Of a stretch of 57,842 bases of DNA, positions 1 through 57,842 are shown piece after piece. Each line of letters opens with the position of its first letter. Positions within the stretch are counted from its first letter, which is position 1. A program made the position numbers and the translations under genes. The notes beneath the pieces are model-generated. The model ran no database searches. It had not been told where the DNA came from and saw only the letters and a program-made list of their open reading frames with translations. Origin of the DNA: Candidatus Bathyarchaeota archaeon (lineage in GTDB: Archaea; Thermoproteota; Bathyarchaeia; Bathyarchaeales; SOJC01); NCBI GenBank assembly GCA_029882535.1, contig JAOUKM010000001.1, positions 110,037-167,878 of the forward strand, written 5' to 3'.

Positions 1-87
1 CGCGCGCGCATAAGCTAGAATAAGGCTTCCTTCTGATGTTGAGGAATATTCTTCAAGAATGTGATTTGATAAGTGTTAGAAGTAGAT

Positions 88-1104
88 CTATTGCGTTTTT
101 TCTTCAACAGTTTTCTTTCTGAGATGATATGTCAAAGGGTTCCTTATAGTTTTACAGACTGGATCATTTGGATTCACACAAATACCATGAGTTTGCAGAG
201 TTGAACAATTGTAAGTTTTATATGGAGTTCTGCTCCCTCTTTGACCTGCAAGATGTTCCACTTGATATCGTGTTTTGTCTTCTCTAAAGTCTGCAACATT
301 TGAAAACAGGTTGACAATCCTATCTACACTAATGCCTTGATTAAATAGGTATGTCACCAAAGTGAACCTCTCAGCATGGGAAAGATGTTGTCCTTTAGTT
401 GTTCTATCCAAAAGATTCATAATGCAAGGAGGATACTCTGACTCCTCAGCCCGTATTTTCTGATCGAATTCTGTCAAGTGAGGTTTTCTTTTCAGAAATT
501 CAGCTTTGATTTCTTCAATAACGTCTTGGATAACCTGAGGAATGCTCATAATTTTTTCCTTAGTTCTGTCTTCTATGTATTTCTTTATCTCCTCTTGAAG
601 AAGCCTGCAAACCTCATTTCTAGTTACAGATACCTGACCCTTATCAAGTTGCCTATTCACCAATTTCCATTCTGGAGCATGAACTAGTCTTCCTCTAGTT
701 GCGTTGTTTAAGTAGTTCACAAAATGCACTGTATATGAAAAAGGTTCTTGTTTTGATGGATGGATATCCCATTCAAAGGATTCTGCTATTTCTAGTATAA
801 ATTCATCTTTCTCTTTCAAGAGGTAACTGTGGATTTTCCTTGCTTCTGATAAAGCATATCTTTCAGTAAGGATTTTGTCTTTCACACCTGTAACCATTAA
901 TATCGCAACAGGAAACGAAGCAATCTCAACCTCTGATCTCTTATATGGCACCTGATTTTGCACGTGTGCTAAGAATTCAAAAGTGGCTGCTATTCTAACC
1001 TCTGCCCGATTGACAATACTTTCAAGTTCTCCAAGATCGTTTATATCAATGCCTAATTCAGCAATATGCCTTCTTGCTTGAGGTAGAAAAGGATATTTTG
1101 CCAT
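88..1104 (-). CDS. priL: DNA primase large subunit PriL
   Basis: This is the regulatory subunit of the archaeal/eukaryotic-type primase. It partners the catalytic PriS to make RNA/DNA primers at forks. The 338-residue length is usual for the family. The N-terminal half is helical; the C-terminal half carries the Fe-S domain, with cysteines in YPPCIMNLL, YNCSTL, GICVNP and DPVCKT, the four expected cluster ligands. The start ATG at 1104 gives a normal N-terminus (MAKYPFLPQARRHI). No priS gene lies in this window. The gene stands alone and faces the window edge, but other replication genes follow from 11.4 kb. Family assignment is firm; cluster binding is inferred from the conserved cysteines. 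Confidence 0.93.
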   Translation of the reverse strand: MAKYPFLPQARRHIAELGIDINDLGELESIVNRAEVRIAATFEFLAHVQNQVPYKRSEVEIASFPVAILMVTGVKDKILTERYALSEARKIHSYLLKEKDEFILEIAESFEWDIHPSKQEPFSYTVHFVNYLNNATRGRLVHAPEWKLVNRQLDKGQVSVTRNEVCRLLQEEIKKYIEDRTKEKIMSIPQVIQDVIEEIKAEFLKRKPHLTEFDQKIRAEESEYPPCIMNLLDRTTKGQHLSHAERFTLVTYLFNQGISVDRIVNLFSNVADFREDKTRYQVEHLAGQRGSRTPYKTYNCSTLQTHGICVNPNDPVCKTIRNPLTYHLRKKTVEEKTQ

Positions 1105-1281
1105 GTCAGTTTTTGTTAAAAGGATGCTCTCACCCAGCTTAAAGTTCTAAATCTGCCTCTTATGTTTTCTCCTTCCTATTCCGTATAATAATATCACAAA
1201 TCATGAAACCTCAGAATAATTATTTTTTCCACAAGTCATAAAACCTGACTGATCTAACTTATCTTCCCAGGGGATGGGTTG

Positions 1282-1383
1282 ATGAAAGATTCTGTTTATG
1301 CTGATATGGAGGACTCAGAGAAACAGGTTGCAGACTATTTGAGGGAACTGATAATTTCAAGAAATTATTTAGTTGAGGAATAA
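1282..1383 (+). pseudogene. Short ORF, possible 5' remnant of a conserved archaeal gene
   Basis: A 33-codon ATG ORF ends 2 nt before the DUF365 gene. Its middle part (DMEDSEKQVADYLREL) resembles, from memory, the N-terminus of a family of uncharacterised archaeal proteins thought to be nuclease-like. After that stretch the similarity stops and a TAA follows. It may be a truncated remnant, or a short upstream ORF whose translation helps the downstream TTG start, since its last codons contain a GAGGA Shine-Dalgarno-like sequence. Both readings are weak. Confidence 0.3.
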
Positions 1384-1385
1384 TT

Positions 1386-1808
1386 TTGAGTAATATCTCT
1401 GGAGCTATTTTCCCAATCTTACCTGAGAATGTTAAATCTCTTTTCGATGAAAAGAAAGAGGCTTTTGTTAAGTTCACCAAGTTCTTAAGGCTTGAAAGAG
1501 GTTCAAAGATAGTCTTCTATACATCTGGAAAGTTGATAGGAGAAGGAACCATTGAGAGGATTGAAAGAATGGAGCCACAAACTGCTTGGATTCGTTACAA
1601 AAGCCAGATTTTTCTGACCAAAGATCAGTATGACAACTATGTTGTTAGATCACCAATAAGTGGGGAAGAACGGAGAACAGTAGCTATCACAATATTATTT
1701 TTGAAGAGACTAAAGAAATACAATCAGCCCCTCCGTATGTTTTATTCCACTGCATCTTTCACACATAGAAACTTGCAGAGGCTGGCTTCGAATTTCTCAC
1801 TACTATAG
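1386..1808 (+). CDS. DUF365 family protein
   Basis: This 140-residue protein matches the DUF365 pattern as I remember it: an FTKFLRLERGSKIVFY core, then LIGEGTIERIE, then a FLTKDQYDNYV segment and a basic region KRLKKYNQPLRM. The fold is probably PUA/ASCH-like and so might bind RNA or modified nucleic acid, but no function is established. The start is TTG at 1386 with GAGGA 6 nt upstream, inside the end of the preceding short ORF. The C-terminus differs from what I recall for the family (no clear GxYL-like ending) and could be altered. It faces away from priL. Confidence 0.6.
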   Translation: MSNISGAIFPILPENVKSLFDEKKEAFVKFTKFLRLERGSKIVFYTSGKLIGEGTIERIERMEPQTAWIRYKSQIFLTKDQYDNYVVRSPISGEERRTVAITILFLKRLKKYNQPLRMFYSTASFTHRNLQRLASNFSLL

Positions 1809-2163
1809 AAAGCATCCAAGTGTTCCGAAAGCGCAAGTAGGAGTATAACTTAAACAATTGAAAATATAGGTTATATATTTGTTTAAGCCATCTCCAACAA
1901 TTATCTCCCGCAAAACTCCTTTTTTATGTTTTACGATAAAAGGAGATATGAGTTTCTTCTATAATTATCCTCAGTGTTTTTACTGCCGCTCTTAGAGTAT
2001 ACAACACTTCCAAGCCAACTTTCAAAGGGTCAAATTTTATTAGTTTGTTCGCACTCATTCGGATTCACCGAAATCTACAAGTGTATAAGTGTTAAAAGTG
2101 AATATGAAACTCTACTTTACATTAAGACTTATAGATTAAGGTTACTGCAAAGCCTTAGATGCG
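1809..2163. other. Intergenic stretch with two inverted repeats
   Basis: No convincing gene lies in these 355 bases. Two inverted repeats are visible. CTTAAACAA (1849-1857) pairs with TTGTTTAAG (1879-1887). CTCCTTTT (1916-1923) pairs with AAAAGGAG (1938-1945). The second could act as a terminator for the DUF365 gene or as a cis-regulatory site. An ORF-like stretch at 1974-2180 lacks any family resemblance and overlaps the NAD kinase start, so it is not called. Confidence 0.35.
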
Positions 2164-3018
2164 ATGACAATGACGTTTAAAAGTGTCGGGTTAACGGCGC
2201 GAAATGACAAGAAAAAAGCGTTAGACCTAGCTAAAAAACTATTGAATCATCTAGAAGAAAGAGGGCTAAACGTAATCGTTGACCCTGAAATCGCAGAGCG
2301 CATCAATAAAGCTGACTTTGCTGTACCCCTTGAAGAATGGAAACCAGACTTTATCATCACCGTCGGAGGCGACGGAACCATCCTAAGAACATGCATCCAC
2401 GTTCCAAAACCTGAACCCCCAATACTCGCCATCAACATGGGTGAACGAGGCTTTCTAGCTGAAGTATCTCCAGAAGACGCTTTGCCAGCCATGGATAGAA
2501 CCCTCAAAGGAGAGTTTACGCTTGAATACTGCAAGAAACTGTCTGCTTCTGTTGAAGGCGAAGTGTTGCCAGATGCGTTAAACGAAGTTTTTATTTCTGC
2601 AGACGCCCCAGTTAAGCTGTTGTATGCAGATCTTTGGAAAGACGGTGACAGGATTTTAGACTGTCGAGCAGACGGAATTCTGGTTGCGTCGCCGACTGGT
2701 TCAACAGGATATTCAATAGCGGCAGGCGGACCAGTTTTAGACCCTGAAACCGCCGTGTTCGTCCTCACACCCGTATGTCCACTCACACCGTTTCCTCCAA
2801 TCGTTTTTTCTGAGAATTCAACACTTACGGTGGAGATAGAGAGACCCCGCACAGTATTAGTGGTGGTTGATGGGTATTATCGTAGGCTTGTTGAGAAGCG
2901 AAAGCCTCGTGTGACGGTTACGAAGTCGGATAATGTAACTTCGTTTATTCGTTTTAAAAAGGAATTTTATCGACGGCTTAAGAGTCGGTTGTTGTATCCG
3001 AAGGGAAAACTGTGCTGA
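2164..3018 (+). CDS. nadK: NAD kinase
   Basis: This enzyme phosphorylates NAD to NADP. The 284-residue protein has the family signature VGGDGTILRT near residue 68, the NMGERGFLAE motif, the second glycine-rich motif ASPTGSTGYSIAAGG and a terminal VVVDGYY segment. Two ATG codons at 2164 and 2170 are possible starts; nothing decides between them. The stop overlaps the GTG start of nob1 by 7 nt, so the two are probably co-translated. Together with nadE at 6841 the region holds two steps of NAD(P) synthesis. Confidence 0.95.
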   Translation: MTMTFKSVGLTARNDKKKALDLAKKLLNHLEERGLNVIVDPEIAERINKADFAVPLEEWKPDFIITVGGDGTILRTCIHVPKPEPPILAINMGERGFLAEVSPEDALPAMDRTLKGEFTLEYCKKLSASVEGEVLPDALNEVFISADAPVKLLYADLWKDGDRILDCRADGILVASPTGSTGYSIAAGGPVLDPETAVFVLTPVCPLTPFPPIVFSENSTLTVEIERPRTVLVVVDGYYRRLVEKRKPRVTVTKSDNVTSFIRFKKEFYRRLKSRLLYPKGKLC

Positions 3019-3548
3019 CAAAAACTGAGAGGCGGAAAACAATCGTTTTAGATACTTCCGCTTTCATAGCTGGGTTTGAACCCCTCTCCATCCAAGATGT
3101 TCAATATTCAGTTCCCGAAGTTAAACACGAACTTATTGCTAATTCGTTGCCTTGGACTCGGTTTAACGCTGCCGTTGAAAATGGAAAGCTGAGAGTCAAA
3201 ACGCCTAAAGCGGACTATGTTAAAAGGATTAAAGCGTCATCTAAAGCCGTTGGCGACCTGCTCTTCCTCTCAGAGGCAGATCGGCAGATTTTAGCGTTGG
3301 CATTGGAGCTGAGAGACATGGGTTATAGTCCTCAGATCGTTACTGATGACTATTCTATACAAAACGTAGCCAACCAAGTAGGTATTGAGTTTGCGCCCTT
3401 GATGACTTTTGGCATACGCTATCGCTTCCGATGGACGCTTTACTGTCCCGCCTGCTACAGCAAATACCCAGCGGACTATCGGTCTAAACGTTGTGAAATT
3501 TGTGGGACTGAGTTGAAACGGAAACCTGTCGGCAAAACACCAGTATAA
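3012..3548 (+). CDS. nob1: rRNA maturation endonuclease Nob1 (PIN domain plus zinc ribbon)
   Basis: Nob1 makes the final 3' cut of 16S rRNA during small-subunit maturation. The N-terminal PIN domain starts with VLDTSAFIAG, whose Asp is a metal ligand. Further acidic residues are in SEADRQILALA and VTDDYSIQN. The C-terminal zinc ribbon has CPACYSKYPAD and RCEICG, i.e. two CxxC pairs. The length of 178 residues is normal for an archaeal Nob1. The start is GTG at 3012 inside the end of nadK, and a true overlap is likely because the PIN motif begins at residue 11. Confidence 0.92.
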   Translation: MLTKTERRKTIVLDTSAFIAGFEPLSIQDVQYSVPEVKHELIANSLPWTRFNAAVENGKLRVKTPKADYVKRIKASSKAVGDLLFLSEADRQILALALELRDMGYSPQIVTDDYSIQNVANQVGIEFAPLMTFGIRYRFRWTLYCPACYSKYPADYRSKRCEICGTELKRKPVGKTPV

Positions 3549-3601
3549 AGTCAGTGTTGAACGTTGAATTTAGAAAAAGTTGTCTTAATTTTCCAGCTTA
3601 G

Positions 3602-4741
3602 TTATGGTCGAGTTCCAAGCACCAGTGAAATGGTCGTTTCATAGCTGTCTCTTTCCACTGTTATGTTAATTGTCTGGTTTGGTGATGTGCGTTCTTCGAG
3701 GTAGCTGGATATATCGTCGCCGTTTATTATTTGTGTGTTGTTTATAGCGAGGATTATGTCTTCGGCTTTTAGAACTGCTTCGGCTGGACTGAGGGGGATC
3801 ACATCTACTATTAACCATCCGTAAGTGGTGGAGGTGCCCATTTCCTGAGCTAACTCGTAAGTCATGTCCGTTCCCATCACTCCTATCCAAGGGTGTGGAT
3901 AACTGTCGCCCTTTACAAGCCAAGCAATTTCGCGGAGGATTGCATCGGAGGGTATGGCGAAGCCTACTCCTGTTGAGTTTTCGATTATGGCAAATGTAAC
4001 GCCTACCACCTGACCTCTAGAGTTTAGCAGTGGACCCCCGGAGTTGCCCGGATTAAGAGGAGCACTAATCTGTATGACGTTAGCGATTGAATATCCGCCC
4101 GCCAGATCTTCGGGAATTGCTCTTCCAAGCTGGCTGACAATACCCGTTGTCATGGAGCCAATTAGCGCATAGGGATTGCCTATAGCTACTACAAAATCGC
4201 CTACTTTGAGCAACGAGGAGTTGATGATGGGAAGAGACTTAAACCCGTAAGGGAGAGCACCGTCAACTGAGAGAACGGCGAGGTCTACGTAAGCGTCAGA
4301 GCCGAGAATGCTGGCGGAGTATGCGCTGCCGTTCGTGAAGGTAACTGAACGGCTTGTTGTGCCTTGAACTACGTGGTAGTTTGTGATTACAATCTGACCC
4401 GAAAAAGTATCACTTGTATAGTTATAGACGAATCCTGAGCCTGCCACTGCTCCTTGAGGTGTTTGTCCACGAATCAGAACTACAGCGTCTTTGATGTTTT
4501 CGTAGAGTTCGGAAAGCGATATGTTGCCTACGCTGGTTTGGCTGTAGTTTCCTAGAGCTTCCGTCAGTGCAGAGATTTGGGTTTGAAGGGTGTCAACTTT
4601 GTGTTCTAGGTTCTTGACGCTGTTTGAGAATATTTGGTATGTGTAGATGTTTCCAACGATGCTGGCGACTACTATGACGGCGATTACTGTGACTGTTATA
4701 AGTGAAAGACGGTTTGAGCGGGGTTCATATTCGTTATACAA
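3602..4741 (-). CDS. HtrA/DegP-like membrane-anchored serine protease with PDZ domain
   Basis: A predicted extracytoplasmic quality-control protease. Residues 13-37 form one hydrophobic anchor (VTVIAVIVVASIVGNIYTY), followed by a short coiled-coil segment. The trypsin-like domain shows the full triad: His in ITNYHVVQ, Asp in YVDLAVLSV and Ser in LNPGNSGGPLL. The C-terminal 90 residues form a PDZ domain (GWLIVDVIPLSPAEAVLKAED). The length, 379 residues, fits DegP/HtrA proteins with a single PDZ. It is transcribed leftward, divergent from the small membrane gene at 4852. The substrate is unknown. Confidence 0.92.
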   Translation of the reverse strand: MYNEYEPRSNRLSLITVTVIAVIVVASIVGNIYTYQIFSNSVKNLEHKVDTLQTQISALTEALGNYSQTSVGNISLSELYENIKDAVVLIRGQTPQGAVAGSGFVYNYTSDTFSGQIVITNYHVVQGTTSRSVTFTNGSAYSASILGSDAYVDLAVLSVDGALPYGFKSLPIINSSLLKVGDFVVAIGNPYALIGSMTTGIVSQLGRAIPEDLAGGYSIANVIQISAPLNPGNSGGPLLNSRGQVVGVTFAIIENSTGVGFAIPSDAILREIAWLVKGDSYPHPWIGVMGTDMTYELAQEMGTSTTYGWLIVDVIPLSPAEAVLKAEDIILAINNTQIINGDDISSYLEERTSPNQTINITVERDSYETTISLVLGTRP

Positions 4742-4851
4742 GTTTTATGACTCTCCAGAATCGTGTTGTATGGTGCTAGCTTTTACAGTTCTTATAAGTA
4801 TTCTCTAAATGCGAAAGTGAACGATTGTTCTAAACTCTGTTTTTAAATAAC

Positions 4852-5169
4852 ATGGGCAACCGTATTCAATATAGGGTGTGTATAGAAGATAGAGAATTGA
4901 AAACGGCTTATGAATTCGCAGCCATTACGGTCGGTGTCTTTAGTCTGTGTTTTGCCATTTCTACGTTAGGCTATAGCATAGTTGACTCTTCCATGCCTGA
5001 AATTAAGATTTTCCGTTACGGCTTTCCAATGACATGGCTCAGAGCAACAACAGTCATTCTGCCACTGGCTCCCGCACAATACACCATCTTATGGTTTGAA
5101 CTGTGCGTCGACATCGTTTTTTATCTGGCGTTGTCTCTAGGGATTTCTTTCATTACATTAAACCTGTGA
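4852..5169 (+). CDS. Small membrane protein, unknown function
   Basis: A 105-residue protein with two or three hydrophobic segments (about residues 24-44, 62-77 and 83-103). I do not recognise a family. It ends in a GTGA overlap with the next gene: its TGA at 5167-5169 shares three bases with a GTG start at 5166. The two proteins are therefore very likely translationally coupled and may act together. The ATG at 4852 is preceded by ttttaaataac only, with no Shine-Dalgarno, so initiation may be leaderless or differ from this. Confidence 0.5.
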   Translation: MGNRIQYRVCIEDRELKTAYEFAAITVGVFSLCFAISTLGYSIVDSSMPEIKIFRYGFPMTWLRATTVILPLAPAQYTILWFELCVDIVFYLALSLGISFITLNL

Positions 5170-5897
5170 AACGCCTTAAGGCTCGTTCAAAAGCGTCGTT
5201 GGGGACGAGAGTTCTTCTTGTCATTTTGGCGGCGTATTTCGCTAGGCTGGTTTCTTGTGGCATTCACGAGCTTTTGGGTCACGGTTTTTGGGCGTGGATT
5301 CTCGGGGCAGACAGTGTTCAGGTTTATGTTTCTTGGCTGGGGTTTGGATGGTGCAAATGGGATCCTCCTCTTAGTGGGTTTGCTAAAGTTATGGCTATGG
5401 TTGGAGGACTCATCAACACCTTCGTATTAGGCGCTATGATTTTTGCATTCCTATATTTAATGCCGAAAAAGTGCGGATTCTACGTGAGGTTTTCTCTTTT
5501 TTGGTTGGGGTTTTGGACTATGATAACTCAAGCAAGTTATTTATTGTTGGGAGGGTCTACAGGGTATGGCGATCCTGGGGCGTTAGCATCATTGGCAGGA
5601 GTCCCACTAGATTTCTTCAGGCTTCTCGGGTTCGGCTTGTTTTTGATTGCCTATCTAGCAGTTTCGGTGTTGTTTATTTCTGAAGTTAGCTGCTTGTTCG
5701 CAGAATACAGAGAGAAAACTTTGTTGTTTGAGTTTTGGCTCACAATGCCAATACAAGTAATCTTCTTTATGGCTTCTGAACATACCGTGTCTTTCGAATT
5801 GATTTTCGGTTTACTCCTTGTTTCTCTGATTCCAAGCTTGCTGTCTCTGCCGCTTTTCCCGTTCTTTAATCGTTTGAGAATGCATAGAGATGCTTAG
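5166..5897 (+). CDS. M50B-like integral membrane metalloprotease homologue
   Basis: A hydrophobic protein with five or six membrane segments. The zinc-binding HExxH motif is present as HELLGHG, residues 34-40 counted from GTG 5166. Later, GYGDPGALASLAGVP matches the second conserved block of M50B-like proteins, in which an Asp supplies the third ligand. This suggests an intramembrane or membrane-embedded peptidase, but activity is inferred. A longer reading from GTG 5103 is open. I prefer 5166 because it makes a 4-nt GTGA overlap with the upstream gene and leaves a short basic N-terminus before the first membrane span. Confidence 0.68.
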   Translation: MKRLKARSKASLGTRVLLVILAAYFARLVSCGIHELLGHGFWAWILGADSVQVYVSWLGFGWCKWDPPLSGFAKVMAMVGGLINTFVLGAMIFAFLYLMPKKCGFYVRFSLFWLGFWTMITQASYLLLGGSTGYGDPGALASLAGVPLDFFRLLGFGLFLIAYLAVSVLFISEVSCLFAEYREKTLLFEFWLTMPIQVIFFMASEHTVSFELIFGLLLVSLIPSLLSLPLFPFFNRLRMHRDA

Positions 5898-5921
5898 CAT
5901 CTATAAAGAGAAGACCAAATG

Positions 5922-6506
5922 TTAAATCAAATCCAAATCTTCTAGGGAAAGCTCCCTTTTTAAGGCTGAAAGGAGAAAAAGTATTTCATTGTGCCTCCTC
6001 TTTGCGATTTTCTTTGCAGTTTCGGTGTTCAGTAAAGGATAGATGGTTTTTAACTCTTTGAAAGAGCGTTTTACAACAGAATCAAATGGTGCATTACCAA
6101 GCCAGTGAAACGCTCTAACCACACCTACGATTCCTAGTAAATCAATTTTGTCAGCATCCCAAACTATCTTTTCTTCTATGGTTTCCAACTCGTCTCTAAA
6201 GTCAAGAGGATGACGCAATATTATCTTAACGATTTTTTCTCTTCTTCCTTGAGGATAGTTGATGTCTTTCAAAATTCTGCTAGCCAATTCTGCCCCATTT
6301 TCATGATGTGGTTTACCCATGATCCATCCAAGATCATGAAAAAGCGCTCCTACTTGTACCAACTCTACGTCAGCTTTTTCTTCTCTAGCAAAAAACGTTG
6401 CTATCTTGAAAACTCTCTTAACATGCTCGAATGAATGAACGCTTCCTTTTATTACTGACATTTTCTCTTTTACAATGCTTTCAAGATTTTCTACGATTAA
6501 ACCCAC
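5922..6506 (-). CDS. HD-domain phosphohydrolase
   Basis: A 194-residue HD-superfamily hydrolase. Metal-binding residues are visible in order: His in SFEHVKRV, the His-Asp pair in ALFHDLGW, the His in KPHHENGAELA and Asp in WDADKIDLLG. This arrangement is typical of the small YedJ-like HD phosphohydrolases that act on nucleotides or other phosphate esters; the substrate cannot be read from sequence. It is convergent with the M50B-like gene, with 24 nt between the ends, and lies just downstream of tRNA-Ser on the same strand. Confidence 0.85.
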   Translation of the reverse strand: MGLIVENLESIVKEKMSVIKGSVHSFEHVKRVFKIATFFAREEKADVELVQVGALFHDLGWIMGKPHHENGAELASRILKDINYPQGRREKIVKIILRHPLDFRDELETIEEKIVWDADKIDLLGIVGVVRAFHWLGNAPFDSVVKRSFKELKTIYPLLNTETAKKIAKRRHNEILFLLSALKRELSLEDLDLI

Positions 6507-6560
6507 AGCCCTACACCTCTCTGAAACACAATTATTGTATTTTGATCTCTAGAAAAAGTT

Positions 6561-6675
6561 TGGCGCCGGGGAGAGGATTTGAACCCCTGAGGGCCAAAGA
6601 CCCACCGGCTAACTGGCCCGCTTCTAGACATCATCGGATCTCGAGGCCGGCGCATTACCGCTCTGCCACCCCGGC
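6561..6675 (-). tRNA. tRNA-Ser(CGA), intron-containing, CCA encoded
   Basis: Read on the minus strand, the acceptor stem GCCGGGG (6675-6669) pairs with CCCCGGC (6571-6565), with discriminator G and encoded CCA (6563-6561). The D arm GCAGAGCGGTAATGC follows. The anticodon stem CCGGC pairs with GCCGG once a 29-nt intron is removed, leaving the loop CTCGAGA with anticodon CGA. A long variable arm (TGGGTCTTTGGCCCTC) gives the class II shape expected for tRNA-Ser. The T arm is AGGGG TTCAAAT CCTCT. Anticodon and variable arm agree on serine. Confidence 0.9.
6611..6639 (-). other. tRNA-Ser intron
   Basis: A 29-nt insert sits in the anticodon loop at the canonical archaeal position 37/38. The boundaries follow from requiring the CCGGC/GCCGG anticodon stem; they are ambiguous by one base because the intron and second exon both begin with A. 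Removal by the bulge-helix-bulge endonuclease is expected from the position, but I did not fold the RNA. Confidence 0.8.
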
Positions 6676-6742
6676 ACCAACAAAGTCAAAAAAGAGCAAC
6701 GTGTCTAAAAGCGTTTTGCCTCACACCCATCCACATTTAAAG

Positions 6743-6759
6743 CCTAATAGAACAGTCTA
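6743..6759 (+). repeat. Dispersed 17-nt element, copy 1
   Basis: The sequence CCTAATAGAACAGTCTA also occurs, with one or two changes, at 41125-41141 and 47346-47362. It contains a short inverted repeat TAGA/TCTA. This copy lies 82 nt upstream of nadE and about 70 nt upstream of the divergent tRNA-Ser. The role is unknown; a promoter or operator element is one possibility. Confidence 0.45.
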
Positions 6760-6840
6760 TCCAAACACCAAAAACACACCGCCAACCACTTAAAGATAAA
6801 AGCAACCAACAACAAACAAACAACAGGGGAAACACCCGCT

Positions 6841-7689
6841 ATGAAGCTAACAAACAAACTACTTCAAATCGACCCGGCAGCCACACAGCAAAAAATCACA
6901 CGCTTCATCAAAGACTATGTAAGCAAGGCAAAAGCAAAAGGCATAGTCCTAGGAATCTCAGGAGGAGTAGACAGCGCCACCACAGCCGCCCTAGCCACAA
7001 CAGCCATAGGAGCAAACAAAGTCCTCGGCTTATACATGCCCGAAAAAGAAACCTACAACAAAACCGACCGCAAACACGTAAAACTCCTCGCCAAAAAATT
7101 CAAGTTCCAACTAAAAACAATCAACCTCACACAAACCCTAAACACCATATACAAAACCATCCCAGACTACGACCCCAAAGACAAACTTAGCCGAGGAAAC
7201 CTCAAAGCCCGAACCCGCATGCTCATCTGGTACTACTACGCAAACCACCAACGCCTACTTGTAGCCGGCAGCAGCGACAAAAGCGAAACAATGATAGGCT
7301 ACTACACCAAATGGGGAGACGCAGCCGCAGACATCACTCCCATCATGGACCTCTACAAAACCCAAGTCCGCCAACTAGCCCCCCACCTAGGCATACCACC
7401 TGCAATAATCAAAAAACCACCAACCCCTGCTCTCTGGCCAAACCAAACAGCAGAAGAAGAAATAGGCTTAAAGTACGAAACCCTCGACCTAATCCTCTAC
7501 GGCATAGAACACTTCATGCCCACCCAAACAATAGCAAAACAACTCCACCTACTAACCAAAACCATCGCAACCGTTAAAAAAAGATGGCTACAAACAGAAC
7601 ACAAAAGACAAATGCCCCTAACAACCAAACTCGAATATCGAACTATAAACGCCGACTTCAGACTCACCCGCACAACAGAGGCAATATAA
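6841..7689 (+). CDS. nadE: NAD+ synthetase
   Basis: This enzyme amidates nicotinic acid adenine dinucleotide to NAD, using ATP. The 282-residue protein has the PP-loop motif GISGGVDSATTAAL (residues 38-51), the GNLKARTRM segment, GSSDKSETMIGYYTKWGD and the PALWPNQTAEEEIG block. Its length is that of the ammonia-dependent catalytic domain only. The next gene starts 1 nt after its stop and encodes a nitrilase-family amidase, the activity fused to NadE in glutamine-dependent synthetases. Codon use is strongly A/C-rich and G-poor, unlike most neighbours. ATG 6841 follows AGGGGA. Confidence 0.94.
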   Translation: MKLTNKLLQIDPAATQQKITRFIKDYVSKAKAKGIVLGISGGVDSATTAALATTAIGANKVLGLYMPEKETYNKTDRKHVKLLAKKFKFQLKTINLTQTLNTIYKTIPDYDPKDKLSRGNLKARTRMLIWYYYANHQRLLVAGSSDKSETMIGYYTKWGDAAADITPIMDLYKTQVRQLAPHLGIPPAIIKKPPTPALWPNQTAEEEIGLKYETLDLILYGIEHFMPTQTIAKQLHLLTKTIATVKKRWLQTEHKRQMPLTTKLEYRTINADFRLTRTTEAI

Positions 7690-7690
7690 C

Positions 7691-8524
7691 ATGAAAGAAG
7701 AATTCAAAACAGCCCTCGTACAATTCCCATGCAAAATCGGAAACAAACAACATAACATCAACAAAATAGCAAAATACGCCAAACAAGCCAAAAAACAAAA
7801 AGCCGACATAATCATCTTCCCCGAAATGTCCTTAACAGGCTACACCACACGAGACTTAACATACGAGCTAGCCGAAGAAATCCCAGGTCCCTCCACCAAA
7901 AAAATCGGAAAAATAGCCAAAAAAGAAAATCTCTACATAATCTACGGCATGCCAGAGCGAAGTGAAAAAGGAAAAGCAATACTCTACAATACCGCAGCTC
8001 TTACAGGCCCAGAAGGCTACGTCGGCAAGTACAGAAAAATGCACTTGCCAACCCACAGCGTCTTCGAAGAAAAGAGATATTTCAGACTAGGATATCAAAC
8101 ACCAGTCTTCGAAACGAACATCGGAAAACTCGGCATAATAATATGCTACGACATATTCTTCCCAGAAATAACACGTGCACTTCGCCTCCAAGGAGCAAAA
8201 ATCATAATTTGCATCTCAGCCTCCCCCGCCGTAAGGAAAAAATTCTTTGAAACCCTTACAACCGCAAGGGCAATAGAAAACACATGCTTCTTAGCATACG
8301 TAAACTTGGTCGGCATAGAAAACGGCCTGCAGTTTTGGGGAGGAAGCCGCCTCATAAGCCCAAGCGGTACTATAATTACCCAGTCAAGGTATAATGAAGA
8401 AGACATTTCATTCGGAAACGTAAACTACGAAGACCTAAGACCGATAGAAGCTTTTGTGCCTACCCTCCGCGATTTAAGACCAGAGCTTTATGTCACATTA
8501 AAGGAACTCTCGGAAAAACTGTGA
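7691..8524 (+). CDS. Nitrilase-family carbon-nitrogen hydrolase, candidate NadE glutaminase subunit
   Basis: A 277-residue C-N hydrolase. The Glu-Lys-Cys catalytic triad is complete: Glu in IFPEMSLTGY, Lys in KYRKMHLPTH and Cys in IIICYDIFFPE. It starts 1 nt after nadE and is almost certainly co-transcribed with it. In bacteria and eukaryotes a nitrilase domain fused to NadE releases ammonia from glutamine. Here the two domains are separate genes in the order synthetase then amidase, so a two-subunit enzyme is plausible. The alternative is an omega-amidase or another amidase with its own substrate. The A/C-rich codon bias of nadE continues into its first two thirds. Confidence 0.88.
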   Translation: MKEEFKTALVQFPCKIGNKQHNINKIAKYAKQAKKQKADIIIFPEMSLTGYTTRDLTYELAEEIPGPSTKKIGKIAKKENLYIIYGMPERSEKGKAILYNTAALTGPEGYVGKYRKMHLPTHSVFEEKRYFRLGYQTPVFETNIGKLGIIICYDIFFPEITRALRLQGAKIIICISASPAVRKKFFETLTTARAIENTCFLAYVNLVGIENGLQFWGGSRLISPSGTIITQSRYNEEDISFGNVNYEDLRPIEAFVPTLRDLRPELYVTLKELSEKL

Positions 8525-8552
8525 TGTCACATAAGTCATCACGTACGTGATG
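8521..8552. promoter_or_regulatory. Palindromic sites GTGATGTCAC and CATCACGTACGTGATG
   Basis: Just over the nitrilase stop codon lies the near-palindrome GTGATGTCAC (8521-8530), followed by the perfect 16-bp palindrome CATCACGTACGTGATG (8537-8552). Similar GTGAnnTCAC sites recur at 10436, 10602 and 10672. This location is between convergent genes, so it could be a terminator-like hairpin or a protein-binding site related to the upstream cluster of the regulator at 10728. Confidence 0.45.
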
Positions 8553-8624
8553 TCTGTGTGATATTGAGCAAGGCATATAGAACAGGGTGAAAACGCATCG
8601 AAAAGCGTTGCGACTTCCTTAGAG

Positions 8625-9836
8625 CTAAGATTTCGGAAATTTTCTAACAGCCTTCTCTATCCTATCCAAAGCCTCACTAATTTTTTCATAAGATGTAGCA
8701 TACGACAGCCGCAAAAAGCCCTCACCATGCTTACCAAACGAAGACCCAGGTGTTACACCAACTTTGGCTTCTTTCAAAAGAAACTCAGAAAACTCAGCAG
8801 AAGTCGCTGTGAATGCCTTCATATTCGGAAACACGTAAAACGCACCTTCTGGAAGAGAGCAACTGAGACCTTCAATTTCACTTAAACGCCTATAAATAAG
8901 TCTACGACGCTTATCAAATTCAGAAACCATTTCTGCCACAAAGTCTTGTGGACCTTCCAAAGCCGCTGTAGCAGCGTATTGCGCTGGTCCACCTACACAC
9001 GCTACTGTAAATTGGTGAGCCAGTAACATGGCTGAAATTAAATCTTCAGGTCCTAACGCGTAGCCAACACGAAAACCAGTCATTGCATATGTCTTAGAAA
9101 AAGAATTTACGACAATTGTTTGCTCACGCATACCAGGAAACGTTGCTAAACAATAATGTTTCACATCATCGTAAGTAATTTTTTCATAAACTTCGTCAGA
9201 AACCAGAATTAAATCGTTCTCAACCGCAAGCTTCGCTAATTTCGCTAACTCATCATAGGTCAAAACGGAGCCTGTAGGATTATGAGGCGAATTAATAATA
9301 ATCACACGTGACTTCTTTGTGATAAGTGACGTCACGGTCTCTATGTCTGGTTTAAAGCCATTATTCTCAAGTAGCGGCATCAAAATAGGGGTGCCCCCAG
9401 CAATCAACACCGCAGGCACGTAACATACAAAGCCGGGATCGGGTATTAGCACCTCATCACCAGGATTTATGAAAGCCAATAAGGCAAGAGAGACCGCTTC
9501 TGTTGCGCCCACAGTAACTAAGATTTCATTTTCTGGATTATAGAAAGTACCATACTCCCGCGTGAATTTCTTAGAAAGAGCTTCGCGCAATTCTGAAATT
9601 CCATTTGAAGTGGTGTAGTGGGTTTTTCCTTCAGTCATCGCTTGCTTAGCTGCTTCTAACGCATGCTCTGGCGGTGTAAAGTCTGGCTCTCCTATACCGA
9701 GGCTTATGAGGCCAGCTTTGTGTGGAGTTAATGCAAAAAGACGGCGAATACTGGAGGATTTAATTTCTTTTAATCTTTCTGCCTTGTTGTGCGTTTGCAA
9801 GAGGTTTTCCTCGTCTTCTTTTAATTTTCCTAACAT
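8625..9836 (-). CDS. Class I/II PLP-dependent aminotransferase (aspartate-aminotransferase family)
   Basis: A fold-type I aminotransferase of 403 residues. Recognisable landmarks are LISLGIGEPDFTPP near the N-terminus, NSPHNPTGSV, VSDEVYEKITYD and the PLP-lysine segment NSFSKTYAMTGFRVGYA, ending with LRLSYATSYE and its substrate-binding Arg. It belongs with archaeal broad-range aspartate/alanine/aromatic aminotransferases; the donor and acceptor cannot be fixed from sequence. It is transcribed leftward from a short divergent region with the TTG-started gene at 9909. A perfect GTGACGTCAC palindrome lies inside it at 9326-9335. Confidence 0.92.
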   Translation of the reverse strand: MLGKLKEDEENLLQTHNKAERLKEIKSSSIRRLFALTPHKAGLISLGIGEPDFTPPEHALEAAKQAMTEGKTHYTTSNGISELREALSKKFTREYGTFYNPENEILVTVGATEAVSLALLAFINPGDEVLIPDPGFVCYVPAVLIAGGTPILMPLLENNGFKPDIETVTSLITKKSRVIIINSPHNPTGSVLTYDELAKLAKLAVENDLILVSDEVYEKITYDDVKHYCLATFPGMREQTIVVNSFSKTYAMTGFRVGYALGPEDLISAMLLAHQFTVACVGGPAQYAATAALEGPQDFVAEMVSEFDKRRRLIYRRLSEIEGLSCSLPEGAFYVFPNMKAFTATSAEFSEFLLKEAKVGVTPGSSFGKHGEGFLRLSYATSYEKISEALDRIEKAVRKFPKS

Positions 9837-9908
9837 AAAACGTTTACTTTTGTCAACCTAGAAATACAACCACAACTTCAATTCTTCAGCGTAAAAACTA
9901 TATTCAGC

Positions 9909-10439
9909 TTGTATACAAAACTGTATCCAACCAGCATAGAAAACCGGGGAAGAATCTTGTCCTTCAAAAAAAGCGTTCAAAACTGGCTAAAACGCTCATT
10001 AGAAGACCCTATCGCAAAAATACTTGCGAAAAACAGCAATTTAACTAAAACACAGCTTGAAACACTACTTATAGACGTTTTAGCCGAAAATTTAGCCTCA
10101 AAATCGTTAAAATACGAAGAAAAAGCCAAATTAAGGCAAACAAAGGCAGCAATAAGCCGCGGTTCCTTCAACAGAACGCTAAAACAAGCAAAAAGTAACA
10201 CTATACAATCAATATACACCATCCTTCTTCTCGGCTATTTTGGCATTCTTGAAGACACAAGTCTCACCCCTTATTTGGAAGCAGCAAACAAACTAAAAGC
10301 ATACACAACAGCGTATAGAGATCTTTCAAATAATCATAAGGGAGTAAAGGAACATTTACAGCTTATAAGTATGTTACGTGAAGAACTTGAAACAATGCTT
10401 AATAACCTATCAAAACCATGGACTTCATCTAAACCGTGA
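9909..10439 (+). CDS. Conserved-looking helical protein, unknown function
   Basis: A soluble, mostly helical protein rich in Lys, Leu and Thr. The centre (AAISRGSFNRTLKQAKSN, then IYTILLLGYFG) looks conserved and I have a vague recollection of it in other TACK archaea, but I cannot name a family. There is no signal or clear membrane span; the one hydrophobic run is short. The open frame begins with TTG 9909; another TTG at 9957 has GGGGA 8 nt upstream and may be the true start. It ends within a GTGATATCAC palindrome that begins the spacer of the next gene. Confidence 0.6.
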   Translation: MYTKLYPTSIENRGRILSFKKSVQNWLKRSLEDPIAKILAKNSNLTKTQLETLLIDVLAENLASKSLKYEEKAKLRQTKAAISRGSFNRTLKQAKSNTIQSIYTILLLGYFGILEDTSLTPYLEAANKLKAYTTAYRDLSNNHKGVKEHLQLISMLREELETMLNNLSKPWTSSKP

Positions 10440-10445
10440 TATCAC
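10436..10445. promoter_or_regulatory. Palindrome GTGATATCAC
   Basis: A perfect 10-bp palindrome spanning the stop codon of the preceding gene. It is followed at once by the related half-sites ACATCACAT. It shares the GTGA..TCAC arms with sites at 8521, 10602 and 10672. It is the most upstream member of a cluster ahead of the membrane-anchored winged-helix gene at 10728. Confidence 0.45.
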
Positions 10446-10601
10446 ACATCACATAGGTTACAGAGACTTTCAATTTGCAGGGTAGAAAGATGTTATTTTT
10501 TCCCCCAAAAAGAGCCCTAATCTCGAATTAGACAACTAAAATAGCGCTCCTCTGGTGATATCGTTAAAACATCATTGAAAGGGCTTCACAGTAATGTGAT
10601 T

Positions 10602-10613
10602 TGTGACGTCACA
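10602..10613. promoter_or_regulatory. Palindrome TGTGACGTCACA
   Basis: A perfect 12-bp palindrome 115 nt upstream of the winged-helix gene. A looser pair of arms, CACAGTAATGTG, lies immediately before it (10587-10598), and GTGATATCG occurs at 10554. The dyad is the size expected for a dimeric winged-helix regulator. Binding is inference. Confidence 0.55.
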
Positions 10614-10671
10614 TTAATCATGTTTTCACCATAAAATTTAAGTTTTCTTCTTGTAATATTGTGATACTAAC

Positions 10672-10692
10672 TGTGACGTCATATAGGTCACA
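10672..10692. promoter_or_regulatory. TGTGACGTCA with downstream GTCACA arm
   Basis: TGTGACGTCA (10672-10681) contains the perfect TGACGTCA core and is followed by a second arm GTCACA at 10687-10692, giving two overlapping ways to make a dyad. It lies 36 nt upstream of the ATG at 10728, close to where the promoter should be, so occupation would be expected to affect transcription. Confidence 0.5.
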
Positions 10693-10727
10693 ACTAATCA
10701 CACTAGAATCACGGTTGATGCCAGAAA

Positions 10728-11429
10728 ATGTTTGAAATAGTTATTCTTATGAGCACCTTGTCAATCTTCACTTTGAGTGCTGCAATTTTATACAGTAAAC
10801 GCATAAATGAAGCTCACAATAAGTATGTAGAGGCTAAGAACGTTGTTGATGACATTATTGTGAGTTTTAATAGGCAGCTGCAAAAGCAGGAAGACCGGGT
10901 TGAGACTTCTACTCACAAAGTCAACGTTCTTTTTACTCATGATGAACTTTTTGCTGAAAGACTGGAAAATCAAGAAAAAAAGGTTCAGGCGCTTGTGGAT
11001 AGAGTGGAGTCTTTCTCTTATCTAGAAAAGGCGACAACAAGAATTGATGTTTTGGAAAATAAGCTGGGCGAAGTTACGTCAATGAAAGGTACTTTGTTAA
11101 AGAAAATTGCTGAAATCGAGAAACAACGGCTTCACCGAAAAGATTCTGCAGCAGAAATTGAATCTGCAATTCCAATAAAACGAGAAAGAGTATTGGCACC
11201 GTTAACTGCAACTGAGCTTACGGTTCTTGAATTTCTCGCCGTTGAAGGCGAAAAGACCGCACCGGAAATAAAGGAGCAAATAAAACTTAGCAGGGAACAC
11301 ACAGCGCGGTTAATGAAAAAACTTTATGAAAAGGGGTATTTAGAACGTAGCGCAAACAAAATTCCTTTTACATACCGCCTAAACGAAGAGATGCAGAAAA
11401 TTCTGAAGAAACCGGAGCAAAAAAGCTAG
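10728..11429 (+). CDS. Membrane-anchored winged-helix protein with coiled coil
   Basis: A 233-residue protein in three parts. Residues 3-23 form one transmembrane helix. Residues 25-140 are a long charged coiled coil (heptad-like runs including KQEDRVETSTHKVNVL and VLENKLGEVTSMK). Residues 160-228 are a winged helix (LTATELTVLEFLAVEGEKTA, recognition-helix region LSREHTARLMKKLYEKGYL). Such domain order suggests a DNA-binding regulator tethered to the membrane. The spacer upstream holds several TGTGACGTCACA-like palindromes, which could be its own sites. Partner signals are unknown. Its end overlaps the end of herA by 4 nt, convergently. Confidence 0.8.
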   Translation: MFEIVILMSTLSIFTLSAAILYSKRINEAHNKYVEAKNVVDDIIVSFNRQLQKQEDRVETSTHKVNVLFTHDELFAERLENQEKKVQALVDRVESFSYLEKATTRIDVLENKLGEVTSMKGTLLKKIAEIEKQRLHRKDSAAEIESAIPIKRERVLAPLTATELTVLEFLAVEGEKTAPEIKEQIKLSREHTARLMKKLYEKGYLERSANKIPFTYRLNEEMQKILKKPEQKS

Positions 11430-12964
11430 CTGATGCCGAGATTTTTACCTGCGTTTTGTAGCCGCTTCAGATTTTCGTCCATTACATCAAGAGTCTTAGA
11501 TGGTGAAAGGTTGTAGTTCACTTTTTCTCGGGTATCCAAGTATTCGGGGTAGTGCGTCACTTTCACTGGAACGGCAAATCGAATCTTCGGCTCAGATATT
11601 AATAATGCTTCGCCGATGTCAAGCATTTTCACCTCTGTGTCGCTGTATTCGAGATATGGCGTATTTCTAGTGAGGTAGTCCCTGTCGGTCTTCAACTCGG
11701 TTTTCATGATGACTTTGGTCCAAAGTTCTGCAAACACGTCAGGGTTAATTCGAGAAGGCCGCGGTGACACCGCGTTTAATCCTACACGATATTTTCGGTA
11801 CATCAAGGCGATGGCAGAGAAAATTGTCCTTTCTTTGCTTGGGTCTAGAAACTCGTGGGCCTCTTCAAGCGTTATCAACAACGTAGGGAGTCTCTGCCAT
11901 TCTTCATATTTTTCTTCCCACATGTGTTTGTAATGGTTTGCTACACCTGATGCTGTTAAACAAACGACGCGGTGTTGCTCCTCAGCGGTGATTCCAGAAA
12001 TATCAATAAGACATGTGATTCCTTGACTTATGTTTTCAATAGTATCATCAATAAAGCTATACCTAGAAGGAGGAAAAAGTCTTGGATCTAAAGACAGGAG
12101 CTTCCGCATAAAAGCATCAATCGTTTCTCTATGCGCACTAGCTATCTTTGCTACACCAGCACGTCCATTCAGCTCATATTCTTCACATGATTTTTCAATC
12201 CATTGTTCTCCAAGCTGCCCATACAGCTTCCTAGCAAAACGATATTGATGAGGACTAATATCAGAATACAGACTACGCAGCTTCCAAGGTCGCAGTGTTC
12301 GAAGCCCGACACGTAGTTTTTCCTCTTTTGTGCTGTAAAAACGTACCCTACTATGAAAAAGCGGGTGGTTGCACAAGCCCTTGTGGCTCAGCTCCTTTCC
12401 TTCTAGCAATTGCCCGGCGAAGTCAAAAATTAATCCTGCAGTTTTTGGGCTTTGGTCGATTAATTGTGCGTTTATTAGTAATTCCGTGTTGGTTTTTCCA
12501 GAGCCTGTCATGCCGAACATGCCCATCATCCGTGGTACAGCGCTGATGTTTATGCCTACAGAGCCAAGTGATTGCCCTCCAGAGCGTAGATGCCCTATTT
12601 CCAGCTCTCCTGCAAGTTTCAACACGGTAGAGTCTTCTGTGGTTGTTGGGTATACTTTGTCCATATAGTTAGGATTGAAAGTGGGAGACCGAGTTTTTCC
12701 AGCTTTTCTTTCAAGAAAGAGAATTGCTTCGATGTTCTTGTAGCAAGAGTACGGGCCAAATGTTTCTTTTCCCTCTGCTTCGCGAAGTTGCTCACCAGCA
12801 TCTAAGGTAGACTTGCTTTGAGCATTCACAACCCTAGCATAAAAACTACTGTCACCAGAGTCTACGCGAACTATCTGCCCAAAAGAGAGGCTAATATTTT
12901 TGTTTAGGAAAAAGGAAATCTTGTCGCCTTTTACCTCGCATATTGAACCTAAATGGCTAGACAT
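11426..12964 (-). CDS. herA: HerA-like DNA translocase/helicase
   Basis: HerA is a hexameric ATPase that works with the nuclease NurA in DNA end resection. An N-terminal HAS-barrel-like region (residues 1-100) precedes the ATPase core, with Walker A GMFGMTGSGKTNTELL and Walker B LPTLLITLEEAHEFLDP. The frame is open upstream to 13120. I place the start at ATG 12964 because the extra 52 residues are antisense-like overlap with nurA and the 12964 start gives a conventional 8-nt overlap with the nurA stop. That makes 512 residues, usual for HerA. It is translationally coupled to nurA. Confidence 0.9.
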   Translation of the reverse strand: MSSHLGSICEVKGDKISFFLNKNISLSFGQIVRVDSGDSSFYARVVNAQSKSTLDAGEQLREAEGKETFGPYSCYKNIEAILFLERKAGKTRSPTFNPNYMDKVYPTTTEDSTVLKLAGELEIGHLRSGGQSLGSVGINISAVPRMMGMFGMTGSGKTNTELLINAQLIDQSPKTAGLIFDFAGQLLEGKELSHKGLCNHPLFHSRVRFYSTKEEKLRVGLRTLRPWKLRSLYSDISPHQYRFARKLYGQLGEQWIEKSCEEYELNGRAGVAKIASAHRETIDAFMRKLLSLDPRLFPPSRYSFIDDTIENISQGITCLIDISGITAEEQHRVVCLTASGVANHYKHMWEEKYEEWQRLPTLLITLEEAHEFLDPSKERTIFSAIALMYRKYRVGLNAVSPRPSRINPDVFAELWTKVIMKTELKTDRDYLTRNTPYLEYSDTEVKMLDIGEALLISEPKIRFAVPVKVTHYPEYLDTREKVNYNLSPSKTLDVMDENLKRLQNAGKNLGIS

Positions 12965-13943
12965 GTTCAATCCACTCCAAATTAAAAGCGTATTTTGCCC
13001 CGTGAAGCTCATCCGCGAAATTGCAGGCAAGCTCCTCTTGGCGAAGTACATCAAGAAGCCCAACGCTCGCCAATTCCTCTTCAACTTGGACATGATATTG
13101 AAGCAGTTTGGCCTCAGCAACGCCTGAGAAGTCGTGTGCCAGCCACAACACCACAGGATAACCTAAACAGCGAGGATCTTCAGAAATTGTAGAAAGAGGC
13201 GAAAGCAGCGAAGGGATATCTTGGCTGGTTAAATAGCCCATTATGTCACACCGAAAAGCTCGTGGACTGTCCTCACACAACCTAACGATAGATACGTCGC
13301 CGTAAAGGTGGCCGTGAATGCTAGCTTTTTTGACCGGGTAGTAAACCCAGCACCCTTGAGGCGTAATCATGCACATCGCAGCAATAAGGTCATGGCCCTT
13401 GTCGTCATGGAGCATAGGAGACTGCTTGCTTATGGCAAGTAGCTTTATTCCTTTTTTCTCACATTTTTCGTAAAGCATGGCGTTAAATTTTCTTTCGCCG
13501 CCAAAGTAGCTTGCACCATCTAGAAGTATGTAGTCGTTTTCGTTTGCTTTATTGAGTAATCCTAAGGCCATCTCACTCTCTAGTTGAAGTCGTATTTCTT
13601 GCAGAATTTTGCGACGTACATAGGAATCTCCTCTAATTGTTTGAACTCTCTCTTTAAAGCTCCAGTCCACGTTACGGTTTCTGACAGTGGCAGATGAGAC
13701 TCGAAAGACATATACACCCCAGTTGTTTGCCCTCTTCAAGGTCCTAGTTGAACAGTCCACCGCGAAGAAATGTACGTCACAACTCTTCATCCTCGTAAGG
13801 GGAGCAATCTTAGCTGGAGTTAGTTTGACGGCTATAGACGGCTCATCCTTTACATCTTTAAAACTAACCATGCAACCTTTTTCAACGTAATTTCTCAATA
13901 TTTCCTTCATCTCGTTAAAATCTGCTTGCAACTCTTTATTCAT
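12957..13943 (-). CDS. nurA: NurA 5'-3' nuclease
   Basis: NurA is the nuclease partner of HerA in resecting DNA double-strand breaks. The RNase-H-like NurA domain is visible: the first catalytic Asp in FFAVDCSTRTLKRANNWG, a second acidic site in YILLDGASYFGGE, the LLAISKQSPML strand, and the terminal block YPVVLWLAHDFSGVAEAKLL. The length of 328 residues is normal. It precedes herA with an 8-nt overlap. The usual neighbours mre11 and rad50 are not adjacent here. The start is ATG 13943. Confidence 0.9.
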   Translation of the reverse strand: MNKELQADFNEMKEILRNYVEKGCMVSFKDVKDEPSIAVKLTPAKIAPLTRMKSCDVHFFAVDCSTRTLKRANNWGVYVFRVSSATVRNRNVDWSFKERVQTIRGDSYVRRKILQEIRLQLESEMALGLLNKANENDYILLDGASYFGGERKFNAMLYEKCEKKGIKLLAISKQSPMLHDDKGHDLIAAMCMITPQGCWVYYPVKKASIHGHLYGDVSIVRLCEDSPRAFRCDIMGYLTSQDIPSLLSPLSTISEDPRCLGYPVVLWLAHDFSGVAEAKLLQYHVQVEEELASVGLLDVLRQEELACNFADELHGAKYAFNLEWIEHV

Positions 13944-14014
13944 CCACTACGCTCCTGCATTCTTTAGAGTTTAAGATTGTAAATGTAGCGTAAATCTTTT
14001 TGCAATAGCTTTAC

Positions 14015-14446
14015 TTATTTATCTTCTCCAATCTTTATGGTGCTTTGCGCCAATTCTGTCATCATCCGATATTTCCTGTTATTAGCTGGCCCTCTTCTTA
14101 AAAGAAAACTACGGTCGGCCATTCTTGCCAAATATGTAGAGGCTGTGCTGAGCGATATAGGTTCATTAAATTCTTGTTCATATGTCGCGAGAACTTCCTT
14201 AGAAGAAAACCATGTAAAAGGAAAATGTTTTTCAACAATAGATTTGATCTTGTCATATTTTGAAGCCTTGGACACACTACGGTTTAATTCTTGTTTGTCA
14301 TGTGCGCCGCCAAGCAACTCAACAATATCAAGCAAACACAAAGCCTTTTTCCTAGTAACTTTACCCTCAAAAGCTATAGTGTAACGATTGCCTTCTTCAT
14401 CAAAGACTTCCATACGTATTTTCTTTGCAGGCATCGTACACACCAT
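14015..14446 (-). CDS. Small winged-helix DNA-binding protein
   Basis: A 143-residue protein. The N-terminal third (KKIRMEVFDEEGNRYTIAFEG) looks like a small beta-rich module. The C-terminal 80 residues form a winged helix, with FSSKEVLATYEQEF, the recognition helix ISLSTASTYLARMADRSFL and the wing RRGPANNRKYRM. I do not know its family name. It lies upstream of and in line with nurA-herA, and its 5' end faces the replication origin, so a role in that operon or at the origin is possible but unproven. A second ATG at 14434 may be the true start. Confidence 0.65.
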   Translation of the reverse strand: MVCTMPAKKIRMEVFDEEGNRYTIAFEGKVTRKKALCLLDIVELLGGAHDKQELNRSVSKASKYDKIKSIVEKHFPFTWFSSKEVLATYEQEFNEPISLSTASTYLARMADRSFLLRRGPANNRKYRMMTELAQSTIKIGEDK

Positions 14447-14629
14447 AACAGAAGCCTTAACACTTTACACTTCACAAGTTATTAGCTGTTATGATGGGGC
14501 AACCTAAAAAAATAAGCAAAAAATGGCGGCGTATATTGATAAGGGCTTCTTTCTGCAAATATTTTGATTTAACAGTGTTCACAAACTATTTCTTCAACGA
14601 ACAATGGAAAAGGCGTAATAGTTTCTATA

Positions 14630-14651
14630 TTTCCAAAGGAAACGTAGGGGT
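14630..14651 (+). promoter_or_regulatory. ORB-like element 1
   Basis: TTTCC-AAA-GGAAA dyad followed by CGTAGGGGT. This matches the archaeal origin recognition box plan of an imperfect dyad with GGAAAC and a G-string to its right. Confidence 0.75.
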
Positions 14652-14775
14652 CTTCTATTCACTGTGAAATAGGCAAAAATACCCAAAAAAAATCAAAAAT
14701 ATTTGCTAAAAGTTCCACGATAAATTAAATTTTACAAATGCTTCACAAAATGACAGTGGCGTATATCTTCACCAA

Positions 14776-14797
14776 CCCCTGTATTTCCACTGCAAAA
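14776..14797 (-). promoter_or_regulatory. ORB-like element 2 (inverted)
   Basis: Read on the minus strand: TTTTGCAGTGGAAATACAGGGG, with the dyad and trailing G-string. It is inverted relative to the other three and sits at the left edge of the AT-rich core. Confidence 0.7.
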
Positions 14798-14971
14798 CCT
14801 AAAAGTAGATCAATATTGTTAGTTCATATTTTAGGTATAGTATTTAAAAATAAACAAGTGTTTCACTCGAAATGTTTGTAGCAATAATAATAAAGTTAGT
14901 TTTTTAGGTTAAGCCTTTAGAGTATATTTCTATAAGAAAGAAATGCCATCATTTCTTTTTAAATAATAGAG

Positions 14972-14993
14972 TTTCTATTAGAAACCGAGGGGT
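14972..14993 (+). promoter_or_regulatory. ORB-like element 3
   Basis: TTTCTATTAGAAACCGAGGGGT: a TTTCTATTAGAAA dyad followed by the G-string, with a further GGGG at 15001. It marks the right edge of the AT-rich core. Confidence 0.78.
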
Positions 14994-15120
14994 GTGTGTA
15001 GGGGCTACTTTTGAAATGGGTTAACACCTTTTCATTTCTTTAAACATATGCCTCAACATTACACCTTCTGTTTTTGAGTTGTATAGTAACTCTTTGTTTT
15101 TTTGTAGGAGAGTGTTTATC

Positions 15121-15144
15121 TTCTCCAGTTGAAACCAAGGCTCT
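15121..15144 (+). promoter_or_regulatory. ORB-like element 4
   Basis: The core CTCCAGTTGAAACCAAGG (15123-15140) is very close to the ORB/mini-ORB consensus. It lies 33 nt upstream of the orc1/cdc6 ATG, so initiator binding here could also repress its own gene. Confidence 0.78.
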
Positions 15145-15176
15145 ACAAGTGCGTTTGCTGAAGGGAGAAAATTACT

Positions 15177-16427
15177 ATGGAAAAAAAAGTGGACATACTT
15201 GATGCTGTTTTTGAGCGCTTTTTAAGCAACACTCATTTTTTTAGAGATAGAGATGTACTTCGCCATGATTACATTCCAGAAAAACTGCCTCACCGCGAAG
15301 ACCAGATAAGATACTTGGGAATGATAGCTGCTCCGCTTTTGAAAACAGAGAGATGTTCAAATGTTTTTATTTATGGAAAAACAGGAACCGGAAAAACTGC
15401 TGTTATGAGGTATGTGCTAAATCGCTTATCACAAAAAGCAGCAGAATTTAGTGTACCAGTTAAAATAGCATATGTAAATTGTCGCTTAGCAGGAACAGAA
15501 TATAGGGTTTTTACAAGCTTATGTGCTGCTTTAGATATTACTGTGCCCTTTACTGGTCTTGCGGTTGGTGAAGTTTTTGATCGCTTTAAAAAAGGATTGG
15601 AAAAGCGAAAACTGTCATTTATTGTTGTCTTGGATGAGCTTGACGAGTTAATTAAAGCTAGAGGCGACGTGCTTTTATATGAGCTGACAAGAGTAAATGA
15701 GTCTCTCAGTAATAGCAAAGTCTCTATTGTTGGAATTTCGAACGATTTGCGTTTTAAAGAGTTGTTGGAGCCGCGTGTTTTGAGTTCCCTAAGCGAAGAG
15801 GAGGTTGTGTTTAAACCTTATGATGCTTCTGAGCTTCAAGATATTTTATGGGAACGGGCAGAGTTAGCATTCTATAAAGATGTGTTGCTTGAGGGTGCAG
15901 TAAGCTTATGTGCGGCTTTGGCTGCTGCAGAACATGGGGATGCAAGACGTGCACTTGACTTGTTGCGTGTGGCTGGTGAGGTGGCTGAGAGGGAGAATGC
16001 AAAGGTAATTTCTGAAGATCACGTTAGAGAGGCTGAGAAGCGAATCGAGCATGATAGAATAATTGATGCTTTAACAAATTTGACACCACACTCAAAATTT
16101 GTACTCTACAGCATATACCTCCTTGGAAAAGCCAACATTTACTCCGCTATCACTGGCGATATATATGAGGTATATGCTGAACTGTGTAAAGAAATCGGGG
16201 CTTCACCGTTGACACAGAGGCGGGTGAGCGGGCTTATAAATGAGCTTGACGCAATCGGGTTGCTAAATGCAAGAGTCGTAAGTAGAGGCCGCTACGGTCG
16301 CACAAAAAAGATTAGCCTCGCAATACCGCGGACACCGTTTAACGAAGTGTACGCAAACGATGACCACTTGGGACGGCTAATTCATTTTACACCAAAATGT
16401 TTGAAACTAAAACTCGGCAAAAACTAG
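15177..16427 (+). CDS. cdc6: Orc1/Cdc6 replication initiator
   Basis: This AAA+ initiator binds ORB elements and loads MCM. In the 416-residue protein, Walker A is YGKTGTGKTAVMR (about residues 65-77), Walker B is FIVVLDELDEL and sensor 1 is VSIVGISND. The C-terminal third is the winged helix (PLTQRRVSGLINELDAIGLL) that contacts DNA. The length is normal. It directly follows the origin. Its stop overlaps the convergent DP1 stop by 4 nt. It is the only initiator gene in the window. Confidence 0.95.
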   Translation: MEKKVDILDAVFERFLSNTHFFRDRDVLRHDYIPEKLPHREDQIRYLGMIAAPLLKTERCSNVFIYGKTGTGKTAVMRYVLNRLSQKAAEFSVPVKIAYVNCRLAGTEYRVFTSLCAALDITVPFTGLAVGEVFDRFKKGLEKRKLSFIVVLDELDELIKARGDVLLYELTRVNESLSNSKVSIVGISNDLRFKELLEPRVLSSLSEEEVVFKPYDASELQDILWERAELAFYKDVLLEGAVSLCAALAAAEHGDARRALDLLRVAGEVAERENAKVISEDHVREAEKRIEHDRIIDALTNLTPHSKFVLYSIYLLGKANIYSAITGDIYEVYAELCKEIGASPLTQRRVSGLINELDAIGLLNARVVSRGRYGRTKKISLAIPRTPFNEVYANDDHLGRLIHFTPKCLKLKLGKN

Positions 16428-17971
16428 GCGTTGAAGTCTATAGGTAAGACACCTATTGTCTGAAGATTTACAACTGGGATGATGCCTGGTGTAGGTTCTA
16501 GCCCCAAATTTCGCTGATAGTTAGTTTGCTTTTGCCAAGCGCCGGAATTAACCATAAGAGTCCCTCTATAAGATTCATACTTCATAACGTGTACGTGACC
16601 TACATGGAAAACGTCTGGAACACGTTCTATCACAAGGAAGTCCCGCTTCTCTGGCGATATTGAAGTACGCTGACCGTATGTGGGTGCTAAATGTCGGCCT
16701 CGCAATAACAAGCGCATAGCTCTCTCTGGCGAGTGAAAGTCCATGTCCGCTGCTGTTGCCAAGACATCATCCAAGCTTCGCCCATGATATATGAGAAATT
16801 CTACGCCATGAATGGTTACAGTTGCCGGATTACCTAGCGACAATATGCTTCGTGTCTCGTATAAGGGCTCTGCGTACACCTTTGGGATGGCGGGTTGTGG
16901 CAGTGCTTTCCTTGAGGCGTCATGGTTTCCAGGGATTATTATTAACTCTATGTAGTCTGGAATTTGTTCAAAGAATTTTGCTGCTAGCTTATATTGTTTG
17001 AAGATATCTTGTACAGCTAGTTCCTTTATTTGATTTGGATAAATACCTATACCGTCTACGATGTCCCCAGCGATAATAACATACTTGACATGGCTAGCAG
17101 CTTCCTGTAAGCTCTCATTTCCATATTTTCCGTTAAGCCACAACACAAAACGATTGAATTCTTCTCGCATGAACTCTTTGCTTCCCACATGAAGATCGGA
17201 TATAAGTGCTACACTAACCATCTCTTTGGCTTTACGCGGCTTCTTTTTAGGAATATCTGGGAGGATGAGCTCTTCGACAATTAACAAGTTTTTTCTGCTT
17301 TTCATTAGGCTGAGACATACAACCTGATCAGGTAGTAGCGATTTTGTGTTTTTTAAAAGCCCTTGGGATGCATTTCGTGGAATAAGCGCTGTAGCACTGG
17401 ATTCCAGATCTTCGATTTTTAAAAAGACTCCATATTTTGATTCACGCTTTCCTGTAATCATACAAAAAATCTTGACTCTCGAACGAGAAGCCGCTCGGAA
17501 CGCATCTTTTATTGATGCAGCATTTCTGGAATCCATCCGTTGCCGCAGAAGTTTTCTTATCCGCTTAAACCGATCTTGGAAGTATTCTAGGTATTGGTCA
17601 ATTGAGCCAGTTGAGCAAATTTTGCCAGTTGGATCCTCCAATATTTTTATGTCTTTTTTTATGTCTTTCGCGTGCGGGTGGAAGGTTTTTTTAGCTTTTC
17701 CTGTTACTAGAGAAGGCTCAGGTAAAATGGGAACAGTAAGTGGTTTTGTTTCTAGAAAGGTTTCTTTTGCTATTTCTTCGAGAAGACTCTTGCTTATAAA
17801 AAGCGGCTTTTCGGTACGTATTTCTAAATTCTTTAGAGCCGCTTCAATGAGTTTTATGGGATTTTCTGCCTTCGATATTATAGTGAGTAGGTTGAAGGCT
17901 TCTTTGTCGAGATGGTAGCCTGCTGTTAGCGAGAGGGAGACTGCCTGACGTACTTTTTCGTGTTCACTCAT
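16424..17971 (-). CDS. dp1: DNA polymerase D small subunit DP1 (3'-5' exonuclease)
   Basis: DP1 is the proofreading subunit of the archaeal replicative polymerase PolD. An N-terminal helical region is followed by an OB fold and the phosphoesterase domain from about residue 260. Its metal-site motifs are in order: LISDLHVGS, AGDIVDGIG, PGNHDAS, YHGRS and GHVHVMKY, so the Mre11-like active site is intact. The open frame extends to 17986, but ATG 17971 makes a 4-nt ATGA overlap with the DUF429 stop and gives MSEHEKVRQAV, a better N-terminus, at 515 residues. DP2 is encoded 3 kb further right on the other strand. Confidence 0.94.
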   Translation of the reverse strand: MSEHEKVRQAVSLSLTAGYHLDKEAFNLLTIISKAENPIKLIEAALKNLEIRTEKPLFISKSLLEEIAKETFLETKPLTVPILPEPSLVTGKAKKTFHPHAKDIKKDIKILEDPTGKICSTGSIDQYLEYFQDRFKRIRKLLRQRMDSRNAASIKDAFRAASRSRVKIFCMITGKRESKYGVFLKIEDLESSATALIPRNASQGLLKNTKSLLPDQVVCLSLMKSRKNLLIVEELILPDIPKKKPRKAKEMVSVALISDLHVGSKEFMREEFNRFVLWLNGKYGNESLQEAASHVKYVIIAGDIVDGIGIYPNQIKELAVQDIFKQYKLAAKFFEQIPDYIELIIIPGNHDASRKALPQPAIPKVYAEPLYETRSILSLGNPATVTIHGVEFLIYHGRSLDDVLATAADMDFHSPERAMRLLLRGRHLAPTYGQRTSISPEKRDFLVIERVPDVFHVGHVHVMKYESYRGTLMVNSGAWQKQTNYQRNLGLEPTPGIIPVVNLQTIGVLPIDFNA

Positions 17972-18567
17972 TTTAAACGTCTCCAATCATTTCTTTTCGG
18001 AATCACGATGTAGCCTTCCTCTTTGTCGCCTATCTCTCTAGTTTTTCCTCGTAAATGGAGGTAGGCTGTCATTGCAGCAGTTGTGGCATCAATTTCGTGT
18101 GGTGTGAGAGTGCGTATTTCGAGATTTCCCTTTAAACCTATCTGCTTTAGCAAAGTTTGAATTTTTTGCCAATCTTTCGTCGGCATTCCAAGGGCTTTTC
18201 TTGTTGATGCAGGATGAACTTCAATAACGCTTTGCCCGCTTGCTCTTAGCGCATGCGTTAGAGAAATGGCACGTTTTGTAAGGGTTTTCATTGAGCACAT
18301 GAGTGGTGGGAAGACGGGATAACCGTGTTTCAGCATTTCTTTGTCTGCTTTACGTGTAGTGCCCGTTTTTGGCATCGTTAAAGGTGCATCTATTGCAACA
18401 ATAAGGGGTTTGTGGTGAACTGTCGAGTTTATCACTTCTTCATCATTATGTAGGTGGCATGTGGAAACCCGTCTGTTTTTCCAATATGTCCATCCGGTTG
18501 GGTTTTTTTCCAATGCTGCCAAGTCTATACCTATTATAACTTCCTTTCCAGCTTCCATTTTTGCCAC
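17968..18567 (-). CDS. DUF429 family predicted nuclease
   Basis: A 199-residue DUF429 protein with a predicted RNase-H-like fold. The N-terminal IIGIDLAALEKNPTGW provides the first acidic residue, LIVAIDAPLTMP the second, and HEIDATTAAMTAYL the third. No substrate is known. It precedes DP1 in the same operon, sharing the ATGA stop-start overlap, which hints at a DNA-related job. The start is ATG 18567 (a second ATG lies at 18558). It diverges from the AbrB-PhoU gene across a 59-nt spacer. Confidence 0.78.
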   Translation of the reverse strand: MAKMEAGKEVIIGIDLAALEKNPTGWTYWKNRRVSTCHLHNDEEVINSTVHHKPLIVAIDAPLTMPKTGTTRKADKEMLKHGYPVFPPLMCSMKTLTKRAISLTHALRASGQSVIEVHPASTRKALGMPTKDWQKIQTLLKQIGLKGNLEIRTLTPHEIDATTAAMTAYLHLRGKTREIGDKEEGYIVIPKRNDWRRLK

Positions 18568-18600
18568 CTATATTTATATATTGCTTGCTTGTTTTTGACT
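18568..18600. promoter_or_regulatory. Divergent promoter region, TATA-like
   Basis: The 59-nt spacer between two divergent starts contains CTATATTTATATATTG (about 18569-18584), an archaeal TATA-like sequence that can be read on either strand. The leftward transcript would be almost leaderless. The assignment is by sequence and position only. Confidence 0.4.
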
Positions 18601-18626
18601 TCTAATGAACGGTTTGAGGCAGTATT

Positions 18627-19607
18627 ATGGAGCTTCGTAAAGTTCAGCGTACCAATAGCGGTACTTTTTTTGTTTCTTTACCTAAAGATTGGGCGGAACG
18701 TATTGGACTTGGTAAAGGAACGGTTTTGGCAGTGTCCGAGTCTATTGACGGACGTTTATGTCTCGATCCTCATTATGATGCTGAACGTAAACCTTTAAGC
18801 GTTGTGATAAAGCCAACTCCCTATTTAGACAGAGAAATCGTGGGCAAATATTTGCTTGGTTACGACGAAATTTGCGTCGAGGCTAAAAACCGCATTTCGC
18901 CCGAGGAAAGAGCGATGGTCAAGCAAACTTCTGATCGTCTTGTTGGTTTAGAGATTGTGGAGGAGGATTATGCTCGTATTGTTTTAGAGTGTTTGTTGGA
19001 ACCCGCTGCGTCTTCACCTGAGAAGATTTTGAGGCGTGAGTACAATATTGCTGCTAGCATGCACCGAGATGCTGTGAGCGCCTTTCTAGAAGGCGACGTA
19101 CATTTAGCCAAGAATGTGATTTCCCGTGACGTTGAAGTGAATAGGTTTTATTTCCTTCTAGTGCGAACTTTGCGAACTGTAATTCAAAATCCAAGTTTAG
19201 GCGAGAAATTAGGGATTCGTTCTATTGATTGTCTTGACTATCGCTTGTGTGCAAGCTTGGTTGAAACAATAGGAGATAGAGCAGTAGAAATTGCTTACAA
19301 AGCCTTAGCGTTAAAGGACGTGAAGGTTTCTGGAGAGGTTTCACAACTGATAGGTAGGTTTCATTCTATGGTTTTTGAGGTTCAAGATAATGCGTTGAAA
19401 GCGTTTTTTGGGCATGATGTAGTTTTAGCGGAAGAGGTGCGGGATGAGAGGATGAAGATGGAATCTGTGTTCCACGACATAGAATCAGCGGTAAAGAAAC
19501 AGTCCACGGAGGTTGTGCCCCTAATTTTAACAGCAGCATCTTTGGTGTACCGAATTTTTGGTCATAGCGTAGACATTGCGGATCTGGTGATGCCGAGAGA
19601 ATTGTGA
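18627..19607 (+). CDS. AbrB-PhoU domain phosphate-uptake regulator-like protein
   Basis: A 326-residue protein. Residues 1-45 form a SpoVT/AbrB-type DNA-binding domain (RKVQRTNSGTFFVSLPKDWA). Two PhoU-like helical repeats cover about residues 110-320, with LVETIGDRAVEIAYKAL and RIFGHSVDIADLVMP, each carrying the acidic (E/D)xxD metal motif. This architecture is common in archaea and is annotated as a phosphate uptake regulator. No pst transporter genes are nearby, so the regulated target is not evident. Confidence 0.87.
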   Translation: MELRKVQRTNSGTFFVSLPKDWAERIGLGKGTVLAVSESIDGRLCLDPHYDAERKPLSVVIKPTPYLDREIVGKYLLGYDEICVEAKNRISPEERAMVKQTSDRLVGLEIVEEDYARIVLECLLEPAASSPEKILRREYNIAASMHRDAVSAFLEGDVHLAKNVISRDVEVNRFYFLLVRTLRTVIQNPSLGEKLGIRSIDCLDYRLCASLVETIGDRAVEIAYKALALKDVKVSGEVSQLIGRFHSMVFEVQDNALKAFFGHDVVLAEEVRDERMKMESVFHDIESAVKKQSTEVVPLILTAASLVYRIFGHSVDIADLVMPREL

Positions 19608-19683
19608 GTATAAGCCTCTAAGCTCTTTGGGTAAGTATTTAAGGAATAATAATGTAGATGTAGAAGAGTAGAGGCTTGAAGAC

Positions 19684-19947
19684 ATGGGGAGAAGACGGAG
19701 GAAAGTCGTTCGCATTCCAAAAAAACGTCTGCCACAAGTCTTTCTTTGCCCTCGTTGTGGAAAAAAAACTATACGAGTTGAGCTTGCAAAAGAAGAGGGA
19801 AAAGCCATGGTACGCTGTGGCGGTTGTGGCTTAGCCGACGAGTTGTCTATTGAACAATACGATAAAGACATTGATGTTTATTGTAGATTCACTGACAAAT
19901 ACTACAGTGAGAGAAAAACTTCAAAAGCTACAGCAACTGCAGAGTAG
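19684..19947 (+). CDS. elf1: Elf1-like transcription elongation factor (zinc ribbon)
   Basis: An 87-residue protein with a very basic N-terminus ([16 protein letters not shown]) and a four-Cys zinc ribbon: [10 protein letters not shown] and [11 protein letters not shown]. This matches archaeal Elf1, which associates with RNA polymerase and is found mainly in TACK and related archaea. It lies 9 nt upstream of GGGP synthase and is probably co-transcribed with it. The start is ATG 19684. Confidence 0.88.
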
Positions 19948-19956
19948 GGGTTTCAC

Positions 19957-20706
19957 ATGGTTGGCCCTGTAGAAAAACATCTTCTTAAGCGTATTTGTGA
20001 AGAAGGTGCAATTCATCTTACTCTTGTTGATCCTGAAAAAGCTACATCTTCTTTAGCTTCTCGCCTAGCTAAAAGGGTAGAGTCATACAAAACAGCGGCT
20101 ATTATGGTAGGCGGCTCCACTTCCACTTCTACAACTCATCTAAACAGTATTATAAAGGCGATAAAGCGCACAGTAAAGATTCCGGTAATTTTGTTTCCAA
20201 ACAACGTGACTGGGATAAGCAAATATGCTGATGCAATATGGTTTATGTCACTTCTGAACTCAGTTGATCCCTATTTCCTCATTGGCGCTCAAGTTTTAGG
20301 AGCTCCTATGGTTAAGAAATACGGTTTGGAAGCTCTGCCGCTTGGCTATATTATCGTGGGGGAAGGCGGCACAGCTGGAATTGTGGGAAGGGCTATTCCA
20401 ATTCCCTACACGAAACCAGAGCTTGCCGCGGTACACGCATTAGCAGCACAATATTTTGGCATGCGATTCGTATATTTAGAAGCTGGATCAGGAGCAACTC
20501 AACCAGTTCCGTCAACTATGATAAAAGCCGTAAAACACGTAACAAACATTCCTTTGATCGTTGGAGGCGGAATCCGCAGCAGCAAACAAGCTAAAACTGC
20601 TGTTGCGGCTGGCGCAGACATCGTAGTCACTGGAAACATAATTGAAGAAACAGGCGCAAAAAATAAGTTCAAAAAACTTGTGACAACTATTAGAAAGAAT
20701 GGATAG
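19957..20706 (+). CDS. Geranylgeranylglyceryl phosphate synthase
   Basis: It forms the first ether bond of archaeal lipids from sn-glycerol 1-phosphate and geranylgeranyl diphosphate. The 249-residue TIM barrel has HLTLVDPEKA at the first strand, MVGGSTSTST, ILFPNNVTGIS, FVYLEAGSGA and the phosphate-binding loops IVGGGIRSS and VVTGNIIEE. These are hallmark positions of the family. The gene is one of the clearest markers that the window is archaeal. Confidence 0.95.
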   Translation: MVGPVEKHLLKRICEEGAIHLTLVDPEKATSSLASRLAKRVESYKTAAIMVGGSTSTSTTHLNSIIKAIKRTVKIPVILFPNNVTGISKYADAIWFMSLLNSVDPYFLIGAQVLGAPMVKKYGLEALPLGYIIVGEGGTAGIVGRAIPIPYTKPELAAVHALAAQYFGMRFVYLEAGSGATQPVPSTMIKAVKHVTNIPLIVGGGIRSSKQAKTAVAAGADIVVTGNIIEETGAKNKFKKLVTTIRKNG

Positions 20707-20904
20707 TCTAGATGACTACTGCTTTTGAACGATATTTACGGTCAACAATGATGTTGTGCAGAGTACATATAAAATAAACAAGTTGCCGTCTATAAACACA
20801 ATAACGGCGTCCACGTTGTTGACGTTTTTAACCTTATTTGTGTCAGAAAGCCCAAAATACACTTCTGTAATTGCATTTACTAGGTGAGCTTTTTGGGCGT
20901 CAAG

Positions 20905-22179
20905 ATGAGCACGGAATATGGGCAATATGCAAAATCCCTTGAAAACAAACTGCAGAGACTCTACACGATTGCCGAGAAGGCGCGAGAGAAAGGATTAGAC
21001 CCTACACTGGGCCCAGAGTCAGAAGTTGCAAAAGACCTTGCCGAACTTGTGGAAGGTCTGGTAGGACCCGCTGGTGTTGCAAAAGGCATAAGGGAACTAG
21101 CCGAAAAACTTCCCCGCGAAGAACTTGCTTTTAAAATCGCCGAAGAGATCGTTTACGGTAAGTTTAGCCACATGGAAACTCAAACTGTCGCAGAACAAGC
21201 CGTTCGCACCTCCCTCGCCATACTAACCGAGGGAATCACAGCTGCTCCTCTTCAAGGAGTGGCAAAGGTATCCATAAAAACCAACTTTGACAAGACAAAG
21301 TATTTGGCTATATACTACGCAGGGCCTATTCGGTCCGCTGGAGGCACCGATCAAGCGTTAACGCTTGTCATTGGCGACTTTGTACGTAGCCTTCTCGGCT
21401 TGGACCGTTACAAACCTACAGAGGAAGAAATCAACCGGTTTATCGAAGAAATGCGGCTTTACGAGCGAAATGTGGGTCGGTTCCAATATCACGTCACTGA
21501 TGCGCAGCTTCAAATGGCTATTGAGTCAATACCTATCGAGGTAACAGGTACAGAGTCTGACCCCGTTGAAGTGCAGTCTTTCCGCAATTTGCCGAGAATA
21601 GAGACAAACTGCGTTCGCGGGGGAGCTCTGCGTGTAGTAAATGATGGTGTGATAGGTCGGGCAGCAAAGGTCGTCACCATTGTTGAAAAAATAGGCATTG
21701 AAGGTTGGGATTGGCTGAAACACATAGGTGGAGCATGTGGGGCTCAAGATAAGAAAAAGACTGCTGGCTTTATGGAAGACATAATTGCCGGGCGCCCCAT
21801 TTTTTCATTTCCTTCGCAACCAGGTGGTTTTCGTCTTCGCTACGGGCGGGCAAGAAACACTGGTTTGGCTGCTGTCGGGGTGCATCCCTTAACAATGATA
21901 GTTCTAAATCAATTCCTTGCTGGGGGCACACAGATTCGCTTAGAGTTGCCTGGTAAAGGAGGGGTGGTCATGCCTGTAGACTCTATTGAACCGCCTACTG
22001 TATTGTTGAAAGACGGCTCAGTGACCCATGTTTCAAGACAAAACTTCATTCAAATAAAAAATAAAATTGACAAGATTCTTTTTCTAGGCGACCTACTCAT
22101 TAGTTCGGCGATTTCTTATACAACAATAAAAAGCTTCGTCCTTCAGGATATACAGAAGAATGGTGGAGCGAGGAACTAA
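20905..22179 (+). CDS. dp2: DNA polymerase D large subunit DP2, N-terminal part (frameshifted)
   Basis: The first 400 residues or so of DP2, the catalytic subunit of PolD. Typical blocks are seen: YYAGPIRSAGGTDQALTLV, MRLYERNVGRFQYHVTD, VRGGALRVVNDGVIG and HIGGACGAQDKKKT. After GDLLIS the reading goes wrong. The expected continuation FGDFLYNNKK appears in the frame beginning at 22104, so one base is missing in a T run at 22104-22105. The frame then ends falsely at 22179. The open frame begins with GTG 20884, but ATG 20905 gives MSTEYGQYAK, the likelier start. With the base restored, DP2 would have about 1136 residues, a normal intein-free length. Confidence 0.92.
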   Translation: MSTEYGQYAKSLENKLQRLYTIAEKAREKGLDPTLGPESEVAKDLAELVEGLVGPAGVAKGIRELAEKLPREELAFKIAEEIVYGKFSHMETQTVAEQAVRTSLAILTEGITAAPLQGVAKVSIKTNFDKTKYLAIYYAGPIRSAGGTDQALTLVIGDFVRSLLGLDRYKPTEEEINRFIEEMRLYERNVGRFQYHVTDAQLQMAIESIPIEVTGTESDPVEVQSFRNLPRIETNCVRGGALRVVNDGVIGRAAKVVTIVEKIGIEGWDWLKHIGGACGAQDKKKTAGFMEDIIAGRPIFSFPSQPGGFRLRYGRARNTGLAAVGVHPLTMIVLNQFLAGGTQIRLELPGKGGVVMPVDSIEPPTVLLKDGSVTHVSRQNFIQIKNKIDKILFLGDLLISSAISYTTIKSFVLQDIQKNGGARN

Positions 22180-22259
22180 AATCATCAATAACACAACACT
22201 TCAACGGCAACATTGAGGAAGCAGCAACAACAGCAAATGTTTCGGCGCAACGCTTAGAA

Positions 22260-24314
22260 ATGTTCCTTTCGCACCCCTTTCACAACAAACCAGACGCTAG
22301 AGAAGCCATTGCAATAGCCAAAAAACTCAATGTCCCTCTTCATCCACACTATAGTTTCTTTTGGTCTAAAATAACAACCGAAGAATTGCAAAAACTACGC
22401 CAATGGTTACTCAATTCTCAGGCTCAAAAAGAGGACGAACATATTTCAAAGATCACCGGTAAACTAAACACCACATTGAAGAAAATACTAGAACATTTAT
22501 GCCTTCCTCACAAAGTTGCTGAGAACCAAATAGTCATTGAAGACGATGAAGCTTTTGTCTTGGCTACCTGCCTTGGTCTTGATTTACCAACAGCAAAAGT
22601 GGATATTACGACTTCTCCTTTCGAGGCTCTAAAAAGTCTTTCCAGCATCATTGTTCGGGCAAAGGCGCTTACCACCATAGGAGCACGTATGGGTAGACCT
22701 GAGAAGGCAAAAAGGCGGGAAATGAGGCCTCGTGTCCACTTCCTCTTCCCTGTAGGATTGGCTGGTGGCCCAAAGCGCAATTTGATTGTGGCTGCGCAAA
22801 AAGGGCCAATTCACGTAGACTTGGTGAATCGGCGTTGTCCAAAGTGTCAAGAGCTAACTTTTAGAACTAAATGTCCTTCATGCCACATTGAAACGGTTCT
22901 TGAGACAACTTGTCCGCGGTGTGGTAGAAAAGTTGATGAAGATGTTTGTCCCGCTTGCAAAATCCCTGCTTCTGGTTTTCAACGACAAAAGCTCGACCTA
23001 AAAGCCATGATTTCTGATGCTTGTCACCAGTTAGAGGTTAACCCACCTGAGCTTGTTAAGGGAGTGAAAGGATTGTCAAACGAACACAAGGCCGCTGAAA
23101 TTGTTGAGAAGGGGATTCTCCGTGCTAGGGAAGATTTGTCTGTTTATAAAGATGGAACGATACGGTTTGATGCCACAAACGCCCCGCTAACACACTTCAA
23201 ACCTGTTGAAGTCAAAGTTTCTGTGGAGAAACTTAAGCAGTTAGGCTACGCTGTGGGCTTCCAAGGTAAGCCTCTGACTAGTGAAGAGCAAATTTGCGAA
23301 TTGAAAGTGCAAGACATTGTTATTCCACGAAAGAACGCAACGTATTTTGTTCGCGTGGCAAACTTTATTGACCGACTTCTAGAAAAGGTCTACAAGCTTC
23401 CAAGATATTACAACGTGAAGCAAGCTGAAGACTTGGTTGGCCGTCTTGTCATTGGTTTGGCCCCTCACACGTCTGTGGGCATTTTAGGTCGTATTATAGG
23501 ATTCACTGACCTTGATGTTTGCTATGCCCATCCATTGTGGCATTCTGCGAAGCGGCGTGATTGTGATGGAGATGAAGATGCTTTGATGCTTGCTCTTGAT
23601 ACCTTGCTAAACTTTTCAAGAGCTTACCTTCCTTCTCAAATTGGCGGTATAATGGATGCGCCTCTCTTCCTAATTCCAATTGTTAATCCAGCTGAGGTGC
23701 AGCGGCAGGCGCATGAGTTTGACATTGCTGGCCAGTATCCTTTAGATTTTTACGAAAAGACGTTAGAAAAAGCTGCTCCTTTGAAAGCGACGAACCTTGT
23801 TGATTTGGTTGCGCACAAGTTGGGAACCGAAGCGCAGTTTGAGGGTTTTGGCTATACAACTCCCGTTTCGAACATTAACATGGGAAATCGTGAAAGCATG
23901 TATAAGAAGCTTAGGAAGATGACCGACAAGCTAAACAGTCAATTAGAGCTTGCGGAAAAAATTGAAGCTGTTGACGCCAAACAGGTAGCTTTGAAAGTAT
24001 TAACGACCCATTTTCTCAAAGACATCTCGGGAAACCTCCGTGCATTCTCAACTCAAGGCTTTCGCTGTAAAGTGTGCAACAAACGTTTCCGGCGTATACC
24101 GCTTAAAGGAAAGTGTCCAGAATGCGGAGGAACCTTATCATTGACAGTGTACCGTGGCGGAATCGAAAAATATCTGAATGCTGCACGGCACCTTGTTGAA
24201 AAGTATGAATTACCCAAATATTATCTTCACCGTCTCGCGTTGGTGCAGGAAGAGGTCAATACTCTGTTTGAAGGTAAGAAGCCCCGGCAGATAAGCCTTG
24301 TAGACTTTGCCTAA
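22260..24314 (+). CDS. dp2: DNA polymerase D large subunit DP2, C-terminal part (frameshifted)
   Basis: The catalytic portion of DP2. The first Met in this frame is at 22260, but homologous sequence in the same frame runs from 22104 (PSGYTEEWW, then EELKSSITQHF). It therefore continues the upstream fragment rather than starting anew. The double-psi beta-barrel active site is intact, with SAKRRDCDGDEDALML supplying the three Asp. Zinc-finger cysteines are in RRCPKCQELTFRTKCPSC, TTCPRCGRK and, near the end, CKVCNKRF with CPECGG. No intein is present. A single lost base is more likely a sequence error than a real split, because PolD should be essential. Confidence 0.92.
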   Translation: MFLSHPFHNKPDAREAIAIAKKLNVPLHPHYSFFWSKITTEELQKLRQWLLNSQAQKEDEHISKITGKLNTTLKKILEHLCLPHKVAENQIVIEDDEAFVLATCLGLDLPTAKVDITTSPFEALKSLSSIIVRAKALTTIGARMGRPEKAKRREMRPRVHFLFPVGLAGGPKRNLIVAAQKGPIHVDLVNRRCPKCQELTFRTKCPSCHIETVLETTCPRCGRKVDEDVCPACKIPASGFQRQKLDLKAMISDACHQLEVNPPELVKGVKGLSNEHKAAEIVEKGILRAREDLSVYKDGTIRFDATNAPLTHFKPVEVKVSVEKLKQLGYAVGFQGKPLTSEEQICELKVQDIVIPRKNATYFVRVANFIDRLLEKVYKLPRYYNVKQAEDLVGRLVIGLAPHTSVGILGRIIGFTDLDVCYAHPLWHSAKRRDCDGDEDALMLALDTLLNFSRAYLPSQIGGIMDAPLFLIPIVNPAEVQRQAHEFDIAGQYPLDFYEKTLEKAAPLKATNLVDLVAHKLGTEAQFEGFGYTTPVSNINMGNRESMYKKLRKMTDKLNSQLELAEKIEAVDAKQVALKVLTTHFLKDISGNLRAFSTQGFRCKVCNKRFRRIPLKGKCPECGGTLSLTVYRGGIEKYLNAARHLVEKYELPKYYLHRLALVQEEVNTLFEGKKPRQISLVDFA

Positions 24315-24353
24315 ACCTTTTCTGTCCGAAATGCAGAAATGTAATTGATGATT

Positions 24354-24626
24354 ATGGCAAAGCTGGTTTTTCATCCAAATGCCTACTTGAGCGAAACAAG
24401 AAACGTTCGACAGGGGCTGGCTTCGCGTACTAAAATCCTCAGAGTTCTTGAAGGAAAAAACGCTACTGCAAACATGATGGCAAAGGAGTCCAAGTTGAAC
24501 TACGGCGTGGTTCTTCATCATTTGCGACTTTTAGAAACTGAGAAGATTGTTTTGCGTGGGGGGAGGAAAAAACCTTATTCTTGGGAGCTAACAGGCATGG
24601 GCCAACAACGTTTGAAAACCGTTTAA
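24354..24626 (+). CDS. Small winged-helix transcriptional regulator
   Basis: About 90 residues, essentially one ArsR-like winged helix: LASRTKILRVLEGKNATANM, recognition helix LNYGVVLHHLRLLETEKIVLR and wing GGRKKPYSWELTGMG. Its targets are unknown. The frame opens at TTG 24345 with ATGs at 24348 and 24354; I chose 24354 as the usual N-terminus (MAKLVFHPN). It follows DP2 by about 40 nt and overlaps the convergent MazG-like gene by 4 nt. Confidence 0.78.
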   Translation: MAKLVFHPNAYLSETRNVRQGLASRTKILRVLEGKNATANMMAKESKLNYGVVLHHLRLLETEKIVLRGGRKKPYSWELTGMGQQRLKTV

Positions 24627-24925
24627 TCCTTTTCCCTTATGAACGCGCATTCACAAGGTGATGAAAGGCATTTTGGGCAGCAGTTGTCATATTTTCTTAG
24701 TGTAGCCTTTTCTAAGTCTATTTTGAGAACGTTAGCTAGTGATACAAGCCAAGCTATGACGTCTGCGAACTCGTCTTCTAGGGCTTTTTTGTTAGAGTTT
24801 TGCATGGCTTCTCCAAGCTCGTCAACTTCCTGCTTGAGCCATCTGTATGTTCCTTCTGCTCCTCGCTCAGAGTCTCGGTGGAAATAAATACGTCGCATAA
24901 TCTTCTGAAACTCACGGACATGCAC
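24623..24925 (-). CDS. MazG-like nucleotide pyrophosphohydrolase with Cys tail
   Basis: A 100-residue all-alpha NTP pyrophosphatase. The metal-binding ExxE and ExxD pairs are in LKQEVDELGEAM and LEDEFADVIAWL. The C-terminus adds NCCPKCLSSPCECAF, a compact Cys cluster that could bind zinc and is a recurring extension in archaeal short MazG proteins. It probably hydrolyses non-canonical or excess nucleotides. The start appears to be GTG 24925. Confidence 0.85.
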   Translation of the reverse strand: MHVREFQKIMRRIYFHRDSERGAEGTYRWLKQEVDELGEAMQNSNKKALEDEFADVIAWLVSLANVLKIDLEKATLRKYDNCCPKCLSSPCECAFIREKD

Positions 24926-25055
24926 ACTTTCTCCCTCTTATAACAGTAGTTCACAAACCTAAATGTTGAAATGTCCGATCATCCGTTATCAGTGTTTCCT
25001 CTTTCAACTTCCTTAACATGATCGCTTTTCGCCAAAAAGAATGGGATAAACGATT

Positions 25056-26369
25056 TTAGCGAAGTTTTATGTACTTATATGCCTCTGCAGCATCTTCAAA
25101 ACAGTAGTGCACCTTTTGGTAGTCTTTTCTAAACTCTGCAACATCCCTTTTGACCTTTTGAAAGTCTTCTTCGTCGATGATTACGCGTTTTATGAATTCT
25201 GCAATTTCAGTCATCTCCGATTCTTTCATGCCAAGCCTTGTTATCTCAGAGGCGCCGAGTCTTATTCCGCCTGGGTGCATGAAGTGGCGTCCTTCTTTGA
25301 TGTCCCAAGGCAGCAGGTTACGGTTTATGATTATGTTGGCCTTTTCTAACGTCTCTTCTATTGTACCTCCGTCACCTTGTTGCGTTATGTCGACAAGAAT
25401 GACGTGTGACTCGGTGAAGCCCTTGTGCTCCGCCAACACCTTAAAACCACGTTCATACAAAGCCTGCGCCAACGCCTTCGCGTTCTTAACCACCTGCCGG
25501 GTGTATTCTTTTCCGAACTCCAACATCTCAGTGCATGCCACAGTAACGCCTGCTACAGCGTGCAGATGATGATTGCTAACCATCCCTGGAAACGTAGCTC
25601 TCTTTATGGCATCTGCGTGTTTACTCCATGAAACTACTCCACCATGTTGCGGACCGAAAAGAGTCTTGTGAGTGCTTAAGGTGACAACGTCGGCGCCTTC
25701 TCGCAGTGGATCCTGAAACGTTCTGCCAGCAATCAAACCAGCTACGTGAGCGGCGTCATAGCCCACCGTGGCACCTAAGTTGTGGAATGTTTCAGCTAGT
25801 TCTTTAACTGGGTGTGGAAACGGAAACACGCTTGCACCAAACATTACAAGCTTAGGACGTTTTCCTTCATCCACCAGTTTTTGCACTCTTTCCTTCGTCT
25901 TATCTACATCAATGTTCAATTCTTTGTAATCCAAGACTAAGTACTGCACGTCTAAGCCTCTAACTGCACCTGCAGTGCCGCCCAGCCGCTTCTTACCTGT
26001 CGTAATATGGCCTCCGCATGGAATCGACAACGCCATCATAACGTCACCAGGCTCGGTGAAAGCTGTGTAAACCACAAGGTTTGCAACCACTCCAGAAATT
26101 GGACGTACATCAACAAATTCTGCGTTAAACAGTTTCTTCATCAAATCGATACATAGAAGCTCAACCTGATCCATATATACGCATCCGGCGTAAACACGCT
26201 CACCCGGCCAGCCTTCAGCGTAACGATGACCGAAGTCGCTTGCTAATGCTTCATGCACAGCTGGGCTTGACACGTTTTCGCTTGCTATGAGTGGGATGCT
26301 TTCTTGGAACCATTTGTGATGTTTTTGGAGTAGCTTGAATGTTTGGTTGTATGATTCTCGGGCAGACAA
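25056..26369 (-). CDS. glyA: Serine hydroxymethyltransferase
   Basis: This PLP enzyme interconverts serine and glycine, delivering a one-carbon unit to a folate or methanopterin carrier. The 437-residue length is normal. Landmarks are PLIASENVSSPAV, HRYAEGWPGERVY, GYDAAHVAGLIAG and the PLP-lysine segment VTLSTHKTLFGPQHGG. The start is TTG 26369 with AGAGGT about 10 nt upstream. The pterin used cannot be told from sequence. Confidence 0.95.
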   Translation of the reverse strand: MSARESYNQTFKLLQKHHKWFQESIPLIASENVSSPAVHEALASDFGHRYAEGWPGERVYAGCVYMDQVELLCIDLMKKLFNAEFVDVRPISGVVANLVVYTAFTEPGDVMMALSIPCGGHITTGKKRLGGTAGAVRGLDVQYLVLDYKELNIDVDKTKERVQKLVDEGKRPKLVMFGASVFPFPHPVKELAETFHNLGATVGYDAAHVAGLIAGRTFQDPLREGADVVTLSTHKTLFGPQHGGVVSWSKHADAIKRATFPGMVSNHHLHAVAGVTVACTEMLEFGKEYTRQVVKNAKALAQALYERGFKVLAEHKGFTESHVILVDITQQGDGGTIEETLEKANIIINRNLLPWDIKEGRHFMHPGGIRLGASEITRLGMKESEMTEIAEFIKRVIIDEEDFQKVKRDVAEFRKDYQKVHYCFEDAAEAYKYIKLR

Positions 26370-26487
26370 TGGTGTTAACCTCTGTTCTTATGAAAGTCCA
26401 GCGCTGGCATAAAAGCTTTGAAGTGACAATAACCTTAATTAGTTGAGGTTTAATGAATATACGATAACATCGAAGGGGCTTACCAGT

Positions 26488-26655
26488 ATGAGCAGAAAGA
26501 AAAAGCGGGAAAGTGGTGCACCAATGCCTGCTGCAAGCGCTGGCTTACTGCGATTCTTTGAGGAGGAGACAAAAGGTATACAGATCAAGCCTGAACTCAT
26601 TGTTGTTCTTGCTGTTGCTTTGATAGTTGTATGTTTATTAGCGAAGCTTTTCTAA
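26488..26655 (+). CDS. Preprotein translocase Sec61-beta subunit
   Basis: A 55-residue single-span protein with a basic N-terminus (MSRKKKRESGAPM), the conserved SAGLLRFFEEE stretch and one C-terminal membrane helix (ELIVVLAVALIVVCLLAKLF). This is the classic archaeal SecBeta layout. The open frame reaches back to 26443, but ATG 26488 fits the family start. It is convergent with the Lsm gene 9 nt away. Confidence 0.9.
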   Translation: MSRKKKRESGAPMPAASAGLLRFFEEETKGIQIKPELIVVLAVALIVVCLLAKLF

Positions 26656-26664
26656 CAGCCTTAC

Positions 26665-26949
26665 CTATTCTTCTTCGTGGAGAACCTCTATTCGCTGAAC
26701 CGAGTTTAAATTGACAAATATTTCGCTTCTTTCCTCTCTACCCGCAATTTGTGGTATGGGATTTGCAATGGTTGCACGGAAAATCACCGCTTCAGCGTTT
26801 GAAAGCCAAATTCCCGATGGCTCATATGTTACAGCTACTAACTTTCCTTCAAAACCGTAAGCTTGATTTAGAATCACTAGTACTTTTTTACCGACGCTTT
26901 TTTCCAGCATATGAAAGATTGAGGGAGGTGGAATTATGTTGGCTGGCAT
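26665..26949 (-). CDS. Sm-like (Lsm) domain protein
   Basis: A 94-residue Lsm-fold protein. The Sm1-like part is KSVGKKVLVILNQAYGFEGKL, followed by LVAVTYEPSGIWLSNAEAV; the Sm2-like end is EIFVNLNSVQRIEVL. It lacks the canonical IRG triplet of Sm2, so RNA-binding details may differ from classical archaeal Lsm1. It probably forms a ring. A later Met (residue 14) could be the start. Confidence 0.75.
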   Translation of the reverse strand: MPANIIPPPSIFHMLEKSVGKKVLVILNQAYGFEGKLVAVTYEPSGIWLSNAEAVIFRATIANPIPQIAGREERSEIFVNLNSVQRIEVLHEEE

Positions 26950-27128
26950 AAACAGTCTCTATCTTCATATGTCGGTTCTAAGATAAAACTTTATCTCGTC
27001 TTTGCAAGAATTTCTTCACGAAGTCTTTTTTACTAGAACATGTTTGGCGAAGTGTTTTCTTTAAGTTTGTTAACTTTAATATTTGAGAAGAGGCTACTCT
27101 TGGATTCATGTGCGGAGTAACGATCTGA

Positions 27129-28949
27129 TTGGCTTCTACTAAGAGTTTAGAATATTCAATTGAGAGAGCAATAAAGCACTATTCTCAACTGTTTGTTTTG
27201 CCGTCTTATAGAAGAATTGTTTCACTCACGTTTCTGTCATGTGTGATAGGCAGTGTTCTAACGATTTTTTTGCTTGCGAGAGCGCCTATAGTTTTGGCTT
27301 TGCAGTTTAGCTTACTTCTTTTCTTGTTATCAACAATTTCTGACTTAATTATAAGGCAAGTTTTCATGAAATCCGACATGGTTTACAACACGAGGCGTTG
27401 CGCTGCTCTCTCTATGTTCTCTATTCTGTTGTGGTTCAGTTTTCTCATAGTCGGTTCTTCACTAACTCTTCTTTTCGATTCATGGAGTTTTTGGGTTGAT
27501 CTTTTTTCAATAGGGTTTGCTGCTGTTTGTATTCTTCGTTTGATTGTATTTTCCTCAATCTCTTTCGTATCTTATTGGAGGGCGGTAGGCTCGTCTTTGA
27601 TGCACCCTATAATTTGCCTTTTACCTATGTACTACGTATCTTCTTCTGCGGGCTATACTTTTGGCACCACCTCGGTGGCATATTTGCTCGTTTCTATTCC
27701 AATATCGATTCTCACAGCATTCCTTTTAATCAGTTTGGTGAACAAAATAGGCACTGAAACTATTCAGATACCTACGACCTCGGTTCTGAAGGCTTTCCTT
27801 GCTAACTGGATGGAAAATGTAAAGATTCCGCTTGAGGGTCTTTTTGAAAACTTTGGAGGGGAAAAAACTATAGACTTTTCGCTTCTAGCGTTTGAGGCGG
27901 AGAACCGCGTCAAATCTGTAATTACCGTGTCATCTTTTCACCCTGGACCCTTTAGAAACGTCGGAAGTAGTTCTCTTCCGTTTTTGATCCAAGAAGCGTT
28001 GGAGAAAAAGCTAGGCGGTGTTGCTGCGGTTCCCCATGGCCTGTTTGGACACGAGTTTGACCTTGCATCCCAGCGACAAAACCAAAAAGTGTTAAGAGGC
28101 ATACTAGACTCAACGGATTTTACCAATTTCGGTTCGAAAGCTACGCGTTTCGTAAGAACGCAAAAGGGCGTCGCGGGTGCAAGCTGCCAGATATTTGGAG
28201 ACTGTGCAGTTGTTACTTTGACTTTGGCGCCTGAGACAACCGAAGATTTTCCGCGGGAGTTAGGTGATTTTATTCTTGAAGAAGCGTCAAAGCTTGGTTT
28301 GGCTCATGTGATAATAATCAACGCCCATAACAGTATTAATGGCCCCTTTGACGTAAGCAGGGTTATGGTGCCTTTAAAAAAGGCTGCTTTGGACGTTTTG
28401 AAAAGGGCATTTAAACTAAAGTCTTCTCTTTTTGAAGTTGGGGCGGCAAAGGTTGTGCCAGAAGAGTTTAGTTTTGAGGATGGAATGGGGTCTGGTGGAA
28501 TATGCGCCTTAGTGATTAGAGTTGACGAGCAGACATGCGCTTACATTACCATTGACGGCAATAACATGGTTTCTGGTCTGAGAAGAAAGATTCTTGATGC
28601 TCTAAAGGAGTTAGGCGTTGATGAAGGAGAGGTTCTTACCACGGACACTCATGTTGTAAACGCCATCGGCGTGACTGAGCGTGGATATTGTCCTCTAGGA
28701 GAAGCGATACCCCACGAGAGGTTGATTAATTACGTTAAGCGTGCAGTCAGAGAAGCGTTGAGCAATATGAAGCCTGCGTCGGCTGATTGGCGTGTTGGGA
28801 AGGTTCTCCATGTGAGGGTGATTGGGGAAAAACAGATAAAAGAGATATCGCTTCTAGCAGATAAGGCGTTACAGCGGGCTAAGAAAACGGCAGTTCCACT
28901 ATTCGCGGCTGCAGGTTTGCTTTTGATAACGTTGGCTATTATTCTCTAG
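27129..28949 (+). CDS. DUF2070 family membrane protein
   Basis: A 606-residue protein. The first 210 residues contain about six or seven transmembrane helices. A soluble domain follows, with the conserved SSFHPGPFRNVGSSSLPF and AAVPHGLFGHEFDLAS segments, ADxH-like INAHNSINGP and TTDTHVVNAIG, and a final hydrophobic helix at the C-terminus. This is the DUF2070 plan; function is unknown. The His and Asp clusters in the soluble domain suggest a metal-dependent activity. The only suitable start is TTG 27129. Confidence 0.85.
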   Translation: MASTKSLEYSIERAIKHYSQLFVLPSYRRIVSLTFLSCVIGSVLTIFLLARAPIVLALQFSLLLFLLSTISDLIIRQVFMKSDMVYNTRRCAALSMFSILLWFSFLIVGSSLTLLFDSWSFWVDLFSIGFAAVCILRLIVFSSISFVSYWRAVGSSLMHPIICLLPMYYVSSSAGYTFGTTSVAYLLVSIPISILTAFLLISLVNKIGTETIQIPTTSVLKAFLANWMENVKIPLEGLFENFGGEKTIDFSLLAFEAENRVKSVITVSSFHPGPFRNVGSSSLPFLIQEALEKKLGGVAAVPHGLFGHEFDLASQRQNQKVLRGILDSTDFTNFGSKATRFVRTQKGVAGASCQIFGDCAVVTLTLAPETTEDFPRELGDFILEEASKLGLAHVIIINAHNSINGPFDVSRVMVPLKKAALDVLKRAFKLKSSLFEVGAAKVVPEEFSFEDGMGSGGICALVIRVDEQTCAYITIDGNNMVSGLRRKILDALKELGVDEGEVLTTDTHVVNAIGVTERGYCPLGEAIPHERLINYVKRAVREALSNMKPASADWRVGKVLHVRVIGEKQIKEISLLADKALQRAKKTAVPLFAAAGLLLITLAIIL

Positions 28950-28955
28950 TTTTGT

Positions 28956-29927
28956 CTACGCCATGTTACATTTCTTAAGCAACTTGTTCCAGCGTTTGTC
29001 AGTTATCTTCTGAATGTCATCAATCACGTTTTCAAATTTTGGTTTAAACAAGTGTCTAAAACGGCGCTGCATCTTTAGATATTCCGTGACAGATTTCTTG
29101 CTTTCCGGTTTCAAGGCCATGATTTTGCTTTGAGGAGACAAGCTGTATTCGCCGTTCACTGCTTCCCACAACGGAAATACGCAGGTCTCCACAGCCAAAC
29201 GAGCAACTTCTACGGTTTTGCTTGTGTCGTAGCGCCACCCTCTGGGACAGGGCGCAAAAACGTGCATGAACGCTGGGCCTTCTGTCTCTAGAGCTTTCCG
29301 TGTTTTCCTTAACATGTCTTGCCAATAGACAATTGAAGCTGTTGCCACATATGGAATTTCATGAGCCACTATGATGTCTGCTATGGGTTTCTTGAATTGT
29401 GGCTTTCCAGGAATAACTTTACCTGCTGGTGATGTGGTGGTTGAGGCGCCGTGGGGTGTACCTCCGCTTCGTTGTATACCCGTGTTCATGTAGGCTTCGT
29501 TGTCGTAGAGAACATACAGAAAGTCATGACCTCGCTCTACTGCACCAGACAATGCTTGAATTCCAATGTCGAACGTGCCTCCGTCGCCGGCAAAAGCTAT
29601 CACGTCAACATGTTCATACTTAAGTCGTCCTTTCCTTTTCATTGCTTTCAAGGCAGCTTCAATGCCGGATGCGTTGGCTGCAACGTTTTCGAAGGCTGTA
29701 TGAATCCATGGAACTTTCCACGCCGTGTAGGGATATATAGTCGATACTACTTCCATGCATCCTGTCGCGTTTGTGACTATTGTGGGTCCTCGCGTGGCTT
29801 TCATTATCTGCCGCAAAGCAATTGCTGGACCACATCCTGCGCATGCTCGATGCCCCGACGTGAAAAGTTCTGGTTTTTCCACGATTTCTCTTGCGGTGAA
29901 TCTCCAAGGGGTTGTTGCCATTTTCAT
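28956..29927 (-). CDS. porB: Pyruvate:ferredoxin oxidoreductase beta subunit
   Basis: The TPP-binding subunit of a four-subunit 2-oxoacid:ferredoxin oxidoreductase. It shows HRACAGCGPAIALRQ with Cys ligands, the GDG TPP motif in FAGDGGTFDIGIQALSG, the NEAYMNTGIQRSGGTPHGA block and a later Cys in FAPCPRGWRYD. The order G-D-A-B on the minus strand and these motifs fit the pyruvate enzyme. It lies 9 nt downstream of porA. Substrate is inferred from family resemblance. Confidence 0.93.
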   Translation of the reverse strand: MKMATTPWRFTAREIVEKPELFTSGHRACAGCGPAIALRQIMKATRGPTIVTNATGCMEVVSTIYPYTAWKVPWIHTAFENVAANASGIEAALKAMKRKGRLKYEHVDVIAFAGDGGTFDIGIQALSGAVERGHDFLYVLYDNEAYMNTGIQRSGGTPHGASTTTSPAGKVIPGKPQFKKPIADIIVAHEIPYVATASIVYWQDMLRKTRKALETEGPAFMHVFAPCPRGWRYDTSKTVEVARLAVETCVFPLWEAVNGEYSLSPQSKIMALKPESKKSVTEYLKMQRRFRHLFKPKFENVIDDIQKITDKRWNKLLKKCNMA

Positions 29928-29936
29928 CGCCTCCTA

Positions 29937-31163
29937 TTATCGCACTCCCGCAAACTGCACATACCTTTTCACCCGTTTGGTTTCAAGGATTTCCTGTAAG
30001 TCTCTGTAAATGTCTCGGATGATGTTTTGAGGCATGTCTCTTCCTCCAAGACCGTATATGTAATTCACAACATATGGCTGTGAGTGGGCATCGTAGAGGA
30101 TGTGGCGGGTTTCATGAAATAATGCCCCTCCATATCCGCCGAAGCTGTTGCTTCGATCCATCACCGCTACTGCCTTCACGTTTGCTAAAGCTTTTGTAAT
30201 CTCTGTTACTGGAAGCGGTCTGAAGGTGCGGAGACGTAAGAGTCCAGCTTTTACTCCTCTAGCGCGAAGCTGATCCACAACAGTTTTGGTGGTGCCTGCT
30301 GTTGAACCGACACATACTGTTGCGACGTCGGCGTCTTCAAGACGGTAAGCTTCAACAAGACCGTTTCCATATCGGCGTCCGCTTAGCTGAGCGTACTCGT
30401 CGTGAACTTGTGTAATTATCTGCGAAGCTTTTCGCATTGCCTCTTCCTGTTGTCTCTTGTGCTCAAAATAATAATCATAAAGGTCTAAGGGACCCATAGT
30501 TAACGGATTATCCGGGTCTAGTTTGAAGGGCACTTTTTTGCCTTCGTGACCAATTACAAGAGGAATCAGTCTGCTGCCAACAAACTTTCGCACAATTTCA
30601 TCTGATAATATAGCAACGTTTTCCAGAGTGTGGCTGAGGAAAAACGCGTCAAGACAAACCATTACTGGAAGAAGCAAGTCTATATGCTCAGCTATCCTGA
30701 AGGCTTGAATAATCGAATCATAAGTTTCTTGCGAGTTTTCAGCGTAAATCTGTATCCAGCCGCTGTCTCTCTCCGCCATGCTATCCGAGTGGTCACAGTG
30801 TATGTTTATCGGCGCAGACAACGCCCGATTTGCGATAGCCATTACCACCGGTGCTCTGCAACCTGACGTAACGAAGAGTATCTCATGCATCAAAGCAAGA
30901 CCAGCTGAAGCTGTCGCAGTAAACGTTCTCGCTCCAGTGGCAGAGGCAGCTAAACATGCACTGAGGGCACTGTGTTCCGATTCTGTACAGACAAATTCGG
31001 TATCCACCTCTCCATCTGCCACGTATTCGCTGAACCTTTCCACGATAATTGTTTGCGGCGTTATTGGGTATGCTGCTACAACGTCTACGTCTGACTGTTT
31101 AACAGCGAGAGCAACTGCTTCGTCGCCGTTTAATGCAAGAACCTTTTGCTGAACAGTCGTCAT
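29937..31163 (-). CDS. porA: Pyruvate:ferredoxin oxidoreductase alpha subunit
   Basis: A 408-residue alpha subunit. The substrate-side signature AAYPITPQTIIVE is near residue 34, TESEHSALSACLAASATGAR follows, and the C-terminal transketolase-like domain contains AVMDRSNSFGGYGGALFHE. It completes the catalytic unit with porB downstream and PorD and PorG upstream. Spacing to porD is 3 nt, so a single transcript is likely. Confidence 0.93.
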   Translation of the reverse strand: MTTVQQKVLALNGDEAVALAVKQSDVDVVAAYPITPQTIIVERFSEYVADGEVDTEFVCTESEHSALSACLAASATGARTFTATASAGLALMHEILFVTSGCRAPVVMAIANRALSAPINIHCDHSDSMAERDSGWIQIYAENSQETYDSIIQAFRIAEHIDLLLPVMVCLDAFFLSHTLENVAILSDEIVRKFVGSRLIPLVIGHEGKKVPFKLDPDNPLTMGPLDLYDYYFEHKRQQEEAMRKASQIITQVHDEYAQLSGRRYGNGLVEAYRLEDADVATVCVGSTAGTTKTVVDQLRARGVKAGLLRLRTFRPLPVTEITKALANVKAVAVMDRSNSFGGYGGALFHETRHILYDAHSQPYVVNYIYGLGGRDMPQNIIRDIYRDLQEILETKRVKRYVQFAGVR

Positions 31164-31166
31164 CCT

Positions 31167-31454
31167 TTAAGCCTCCCCCTCTCTCACCATCTTTATAGCC
31201 TCTGCGGGACATTCGTTGGCGCATATGCCGCAGCCTTTACAGAAATCATAGTTGAACTCGATGTCTTCTGTGGTTTTATTCCATGTAATGGCTGAGTCGG
31301 GGCAAATCATGGGACAAAGTAAGCATCGTGTGCATTTTTCAGGATCACGAACTGGCCTGAAGGTTCTCCAATCCCCTGTGAGGTATTCTGTAGCAGGCTT
31401 CCAACAAACTCCCGCTATCGGGACTTCCTTCCAGCCTTTTTGTTTTTGGCTCAT
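31167..31454 (-). CDS. porD: Pyruvate:ferredoxin oxidoreductase delta subunit (2[4Fe-4S])
   Basis: A 95-residue ferredoxin-like subunit. Two CxxCxxCxxxCP motifs bind two 4Fe-4S clusters: CTRCLLCPMICP and CKGCGICANECP. It passes electrons from the TPP centre to soluble ferredoxin. Its start overlaps the porG stop by 4 nt. Confidence 0.93.
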   Translation of the reverse strand: MSQKQKGWKEVPIAGVCWKPATEYLTGDWRTFRPVRDPEKCTRCLLCPMICPDSAITWNKTTEDIEFNYDFCKGCGICANECPAEAIKMVREGEA

Positions 31455-32011
31455 TCCATTTTTGCCTCCTTGTACGCTTCCTTTATCACGGCGATGTTTT
31501 TTTCCGCTAATTCTTGTCGAAAGCGTTCTCTGATGGCTTTTTCGATGCTTTCTAGGTTTACTAGGGATGCTGCGCGAGTTGCAGCGCCAAGCATGGCAGT
31601 GTTTGTGATGGGAATGTTTAGTATTTTGATGGCGATATCAGTTGCTGGGACAGTCCAGACTTTTTGAGACGAAATATCCAGTTTTTTTCTCAGTTCTGCA
31701 GGGCTTTCTTTGGTGTTGACGACTAATGCTCCGTCTTCGGTGAGTCCGTTGGTTACGTTAACCGTTTTCAAGATTGTCGGGTCAAGTACGGCTACTAAGT
31801 TTGGATTGTAGATGGAGCAGTGGAGTCTGATTGGTCTGTTGCTGATTCTTGTGTAGGCTGCTAGAGGGGCGCCCATGCGTTCGGGGCCGAATTCGGGAAA
31901 TGACTGAACGTGTTTTCCCTCGAGAATAGCAGCTTTTGCCAGAAGTTCGCTTGCTGTCCATGCTCCCTGTCCGCCTCTGCCATGCCATCGTATTTCTTGA
32001 ATTTGTGACAT
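31451..32011 (-). CDS. porG: Pyruvate:ferredoxin oxidoreductase gamma subunit
   Basis: A 186-residue gamma subunit with the family opening IRWHGRGGQGAWTASELLA and the EFGPERMGAPLAAYTRI block. It is the first gene of the leftward porGDAB operon. The operon diverges from the second oxidoreductase operon across about 240 nt that should hold both promoters. Confidence 0.93.
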   Translation of the reverse strand: MSQIQEIRWHGRGGQGAWTASELLAKAAILEGKHVQSFPEFGPERMGAPLAAYTRISNRPIRLHCSIYNPNLVAVLDPTILKTVNVTNGLTEDGALVVNTKESPAELRKKLDISSQKVWTVPATDIAIKILNIPITNTAMLGAATRAASLVNLESIEKAIRERFRQELAEKNIAVIKEAYKEAKME

Positions 32012-32249
32012 TTGATGTTCCTCGAATCTTTCATTCTACATTTGACTCGTTAAATATACACGTTTCCCCAAATTTTGCGAAATGTAACCTAAAGGGTTGT
32101 TGAAGAGGGTTTAGAGAACTGTTTTTAAATGGTTTTGCGAAACACTTTTCCTTTCTTATTGGTATTTGTTACTTCTCAAAATGGTGCTCACGATGAACGA
32201 AATCCTATGTGCACGAGTACTGGTCCATGATTAAGGGGTGCAAGGCAAA

Positions 32250-32483
32250 ATGGGTAAAATAGTAATTGATGAAAACGCGTGCAAGGGCTGCGCGCTCTGC
32301 GTCAACGCTTGTCCATTTCATCTTATATGCATCTCCCAGCGAATTAACTCTAATGGGTACTTTCCTGCAGAGTTCATTGATTCGGAAGGAAAATGTACTG
32401 GTTGCACTTTGTGCGCCATAACATGCCCTGACGTCGCTATAGAAGTTTATCGAGAAAAAAAGAAGGCTAGAGGTGAGAAATAA
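32250..32483 (+). CDS. 2-oxoacid:ferredoxin oxidoreductase, ferredoxin-like delta subunit
   Basis: A 77-residue 2[4Fe-4S] protein with CKGCALCVNACP and CTGCTLCAITCP. It is the first gene of a rightward four-gene operon encoding a second oxidoreductase. The frame opens earlier at GTG 32238, but ATG 32250 (MGKIVIDENA) with AAGGGG upstream is the better start. Its TAA overlaps the next ATG by 1 nt. A 17-codon ATG ORF (32180-32233) precedes it, possibly by chance. Confidence 0.9.
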   Translation: MGKIVIDENACKGCALCVNACPFHLICISQRINSNGYFPAEFIDSEGKCTGCTLCAITCPDVAIEVYREKKKARGEK

Positions 32484-33541
32484 TGAAAAAGAAGTTTATG
32501 ACTGGAAACGAAGCGATTGCCGAAGCGGCGATTCAAGCTGGCTGTAGACACTTTTTCGGTTATCCTATAACTCCGCAAAGTGAAATTCCCGAATACATGT
32601 CGAAACGTCTTCCTGAAATTGGAGGAGTTTACCTTCAAGCTGAAAGTGAGGTGGCTGCGATTAACATGCTTTTCGGCGCAGCTGGTGCCGGTGCGAGGGT
32701 GATGACGTCTTCTTCTAGCCCTGGAATCAGCCTGATGCAGGAGGGGATTTCATACATTGCTGGCGCTCAACTTCCATGCTTAATTGTAAACATTATGCGT
32801 GGGGGTCCTGGGCTGGGAGGTATACAGCCTTCACAATCCGACTACTTCCAAGCCACTAAAGGCGGAGGACACGGCGACTATCACCTGCTTGTGCTGGCGC
32901 CTCACACCGTGCAAGAGGCTGCTTCGCTTACTATGGAAGCATTTGACCTCGCTGATAAGTATAGGAATCCTGTGATGGTTTTGGGAGATGGCTACTTGGG
33001 ACAGATGATGGAACCCGTTGAATTCAAAAAGACAGCTCCACCGACGCTTCCTGCAAAGGAATGGGCTCTAACAGGCACCAAGGGGCGTCCTAAGAACTTG
33101 GTTAAAAGTCTCTACCTTGATCCCGAAGCTTTAGAAAAACACAATTTGGAAATAAACCGCAAGATTCAAGAAATGATTAGGAACGAGGTGCGTGTCGAAA
33201 CTTATCAAACCGACGACGCCGAAGTTGTCATTGCTGCTTATGGAACGGTTGCGAGAATTGCAAAAACTGCAATCAAAGTTCTACGCAAGAAAGGCATCAA
33301 AGTAGGAATGATAAGACCGATTACCGTTTTTCCGTTTCCTTACAAAGCCTTTGAAAAAATGGCTGATAAAGTGAGCAAGTTTTTGGTGGTTGAGATGAGT
33401 CTTGGGCAGATGGTTGAAGACGTTAAACTTGGAGTGTGTGGCAAAGCTCAAATTCGCTTTTATGGGCGAACTGGAGGCATGGTTCCAAGCTATGATGAAA
33501 TAGTTACTGAAACAGAAAAACTCGTAAAGGAGGCAAGCTGA
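32483..33541 (+). CDS. 2-oxoacid:ferredoxin oxidoreductase alpha subunit (VorB/KorA type)
   Basis: A 352-residue subunit. FFGYPITPQSEIPEYM is the substrate-side motif; QAESEVAAINMLFGAAGAG and MRGGPGLGGIQPSQSDYFQA are close to the VorB (branched-chain 2-oxoacid) family as I recall it. KorA (2-oxoglutarate) enzymes share much of this, so the substrate is either 2-oxoisovalerate-type or 2-oxoglutarate. It overlaps the ferredoxin gene by 1 nt and is followed 3 nt later by the beta subunit. Confidence 0.9.
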   Translation: MKKKFMTGNEAIAEAAIQAGCRHFFGYPITPQSEIPEYMSKRLPEIGGVYLQAESEVAAINMLFGAAGAGARVMTSSSSPGISLMQEGISYIAGAQLPCLIVNIMRGGPGLGGIQPSQSDYFQATKGGGHGDYHLLVLAPHTVQEAASLTMEAFDLADKYRNPVMVLGDGYLGQMMEPVEFKKTAPPTLPAKEWALTGTKGRPKNLVKSLYLDPEALEKHNLEINRKIQEMIRNEVRVETYQTDDAEVVIAAYGTVARIAKTAIKVLRKKGIKVGMIRPITVFPFPYKAFEKMADKVSKFLVVEMSLGQMVEDVKLGVCGKAQIRFYGRTGGMVPSYDEIVTETEKLVKEAS

Positions 33542-33544
33542 AAA

Positions 33545-34300
33545 GTGCAAGTAGAACTTGAGAAAGTTTTTGAACGACCAAGAACGCTACGTCCAGTGAC
33601 GACACATTATTGCCCCGGCTGCGGACACGGAATTACAGCGCGTTTAATAGCAGAAGTAATAGACGAGCTGGAAATACGAGAAAAGACTGTCGGAGTTGCA
33701 CCCGTAGGTTGTTCGGTTCTTCTCTACAACTATCTTGACATTGACATGTATGAAGCCGCGCATGGTCGTGCGCCTGCAGTTGCAACCGGCTGTAAAAGGG
33801 TGCATCCCGAACTTTTTGTGTTCACTTACCAAGGTGACGGCGATTTCGCCTCTATAGGGACTGCGGAAGCGGTTCATGCGACTGCTCGTGGAGAAAAAAT
33901 TACGACAATTTTCATCAACAACGCGATTTATGGGATGACTGGGGGGCAGATGGCGCCTACAACGCTTATTGGCCAGAAAACCACGACCTCTCCCATGGGG
34001 CGGACTACCGAGCAAGCTGGCTTTCCAATTAGGATGGCTGAGCTACTTGCAACTCTTGATGGTGCGACGTATATTGCAAGGGTAGCCGTAAACAGTCCGA
34101 AACACATTATACAAGCCAAAAGAGCCATAAAGAAGGCGTTTGAAACGCAAATAAAAGGCTTAGGCTATTCTATGGTGGAAGTCCTTTCGCAGTGTCCGAC
34201 AGTCTGGCGCATGACTCCAATTGAGGCAACGAAATGGGTTGAAGAGAAAATGGTGCCCTATTATCCATTAAGGGAATTCAAAGCTCCAAAGGAGAGTTGA
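33545..34300 (+). CDS. 2-oxoacid:ferredoxin oxidoreductase beta subunit (VorA/KorB type)
   Basis: A 251-residue TPP subunit. It has [17 protein letters not shown] with Fe-S Cys ligands, [15 protein letters not shown] as the TPP-binding GDG motif, and [17 protein letters not shown], typical of the KorB/VorA group. The start is GTG 33545. It forms the catalytic core with the upstream alpha subunit; the gamma subunit starts directly at its stop. Confidence 0.9.
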
Positions 34301-34864
34301 ATGATGGAAAAGACAATTGAGAAACTGGTTTATGCCAACGTCATAATGGCTGGCTTCGGTGGTCAAGGATTGATGTTTATTGGAAAACTTTTAGCATACA
34401 GCGCCATGAAAACTGGAAAGCACGTTACGTGGATACCGTCCTACGGTCCAGAAATGCGTGGAGGAACCGCCAACTGCACAGTCGTCATATCGGACAAGGA
34501 AATAGGGTCACCAGTCATAACCTCACCACAAGCATTGATAATTATGAATAACCCCTCCTTAGAAGCTTTCGAATCCCGCCTGCAACCTCAAGGGACACTG
34601 TTTTTCAACAGTTCGTTAATCACCCGCCAAGTTACAAGAAAGGATATTAAAGTCATAGCGATACCTGCAAACGACATTGCAGTGGAAGTTGGCGAGAAAA
34701 GAACAGCCAACATGGTTATGCTTGGAGCTTATGTAGCGCGGACAAAAATCGCCTCAAAAGAAAGCATTCTTGAAGGCTTAAAAGAATTCTTTGGAAAGAA
34801 AATTCAATTTCTCGACGTAAACACGAAGGCCTTTGAAAAAGGAATGGAATACGGCAAACGCTAA
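34301..34864 (+). CDS. 2-oxoacid:ferredoxin oxidoreductase gamma subunit (VorC/KorC type)
   Basis: A 187-residue gamma subunit with MAGFGGQGLMFIGKLLA and WIPSYGPEMRGGTANCTVVI, the classic gamma-subunit blocks. It is the last gene of the four-gene operon. Two adjacent ATG codons (34301 and 34304) can serve as start. Confidence 0.9.
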   Translation: MMEKTIEKLVYANVIMAGFGGQGLMFIGKLLAYSAMKTGKHVTWIPSYGPEMRGGTANCTVVISDKEIGSPVITSPQALIIMNNPSLEAFESRLQPQGTLFFNSSLITRQVTRKDIKVIAIPANDIAVEVGEKRTANMVMLGAYVARTKIASKESILEGLKEFFGKKIQFLDVNTKAFEKGMEYGKR

Positions 34865-35027
34865 GAGAATACAATACAAAATTCCAAAGATTCTATCTGT
34901 CAGGCATGAAACGTGAGAAAACTATAAGAGACCCCAAACGAAATTTATGAAGCACCATTCAACATCTTGAGTACAGATGCCATCATATGTCATTATGGTC
35001 CTCAAGTAATTTGAGGAGGTAGAAAAC

Positions 35028-35384
35028 GTGACAGAAGAAGAAAAAGCTGCAAAACCAGAAATAAAACCAAAAGCAGAGAAAAAAGAAGAGAAACCTAAAA
35101 AGGTGGTAAAGACGAGCGACAACGCGGTCCTCATCGGCCGAAAACCAGTGATGAACTACGTGGTTGCCTGCCTCACCTTCTTCAACTCAGGTGAGAAAAA
35201 CATCTGCGTCAAAGCCAGAGGACGGGCAATCAGCACTGCAGTCGACACCGTCGAACTGTTGCGACGCGCCTTCATAAAAGACGTGGAACTGAAAGACATC
35301 GCCATCGGCACCGAAGAGGTACAAAGAGAAGAGGGAAGAAAAAGCAACGTCTCAACCATCGAGATAACTTTGGCTCGACCATAG
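35028..35384 (+). CDS. albA: Alba DNA/RNA-binding chromatin protein, with long Lys/Glu-rich N-terminal tail
   Basis: A small abundant nucleic-acid-binding protein. The Alba domain begins at NAVLIGRKPVMNYVVA and ends with VSTIEITLARP; the DNA-contacting loop is ICVKARGRAISTAVD. About 30 residues of Lys, Glu, Ala and Pro precede it, longer than the few residues of crenarchaeal Alba. The start is GTG 35028 after a strong GAGGAGG. A GC-rich hairpin with a T tract follows the gene. Confidence 0.9.
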   Translation: MTEEEKAAKPEIKPKAEKKEEKPKKVVKTSDNAVLIGRKPVMNYVVACLTFFNSGEKNICVKARGRAISTAVDTVELLRRAFIKDVELKDIAIGTEEVQREEGRKSNVSTIEITLARP

Positions 35385-35422
35385 ACCTGAAAGGTTTCCC
35401 TCAATCCAACAACCCAAAAGTC

Positions 35423-35474
35423 GGGTCTCAGGTCCCCGAACGACAGAACAAGGGCCTGACCCACACCCTTTTTC
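35423..35474 (+). terminator. Hairpin plus T tract downstream of Alba
   Basis: GGGTCTCAGGTCC (35423-35435) can pair, with a small TC bulge, with GGGCCTGACCC (35452-35462). It is followed by ACACCCTTTTTCT. This is a likely transcription end or 3'-stabilising structure for the Alba transcript. A small structured RNA cannot be excluded. Confidence 0.5.
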
Positions 35475-35551
35475 TATCTTAAACCCTAACAGATAGCTAT
35501 AAAAATCTGTTTTTCACTATTGAGTAGTCTTTACAACAAAGGTGAAACTTG

Positions 35552-36889
35552 ATGTCAGATTATCCAAAAATAGTTGTTACTCCTCCAGGACCGAAAGCTC
35601 GAGAGCTTGCAAAACGAGACGAAAGGGTGATTTCGCAGTCGTTTGTGCGATGGTATCCTCTTGCGATACAAAGCGGGAAAGGCTGTATAATTCGTGACGT
35701 GGACGGCAACGAATACATAGACTTCAACTCTGGCCTTGTGTGTCTTAACGTGGGACATAGTCATCCTAGGGTGGTAGAGGCGATAAAGAGCCAGTTGGAC
35801 CGTTTTCTACACTATTCCGTTACTGACTTTCTGTATCGTCAAGTTGTGGACGCGGCTGAGAAGCTGGTCAAAATTACTCCTGGCGCGTGGGAGAAGAAGG
35901 TTTTTTTCGGTAACAGCGGTGCTGAGGCGGTTGAGGCTGGGGCGAAGCTTGCAAGGTGGCATACGCGGAAACAATTGTACATAGCTTTTACCAGCGCTTT
36001 CCACGGCAGAACCTTCGGCGGGATGTCTTTTACAGCTAGCAAACCGGTTCAGAGACGTCACTTCTTTCCTTTGGTTCCCGGCGTTACACATGTGCCTTAC
36101 GGTTACTGCTACCGCTGTCCCTTCAAGCTTACCTATCCAGACTGTCGCTATTGGTGCGTAGACTTCATAGACGAACAAGTGCTGCAAAAATATATTCCTC
36201 CCGAGGAGGTTGCTGCCTTCGTCTTTGAGCCGATTCAAGGTGAGGGTGGCTATGTTGTGCCTCCCCCTGAATACTTTCAGAGGCTCAAAAAGTTGGCAGA
36301 TAAGTATGGTATATTGATGATGGATGATGAGGTGCAGGCGGGGATGGGGAGAACGGGCAAATGGTTTGCTATTGAGCATTGGGGTGTTGAGCCAGATATA
36401 ATATGTATCGCTAAATCAATAGCGGCTGGAATGCCTCTAGGCGCCATGGTTGCAAAAGCCTCGATAATGGACTGGGAAGGGGGTTCTCACGCAAGCACTT
36501 TCGGCGGCAACCCAGTGTCTTGTGCTGCTGCGTCAGCAGTTATCGACGTGATTCAAGATGAGGGATTGAGAGAGAATGCGGCAAAACAGGGCGTTTACAT
36601 TATGAAGCGGCTCTTGGAGCTTAAGGAAGAAAGCGAGATTGTCGGCGACGTGCGTGGAAAGGGCTTAATGATTGGCGTAGAACTGGTTGAAGACAAGGCG
36701 AGCAAAAAACCTGCACCAAAAAAGGCAGAAGAGGTTATGACGCGAAGCTGGAAACGCGGCGTTGCAGTGATAACTTGTGGCAAGTCAACAGTACGGATAG
36801 TTCCCCCACTAATTATAACGCGGGAACTTGTAGACGCCGGGTTGGATATCGTAGAAGATGCAATCAAGCAAGTGGAAAAGCAAGGCTAA
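35552..36889 (+). CDS. Class III PLP aminotransferase (GABA/ornithine aminotransferase-like, possibly racemase)
   Basis: A 445-residue fold-type I class III enzyme. GCIIRDVDGNEYIDFNSG, FFGNSGAEAVEAGAKLAR, MMDDEVQAGMGRTGKW and the PLP-lysine block CIAKSIAAGMPLGAM are all present. The insert CYRCPFKLTYPDCRYWC, rich in Cys, is shared by the archaeal subgroup that includes ornithine aminotransferases and broad-specificity amino-acid racemases. So either activity is possible. ATG 35552 is preceded by GGTGA at a proper distance, favouring it over TTG 35549. Confidence 0.88.
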   Translation: MSDYPKIVVTPPGPKARELAKRDERVISQSFVRWYPLAIQSGKGCIIRDVDGNEYIDFNSGLVCLNVGHSHPRVVEAIKSQLDRFLHYSVTDFLYRQVVDAAEKLVKITPGAWEKKVFFGNSGAEAVEAGAKLARWHTRKQLYIAFTSAFHGRTFGGMSFTASKPVQRRHFFPLVPGVTHVPYGYCYRCPFKLTYPDCRYWCVDFIDEQVLQKYIPPEEVAAFVFEPIQGEGGYVVPPPEYFQRLKKLADKYGILMMDDEVQAGMGRTGKWFAIEHWGVEPDIICIAKSIAAGMPLGAMVAKASIMDWEGGSHASTFGGNPVSCAAASAVIDVIQDEGLRENAAKQGVYIMKRLLELKEESEIVGDVRGKGLMIGVELVEDKASKKPAPKKAEEVMTRSWKRGVAVITCGKSTVRIVPPLIITRELVDAGLDIVEDAIKQVEKQG

Positions 36890-37088
36890 AACCTTTTTTC
36901 CTTTTTTACTGGAAACCTATTTAAACCGTAGTGTCTAATTTTTGCAGACTAAGAAGACAGAGTAGTGCATAGTTGCAGCATTGGCGAGACGTTTGGCAGT
37001 ATGACGCCGCTCTGCCTTGGAGGAGTTTGAGGATGGAAGGTGAAAGTGATGGCGATCCGGAGCGTAAGAGAGCAGAGAGGGAGCTAGC

Positions 37089-38300
37089 GTGGGCGCAGAC
37101 AACATTAAACAACTTAGTCTCGCCAAAACAACTGGGCAATCACTACTGTCCCTTGTTTTTAACCTAGGCGGCATTTTTGCAGGTTTAACTGTAGCTGCTT
37201 CTTTAGGTATTTTTTCACGTGAGCTTTGGATATTTGCTCTTTACCCAGGTATTCTTAGCATGAGAGGCGTTATAGGTGGTCTCTTTTCTGGTCGTTTAAG
37301 CACAGGCTTACACTTGGGTACCATTAAAACAAACATCCTTGGAGAAAACACGAAGAGCATCCATATATTGTGGGGGGCCATTGCGGTATTGACGTTTGCA
37401 AGCAGTATTTTGTTGGGCGTTGTAGCGTTACTTTTCGGCGCAATTTTTTGGGGAATAAACGTCTTTACTGGATTGGGTATCCTTGGAGTTCTCATTGCAA
37501 CCATGGGCATATCGCTACTTGTGATCTCCCCTTTGACGATAGCTATTGCCTTTTCCTCGTTCAAGAAAGGCTTAGACCCCGACATCATAGTCTACCCAAT
37601 CACGTCAACAACAGCTGACATTTTAGTCACTTTATGCTATGTTTTGGTGTTGAATATGCTTTTCTTGATGGGTGGGGCAGGTCAGTTTGTTGTGTTTTTG
37701 ATTTGTGTCGTTTTTACGTGTATTGCCTTAATTATTTTCTACAAAAATATGTCCAATGTAGGTTTTGCAAGAACCATTAAAGAAGCTATGTACACTATGG
37801 TTATCGTGGCATTCATAGTGAACGTTACAGGGTCTGTGCTTTCTCGAATTAGCGAAGTTGTGAGTCGCAGACCGGAGATTTATGTTGTCTATCCAGCCCT
37901 TATTGATACGATGGGGGATTTTGGAGCTATTGTGGGGTCAACGGCTACAACAAAACTTGCTTTAGGCACCATTAGTTCCTCCTTCAAATCAATAAAAAAC
38001 CACAGAAACCAGATAGTTGGAGCGTGGCTTGCTTCAGTGACAATGTATGTGATTTTTGCGCTCATTTCATCAATTTTTCAAGCTCCTATAAGCTTTTTTG
38101 CAATATTGCGATTTATTGGCTTGCTTATAGTTACAAACATTCCTGCCTCAGTTTTCATGACTTGGATAGCTTTCAATGCGGCCATCATCACTTTTCAGAA
38201 AGGGCTTGATCCCGATAATTTTGTCATTCCTATAGAAAGCTCATTGGCTGATACAATAACAACTATTTCTCTGCTAACCATGTTGAGTTTGATTGGATAG
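37089..38300 (+). CDS. MgtE/SLC41-type divalent cation transporter
   Basis: A 403-residue integral membrane protein made of two repeated MgtE domains with about five helices each. The signature FALYPGILSMRGVIGGLFSGRLST lies in the first repeat, with PALIDTMGDFGAIVGSTATT in the second. The paired acidic segments KKGLDPDIIVYPITSTTADI and KGLDPDNFVIPIESSLADT are the expected ion-path residues. There is no cytoplasmic CBS domain, as in SLC41 and archaeal forms. It probably moves Mg2+ or a related cation. PhoU-TrkA_C partners lie downstream at 39823 and 40434. The start is GTG 37089 after GGGAG. Confidence 0.85.
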   Translation: MGADNIKQLSLAKTTGQSLLSLVFNLGGIFAGLTVAASLGIFSRELWIFALYPGILSMRGVIGGLFSGRLSTGLHLGTIKTNILGENTKSIHILWGAIAVLTFASSILLGVVALLFGAIFWGINVFTGLGILGVLIATMGISLLVISPLTIAIAFSSFKKGLDPDIIVYPITSTTADILVTLCYVLVLNMLFLMGGAGQFVVFLICVVFTCIALIIFYKNMSNVGFARTIKEAMYTMVIVAFIVNVTGSVLSRISEVVSRRPEIYVVYPALIDTMGDFGAIVGSTATTKLALGTISSSFKSIKNHRNQIVGAWLASVTMYVIFALISSIFQAPISFFAILRFIGLLIVTNIPASVFMTWIAFNAAIITFQKGLDPDNFVIPIESSLADTITTISLLTMLSLIG

Positions 38301-38416
38301 AAACAACTGCGTGTAAACGACACTGCATAGACATCTATAGTATATTGTTCAAACTATTAAATAAGCCAAAAATAAGAAAGGAGAATTAAACGAGTATGTC
38401 ATGATAAGCTAAAGGA

Positions 38417-38479
38417 CTAATATTCCTTTTCTTCCTCTTTCTTCTTCTTGCCTTTGCCCTTCTTCTTTTTCTCTGTCAC
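38417..38479 (-). CDS. Candidate polybasic micro-ORF (20 aa)
   Basis: A 20-codon ORF reading (M)TEKKKKGKGKKKKEEEKEY, starting at GTG 38479. A full GGAGGTGA lies 5 nt upstream, complementary to the archaeal 16S 3' end, which argues that it is translated. It is too short for similarity-based naming. It follows a polyacidic micro-ORF on the same strand by 49 nt. Together they fill most of the otherwise empty spacer between the MgtE gene and the 305-residue hypothetical. A chance ORF in a purine-rich repeat is the alternative. Confidence 0.42.
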   Translation of the reverse strand: MTEKKKKGKGKKKKEEEKEY

Positions 38480-38528
38480 TGTTGTCACCTCCCTTGTGGT
38501 GATTTGAAAGCGTTGCTACCTACCGTTT

Positions 38529-38585
38529 TTACCAGCCTTCTTCAGTCCATTCCTCTTCTTCTTCCTCTTCCTCTTCGAAACGCAC
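38529..38585 (-). CDS. Candidate polyacidic micro-ORF (18 aa)
   Basis: An 18-codon ORF: M-R-F, then nine consecutive Glu, then WTEEGW. The start is GTG 38585, with GGAGG 7 nt upstream (in CTAGGAGGGCTTC). Its charge is opposite to that of the basic micro-ORF downstream on the same strand. No family is known to me. The Glu codons alternate GAA and GAG, so this is not a simple trinucleotide repeat. Confidence 0.38.
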   Translation of the reverse strand: MRFEEEEEEEEEWTEEGW

Positions 38586-38801
38586 ACGAAGCCCTCCTAG
38601 AAAACCATAGCATAATATGGATTCACTTAAGACTTTGTAGAGGAAAGAAGAATGGAAAATAAGGGTTTTCTAACAGAATTAGGAACTTAGAATACCTTAA
38701 AAACCATATGAAACGGGTTTTACGGCTTTATGTCGATAATAACTGTATTTCTACCTTTTTCAACGGGAAAAAGGCAAAATCTCCATTTCGGAAAGAATTA
38801 C

Positions 38802-39719
38802 TTATGAAACAACTAACTCGAGATACACATTGGCATTTGCCCGATTGCTATCAATAAAGGATTGCATCTTTTTGATTGCTCTGTAAGACTTCATTAGGCT
38901 CTTCGAAAAATCGACTTCCATCCACTTTTCATAGAAAGAAGCTACGTTTTTAATAATTGTAAACCTTCTCTTGAGTTTAGAAAGTGCATCTTTAGCGAAT
39001 TGTGGGTCGCATCCTTCCTTGGAAAATTTCACCTGAAATCGCTTACACGACTCTGCAATATTGAGGAGTTCTGCCTCAACACGTTGCTTCGTTTCTTCCA
39101 GAAGTCTTACAATGCAACTTTGGTTTAGAATCACTACTCGTGTAATGACTTTAAAATCCTCTCCATTTTCTCTGAGGAATGTAACGAATTTTTGCCAGTC
39201 AACTAATTCATTCTTCTTGTCGAAGAGTGAATGCCTCTGAAGAAATGCATATACTGAACGACGTAAGCGGATATATGGCGCTTTTTTCAGGAAATGGCTT
39301 GCTTTCTCTCTTTTAGTTTCTTTATCAATATTATGTATGACAATAACTAGGCTTCCAAGTTCACGAAATTTTTTTTCCTTTAAAGTGCGCACTGAGAGGG
39401 GTCTTCTGATTTCTCTTGCCTTTTTTAGAAGGACTGGCTGCTTTCCTTGAAGTAGTTGCGTAACTTTTGAAAGGTTCTTCTCGTTTATCTCCCAGAAGCA
39501 TTTATGTATTTTTCTGCATCCAAGAGCATGCAAGCGACGAGGTGTCAGACTTCTGTCTTTGATGTTTTTTGAAGCCAAGTACACTACGTATATGACCATA
39601 ATTGCATCAAGCACCGACCAAGAATTTAAGATTAGTGTTATTAGTACACGTGGACAATTTTTTAATTCCTTTTGGAGTTTTCTTAGCCGAGCAATAGTCA
39701 CAGTTTCGCTGTTTGTCAT
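38802..39719 (-). CDS. Hypothetical protein with one membrane segment
   Basis: A 305-residue protein I cannot assign. Residues 24-50 contain one hydrophobic stretch (VLITLILNSWSVLDAIMVIY). The rest is basic, helical and Lys/Arg/Leu-rich, with likely coiled coil in the last 100 residues. It is oriented against the MgtE transporter and the PhoU-TrkA_C genes that flank it, so it looks inserted into that cluster. Its strand and the micro-ORFs next to it suggest they may form their own small leftward unit. Confidence 0.6.
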   Translation of the reverse strand: MTNSETVTIARLRKLQKELKNCPRVLITLILNSWSVLDAIMVIYVVYLASKNIKDRSLTPRRLHALGCRKIHKCFWEINEKNLSKVTQLLQGKQPVLLKKAREIRRPLSVRTLKEKKFRELGSLVIVIHNIDKETKREKASHFLKKAPYIRLRRSVYAFLQRHSLFDKKNELVDWQKFVTFLRENGEDFKVITRVVILNQSCIVRLLEETKQRVEAELLNIAESCKRFQVKFSKEGCDPQFAKDALSKLKRRFTIIKNVASFYEKWMEVDFSKSLMKSYRAIKKMQSFIDSNRANANVYLELVVS

Positions 39720-39822
39720 GTTAGGTTTAATAGGTTAATTTTGAAAACAGCAAGAATTATCTATGCTTGTCCGGTATGTTATTGTGGTGGCTTCCACCCC
39801 ACATTGGAGTGTCCTTCGCCAC

Positions 39823-40431
39823 ATGGTGAAGTTGGAGAAGATTGAATACAAACCCATACCAGTCAGAGACTTGCTCGTTGAAATCAAAGACTTATCCGAG
39901 TTAATGATTGACTTGGCTTACTCCGCAGCGCTTTTCGACAGCAAAGAGTTGGCAGAAGAAGTTTTGGAACTCGAAGAACGCGTAGACACGCTTGCGTATC
40001 TTTTAAACATGAATATTATGATTGCAGTCAGAGACGCCCAAGACGCTGAGCTTCTCATAGCCGCTTCCGCAGTAGCATCCGCTGCAGACAAAATCTCTGA
40101 CGCAGCGGCAGACATCGCAACCATAGTAATAAAAAACATAGGTATACACCCTATAGTTCGTCAAGCCTTTGAAAAAGTTGAAGAACACCTTATTCGCGTA
40201 AAAATGAGCCCCACCTCAATCTTAGTAGGCACTTTACTTGATGAATTGGAGTTAGCTGCAAGAATCGGCGTGGACATAATAGCAATTAGAAGAAACAAAG
40301 AATGGATTATAAACCCGAAAGAAACGGAAAAACTTGAGAAAGACGACATTTTGATTGCCCGCGGGGCGCCTCACGGTATCGATGAGCTAAAGAAGCTTGC
40401 CGAAGGGGCTATTAGAAAGTTGGAGGACTAG
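39823..40431 (+). CDS. PhoU-TrkA_C (RCK_C) transport regulator, first copy
   Basis: About 202 residues. A PhoU-like helical part (VEIKDLSELMIDLAYSAALF, EEVLELEERVDTLAYL) is followed by a TrkA C-terminal ligand-binding domain (VKMSPTSILVGTLLDELELA, KDDILIARGAPHGIDEL). Pairs of such genes regularly accompany MgtE-family transporters in archaea and are presumed to gate them in response to a ligand. The open frame begins at 39763; ATG 39823 (MVKLEKIEYKP) is preferred because the extra residues look non-homologous. The second copy follows 2 nt later. Confidence 0.83.
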   Translation: MVKLEKIEYKPIPVRDLLVEIKDLSELMIDLAYSAALFDSKELAEEVLELEERVDTLAYLLNMNIMIAVRDAQDAELLIAASAVASAADKISDAAADIATIVIKNIGIHPIVRQAFEKVEEHLIRVKMSPTSILVGTLLDELELAARIGVDIIAIRRNKEWIINPKETEKLEKDDILIARGAPHGIDELKKLAEGAIRKLED

Positions 40432-40433
40432 CA

Positions 40434-41015
40434 TTGGCTAAAAGGAAAGAACAGTTTAAGGTGATAGTTGACAAGCTTGCAGAGTTGAAGGACACCTCTG
40501 AATTAATGATTGACTTGGCTTACTCCTCCCTCTTATTGAACAACCGCCACTTAGCTGAAGAAGTGCAAGCCCTAGAAGAACGCATGGACGACCTTCACAC
40601 AAAATTCGAACAACTTGTACTGTCAAGCGGCTTCAAACCTGAAGAATCCAAAGACTTCCTAGGACTAATCAGATTGGGGGTCGCTACAGAACAAATTGCC
40701 GATGCTGGAGCCGAGATAGCGGAGGTAGTTTTGAGAGGATTAAAGCCACATCGCATTCTGAAGCTTGTAATCGAAGAGGCAGAAGAAACAGTCGTTAGAG
40801 TCCAAGTATCCCCCAACTCCCCACTAGTAGGAAAAACTCTCCGCCAAGCCCAAATACACGAAGAAACCGGACTGTGGATCCTAGCCATACGAAGAGGCAG
40901 CGTCTGGCTACGCCCAAAACCCAGCACAACAATAGAACAAAACGATATCTTAATCACCTCGGGATACGCAGAAGGAGAAGAGGATTTGGAGAAACTGGCG
41001 TCTCCAAAAGAATGA
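40434..41015 (+). CDS. PhoU-TrkA_C (RCK_C) transport regulator, second copy
   Basis: 193 residues, with the same architecture as the preceding gene and clear paralogy (KDTSELMIDLAYSSLLLNN against KDLSELMIDLAYSAALFDS). The RCK_C part is VQVSPNSPLVGKTLRQAQIH and QNDILITSGYAEGEEDLE. The start is TTG 40434 with GGAGGA 6 nt upstream, inside the end of the first copy. The two probably form a heteromeric regulator. Confidence 0.85.
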   Translation: MAKRKEQFKVIVDKLAELKDTSELMIDLAYSSLLLNNRHLAEEVQALEERMDDLHTKFEQLVLSSGFKPEESKDFLGLIRLGVATEQIADAGAEIAEVVLRGLKPHRILKLVIEEAEETVVRVQVSPNSPLVGKTLRQAQIHEETGLWILAIRRGSVWLRPKPSTTIEQNDILITSGYAEGEEDLEKLASPKE

Positions 41016-41124
41016 GCAGCACCTTCAAAACTCTGTCATCGCGCATCGAATTACACATTTTTGTGTCTAAACCCCATTCTCCCCAAAAACCACACAGTTA
41101 CTCCACACCACAACCTATTTGGAG

Positions 41125-41141
41125 CCTAATAGAACGGTCTA
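41125..41141 (+). repeat. Dispersed 17-nt element, copy 2
   Basis: CCTAATAGAACGGTCTA, one base different from the copy at 6743. It lies in the 153-nt spacer between the ends of two convergent genes (PhoU-TrkA_C and trpB2), so it is not in a promoter position here. It sits in an A/C-rich strand, as the other copies do. Confidence 0.45.
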
Positions 41142-41168
41142 GTCTCTGCGCAGAGAACACACACAGCA

Positions 41169-42470
41169 CTAGCCAACACCAAGCTTGTCCCGATACGCCT
41201 CAATATCCAAAAACCCATGCCCACTAATATTCATACAAATAACTTTCTCTTCACCCGCCTTCTCAGCCTTCAAAGCCTCATCAATACTAGCCCTCACCGC
41301 ATACGCCGACTCCGGCGCAATCAACCATCCCTCACTCTGCAAAAACACCCTCGCCGCTTCAAAACACACCCTCTCATCTGCAGCATACGCAACTGCCTTA
41401 ACAATGTTATGATTCCGCAACGCGCTCACCAACGGCGCAGCTCCATGATACCGCAATCCATCAGCTCTAATCGGCACCATTTCCACGCGATGACCCAACG
41501 TAAACATCTTAAGTAACGGAGTATGCTCAGCGACATCTCCAAAGTCATATCTGTACTCTCCCTTTACAAGGTTGGGTGCTGCCTCAGATTGCGCTGCCAA
41601 AAACTCACACTCACGCTTGCCTTGCAACACTTCACCTGCAAAAGGCAACGCGATTCCTCCAAAATTCGAACCTCCACCTAAACAGCCCACAATCAAGTCA
41701 GGTTCATTATCCACCAGCTTGAATTGCTCAATAGTTTCTAAGCCGATTATCGACTGATGAATAAGAACATGATTAAGCACGGATCCTAGACAATAAACAG
41801 AGCCCTCGTGCGAACTCGCATGTTCCAATCCTTCAGAAACCGCAATTCCCAATGAACCTTGATGATTCGAATTCTTTGCCAACAACTCTCTGCCAATTTT
41901 TGTCTCTTTACTTGGAGAAGCATGAACCGTTGCACCTAAAAGCTTCATAAACGTCTTCCGATCAGTCTTCCAACTATAAACAGCTCTAACCCAAAAAACT
42001 ACACAATCTAATCCCATCAAACTTGCTGCATAAGACAACGCACTACCCCACTGTCCAGCACCAGTCTCTGTCACTAGCGCTGTCTTCCCCTCTTTCGCCG
42101 CAAAATGTGCCTGAGCCAAGGCAGTGTTTACCTTATGGGACCCAGTTGGCGACAAGTCTTCGCGTTTATAATACAGCCTCACTTTCTTCAGTCCAAGATG
42201 TTTCTCAAGCCTTATTGCTCTATACAAAGGCCTAGGTCTTCCGGCTTGAATGTATAGTTCCCTGATTTCCTCAGGAATAGGAATCCAACGGTCAGTAGAA
42301 GCCTCTTGTCCTAAACATTCATGAACCATAGTCTTTCCTAAGAACTCCATTCGTGACGGTCCACTTTCGGGTTCTTTAGGAGGAGGTAATGGCGCCGGCA
42401 AATCAGGCGCAATATTATACCATTTTTTGGGCAAAGCGTCAACAGGAAGAGAAATCTGAGTTGTTTTCAT
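41169..42470 (-). CDS. trpB: Tryptophan synthase beta chain, TrpB2 type
   Basis: This PLP enzyme condenses indole with serine. The 433-residue length and the N-terminal extension (LPKKWYNIAPDLPAPLPPP) are typical of TrpB2 rather than TrpB1. PLP-Lys lies in SPTGSHKVNTALAQ; TETGAGQWGSALSYAA and GCLGGGSNFGGIALPF are the substrate and phosphate loops. No trpA or other trp genes are adjacent. TrpB2 may work as a stand-alone indole-salvage enzyme or a serine deaminase. Start is ATG 42470. Confidence 0.93.
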   Translation of the reverse strand: MKTTQISLPVDALPKKWYNIAPDLPAPLPPPKEPESGPSRMEFLGKTMVHECLGQEASTDRWIPIPEEIRELYIQAGRPRPLYRAIRLEKHLGLKKVRLYYKREDLSPTGSHKVNTALAQAHFAAKEGKTALVTETGAGQWGSALSYAASLMGLDCVVFWVRAVYSWKTDRKTFMKLLGATVHASPSKETKIGRELLAKNSNHQGSLGIAVSEGLEHASSHEGSVYCLGSVLNHVLIHQSIIGLETIEQFKLVDNEPDLIVGCLGGGSNFGGIALPFAGEVLQGKRECEFLAAQSEAAPNLVKGEYRYDFGDVAEHTPLLKMFTLGHRVEMVPIRADGLRYHGAAPLVSALRNHNIVKAVAYAADERVCFEAARVFLQSEGWLIAPESAYAVRASIDEALKAEKAGEEKVICMNISGHGFLDIEAYRDKLGVG

Positions 42471-42535
42471 GCTAACTTACCAACTTTGAGAGAGGTTATA
42501 TTGTGCATAGCTTCTTGAAATAAATGTTTCCACAA

Positions 42536-43684
42536 TTACTGCTCAGCTTCTATCTCTGTAGAAGCATTACTAGTGATTTCAAGCCGACTTCCAAACCCTT
42601 TTTGCACATAAACATTCTTCAACCTAACTTTAACGCCTTCAGCTAATTTTTCCACTTTCTCGGCATGCTTTCTCCAAGCAGACACCCAAACCTTCCCACT
42701 ATCATCCCTTAATTCAAAAGATGCCACAGACACGTTTTCACCCTTTCTAGTAGTAACTTCTGTAAGCATAGGTTTCGTTGCTACTGTTCCTTCAATAAAT
42801 GCTATTCTCATTCCTGCCTTCAAATCTTTTATGTACGAAGAACTTTCAAGGGGAGTCAGAATTTCTACATTAGTGAAACCTTCTACGTGCAACTCTAACA
42901 GTTCATTCTGATGATTTTTCCTCACCTTTGCATTCATCAACAAAACTGCCATCCCTTCTTTCGCTTTAGCTACTTCTTCTGTCTTTTCGTTCCAAAACAC
43001 AACTGGAATCCGCCCAGTTTCGTCCTCAAGCACTATCCGAATAACTTTGCCTTGTGCTCCATCACGCCGCTGGAATGTGGACGCTGAACATATAGTTTTA
43101 ATCACTCCTTCCACATTGACCTTTCTATGCACTTTAGTTATATTCGCAATTTTTTCGCAGAAATCCTTGATCGAAGGAAAGTTTTTTTCTTTTACGCCAG
43201 AAAGAGCAATTTGAACATCGCCTCGCTGTCCAATATGTAGTTCCATCTCACCGTCTCTACCCTGTCGAACATATCCATGCAAGACTTTCACTATCTGTCT
43301 TAGCTGAATTTTTCTAGCAAGTTCTGTTTTGTCATTCCATAAAACAACCTTTATAGTTCCTGTCCTGTCTGCAATTAGCAGCCATGCTACTTGACCATTT
43401 CCATCTGGCCGTGGGAATACTCGCGGCGTTGTAACAAGCAGCACGCGACCGGAAACAGTTACATCATTTAGGCCAGAAACTAGCTGCCGTATGTAAATTT
43501 TTGGAAGCTGTTTTTTGATTTGAATTTCCACTCCACGCTCTGCAGCAACTAGCCGTGCAGCAGCTTCATCTGTCAAGAATCCTCCGCTAGCTGCTTTCTT
43601 CTTCTCTATAGCAATCACTACTTCTTCACGAGTCAAACCGTGACTGTGCGAAAGAACATACTGCACTATCTCTTCTACGTTCAT
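42536..43684 (-). CDS. RPA-like single-stranded DNA-binding protein (multiple OB folds)
   Basis: A 382-residue protein. An N-terminal helical region (MNVEEIVQYVLSHSHGLTRE) is followed by three OB folds, visible as repeats of the pattern VSGRVLLVTTPRVF / GTIKVVLWNDKTEL, VEGVIKTICSAST / GRIPVVFWNEKTEE and IEGTVATKPML / GKVWVSAWRKHAE. It should protect ssDNA in replication and repair. The frame is open upstream to 43789, but ATG 43684 gives the family start. The upstream part overlaps the DUF131 gene on the other strand. Confidence 0.88.
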   Translation of the reverse strand: MNVEEIVQYVLSHSHGLTREEVVIAIEKKKAASGGFLTDEAAARLVAAERGVEIQIKKQLPKIYIRQLVSGLNDVTVSGRVLLVTTPRVFPRPDGNGQVAWLLIADRTGTIKVVLWNDKTELARKIQLRQIVKVLHGYVRQGRDGEMELHIGQRGDVQIALSGVKEKNFPSIKDFCEKIANITKVHRKVNVEGVIKTICSASTFQRRDGAQGKVIRIVLEDETGRIPVVFWNEKTEEVAKAKEGMAVLLMNAKVRKNHQNELLELHVEGFTNVEILTPLESSSYIKDLKAGMRIAFIEGTVATKPMLTEVTTRKGENVSVASFELRDDSGKVWVSAWRKHAEKVEKLAEGVKVRLKNVYVQKGFGSRLEITSNASTEIEAEQ

Positions 43685-43773
43685 TCTTCTTTCACGACAA
43701 TATCTGAAGCGAACATAGATAGTCTGCAATAACCTTATTTTAACCCTTTTACTGTAGAAACTGATGAGCCCAA

Positions 43774-44034
43774 ATGAGTGATTCTGCATTTTTGGCTACA
43801 CTGGGATTCGCGCTTATTCTGATGGGATTCATAGTAGTTTTTGTCGCGATAATCCTTCTGCTTTTTTCATCGGCAAATGATGAAAAGAGAGTCAAAGGTG
43901 GGAGCGCAATAATAATTGGGCCTTTTCCCATAGTGTTTGGAACCGACAGGAAATCTGTAAAGATACTTTTGATTTTATCTATTATTTTAATGGTGTTTGT
44001 CCTTCTTGCCAATATTGCTTTTAATTATCTGTAG
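43774..44034 (+). CDS. DUF131 family small membrane protein, first copy
   Basis: 86 residues with two or three membrane helices. The conserved core KGGSAIIIGPFPIVFGTD between the first and second helices identifies the archaeal DUF131 (TIGR00304) family. Function is unknown. A second family member follows 15 nt downstream, so this is a tandem pair. It diverges from the RPA-like gene, with only about 90 nt for both promoters. Confidence 0.82.
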   Translation: MSDSAFLATLGFALILMGFIVVFVAIILLLFSSANDEKRVKGGSAIIIGPFPIVFGTDRKSVKILLILSIILMVFVLLANIAFNYL

Positions 44035-44049
44035 AGAAGAGATGGAAAC

Positions 44050-44298
44050 ATGGCAGTGTCTCAGTCAATTGGATTCAAACTGTTTCTGGTTGGGCTATTC
44101 CTAATTTTCATGGGGATCATTTTGATCATAGCTTCTTCTTTTGCTTCAGATAACAATGTTAGCACGGGCATAATAATACTGGTCGGCCCTATTCCCATAA
44201 TAATTGGAACAGGGCCTCATGCTTTCTTCACCATCTTTCTTGCTGCAGTTTTGACGGTTTTATGCTTAATTTTATTCTTTTTCATAAGACACAAATAG
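44050..44298 (+). CDS. DUF131 family small membrane protein, second copy
   Basis: 82 residues, also DUF131: STGIIILVGPIPIIIGTGPH lies between two hydrophobic regions. It is a diverged paralogue of the preceding gene and is probably co-transcribed. The ATG at 44050 follows GAGAAGAGATGG. No function can be assigned. Confidence 0.82.
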   Translation: MAVSQSIGFKLFLVGLFLIFMGIILIIASSFASDNNVSTGIIILVGPIPIIIGTGPHAFFTIFLAAVLTVLCLILFFFIRHK

Positions 44299-44337
44299 AA
44301 TAGATAAAATAATAAAATAATGTGAAAATTCATTTTG

Positions 44338-44454
44338 TTATTCAGTTTTCTCTTCTCGGCCACGAAGCATTAGGAGAAAAATTATCACTAAAGCTATAAA
44401 CGCGGTAACCATCAAGATGTAAGTCAGCGTTTGAAAGAACTCGTTTATGCCCAA
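44338..44454 (-). CDS. Candidate 38-aa single-span membrane protein
   Basis: A short ORF from TTG 44454 to TAA 44338. It encodes a brief amphipathic start (MGINEFFQT), one transmembrane helix (LMVTAFIALVIIFLLML) and a charged end (RGREEKTE), so inside-positive topology can be predicted. GGTGA lies 9-10 nt upstream. It lies in line with the SWIM gene's strand, downstream of it. No family known to me. Confidence 0.45.
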   Translation of the reverse strand: MGINEFFQTLTYILMVTAFIALVIIFLLMLRGREEKTE

Positions 44455-44496
44455 TCTGAGTTTTCACCGTTTTCCATAGTAAATAGAATTGGTTAT

Positions 44497-44907
44497 TTAA
44501 GCTATCGCCTTTCTCCATTCCTTCATTAAAACATCGTAGAGTTCATCTTCCTCTTCATATAGATCATAGCTTTCTAATGTTTCTGCAAGCTTCTGCGCTA
44601 TCAAATGATAACACAAGTGTATTTGCCTATCCATTACTCGGAAGTAGAAGTCGTCGCAAGTGCAAAAATCGGCAGCAGGCATTATAAGATAGTCCCGCCC
44701 TTTCCCTACAACAATCCAGACGACACGTTTGCTGGGCTTGAAAACGTACTTCTTTACGAGTTTACCTTCAACCGCCTTCCAAGCCTTTGTGAAACGTTGA
44801 CCATAAGCAACTGAAAGCTTGTCTAAATCAGCATCTTCAATTCTCTTTGCTGTTACCGCTTTTTTGCAGACCTGTCTAAGCGTTTCAAGCTCTGAAGTTT
44901 TTGCCAA
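44497..44907 (-). CDS. SWIM zinc-finger protein
   Basis: A 136-residue protein with the SWIM motif CxCx(n)CxH: FCTCDDFYFRVMDRQIHLCYH. The N-terminal region (WIVVGKGRDYLIMPAADF) forms the preceding strands. SWIM domains bind DNA or protein partners; archaeal stand-alone SWIM proteins have been linked by analogy to Shu2-type recombination factors, but no recombinase gene is adjacent. The acidic tail (LYEEEDELYDVL) is notable. Confidence 0.85.
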   Translation of the reverse strand: MAKTSELETLRQVCKKAVTAKRIEDADLDKLSVAYGQRFTKAWKAVEGKLVKKYVFKPSKRVVWIVVGKGRDYLIMPAADFCTCDDFYFRVMDRQIHLCYHLIAQKLAETLESYDLYEEEDELYDVLMKEWRKAIA

Positions 44908-44984
44908 CTGCTTTTCGCCGCTAACTGCTATTTACAAAGATGACATAAAAGGATGGTTATAAAAAGGAAGATAAGCTGGGCGGC

Positions 44985-45581
44985 TTACTCTATTTTTATC
45001 GGTTTTCCTTTTGGTTTGTGTTTCTTAGCCTTCCGCAGCGTTACTTCCAAAACTCCGTTTTTATAGGATGTCTTCACGCCTTTGGGTTCAACCCCAGTTG
45101 GCAGCTTAATTTCTTTGTAGTATTTACGGTCTTGTGTATCAACAGAAACTGTTAACATATCGTCCAAAATGTTGAGTTTGATGTCTTTCTTGTCTACTCC
45201 TGGTAATTCAGCAACTACTTTTACCTCACCATCCGTGCTTATTACATCAACGAGGGGTTCACGTTCTTCTTTTATTTTTGGGCCACGTCTGGTAGGCTGG
45301 ACGTTTCCAAACTCTCTTACCACTGGTTTTCCATCAGGACCAACTCTCACAGAGTAACCGTAGACGAAAGGCCCCAATTCACGAATCTTACTACCGTTCG
45401 GCAATTTGCGCTCTCGTACATAGTCTTTTGGTATACGAGAAGTGAATTCTTTCAGTTCTTTATTCATCATTTCTTCTATATCGCGAAGCATTTCATCTAT
45501 ATCTTGGAAAAACCATCCGCTGGAGAATGGTCGCCTCATTTTTCTTCTAAACCATCTTTCAAAATCGTCGTCCCAAGACAA
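44985..45581 (-). CDS. Small heat-shock protein, Hsp20/alpha-crystallin family
   Basis: 198 residues. The alpha-crystallin domain runs from EPLVDVISTDGEVKVVAELP to YKNGVLEVTLRKAK, with the A-x-x-x-G-V-L signature, and ends with a basic tail containing the IxI-type motif PIKIE. The N-terminal 100 residues carry an acidic helical region with aromatic residues (GWFFQDIDEMLRDIEEMM), longer than in minimal sHSPs. The start is TTG 45581, supported by a full GGAGGTGA at 45591-45598. A TATA-like TTATTAAAT lies a little further upstream. Confidence 0.93.
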   Translation of the reverse strand: MSWDDDFERWFRRKMRRPFSSGWFFQDIDEMLRDIEEMMNKELKEFTSRIPKDYVRERKLPNGSKIRELGPFVYGYSVRVGPDGKPVVREFGNVQPTRRGPKIKEEREPLVDVISTDGEVKVVAELPGVDKKDIKLNILDDMLTVSVDTQDRKYYKEIKLPTGVEPKGVKTSYKNGVLEVTLRKAKKHKPKGKPIKIE

Positions 45582-45646
45582 TGTTTTGTCTCACCTCCGT
45601 TTAAAACTGCAGAATGAATTTAATAAGAATTTTTCCTTTTATGTGT

Positions 45647-46477
45647 TTAGTTTAACGCTTTGAGTTGTTCTACTGTTCCTAAGAACGTTCCGTCGAGAAG
45701 GTACACCTCTGCACTATTGATGTTTACGGCTTCGGAGCGGAGAACCGGACCAATGTAGTGTCTTTGCTCTCTTTTTCTGTTGACTGGGCGTCCTCCAAGA
45801 AAATCGTTGAAGCAAGGCATTATGAATAGTTGCTTGACTTTTGGTTTTACGTTAAAGTGTTTTTCAATAGTCGTGAAAGAGTTTCTGGCTGTTTTGATAT
45901 GTTTGCTTTTCAAAATTGCGGCTGCAAGCTTTTCGGTGATGCATTTGGCTTTTATCCAAACTGGTGTTGTTATTCGGAATCCAAAGGGATCGCGGAAGGC
46001 TACAGTTGGGTGGACATGGCCCATTACGAGGGTGGAGCATTTTAAGGTTTTTTTTGCTGGCCATGTGTGTCCATGGAAGAGACCTACGGTGTTTAGGGTT
46101 ATGCCTGTTGAGGGGTGGAGTTGTACGGTTGGGGGAAGTAGTGGTTCAAGGTTTCCGTCGTGGTTTCCGCGGATTATTTGGATGTCTTCGATGTTGGTTT
46201 CTATGGTTTTGAAGAATTCTGGTATGTCTCGCCACTCGCCTGATTCTGCTTTTGCTATGGTGTGTTTTACGTCTCCTAGAATTATGAGAGCGTTTGGTTT
46301 TGTTACGTTTATTAGTTTGAGGAGCTTTTGACAGATTTTTGACATTTGTGATGGGACGTGGATGCCTTTTCGGGCGAGGTTTATTTCCCAGCCGAGGTGA
46401 AGGTCTGTGATGATGAGGGTTTTGTGTTGTTTTTGTTTGTGGAGGAAGGCGGGATAGTTTTTTACGGGTGTTAGCAT
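45647..46477 (-). CDS. Metallophosphoesterase (ICC-like)
   Basis: A 276-residue calcineurin-like phosphoesterase. Metal-site motifs in order are LIITDLHLGW, LIILGDVKHT, IIRGNHDGN, LFHGHTW and MGHVHPTV, so the active site is complete. Similar archaeal proteins are annotated as predicted ICC-like phosphoesterases, sometimes linked with Lhr helicase, which is not seen here. The start is ATG 46477, 6 nt after the IMPase-family gene. Coding strand is A/C-rich and G-poor in its 5' part. Confidence 0.88.
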   Translation of the reverse strand: MLTPVKNYPAFLHKQKQHKTLIITDLHLGWEINLARKGIHVPSQMSKICQKLLKLINVTKPNALIILGDVKHTIAKAESGEWRDIPEFFKTIETNIEDIQIIRGNHDGNLEPLLPPTVQLHPSTGITLNTVGLFHGHTWPAKKTLKCSTLVMGHVHPTVAFRDPFGFRITTPVWIKAKCITEKLAAAILKSKHIKTARNSFTTIEKHFNVKPKVKQLFIMPCFNDFLGGRPVNRKREQRHYIGPVLRSEAVNINSAEVYLLDGTFLGTVEQLKALN

Positions 46478-46483
46478 GGGTTG

Positions 46484-47293
46484 TTATGCCTTTTTTAGGG
46501 TTTTTAGTATAGTTTGGTGGAGGCTGGTGTTTCCTGTGGCGATAAACGATACTTTTTCTGTGGGGCTTAGGGGATTTGTTAAGGGTGTGTTTTGAGGTGT
46601 AGTAATGGTGGCGCCTGCTTCTCGGATTATGAAGGTGGCTGCAGCTATGTCTGTGGTGCGGAGTTTGCCTCGGATATCTATGAAGGCATCTGTGGTACCG
46701 TCGGCTACGTAACAGAGTTCCAACGCGTTGGCTCCGAGGTGGCGAGTGTGTTTGGTTTGTGTTAGTAATTGGTTGAGTTTTGTTGACAGTTCTGCAACTT
46801 TGTAAGTGTTGAGGTCTATGCCTATGACTGCTTCGGCTAGACTGGTTGTTTGTGTTGGGGTGATTTTTTGGTAGTTGCGGTAGGCGCCGAGGTTTTTTTG
46901 GGCTAGGTAAGTGGCGTCGTGGAAGAGGTCTGCGACTGCCGCTGCTTGGATGGCGTCAAGGCGGGGTGTTTTGCTGATTGCAATGCTTGTGCAGGCGAAG
47001 GGTATACCTCTTAGTGTGTTGGTGGTTCCATCTATGGGATCTGTTGTGACATAGTAAGTGGGATTTGGGCCGTAGTGTTTTGTGCCTGTTTCTTCGCTGA
47101 TGAGGGTGAAGTTTAGGTTGTGTTCGTTTAGTGTTTCTATTAGTGCTTTTTCTGCTTGGAGGTCTATGTATTTTTTGGGGTCGCCGCCTGCTCCCATGCC
47201 ATAGGTTTTTTGGGCGATGGGGGTTTTGATGAGGGGGGTTACTACTGCTTTTATGTGTTGGGTGGTTTCGGTGAGGATTTCTAGCCAGTCCAT
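46484..47293 (-). CDS. Inositol monophosphatase / fructose-1,6-bisphosphatase family enzyme
   Basis: A 269-residue lithium-sensitive phosphatase-family protein. Motif 1 is VTTDPIDGTTNTLRG with metal-binding Asp residues, LISEETGTKHYG supplies the Glu ligand, and motif 2 is TTDIAAATFIIREAGA. Archaeal members often act on both inositol phosphate and fructose bisphosphate. It precedes the phosphoesterase. The coding strand is strikingly A/C-rich with many Thr, Asn and Lys codons, and a 17-nt repeated element lies 53 nt upstream. Confidence 0.88.
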   Translation of the reverse strand: MDWLEILTETTQHIKAVVTPLIKTPIAQKTYGMGAGGDPKKYIDLQAEKALIETLNEHNLNFTLISEETGTKHYGPNPTYYVTTDPIDGTTNTLRGIPFACTSIAISKTPRLDAIQAAAVADLFHDATYLAQKNLGAYRNYQKITPTQTTSLAEAVIGIDLNTYKVAELSTKLNQLLTQTKHTRHLGANALELCYVADGTTDAFIDIRGKLRTTDIAAATFIIREAGATITTPQNTPLTNPLSPTEKVSFIATGNTSLHQTILKTLKKA

Positions 47294-47345
47294 GGTTATT
47301 GCTGGTGTGTTGTGGCTTTTAAGAGTGTGTCTTAGGCATGGTGGT

Positions 47346-47362
47346 TAGATTGTTCTATTAGG
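47346..47362 (-). repeat. Dispersed 17-nt element, copy 3
   Basis: On the minus strand CCTAATAGAACAATCTA, one base different from copy 1. It is 53 nt upstream of the leftward IMPase-family gene, in the same relative orientation as copy 1 is to nadE. Confidence 0.45.
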
Positions 47363-47431
47363 TTTTGAGTGTGAATGTCTCTTTGATCTTGGTGTGGCGT
47401 CTGGACATTGTGTTATTTTCTTTTTTTTGGT

Positions 47432-47745
47432 TCATAGTTTTTTGCCACAATTGGGACATTTGAGCGCGTCTTTTGTGAGGTGTGTTCCTCGCTTTTCCTT
47501 TGTTAGTCTTCCGTAGTTGAGAAATAGCGTTCTGTCTGTGCAGGAAGCTGCTTGGCGGTCGTGGGTCACTATGATGATTGTGGTTCCTTGGTCAATATTT
47601 AATTTAGCTAATAGCTAACGATTTCGTATTTGGTTTTTGCGTCCAAGTTGCCTGTAGGTTCGTTTGACAGGATTATGGCTGGGTAGTTTGCTAATGCTCA
47701 TGCGATGGCAACTCTTTGTTGTTCTCCCGCGCAATTCGTGCTAGG
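47432..47745 (-). pseudogene. Decayed ABC transporter ATP-binding protein (LolD/MacB type)
   Basis: On the minus strand pieces of an ABC ATPase can be read. First is the end of the signature motif (AGEQQRVAIA, 47730-47701), then an in-frame TGA where Arg is expected. Next comes LANYPAIILSNEPTGNLDAKTK as the degraded Walker B and D-loop (Asn replaces the Walker B Asp), then a TAG. In a shifted frame follow IIIVTHDRQAASCTDRT and a C-terminal KCPNCGKKL. Walker A and the permease are absent. Several independent lesions make this a clear relic rather than a sequencing slip. Confidence 0.85.
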
Positions 47746-47813
47746 AGTGTGTCTGAGTGTTTGTTTGTAGGTAAGAGTTAATTTTGTGTAATGTGTTTTG
47801 TGTAGTTGTTTAG

Positions 47814-47901
47814 GCAGGGGTTCCCAAGCTAGGTCAAAGGGGTGAGGTTCAGGTCCTCATGGCGTAGGCCTTCGTGGGTTCAAATCCCACTCCCTGCACC
47901 A
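47814..47901 (+). tRNA. tRNA-Leu(CAG), CCA encoded
   Basis: Acceptor stem GCAGGGG (47814-47820) pairs with TCCCTGC (47891-47897), ending in A and an encoded CCA. The anticodon stem is TGAGG/CCTCA with loop TTCAGGT, giving anticodon CAG. The long variable arm TGGCGTAGGCCTTC is class II as expected for Leu. The T arm is GTGGG TTCAAAT CCCAC. There is no intron. Confidence 0.93.
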
Positions 47902-47980
47902 CTTTGCGTAAGATTTGCAGGCGTGGAAAGGTAAGTTATATCCCTATCTTCTTAGAGTTTATCTGAAGCTTTACTCAGGC

Positions 47981-49249
47981 ATGAGGTATATGCGAACTTC
48001 GAAGCTCTATACGTCCAGCGTTGTAATTCTTTCCCTATCCTCGTTAGTGGAAAACCTAGCGTACGCTTTACCCATGTCTTATTTTCCAAATTATGTTCAA
48101 CTTTTAGGGGCATCAGTCGTCTACATCGGCCTGTTTACCGCCGCTTTCACCGCAGCCAATGCAACCCTCTCCCAAAAATTCGGGAGTTTATCGGACAGAA
48201 TTGGCAGAAAAAGACTAATCCAAGCTGGTTTACTTGCCGACGTTGTTCTAGGAACTTTAACTGGCATTATCTGGAACTGGGCCCCGCTATTAATAGTAAG
48301 AGTATTGAACGGAGTGGCTACCGCGGCTGTGGCTGCCCCCGCTGAAGCTTCCTTGGTAGACCAAGTTCCCAAAGATAGAAAGGGGGAGGCCTTGGGATTC
48401 TATTTGACCCTAAGCATGATAGGATTTAACATGGGGCCGGTCTTCGGAGGAGCTATCCAATTTCTATGCAATGATATACTTGGAATTGGGCTTGAGTGGA
48501 GCTATAGAGTCCCTTTCTTCGTTGACTCCCTCCTCGCCTTCATAGCTTTCTTATTGGTGTGGTGGGGTGTCGAAGAAACGAAGGGAAAAGGTTCATCCAA
48601 GGGAGTGACCCAACAAGAAAGAAATGTTGTACTAAGCAAGAAATTGAAGTTCTCCCTCAAGATACTATACGTCTCTTCACTGGCAACAGGGTTCGCTGTC
48701 GGTTTCATCATCCCCATAAGTGTACTCTACTTTGGAGACATCTTTAATGCGACGTCACTCCAAATTGGCATCATACTATCCATATCGGGGTTCGTTGGTT
48801 TAACGTGCAACCTTTACGCTGGAAGAATTTCAGACAGGGTTGGTAGGAAACCCATCATAGCGCTGGGCAGCCTCCCTTCAAGATTAGCCACCATAGCTTT
48901 TCCCTTCGCCCCAGACCTTTTCTCTGCAGCTGGAATAACCATCTTTCGATCTTTTGGCCACAATGTGGCTATGCCAGCAACTCGAGCTTTGAGAGCTGAT
49001 TTAATACCTGAAAGGGTGAGGGGAAAACTCTTTGGAAGACTGGCAGCTTTTTTCAGTCTCGGCGCAATCTTGGGGCCCGTTCTGTCCACATGGATTTATG
49101 ACGCTTACAGGTTTCAAGCTTTCGAAATTCCATGGCTTGGCAACTTGGTTGTAAGGGGAGCTGGCATCCCATTCCTTGTCAGCAGCGCCATCGGACTGTT
49201 TTCGCTGTTTCTATTACTTGCATTAGTAGAAGAACCAAGACGAAGATAA
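47981..49249 (+). CDS. Major facilitator superfamily transporter
   Basis: A membrane protein of about 422 residues with roughly 12 helices. The MFS loop-2/3 signature GSLSDRIGRKRLIQAG follows the second helix, and its counterpart GRISDRVGRKPIIALGS occurs in the second half. The substrate is unknown; similarity in style is to drug or sugar efflux carriers. The open frame starts with TTG 47915, only 14 nt after tRNA-Leu. I prefer ATG 47981 (or 47990), which puts a short basic segment before helix 1. Its position at a tRNA 3' end is compatible with past acquisition. Confidence 0.85.
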   Translation: MRYMRTSKLYTSSVVILSLSSLVENLAYALPMSYFPNYVQLLGASVVYIGLFTAAFTAANATLSQKFGSLSDRIGRKRLIQAGLLADVVLGTLTGIIWNWAPLLIVRVLNGVATAAVAAPAEASLVDQVPKDRKGEALGFYLTLSMIGFNMGPVFGGAIQFLCNDILGIGLEWSYRVPFFVDSLLAFIAFLLVWWGVEETKGKGSSKGVTQQERNVVLSKKLKFSLKILYVSSLATGFAVGFIIPISVLYFGDIFNATSLQIGIILSISGFVGLTCNLYAGRISDRVGRKPIIALGSLPSRLATIAFPFAPDLFSAAGITIFRSFGHNVAMPATRALRADLIPERVRGKLFGRLAAFFSLGAILGPVLSTWIYDAYRFQAFEIPWLGNLVVRGAGIPFLVSSAIGLFSLFLLLALVEEPRRR

Positions 49250-49338
49250 TTGAGAGACAGACCAGCTCAAAGCAAATCACTTAAATCGGCAATAAGGATT
49301 TGAACTCTCAATGATGATAAAAGGATGACGCTACTCTT

Positions 49339-49827
49339 ATGATTCGAAAATATCAACCCACTGACAGAGAACAATGTCGTGGTTTATGGAGGGAGCTTGC
49401 CGAGTGGCATCGTGAGATCTATGGAGACTCGACTATTGGTGGAGAGTATCCGGAAGACTATTTTGATGAACATTTGGCGGAGGTTGGATCTGACCGACTT
49501 TGGGTTGCTATTCAAGACTCTAAAGCAGTTGGACTTGTAGGACTGATCGTCAAAGGCAAAGAAGCTGAAATTGAGCCACTAATAGTCAGCAAAGTCTACC
49601 GCCACAAGGGAATAGGGAAACAATTAATCAGAACGGTTGTTTCCGAAGCGTGCAACTTGGGCGTAAGGTTCCTCAATGTTAAACCTGTGGCACGAAATAT
49701 CCAAGCAATAAAATTCTTTTATGAAAAAGGGTTCAAGAACCTTGGACACATTGAACTATGCTTAGACTTCTGTGAATATTCATGGAAGCAAGGGCCTCAA
49801 ATCTTTGAGTGCAACTTCAACTTCTAA
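49339..49827 (+). CDS. GNAT family N-acetyltransferase
   Basis: A 162-residue GNAT. The acetyl-CoA pyrophosphate-binding motif is VSKVYRHKGIGKQLIRTVVSEA (RxxGxGxxL type), and the terminal segment AIKFFYEKGFKNLGHIEL is the usual last motif. The N-terminal substrate half (QPTDREQCRGLWRELAEWH) gives no specific assignment. It is intact, unlike the GNAT relic at 56.6 kb. Confidence 0.88.
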   Translation: MIRKYQPTDREQCRGLWRELAEWHREIYGDSTIGGEYPEDYFDEHLAEVGSDRLWVAIQDSKAVGLVGLIVKGKEAEIEPLIVSKVYRHKGIGKQLIRTVVSEACNLGVRFLNVKPVARNIQAIKFFYEKGFKNLGHIELCLDFCEYSWKQGPQIFECNFNF

Positions 49828-49912
49828 GACTTTAGTGCATGCTGATAAAAAAGGAGAAAAAACCTTTATGGAACTAGTTTCCATTGAATGCGCATAAGGA
49901 ATTTGGGTTGTT

Positions 49913-50443
49913 ATGAAAACACAACAATCGATTCGTGAAGGATTAAGACAACTACCTATTAGACCAGTCTACTTGGTCTCAATGGAACATAACGGAAAGA
50001 AAAACATTATTACCATAGGTATGTTTGCTTTCTTCTCAGGAAATCCTACTCTAGTCGGAGTTGGTGTTGCACCAAAAAGGCACTCCTACGACTTGATACG
50101 AAAAAGCCGAGAATACATTGTCAACGTAGTTGACGAAAAACTAATGGAAGCAGTACGAATTTGCGGAGAACATTCAGGTAGAGATGCAGATAAATTCAAG
50201 TTGGCAAGGCTTACCCCTGTAAAGGGGGTTAAGGTTAACGCTCCATACATTCAAGAATCTCCAGTTAACATCGAATGCAAAGTCGTTCAAGAAGTTGACA
50301 TAGGTGACCATGTATGGTTCATTGGCGAAGTACAAGCTGCCAATGTCAACAAAGATTATGATTGGAAGCAAGGTATACTATTCAAGTGGATAGGAAAAGA
50401 CGGGTTCTACTACAAAGTGGGAAAACAGCTGGGGAAGTACTGA
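49913..50443 (+). CDS. Flavin-reductase-like (flavoredoxin-type) FMN-binding protein
   Basis: A 176-residue split-barrel protein. RPVYLVSMEHNGKKNIITIGMFAFFS near the start, VGVGVAPKRHSYDLIRKSREYIVNV and the SGRDADKFKLARLTPVKG block fit the flavin reductase-like domain found in flavoredoxins and FMN-binding electron carriers of anaerobes. It could supply electrons to partners in this ferredoxin-based metabolism. No partner gene is adjacent. Confidence 0.87.
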   Translation: MKTQQSIREGLRQLPIRPVYLVSMEHNGKKNIITIGMFAFFSGNPTLVGVGVAPKRHSYDLIRKSREYIVNVVDEKLMEAVRICGEHSGRDADKFKLARLTPVKGVKVNAPYIQESPVNIECKVVQEVDIGDHVWFIGEVQAANVNKDYDWKQGILFKWIGKDGFYYKVGKQLGKY

Positions 50444-50532
50444 ATATGCGCGCGAATGGTACAAAATAGACTTTTGAGACAAACTGGCAATCAAAAGGTG
50501 ATAGTGTTAGAAACCAAAGAAAGTGAATATTC

Positions 50533-51411
50533 ATGACCGAAAAACGTGATCCCTGTAAGAATTTCAAAGGCTCTGCCGATCCAAGAAAACGAGGCTATGA
50601 AGAAGGATTAAGAAGTATCAATCTCAAGATGGGCAAGATTAAACACAAAATTGCCATAATAAGCGGTAAAGGCGGAGTGGGCAAAAGCACAGTGGCGGTG
50701 AACTTGGCGATGGCCTTCGCCACTCACGACCACGTCAACAGCGTAGGCATCTTAGACGCAGACATCACCGGACCTTGCGTACCAAAAATCCTGGGAACAA
50801 AAGGCCAAAAGCTTCAAGCCGGTCCTCCCGGCATCTTTCCAGCGACAGGTCCTTTAGGGATAAAGGTTGTTTCTATGGATTTTCTGCTTCCAAGCGACGA
50901 GGCGCCGGTTATTTGGCGGGGACCGCTTAAGATGATGGCAATTCAACAGTTTCTCTCCGACATTGTATGGGGAGAACTTGATTTTCTTTTCATAGACCTC
51001 CCTCCAGGCACAGGTGATGAGTCTCTTAGCGTCATGCAGCTTCTCCCTAACATGGACGGCGTGGTTATTGTAACGATTCCCTCGGGAGTCTCCCAGATTG
51101 TTGTTAAGAAGGCTGTAACTTTTGCTAGGAAGTTGAATATCCCCGTCATTGGTATTATAGAGAATATGAGTGGGTTCATTTGTCCCAAGTGCGGTGAAAA
51201 AGTCGCCATTTTCAAAGTTGGGGGTGGAGAAACGATAGCGAAAGATTTGGCGATTCCTTTTCTCGGGATTATTCCAATTGACCCGGTAATATGTGAGGAT
51301 TCGGACAAGGGTATGCCCTTTATAATTGAACATCCAGATTCTCCAGCGTCGAAGGCGTTTATGGAAATTGTTGAAAAAGTTGAGGAGTTTTTAAAGCAGA
51401 AGGCAATTTAA
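50533..51411 (+). CDS. Mrp/NBP35-type Fe-S carrier P-loop ATPase
   Basis: A 292-residue Mrp/ApbC-family ATPase that carries and delivers Fe-S clusters. Deviant Walker A is IISGKGGVGKSTVAVNLA (about residues 41-58), switch regions are GILDADITGPC and FIDLPPGTGDESLS, and the cluster-binding CxxC is FICPKCGEKV. About 38 residues precede the P loop, a short N-terminal extension without the NBP35 four-Cys motif. A decayed NifX-like gene follows, a gene pairing common in anaerobes. Confidence 0.93.
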   Translation: MTEKRDPCKNFKGSADPRKRGYEEGLRSINLKMGKIKHKIAIISGKGGVGKSTVAVNLAMAFATHDHVNSVGILDADITGPCVPKILGTKGQKLQAGPPGIFPATGPLGIKVVSMDFLLPSDEAPVIWRGPLKMMAIQQFLSDIVWGELDFLFIDLPPGTGDESLSVMQLLPNMDGVVIVTIPSGVSQIVVKKAVTFARKLNIPVIGIIENMSGFICPKCGEKVAIFKVGGGETIAKDLAIPFLGIIPIDPVICEDSDKGMPFIIEHPDSPASKAFMEIVEKVEEFLKQKAI

Positions 51412-51449
51412 AAAAAACACACAGCAGACTCTGGAGAGGAGGTGAATAA

Positions 51450-51594
51450 ATGAAGATAGCTGTGTCCGTTGCTGGAAACACTTTAGACGCTCAAGTAGAT
51501 AGAAGATTTGGAAGATGCCCATACTTTGATCGTAGACTCCGAAACTATGATGGCTGAGGCAATTCCAAACATGGCTGCTGCCGCAAGAAGGTAA
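51450..51594 (+). pseudogene. Decayed NifX/NafY-like (dinitrogenase FeMo cofactor-type) gene
   Basis: After a perfect GAGGAGGTGA the reading MKIAVSVAGNTLDAQVDRRF, then GRCPYF, is a typical NifX-like N-terminus. The frame then breaks; LIVDSETMMAEAIPNMAAA continues in another frame and stops after 'RR'. The rest of the domain, normally about 60 further residues, is absent. Such small proteins often sit beside Mrp genes in anaerobes, and this one has lost function recently enough to keep its ribosome-binding site. Confidence 0.8.
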
Positions 51595-51715
51595 ATGTTA
51601 GAGAAATCTTTTTTTGGCTTCACAGCAAAGAAAACATAAATCCTCAGTAAATCAGCATTTGACCAGTTATCATTTTTAATAGTCGTAGTTTAATACATAT
51701 CTCCAGGGCCAAAAA

Positions 51716-52636
51716 ATGTTTGTTACAAATAAAGAAATAATGTCAGCCGCCGTAGCCAAAAACTACGCTGTTGGCGCTTTTAACATAAACAACCTAGAGA
51801 CCCTATTAGCTATCACTGAAGCAACCGTTGAAGAAGAATCTCCAGTAATCGTCGCAGCTACTCCTAGTGCCATTAAATATGCTGGACTGGACAATTTGGC
51901 TGCGATAGTGAAAGTCGCGGCGAAAGCCGTTCTACAACCCATGTCTCTCCATCTCGACCATGGAAAAGACATAGAAACGGTAGCAAGATGTATCAATGCG
52001 GGTTTTACTTCTGTGATGATCGATGCATCTCACCTCAGTTTTGAAGAGAACATAGCTGTAACAAAACAGGTTGTAGATTTGGCTCACCCGAAAGGCGTGT
52101 CCGTCGAAGCAGAGCTGGGAAAACTAGCCGGCGTTGAAGAGTCAACAGTTGAAGAAAAAGACGCGGTGTTGACAGATCCAGATGCAGCCAAAGAATTCGT
52201 GAAACGCACTGGGGTGGATGCTCTGGCGATTGCAATCGGCACCTCTCACGGAGCCTATAAATTCAAAGAGGAACCAAAACTGGATTTTGAAAGGTTGAAA
52301 GCTATCAGAGAAAAAGCGAATGTCTTGCTGGTTTTGCACGGTGCTTCCAGTGTTCCATCTTGGATAGTTGAGAAAGCCACAAAGTATGGAGCAGAATTAG
52401 CTGGAGCTAAAGGAATCCCAGAGGACCACATTAAAAAAGCCGTGTCCTTGGGAATATCAAAAATAAACATCGACACCGACTTACGGCTGGCTTTCACAGG
52501 TGCAGTCCGCGAAGTCTTAGCCACTTCGCCAAATCAGTATGACCCGAGAAAGATTTTGGGTCCAGCAAAAGAGGCCATGAAAGAGGTTGTTAAAGGAAAA
52601 ACGCGGTTATTTGGAAGCTCAGGCAAATCACCCTAG
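51716..52636 (+). CDS. fba: Class II fructose-1,6-bisphosphate aldolase
   Basis: A 306-residue Zn-dependent aldolase. Zinc His ligands are in MSLHLDHGKDIE (with the catalytic Asp), AIGTSHGAYKF and LVLHGASSVP; the substrate phosphate site includes KINIDTDLRLAF. This is the bacterial class II type, whereas most archaea use a class I archaeal aldolase or the bifunctional FBP aldolase/phosphatase. The phosphofructokinase gene follows after 20 nt, so the pair forms a glycolytic operon. ATG 51716. Confidence 0.93.
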   Translation: MFVTNKEIMSAAVAKNYAVGAFNINNLETLLAITEATVEEESPVIVAATPSAIKYAGLDNLAAIVKVAAKAVLQPMSLHLDHGKDIETVARCINAGFTSVMIDASHLSFEENIAVTKQVVDLAHPKGVSVEAELGKLAGVEESTVEEKDAVLTDPDAAKEFVKRTGVDALAIAIGTSHGAYKFKEEPKLDFERLKAIREKANVLLVLHGASSVPSWIVEKATKYGAELAGAKGIPEDHIKKAVSLGISKINIDTDLRLAFTGAVREVLATSPNQYDPRKILGPAKEAMKEVVKGKTRLFGSSGKSP

Positions 52637-52656
52637 AAAGAGGGCGAGGAAAAAGA

Positions 52657-53685
52657 ATGAAAGTTGGAATCTTAAGTGGAGGGGGGGATGCTCCGGGAAT
52701 CAACGCTGTAATCAGGGCTGTTGTTAGGAAGGCAATTCAGGATTATAGTTATGAAACTGTTGGAATTAAAGATGGGTGGCGTGGGCTAATTGACGACGAA
52801 TTTATCCCATTAGACTTGAAGAAAACATCAGGGATGCTTCCTCGAGGAGGTTCCATTCTGGGAACTTCGAGAACTAATCCCTTTAAGCGCAAAGACGGAC
52901 CACAACGTATTTTGAAAAACGTTGAGAAATACGGGATTGAAGCAGTGGTTGTTATTGGTGGAGACGATACTTTAGGTGTGGCTTACAAGCTTTATGAAAT
53001 GGGGCTTCCCTGCGTCGGGGTTCCCAAGACAATTGACAACGACCTAGCTGGCACTGACTACACCTTTGGCTTCCAAACAGCAGTTTCAATCGCTTGCGAA
53101 GCTCTTGACAGGCTTCACACAACAGCCGAATCGCATCACAGAGTAATAATTCTTGAAGTAATGGGGAGATATACCGGTTGGATTGCGTTATGGGCAGGAC
53201 TTGCCGGAGGGGCAGATACCATTTTGATTCCAGAGAAACCATTCGATGTTGACGAGGTTTGTGAATACATTAGACGAAGGCAAAAGCGCGGTAGAAACTT
53301 CAGCCTAGTTGTTGCCGCTGAAGGTGCTAAGCCTAAAGGAGGCAAAGAAATTGTTTACAGTAGCGGAGTTGACGAGTTTGGAAACGTCAGACTCGGCGGC
53401 ATAGGCTATTATCTTGGAAAAGAAATTGAAAAGAGAATGGATATTGAGACGAGAGTTGTGGACCTTGGTCACCTTCAACGCGGTGGCTCACCCATAGCTT
53501 TTGACAGAATTTTAGCTACCCGATATGGAATCGCAGCCATAAACCTTGTTCACAAAGGCAAGTTTGGGCAGATGGTTGCTCTTCGAGGAAATGAGATTGT
53601 TTTTATTTCGTTGAAAGATGTCGTTGGCAAGCGAAAGACTGTTGACTTGAAGATATATGAAATAGCAAAAGTGTTCTTCGGCTAG
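52657..53685 (+). CDS. pfkA: 6-phosphofructokinase (PfkA family, PPi-type residues)
   Basis: A 342-residue PFK-A family enzyme converting fructose 6-phosphate to the bisphosphate. GILSGGGDAPGINAVIRA is the N-terminal nucleotide-binding loop. The donor-selecting positions read GGDDT (Asp where ATP enzymes have Gly, as in GGDGS) and GVPKTIDND (Lys where ATP enzymes have Gly, as in PGTIDND). Both are the pattern of pyrophosphate-dependent enzymes. EVMGRYTGWIALWAGLAGG and LGHLQRGGSP complete the active site. Substrate preference is inferred from those two residues; mixed-substrate forms also exist. It is clearly of the bacterial lineage, not the archaeal ADP-PFK. Confidence 0.92.
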   Translation: MKVGILSGGGDAPGINAVIRAVVRKAIQDYSYETVGIKDGWRGLIDDEFIPLDLKKTSGMLPRGGSILGTSRTNPFKRKDGPQRILKNVEKYGIEAVVVIGGDDTLGVAYKLYEMGLPCVGVPKTIDNDLAGTDYTFGFQTAVSIACEALDRLHTTAESHHRVIILEVMGRYTGWIALWAGLAGGADTILIPEKPFDVDEVCEYIRRRQKRGRNFSLVVAAEGAKPKGGKEIVYSSGVDEFGNVRLGGIGYYLGKEIEKRMDIETRVVDLGHLQRGGSPIAFDRILATRYGIAAINLVHKGKFGQMVALRGNEIVFISLKDVVGKRKTVDLKIYEIAKVFFG

Positions 53686-53870
53686 AGAGACTTGCCTTAC
53701 TGCGCTGACGCTAAATCTCTCCGGACAGCTGCGAATTATGGGCTTGCTTTTCATTGTAAGTCTAAACCTGCACAAAGGATCAAGCAAAGCCGACACAAAC
53801 CAAAAATTCCACATGCCATTAGTGCGTAGTCTAAGATTTAAAAGCGGCAAAGGCACTTCTTGAACGTGGT

Positions 53871-55034
53871 GTGAGTGAGATCAGAACCAAGATCAGCAAC
53901 ATAGGATACGTCAACAGAATCAGAGACAACATTCTCAGCCTGAAACCAAAAAAACTGTTGCCTCTGTATGAAGATCTAAAATCTGCTAACTGCGTGGTCT
54001 GCAGCGGGTCAGGTAGATCACTGTATTCCTTGAACGCTGCGATGAGCCAAATCGCAATGAGCCAGATAGGCTGGAGAAACAAAGTTGTGTTGACTCCTGA
54101 CGATCCAGGTTTTCCTGGGAAAAACATGTACGATGCCGCAGCTGAACTCGAAAGACGTTACAAAAAAACTCTGCTCTTGATTAACTCTGGGAGCGGAATT
54201 TCTGAAGATCCCTTGGCGATGGTACAAGATTTGGTAAGGTATGTTGAAGACAAAAAATCCTCTAAGTTCTCCATAGGACTTGTAACCTCTAACTTGAACT
54301 CTCCGTTAGCACAGCTAGTTCGCAAAAACGGGCACGTGATTGAGCTGAAAGGCCGAGGAAAATCAAAGCCTTCCTTTGAGTACAGCGAGGTAGGCATCAT
54401 GGGCGACATGTTCGAGCTTGGAAGTCTCCTTCTTCTGTACATGATGACTGAAGCAATCTTTCGAAATCTACAGGTAGGCGGAGTGTTTCAGCTTTGTGAG
54501 CAAGAATTTGCTAAACTAGGGTCTATAATCGACTTAAATGTAGAGTCGGAAACTTACACTCACCTAGTTGATTTGCTGGAAAGACGGACAAACGTATTTC
54601 TAGGAGGGAAAGGCACAGCTAACGAAATTGTTAAAATGGCTGGTGTAAGACTTTTTCACATCAAGGGTTTCTTGGGGGACAATATCTACATAGCTAGAGG
54701 TGTGAATACTCCACATCCTAGAGCTGGAGATCTTGAGATCTTAGTATCGTTTTCTGGAGAAACCAAGCCTGTTGTCAACTGGTGTGACGTCTTCAAAAAA
54801 CTGAACGGAACTGTCCTGTCAATCACGGAAACAGAAAAATCAACTCTAGCCAAAAAGTCGGACTTCAAAATAATCTTAAAAGAAACAGTCAAGCCAGGCC
54901 AACCTAGAAGGTTTTACATGAGAGCAGCATACGTTTTAAGCCCGTTACCAGTCAAAATTGCTGAAAGATTGAGTGAAAGAGGGCTGAAGCTGCCAGAATA
55001 CATAATCAGTTGGTATCACTCCGTTACACAATAG
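53871..55034 (+). CDS. Double SIS-domain protein (phosphosugar-binding)
   Basis: A 387-residue protein with two sugar isomerase (SIS) folds. The first starts at NCVVCSGSGRSLYSLNAAM and includes LLLINSGSGISEDPLAM; the second starts at NVFLGGKGTANEIVKMAG and includes LEILVSFSGETKPVVNW. Tandem SIS domains occur in phosphosugar isomerases and in the glucosamine synthase isomerase module. Its place 185 nt after fba-pfk suggests a phosphohexose substrate, for example a glucose/mannose 6-phosphate isomerase role, but that is a guess. Start is GTG 53871. Confidence 0.75.
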   Translation: MSEIRTKISNIGYVNRIRDNILSLKPKKLLPLYEDLKSANCVVCSGSGRSLYSLNAAMSQIAMSQIGWRNKVVLTPDDPGFPGKNMYDAAAELERRYKKTLLLINSGSGISEDPLAMVQDLVRYVEDKKSSKFSIGLVTSNLNSPLAQLVRKNGHVIELKGRGKSKPSFEYSEVGIMGDMFELGSLLLLYMMTEAIFRNLQVGGVFQLCEQEFAKLGSIIDLNVESETYTHLVDLLERRTNVFLGGKGTANEIVKMAGVRLFHIKGFLGDNIYIARGVNTPHPRAGDLEILVSFSGETKPVVNWCDVFKKLNGTVLSITETEKSTLAKKSDFKIILKETVKPGQPRRFYMRAAYVLSPLPVKIAERLSERGLKLPEYIISWYHSVTQ

Positions 55035-55092
55035 AAACTATTGTGCGTGGCGACATAAATTGCAACCGTTAGTCGTATGACATGACAGTTTT

Positions 55093-55821
55093 TTATCTCG
55101 CTCTTGCCTTAACTCTTGGTTCAATCAACGTCCAAAGCCATTCCACAAATTCTCTCAAGTTCTTAGTTTGTATATATACGTCGCCTGGGCCCTTAATTTC
55201 TGTAACTAGTCCTTCTCCACCTAGCAGAGTTTCTTTTAATCCTCCGAATTTTCTGACTTTGTAGTTGCAAATGTCACTGAAGGCAACAAGGTGAAAGTTA
55301 TCAACAATCAAGGTTTGATCTGGCTTCAACGTGTGTTTGTCTATGGCGCCGAAAGTGTTTATGAACAGGATTCCGTTGCCTGTAATTTTTATCATGAATA
55401 ATCCTTGTCCAAAAAGCCCTTTCGTGAAGCCTTGCCATTTGACGTCTAATTCTACGCTTTGTGTAGATGCAATGTAGGCGGCTTTTTGTATTATGTAGCC
55501 TTGGTTTGGTTTAACTTCTAAAGTCTCAATGTCGCCCACTGGAGCAGAAACGAAGGCGACTTCCCCTTCGCTTTGTGTTGCTTTGTAATCATTGACCCAG
55601 AAAGATTGGCGTCCGAGCAACTTTAAGCCAATGCTTCCAAGAAGGCTTTTTTCACGCTTTCTTGTGTGGACATCTATGTTTGGGTCCATATAGGTCATGG
55701 CTCCAGATTCTGCAGTTATAATTTCGCTAGGCTTCAGCTTGACAACGAGCATCGAATAAGACGGCTTGTATTTAATTTCATATTCCACTTCTTTTCCCTC
55801 TTCGAACGTGCATAACTCCAA
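55093..55821 (-). CDS. AIM24 / TIGR00266 family protein
   Basis: A 242-residue beta-rich protein of the AIM24 family. Typical pieces are MLVVKLKPSEIITAESGAMTYMD, the short FWVNDYKATQSEGEVAFVS, GLFGQGLFMIKITGNGILFI and HLVAFSDICNYKVRKFGG. Function is unknown; members are found in all domains. It converges on the SIS gene. Confidence 0.88.
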   Translation of the reverse strand: MELCTFEEGKEVEYEIKYKPSYSMLVVKLKPSEIITAESGAMTYMDPNIDVHTRKREKSLLGSIGLKLLGRQSFWVNDYKATQSEGEVAFVSAPVGDIETLEVKPNQGYIIQKAAYIASTQSVELDVKWQGFTKGLFGQGLFMIKITGNGILFINTFGAIDKHTLKPDQTLIVDNFHLVAFSDICNYKVRKFGGLKETLLGGEGLVTEIKGPGDVYIQTKNLREFVEWLWTLIEPRVKARAR

Positions 55822-55904
55822 TTTCTATTAATTAACTTATTAATAAAATACATTATGACACTGTAGTAACGTTCTTTGCCAACACTCCGGAAACTCGCGT
55901 TTTA

Positions 55905-56408
55905 CTATTTTGGTAGGTTTTGTTTTGCAGTTTTGTAGGTTTTAGTCACGTCTTCAAGTTTGCCCTTTTCGAAAGCGTATACTTCTATTAGGTTCTTCTT
56001 CCAGTCCCTCTCGTACATTTCGGGATCATTTATCTTCTTTTCCGAAGGGTCAACGTGAATCCACTTGTTTAGTGTTGCATCCCAAACCTCTGTCCACGCG
56101 TGGTCAGACATGTCAAGGATTATTCTAGCGCGGTAACCGTTCGCTAAGCAGAGAGCTGTGAACAAGACAGAGAACTCCCTACATTTGCCTTGGCCATACT
56201 TAATTATTTCAAATGGGTCATTATGCCGAATAATATCGCCTTTGTTGAACTTGACTCTAGTGTGAATCCATTCGAGCATTTCTGGCAAAGTTTGCCTTTT
56301 CTTAAAGAATTCACCGAGTCGATGCAGCAAAGAAGGATCTATGAGTATTTCGCTTATTCTTCGATACATTTCAATGGCTTCCTGAAACGGTAATGAGGCT
56401 GTCAACAT
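55905..56408 (-). CDS. Transglutaminase-like cysteine protease/peptidase domain protein
   Basis: A 167-residue protein with the transglutaminase-like triad: Cys in GQGKCREFSVLF, His in MSDHAWTEVW and Asp in WIHVDPSEKK. The fold resembles the core of peptide N-glycanase-like enzymes. A cytoplasmic hydrolase of unknown substrate is the safest reading. Start is ATG 56408 with GAGGTGA directly upstream. Confidence 0.85.
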   Translation of the reverse strand: MLTASLPFQEAIEMYRRISEILIDPSLLHRLGEFFKKRQTLPEMLEWIHTRVKFNKGDIIRHNDPFEIIKYGQGKCREFSVLFTALCLANGYRARIILDMSDHAWTEVWDATLNKWIHVDPSEKKINDPEMYERDWKKNLIEVYAFEKGKLEDVTKTYKTAKQNLPK

Positions 56409-56510
56409 CTTTCACCTCGTCTAGACGCTTATGAACAGGCTTCATTAACAGGATTCGGAAAGAGGTGAAAATGTCTTATGAACAAGGAATAGATATTGAA
56501 AATCAACACT

Positions 56511-56530
56511 ACGTCTATACATATAGACGT
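56511..56530. promoter_or_regulatory. 20-bp inverted repeat ACGTCTATAC/ATATAGACGT
   Basis: A 9-bp perfect inverted repeat with a 2-nt centre (CA), followed 10-20 nt later by a TATA-like TTTTTATAAATTG at about 56541-56553. The spacing upstream of the TATA element is that of an activator site. The gene it would drive, at 56594, is now a pseudogene. Confidence 0.5.
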
Positions 56531-56593
56531 CTCTCTATTTCTTTTTATAAATTGCGCGTTTCATAAGGAGAGTAGTGAAGAAAGGGGCGAAAC

Positions 56594-57373
56594 TTGATGT
56601 TAAAGGTGGAGAAAGTTGATGAGAACAACAAGCAACGCGTAATCGGTTTCTTAAAATCAAACATTGTTAGACATGTTTTCGCTTTCCATGATACTCAACA
56701 TGAGCCTGAACACACAACTGTGTATGCAGCTTTTAAAGATGAAGATTTGAGAGGATACATTCTTATCTACACGGTTTTGGAGTTTTAAGTGTGGTTTGAG
56801 TGTGAAAGCGAGATGGATGAGAAGTCAAACAAGGCACCTGAAAACCGCTTTATTATGCACGCTCCGCCAATTCTCCTACCAGTTATAAAGAGAAGATTCC
56901 CAGATGCGAAGCATTACGTTGAAAATTGGATGTTAGTAAAAAAGGGTCAAGCTAACTCTTTTCAGTCAGAATTTGGGCGTAGATTACGCTCTGAAGACGA
57001 CACCTCCAAGTTTTCCATGCTTCTATCAACCCAGAAAGCCGTCCTAGAGGAATAACAAAGAAATACATAGAATGGATAGACAAAATGCCAGTTTACGGCG
57101 TTTTCGTAAATGATGAGCTGGCTTCTTACGCTGGTTCATTTCTTCATCTGCCATAAATTTGGATGATAGGTGGGGTGCATACGCATCCGAATTATAGAGG
57201 CAAGGGTTTATGCAACTTTAGCCACATCAGTTGTGACGGAGGATGTGTTAAGAAATGCGGAAACAGCAGCTTTCCTCGTGAAATCAGACAACTACCCAGC
57301 GATTAAGGTTTACGAGAAAATTGACTACTGAAGGGTGGGTGAAAAACTTTGGGTGAATGTAGGACGGGATTAG
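56594..57373 (+). pseudogene. Decayed GNAT family acetyltransferase
   Basis: Pieces of one acetyltransferase lie in order but are broken several times. MLKVEKVDENNKQRVIGFL to LIYTVLEF ends in TAA at 56786. The same frame resumes with FIMHAPPILLPVIKRRFP and ENWMLVKKGQ and ends at 57053. Shifted frames then give YIEWIDKMPVYGVFVNDELA, a TAA, IGGVHTHPNYRGKG, another shift, LVKSDNYPAIKVYEKIDY, a TGA and GEKLWVNVG. The acetyl-CoA motif and last helix are recognisable. At least five lesions exclude a sequencing error as the sole cause. Confidence 0.88.
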
Positions 57374-57383
57374 GACCTTAAAC

Positions 57384-57815
57384 TTACGCGTGTGCATTTA
57401 GTTTTTTTTTGAGAGTTCCTATGTAGTCTCTTATCATGCTTGAATGTTCAAATGCAAGTTTTTCTGGAATGTCTTTGAGGTCAACCAGCCTAATCTCTTC
57501 GATCTCCTTCTCTTGTCTCTTAATCTTTCCTCCAGTGGGTTTCACAAGAAAACAAGTGGGGTAATAGTCGTATTCCATTTCATCTTGAACTCCGCTCTCG
57601 TGGTATTCACCTATCTTTCTCACTATCTTAACATGAAGTCCCGTTTCTTCTTGTACTTCCCGCACGACCGTTTGTTCAACAGTTTCTCTAGCCTTCACTC
57701 TTCCACCAGGCAAAGCCCAATAGCCTTTGAAAACCACAGTTCCCCTTTTGACTAACAAGATTTTGTTGTTTGGAAATTCTATTATGGCTGTTACTGTTCT
57801 GCCGCTAAACTTCAT
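57384..57815 (-). CDS. Nudix hydrolase
   Basis: A 143-residue Nudix protein. The Nudix box runs from GGRVKARETVEQTV to VREVQEETGL and matches Gx5Ex7REUxEExGU completely, so metal binding should be intact. It hydrolyses a nucleoside diphosphate derivative; the family resembles MutT/ADP-ribose types and the exact substrate is unclear. Its start (ATG 57815) is close to the window edge and its 3' end is 10 nt from the GNAT relic. Confidence 0.92.
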   Translation of the reverse strand: MKFSGRTVTAIIEFPNNKILLVKRGTVVFKGYWALPGGRVKARETVEQTVVREVQEETGLHVKIVRKIGEYHESGVQDEMEYDYYPTCFLVKPTGGKIKRQEKEIEEIRLVDLKDIPEKLAFEHSSMIRDYIGTLKKKLNAHA

Positions 57816-57842
57816 GTCATAGCACCAAAAAGATTAAGATAG

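Follow-up and report, generated by a model that had tools for sequence, protein, structure and literature searches.

The window analysed here, a 57,842-nt stretch of DNA, corresponds to positions 110037-167878 of contig C1 in a 1.73-Mb Bathyarchaeia genome (83 contigs, 97.5% complete). It carries an orc1/cdc6 initiator gene, which is separated by a 730-bp intergenic region from a divergent 143-aa ORF (14015-14446, minus strand) with no Pfam family. NurA and HerA are encoded to the left of the orc1 locus, and PolD small subunit DP1, Elf1 and PolD large subunit DP2 to the right; the neighbouring replication genes DP1, DP2, NurA and HerA were counted in favour of reading the locus as a replication origin. 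The HerA and NurA genes fall, beside the 143-aa ORF, within window 11426-14446. DP2 (window 20884-24314) is present as two ORFs, 20884-22179 and 22260-24314, with an apparent frameshift close to the end of the first that is either genuine or an artefact of assembly. The features of the intergenic region are listed in Table 1.

Table 1. Features of the orc1 locus, in window coordinates.
Feature	Position	Strand	Sequence or size	Remarks
ORB box A (outer)	14630..14654	+	TTTCCAAAGGAAACGTAGGGGTCTT	30.6 bits; 0 mismatches to the pattern, own genome
ORB box B (inner, inverted)	14772..14796	-	TTTGCAGTGGAAATACAGGGGTTGG	31.0 bits; inverted orientation conserved
AT-rich core, candidate DNA unwinding element (DUE)	14797..14971		175 bp, 23% GC	between B and C
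R1, first copy of direct repeat	14918..14930	+	TAGAGTATATTTC	inside the core
Palindrome/hairpin region after R1	14926..14958			inverted-repeat peak, co-varying arms, fold
Palindrome part	14926..14944		ATTTCTATAAGAAAGAAAT	
Palindrome part	14937..14958		AAAGAAATG-CCAT-CATTTCTTT	
R2, second copy of direct repeat	14967..14975	+	TAGAGTTTC	abuts/overlaps the DUE side of C
ORB box C (inner)	14972..14996	+	TTTCTATTAGAAACCGAGGGGTGTG	27.5 bits; conserved
TATA-like element, inferred orc1 core promoter	15113..15121	+	GTTTATCTT (also given as TTTATCTT)	conserved in the family f1 alignment and beyond
Box D, weak ORB-like element, candidate orc1 operator	15122..15146	+		13.0 bits
orc1/cdc6 initiator gene, Orc1-1 type	15177..16427	+	416 aa	Pfam Cdc6_lid + Cdc6_C

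Boxes were scored with an ORB matrix seeded with the published common motif of Ori-Finder 2 (PMC4164010), whose consensus reads TCCA[CG]T[TG]GAAA[TC][GA]AAGGGGT; the matrix was trained on 97 boxes from 30 other genomes, with the genome under study held out, and scanned over the whole window. A preliminary description of the sequence had placed four ORB-like boxes upstream of orc1, and these four proved to be the best matches in the window, in the order B, A, C, D, with the next best at 10.5 bits. A, B and C fit the matrix and stand as ORBs, whereas D fits it in part and does not stand as a full ORB: it scores low, ends in GGCT without the GGGG string and forms a separate element. The G-strings of the inner pair, B and C, do point outward around the AT-rich stretch, as first described. 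With at most one mismatch, the strict ORB pattern TTCCANNRGAAAYNNAGGGGT occurs in the 1.73-Mb genome at A, B and C only, and the remaining matches, with two or three mismatches, do not stand out from a reversed-pattern control.

The best PDB match of the orc1 product is 2qby_A, Sulfolobus Orc1-1 (Cdc6-1) (E = 8e-115), followed by 2v1u, Aeropyrum pernix Orc1 (E = 6e-107); judged from these matches, the initiator encoded beside the boxes is Orc1-1-like. Homologs of orc1 were present in 61/61 genomes of the first search, with two or more in most. Contig C20 of the genome under study encodes another, distant Orc (29% identity, nearest solved structure 1fnn). A second origin at this paralog was considered and rejected, as contig C20 is without ORBs and none was found at one mismatch or fewer elsewhere in the genome. 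One relative (L044; CP070765.1, bin257) has a truncated second orc1 copy, 77% identical to that of the window over residues 167-410, near which no ORB cluster was seen.

Box D lies directly 3' of the conserved TATA-like GTTTATCTT, and its position, at -42 to -64 of orc1, is conserved in a subset of relatives. If GTTTATCTT is the TATA box, D reaches the likely transcription start, where bound Orc1 would obstruct the promoter; Orc1 at D would probably repress its own gene. Autoregulation of orc1 through D is plausible. The location of D within the core promoter would also suit a purely transcriptional role for all of the boxes: they would form a promoter region through which Orc1 regulates orc1 and the divergent gene, and the active origin would lie elsewhere. 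Thermococcus kodakarensis provides a precedent, as it is reported to replicate in the absence of Cdc6 and of its presumed origin (PMC5663688).

Box conservation bears directly on this alternative. The arrangement A(+)B(-)C(+) was found upstream of the orthologous orc1 in 29/29 close relatives, counting those with complete upstream sequence, and among 46 further Bathyarchaeia loci all three boxes were present in 36, two in 7 and none in 3. Conservation of the boxes among relatives, which the preliminary description had proposed as a check on its origin call, is thereby borne out. The loci L193 and L194 (family f22) and L196 (family f24) have an orc1 ortholog with no recognisable ORBs upstream, and were counted against the origin reading; a relocated origin or a diverged ORB may account for these. 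Several other Thermoproteota families have a comparable box layout, and in a Sulfolobus-like family (f39, L217) the inner pair lies at -276(-) and -128(+) with G-strings outward. Across 30 loci the B-C core measures 113-214 bp, with a GC content of 19-38% in 29 of them. In the complete genome of a relative (G002, 1.84 Mb), scanned after removal of its own boxes from the matrix, A, B and C were the three best matches and D the fifth, the others being scattered. A transcriptional role alone accounts poorly for an inverted spacing around an AT-rich core that is kept class-wide several hundred bp from the start codon, and for the lack of any other ORB cluster in the window's own genome or in G002.

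Base-composition skew was examined on the contig and in G002. On the 167.9-kb contig, detrended cumulative GC skew reaches its lowest point at position 124840 (window 14804), inside the core; the largest GC-skew step on the contig is at 125000, at 20-kb and 40-kb flanks alike, and the MK step with 20-kb flanks is lowest at 124800. The GC-skew inflection anticipated at this locus was thus recovered on its own contig, and the step again argues against purely transcriptional boxes. Agreement in G002 was partial: the MK-disparity maximum is ~4 kb away from orc1, and with 60-kb flanks the MK step at the orc1 locus falls in the lowest 0.1%, whereas the global GC-skew minimum lies elsewhere, at 1.746 Mb, which counts against the origin reading and for an active origin at another site. 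Because gene orientation also switches at the locus, skew was taken as supporting evidence and not as proof, and the match on the contig itself may partly reflect the divergent gene orientation here.

Taking together the boxes, their orientation and conservation in relatives, the adjacent Orc1-1 type gene and the local skew change, we conclude that the locus is very probably the chromosomal replication origin, of oriC1 type, of this Bathyarchaeia genome, as initially proposed; that the boxes serve transcription alone is very unlikely. By analogy with Sulfolobus, Aeropyrum and Haloarcula, Orc1-1 from the adjoining gene would bind A, B and C, and the inverted B/C pair with its outward G-strings would position MCM on the AT-rich core. 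The core would then melt and replication proceed bidirectionally.

The preliminary description had treated the core as an AT-rich stretch and missed a conserved element within it. A GGAGTATATT-like element, R1, lies ~43 bp before C and is followed by a palindrome. A motif search of the core alone returned ACC(T)TT-n-(G/A)GAGTATATT at a near-fixed distance from C, with a log-likelihood of 92-196 (widths 12-24) against 29-71 for shuffled sequence. R1 was found in 60/64 loci, in most of which its end lies 43 +/- 4 bp before C, and in G002 the top-scoring R1 genome-wide is the origin copy. The scanned region has its highest inverted-repeat score at -49 to -21 of C (6.07 vs 4.21 shuffled, t = 7.0), and the palindrome region folds with z of -3.2 and -2.8 on the two strands. 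We rejected R1 as a TATA box in general, since variants such as GAGGCTATT and GACGGCTCTT are not TATA-like while the position is kept. A known structured RNA in the core was likewise rejected, with no Rfam match.

The letters of R1 vary between loci, and the variant is repeated next to C: GAGTATATTTTC occurs twice in L013, AGACGGCTC in L014, GAGGCTCT in L026, GAGACTTATT in L039, GAAGCTATTC in L158 and TTGGGGGATT in L199. One copy of this direct repeat thus abuts the inner ORB (R2), and the other is found further inward at a flexible spacing, mostly 41-54 bp, followed by the palindrome. The pair in the window itself (TAGAGTATATTTC, TAGAGTTTC) is among the weaker ones. R1 and R2 match better within than between species (6.08 vs 3.84, z 14.3), and the arms of the palindrome also co-vary (z 10.5). 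Shared ancestry is not wholly eliminated by these permutation tests; its influence is lessened when shuffling is confined to families, and the values then still stand at z 9.6 for R1-R2 and z 7.5 for the arms. Column by column, coupling extends from about -8 to +1 of C (~10 bp), with absolute values inflated by setting the register on the best match. It ends at the edge of the ORB dyad, and R1/R2 as part of a larger ORB duplication was rejected on this ground. A skeleton, G-A-G-n-n-T-n-T-T, is kept in the repeat. No equivalent repeat was found on the other strand, as a mirror, at boxes A or B, or in control intervals outside the core, and the B flank was not coupled to the core. In L203, from another Thermoproteota group (family f32), GAGGAGTATAATTTC-like letters stand beside box B and not near C; this may be an R-like element outside Bathyarchaeia in another place.

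That repeat and palindrome change together across the class suggests a further component of the origin. We put at about even chance that R1 and R2 are two sites of one accessory origin factor whose specificity drifts, which would act in a role like that of Sulfolobus ucm and its binding protein UBP or of the haloarchaeal enhancer repeat. Somewhat short of even, we consider the whole to be an undescribed bathyarchaeal core element, a ~10-bp direct repeat plus palindrome in which selection acts on copy identity and self-complementarity and leaves the letters free to drift. If so, it would point to a fast-evolving accessory initiator or to a structure-based opening step.

R1, palindrome and R2 could also act through DNA structure and not through a protein, a slipped or hairpin form keeping the core open after melting or placing the first primers, with selection on copy identity and self-complementarity and not on letters. 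Co-variation of repeat copies and palindrome arms despite changing letters, the confinement of coupling to ~10 bp, the flexible R1-R2 spacing and the strand folds (z -2.8 to -3.2) are all consistent with this, but the stems are short and AT-rich and the kept skeleton argues that letters are recognised as well, and we regard this explanation as rather unlikely. Alternatively, the likeness of R1 and R2 could be functionless, a product of mutational homogenisation through template switching where short direct repeats adjoin a palindrome. Palindromes with short repeats on their flanks are known hot spots of such switching, and coupling is seen also among closely related species. This explanation is nonetheless improbable given the near-constant position of R1 before C, the kept skeleton and the control intervals, which are without such a repeat. 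We therefore rank sites of an accessory factor first, at roughly even probability, a DNA structure as a less likely second and non-functional homogenisation as a still less likely third.

A class-wide origin map would supply a marker from which growth rates could be estimated in metagenomes, as well as a base for building shuttle vectors, and the co-varying core element is a testable lead on archaeal origin opening, a step that is still poorly understood. We found no bathyarchaeal replication origin in the open-access papers searched; an element of the R1/palindrome/R2 type was likewise not found in the descriptions of archaeal origins among them.

Among characterised origins, oriC1 of Haloarcula hispanica has two inverted ORBs, whose G-strings are essential, on either side of an AT-rich core (PMC3936714), and shares with the present locus the outward orientation of those strings. 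Its accessory repeat, inside the ORBs, is an enhancer (PMC3936714). The haloarchaeal repeat is G-rich and inverted, with one arm inside each ORB, whereas here a direct repeat and an AT-rich palindrome are found on the C side only; a haloarchaeal-type G-rich inverted repeat just inside both ORBs was not found in this core. Ori1 of Aeropyrum pernix, whose Orc1 is close in sequence (2v1u), resembles the locus in having four ORBs with an AT-rich stretch between the second and third (PMC8287685), but at the present locus the fourth box scores weakly and is close to the promoter, and the descriptions of Ori1 consulted give no R1/R2 element.

The Sulfolobus/Saccharolobus oriC1 is similar in its adjacent Orc1-1 gene, its ORBs with G-string, its inverted inner pair around an AT-rich core, its one further box and its conserved core element (PMC12141716). 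In Sulfolobus, Orc1-1 has a defined polarity on the ORBs it binds, the DUE is where MCM is placed, and each inner ORB is individually required for firing (PMC12141716). The bathyarchaeal locus differs in its third box, which is placed outward of B and distal to orc1, and in size: the core alone is 175 bp, as against 130 bp for the entire ORB3-DUE-ORB2 of Sulfolobus. The 11-bp ucm stands midway in the DUE, whereas R1 is ~43 bp from C, the comparison being one of position only. The protein that binds ucm, UBP, was assigned only in 2025. UBP has 329 ChIP peaks, whereas the origin R1 is the best in all of G002, and the conserved core element here, unlike that of Sulfolobus, is a co-varying direct repeat.
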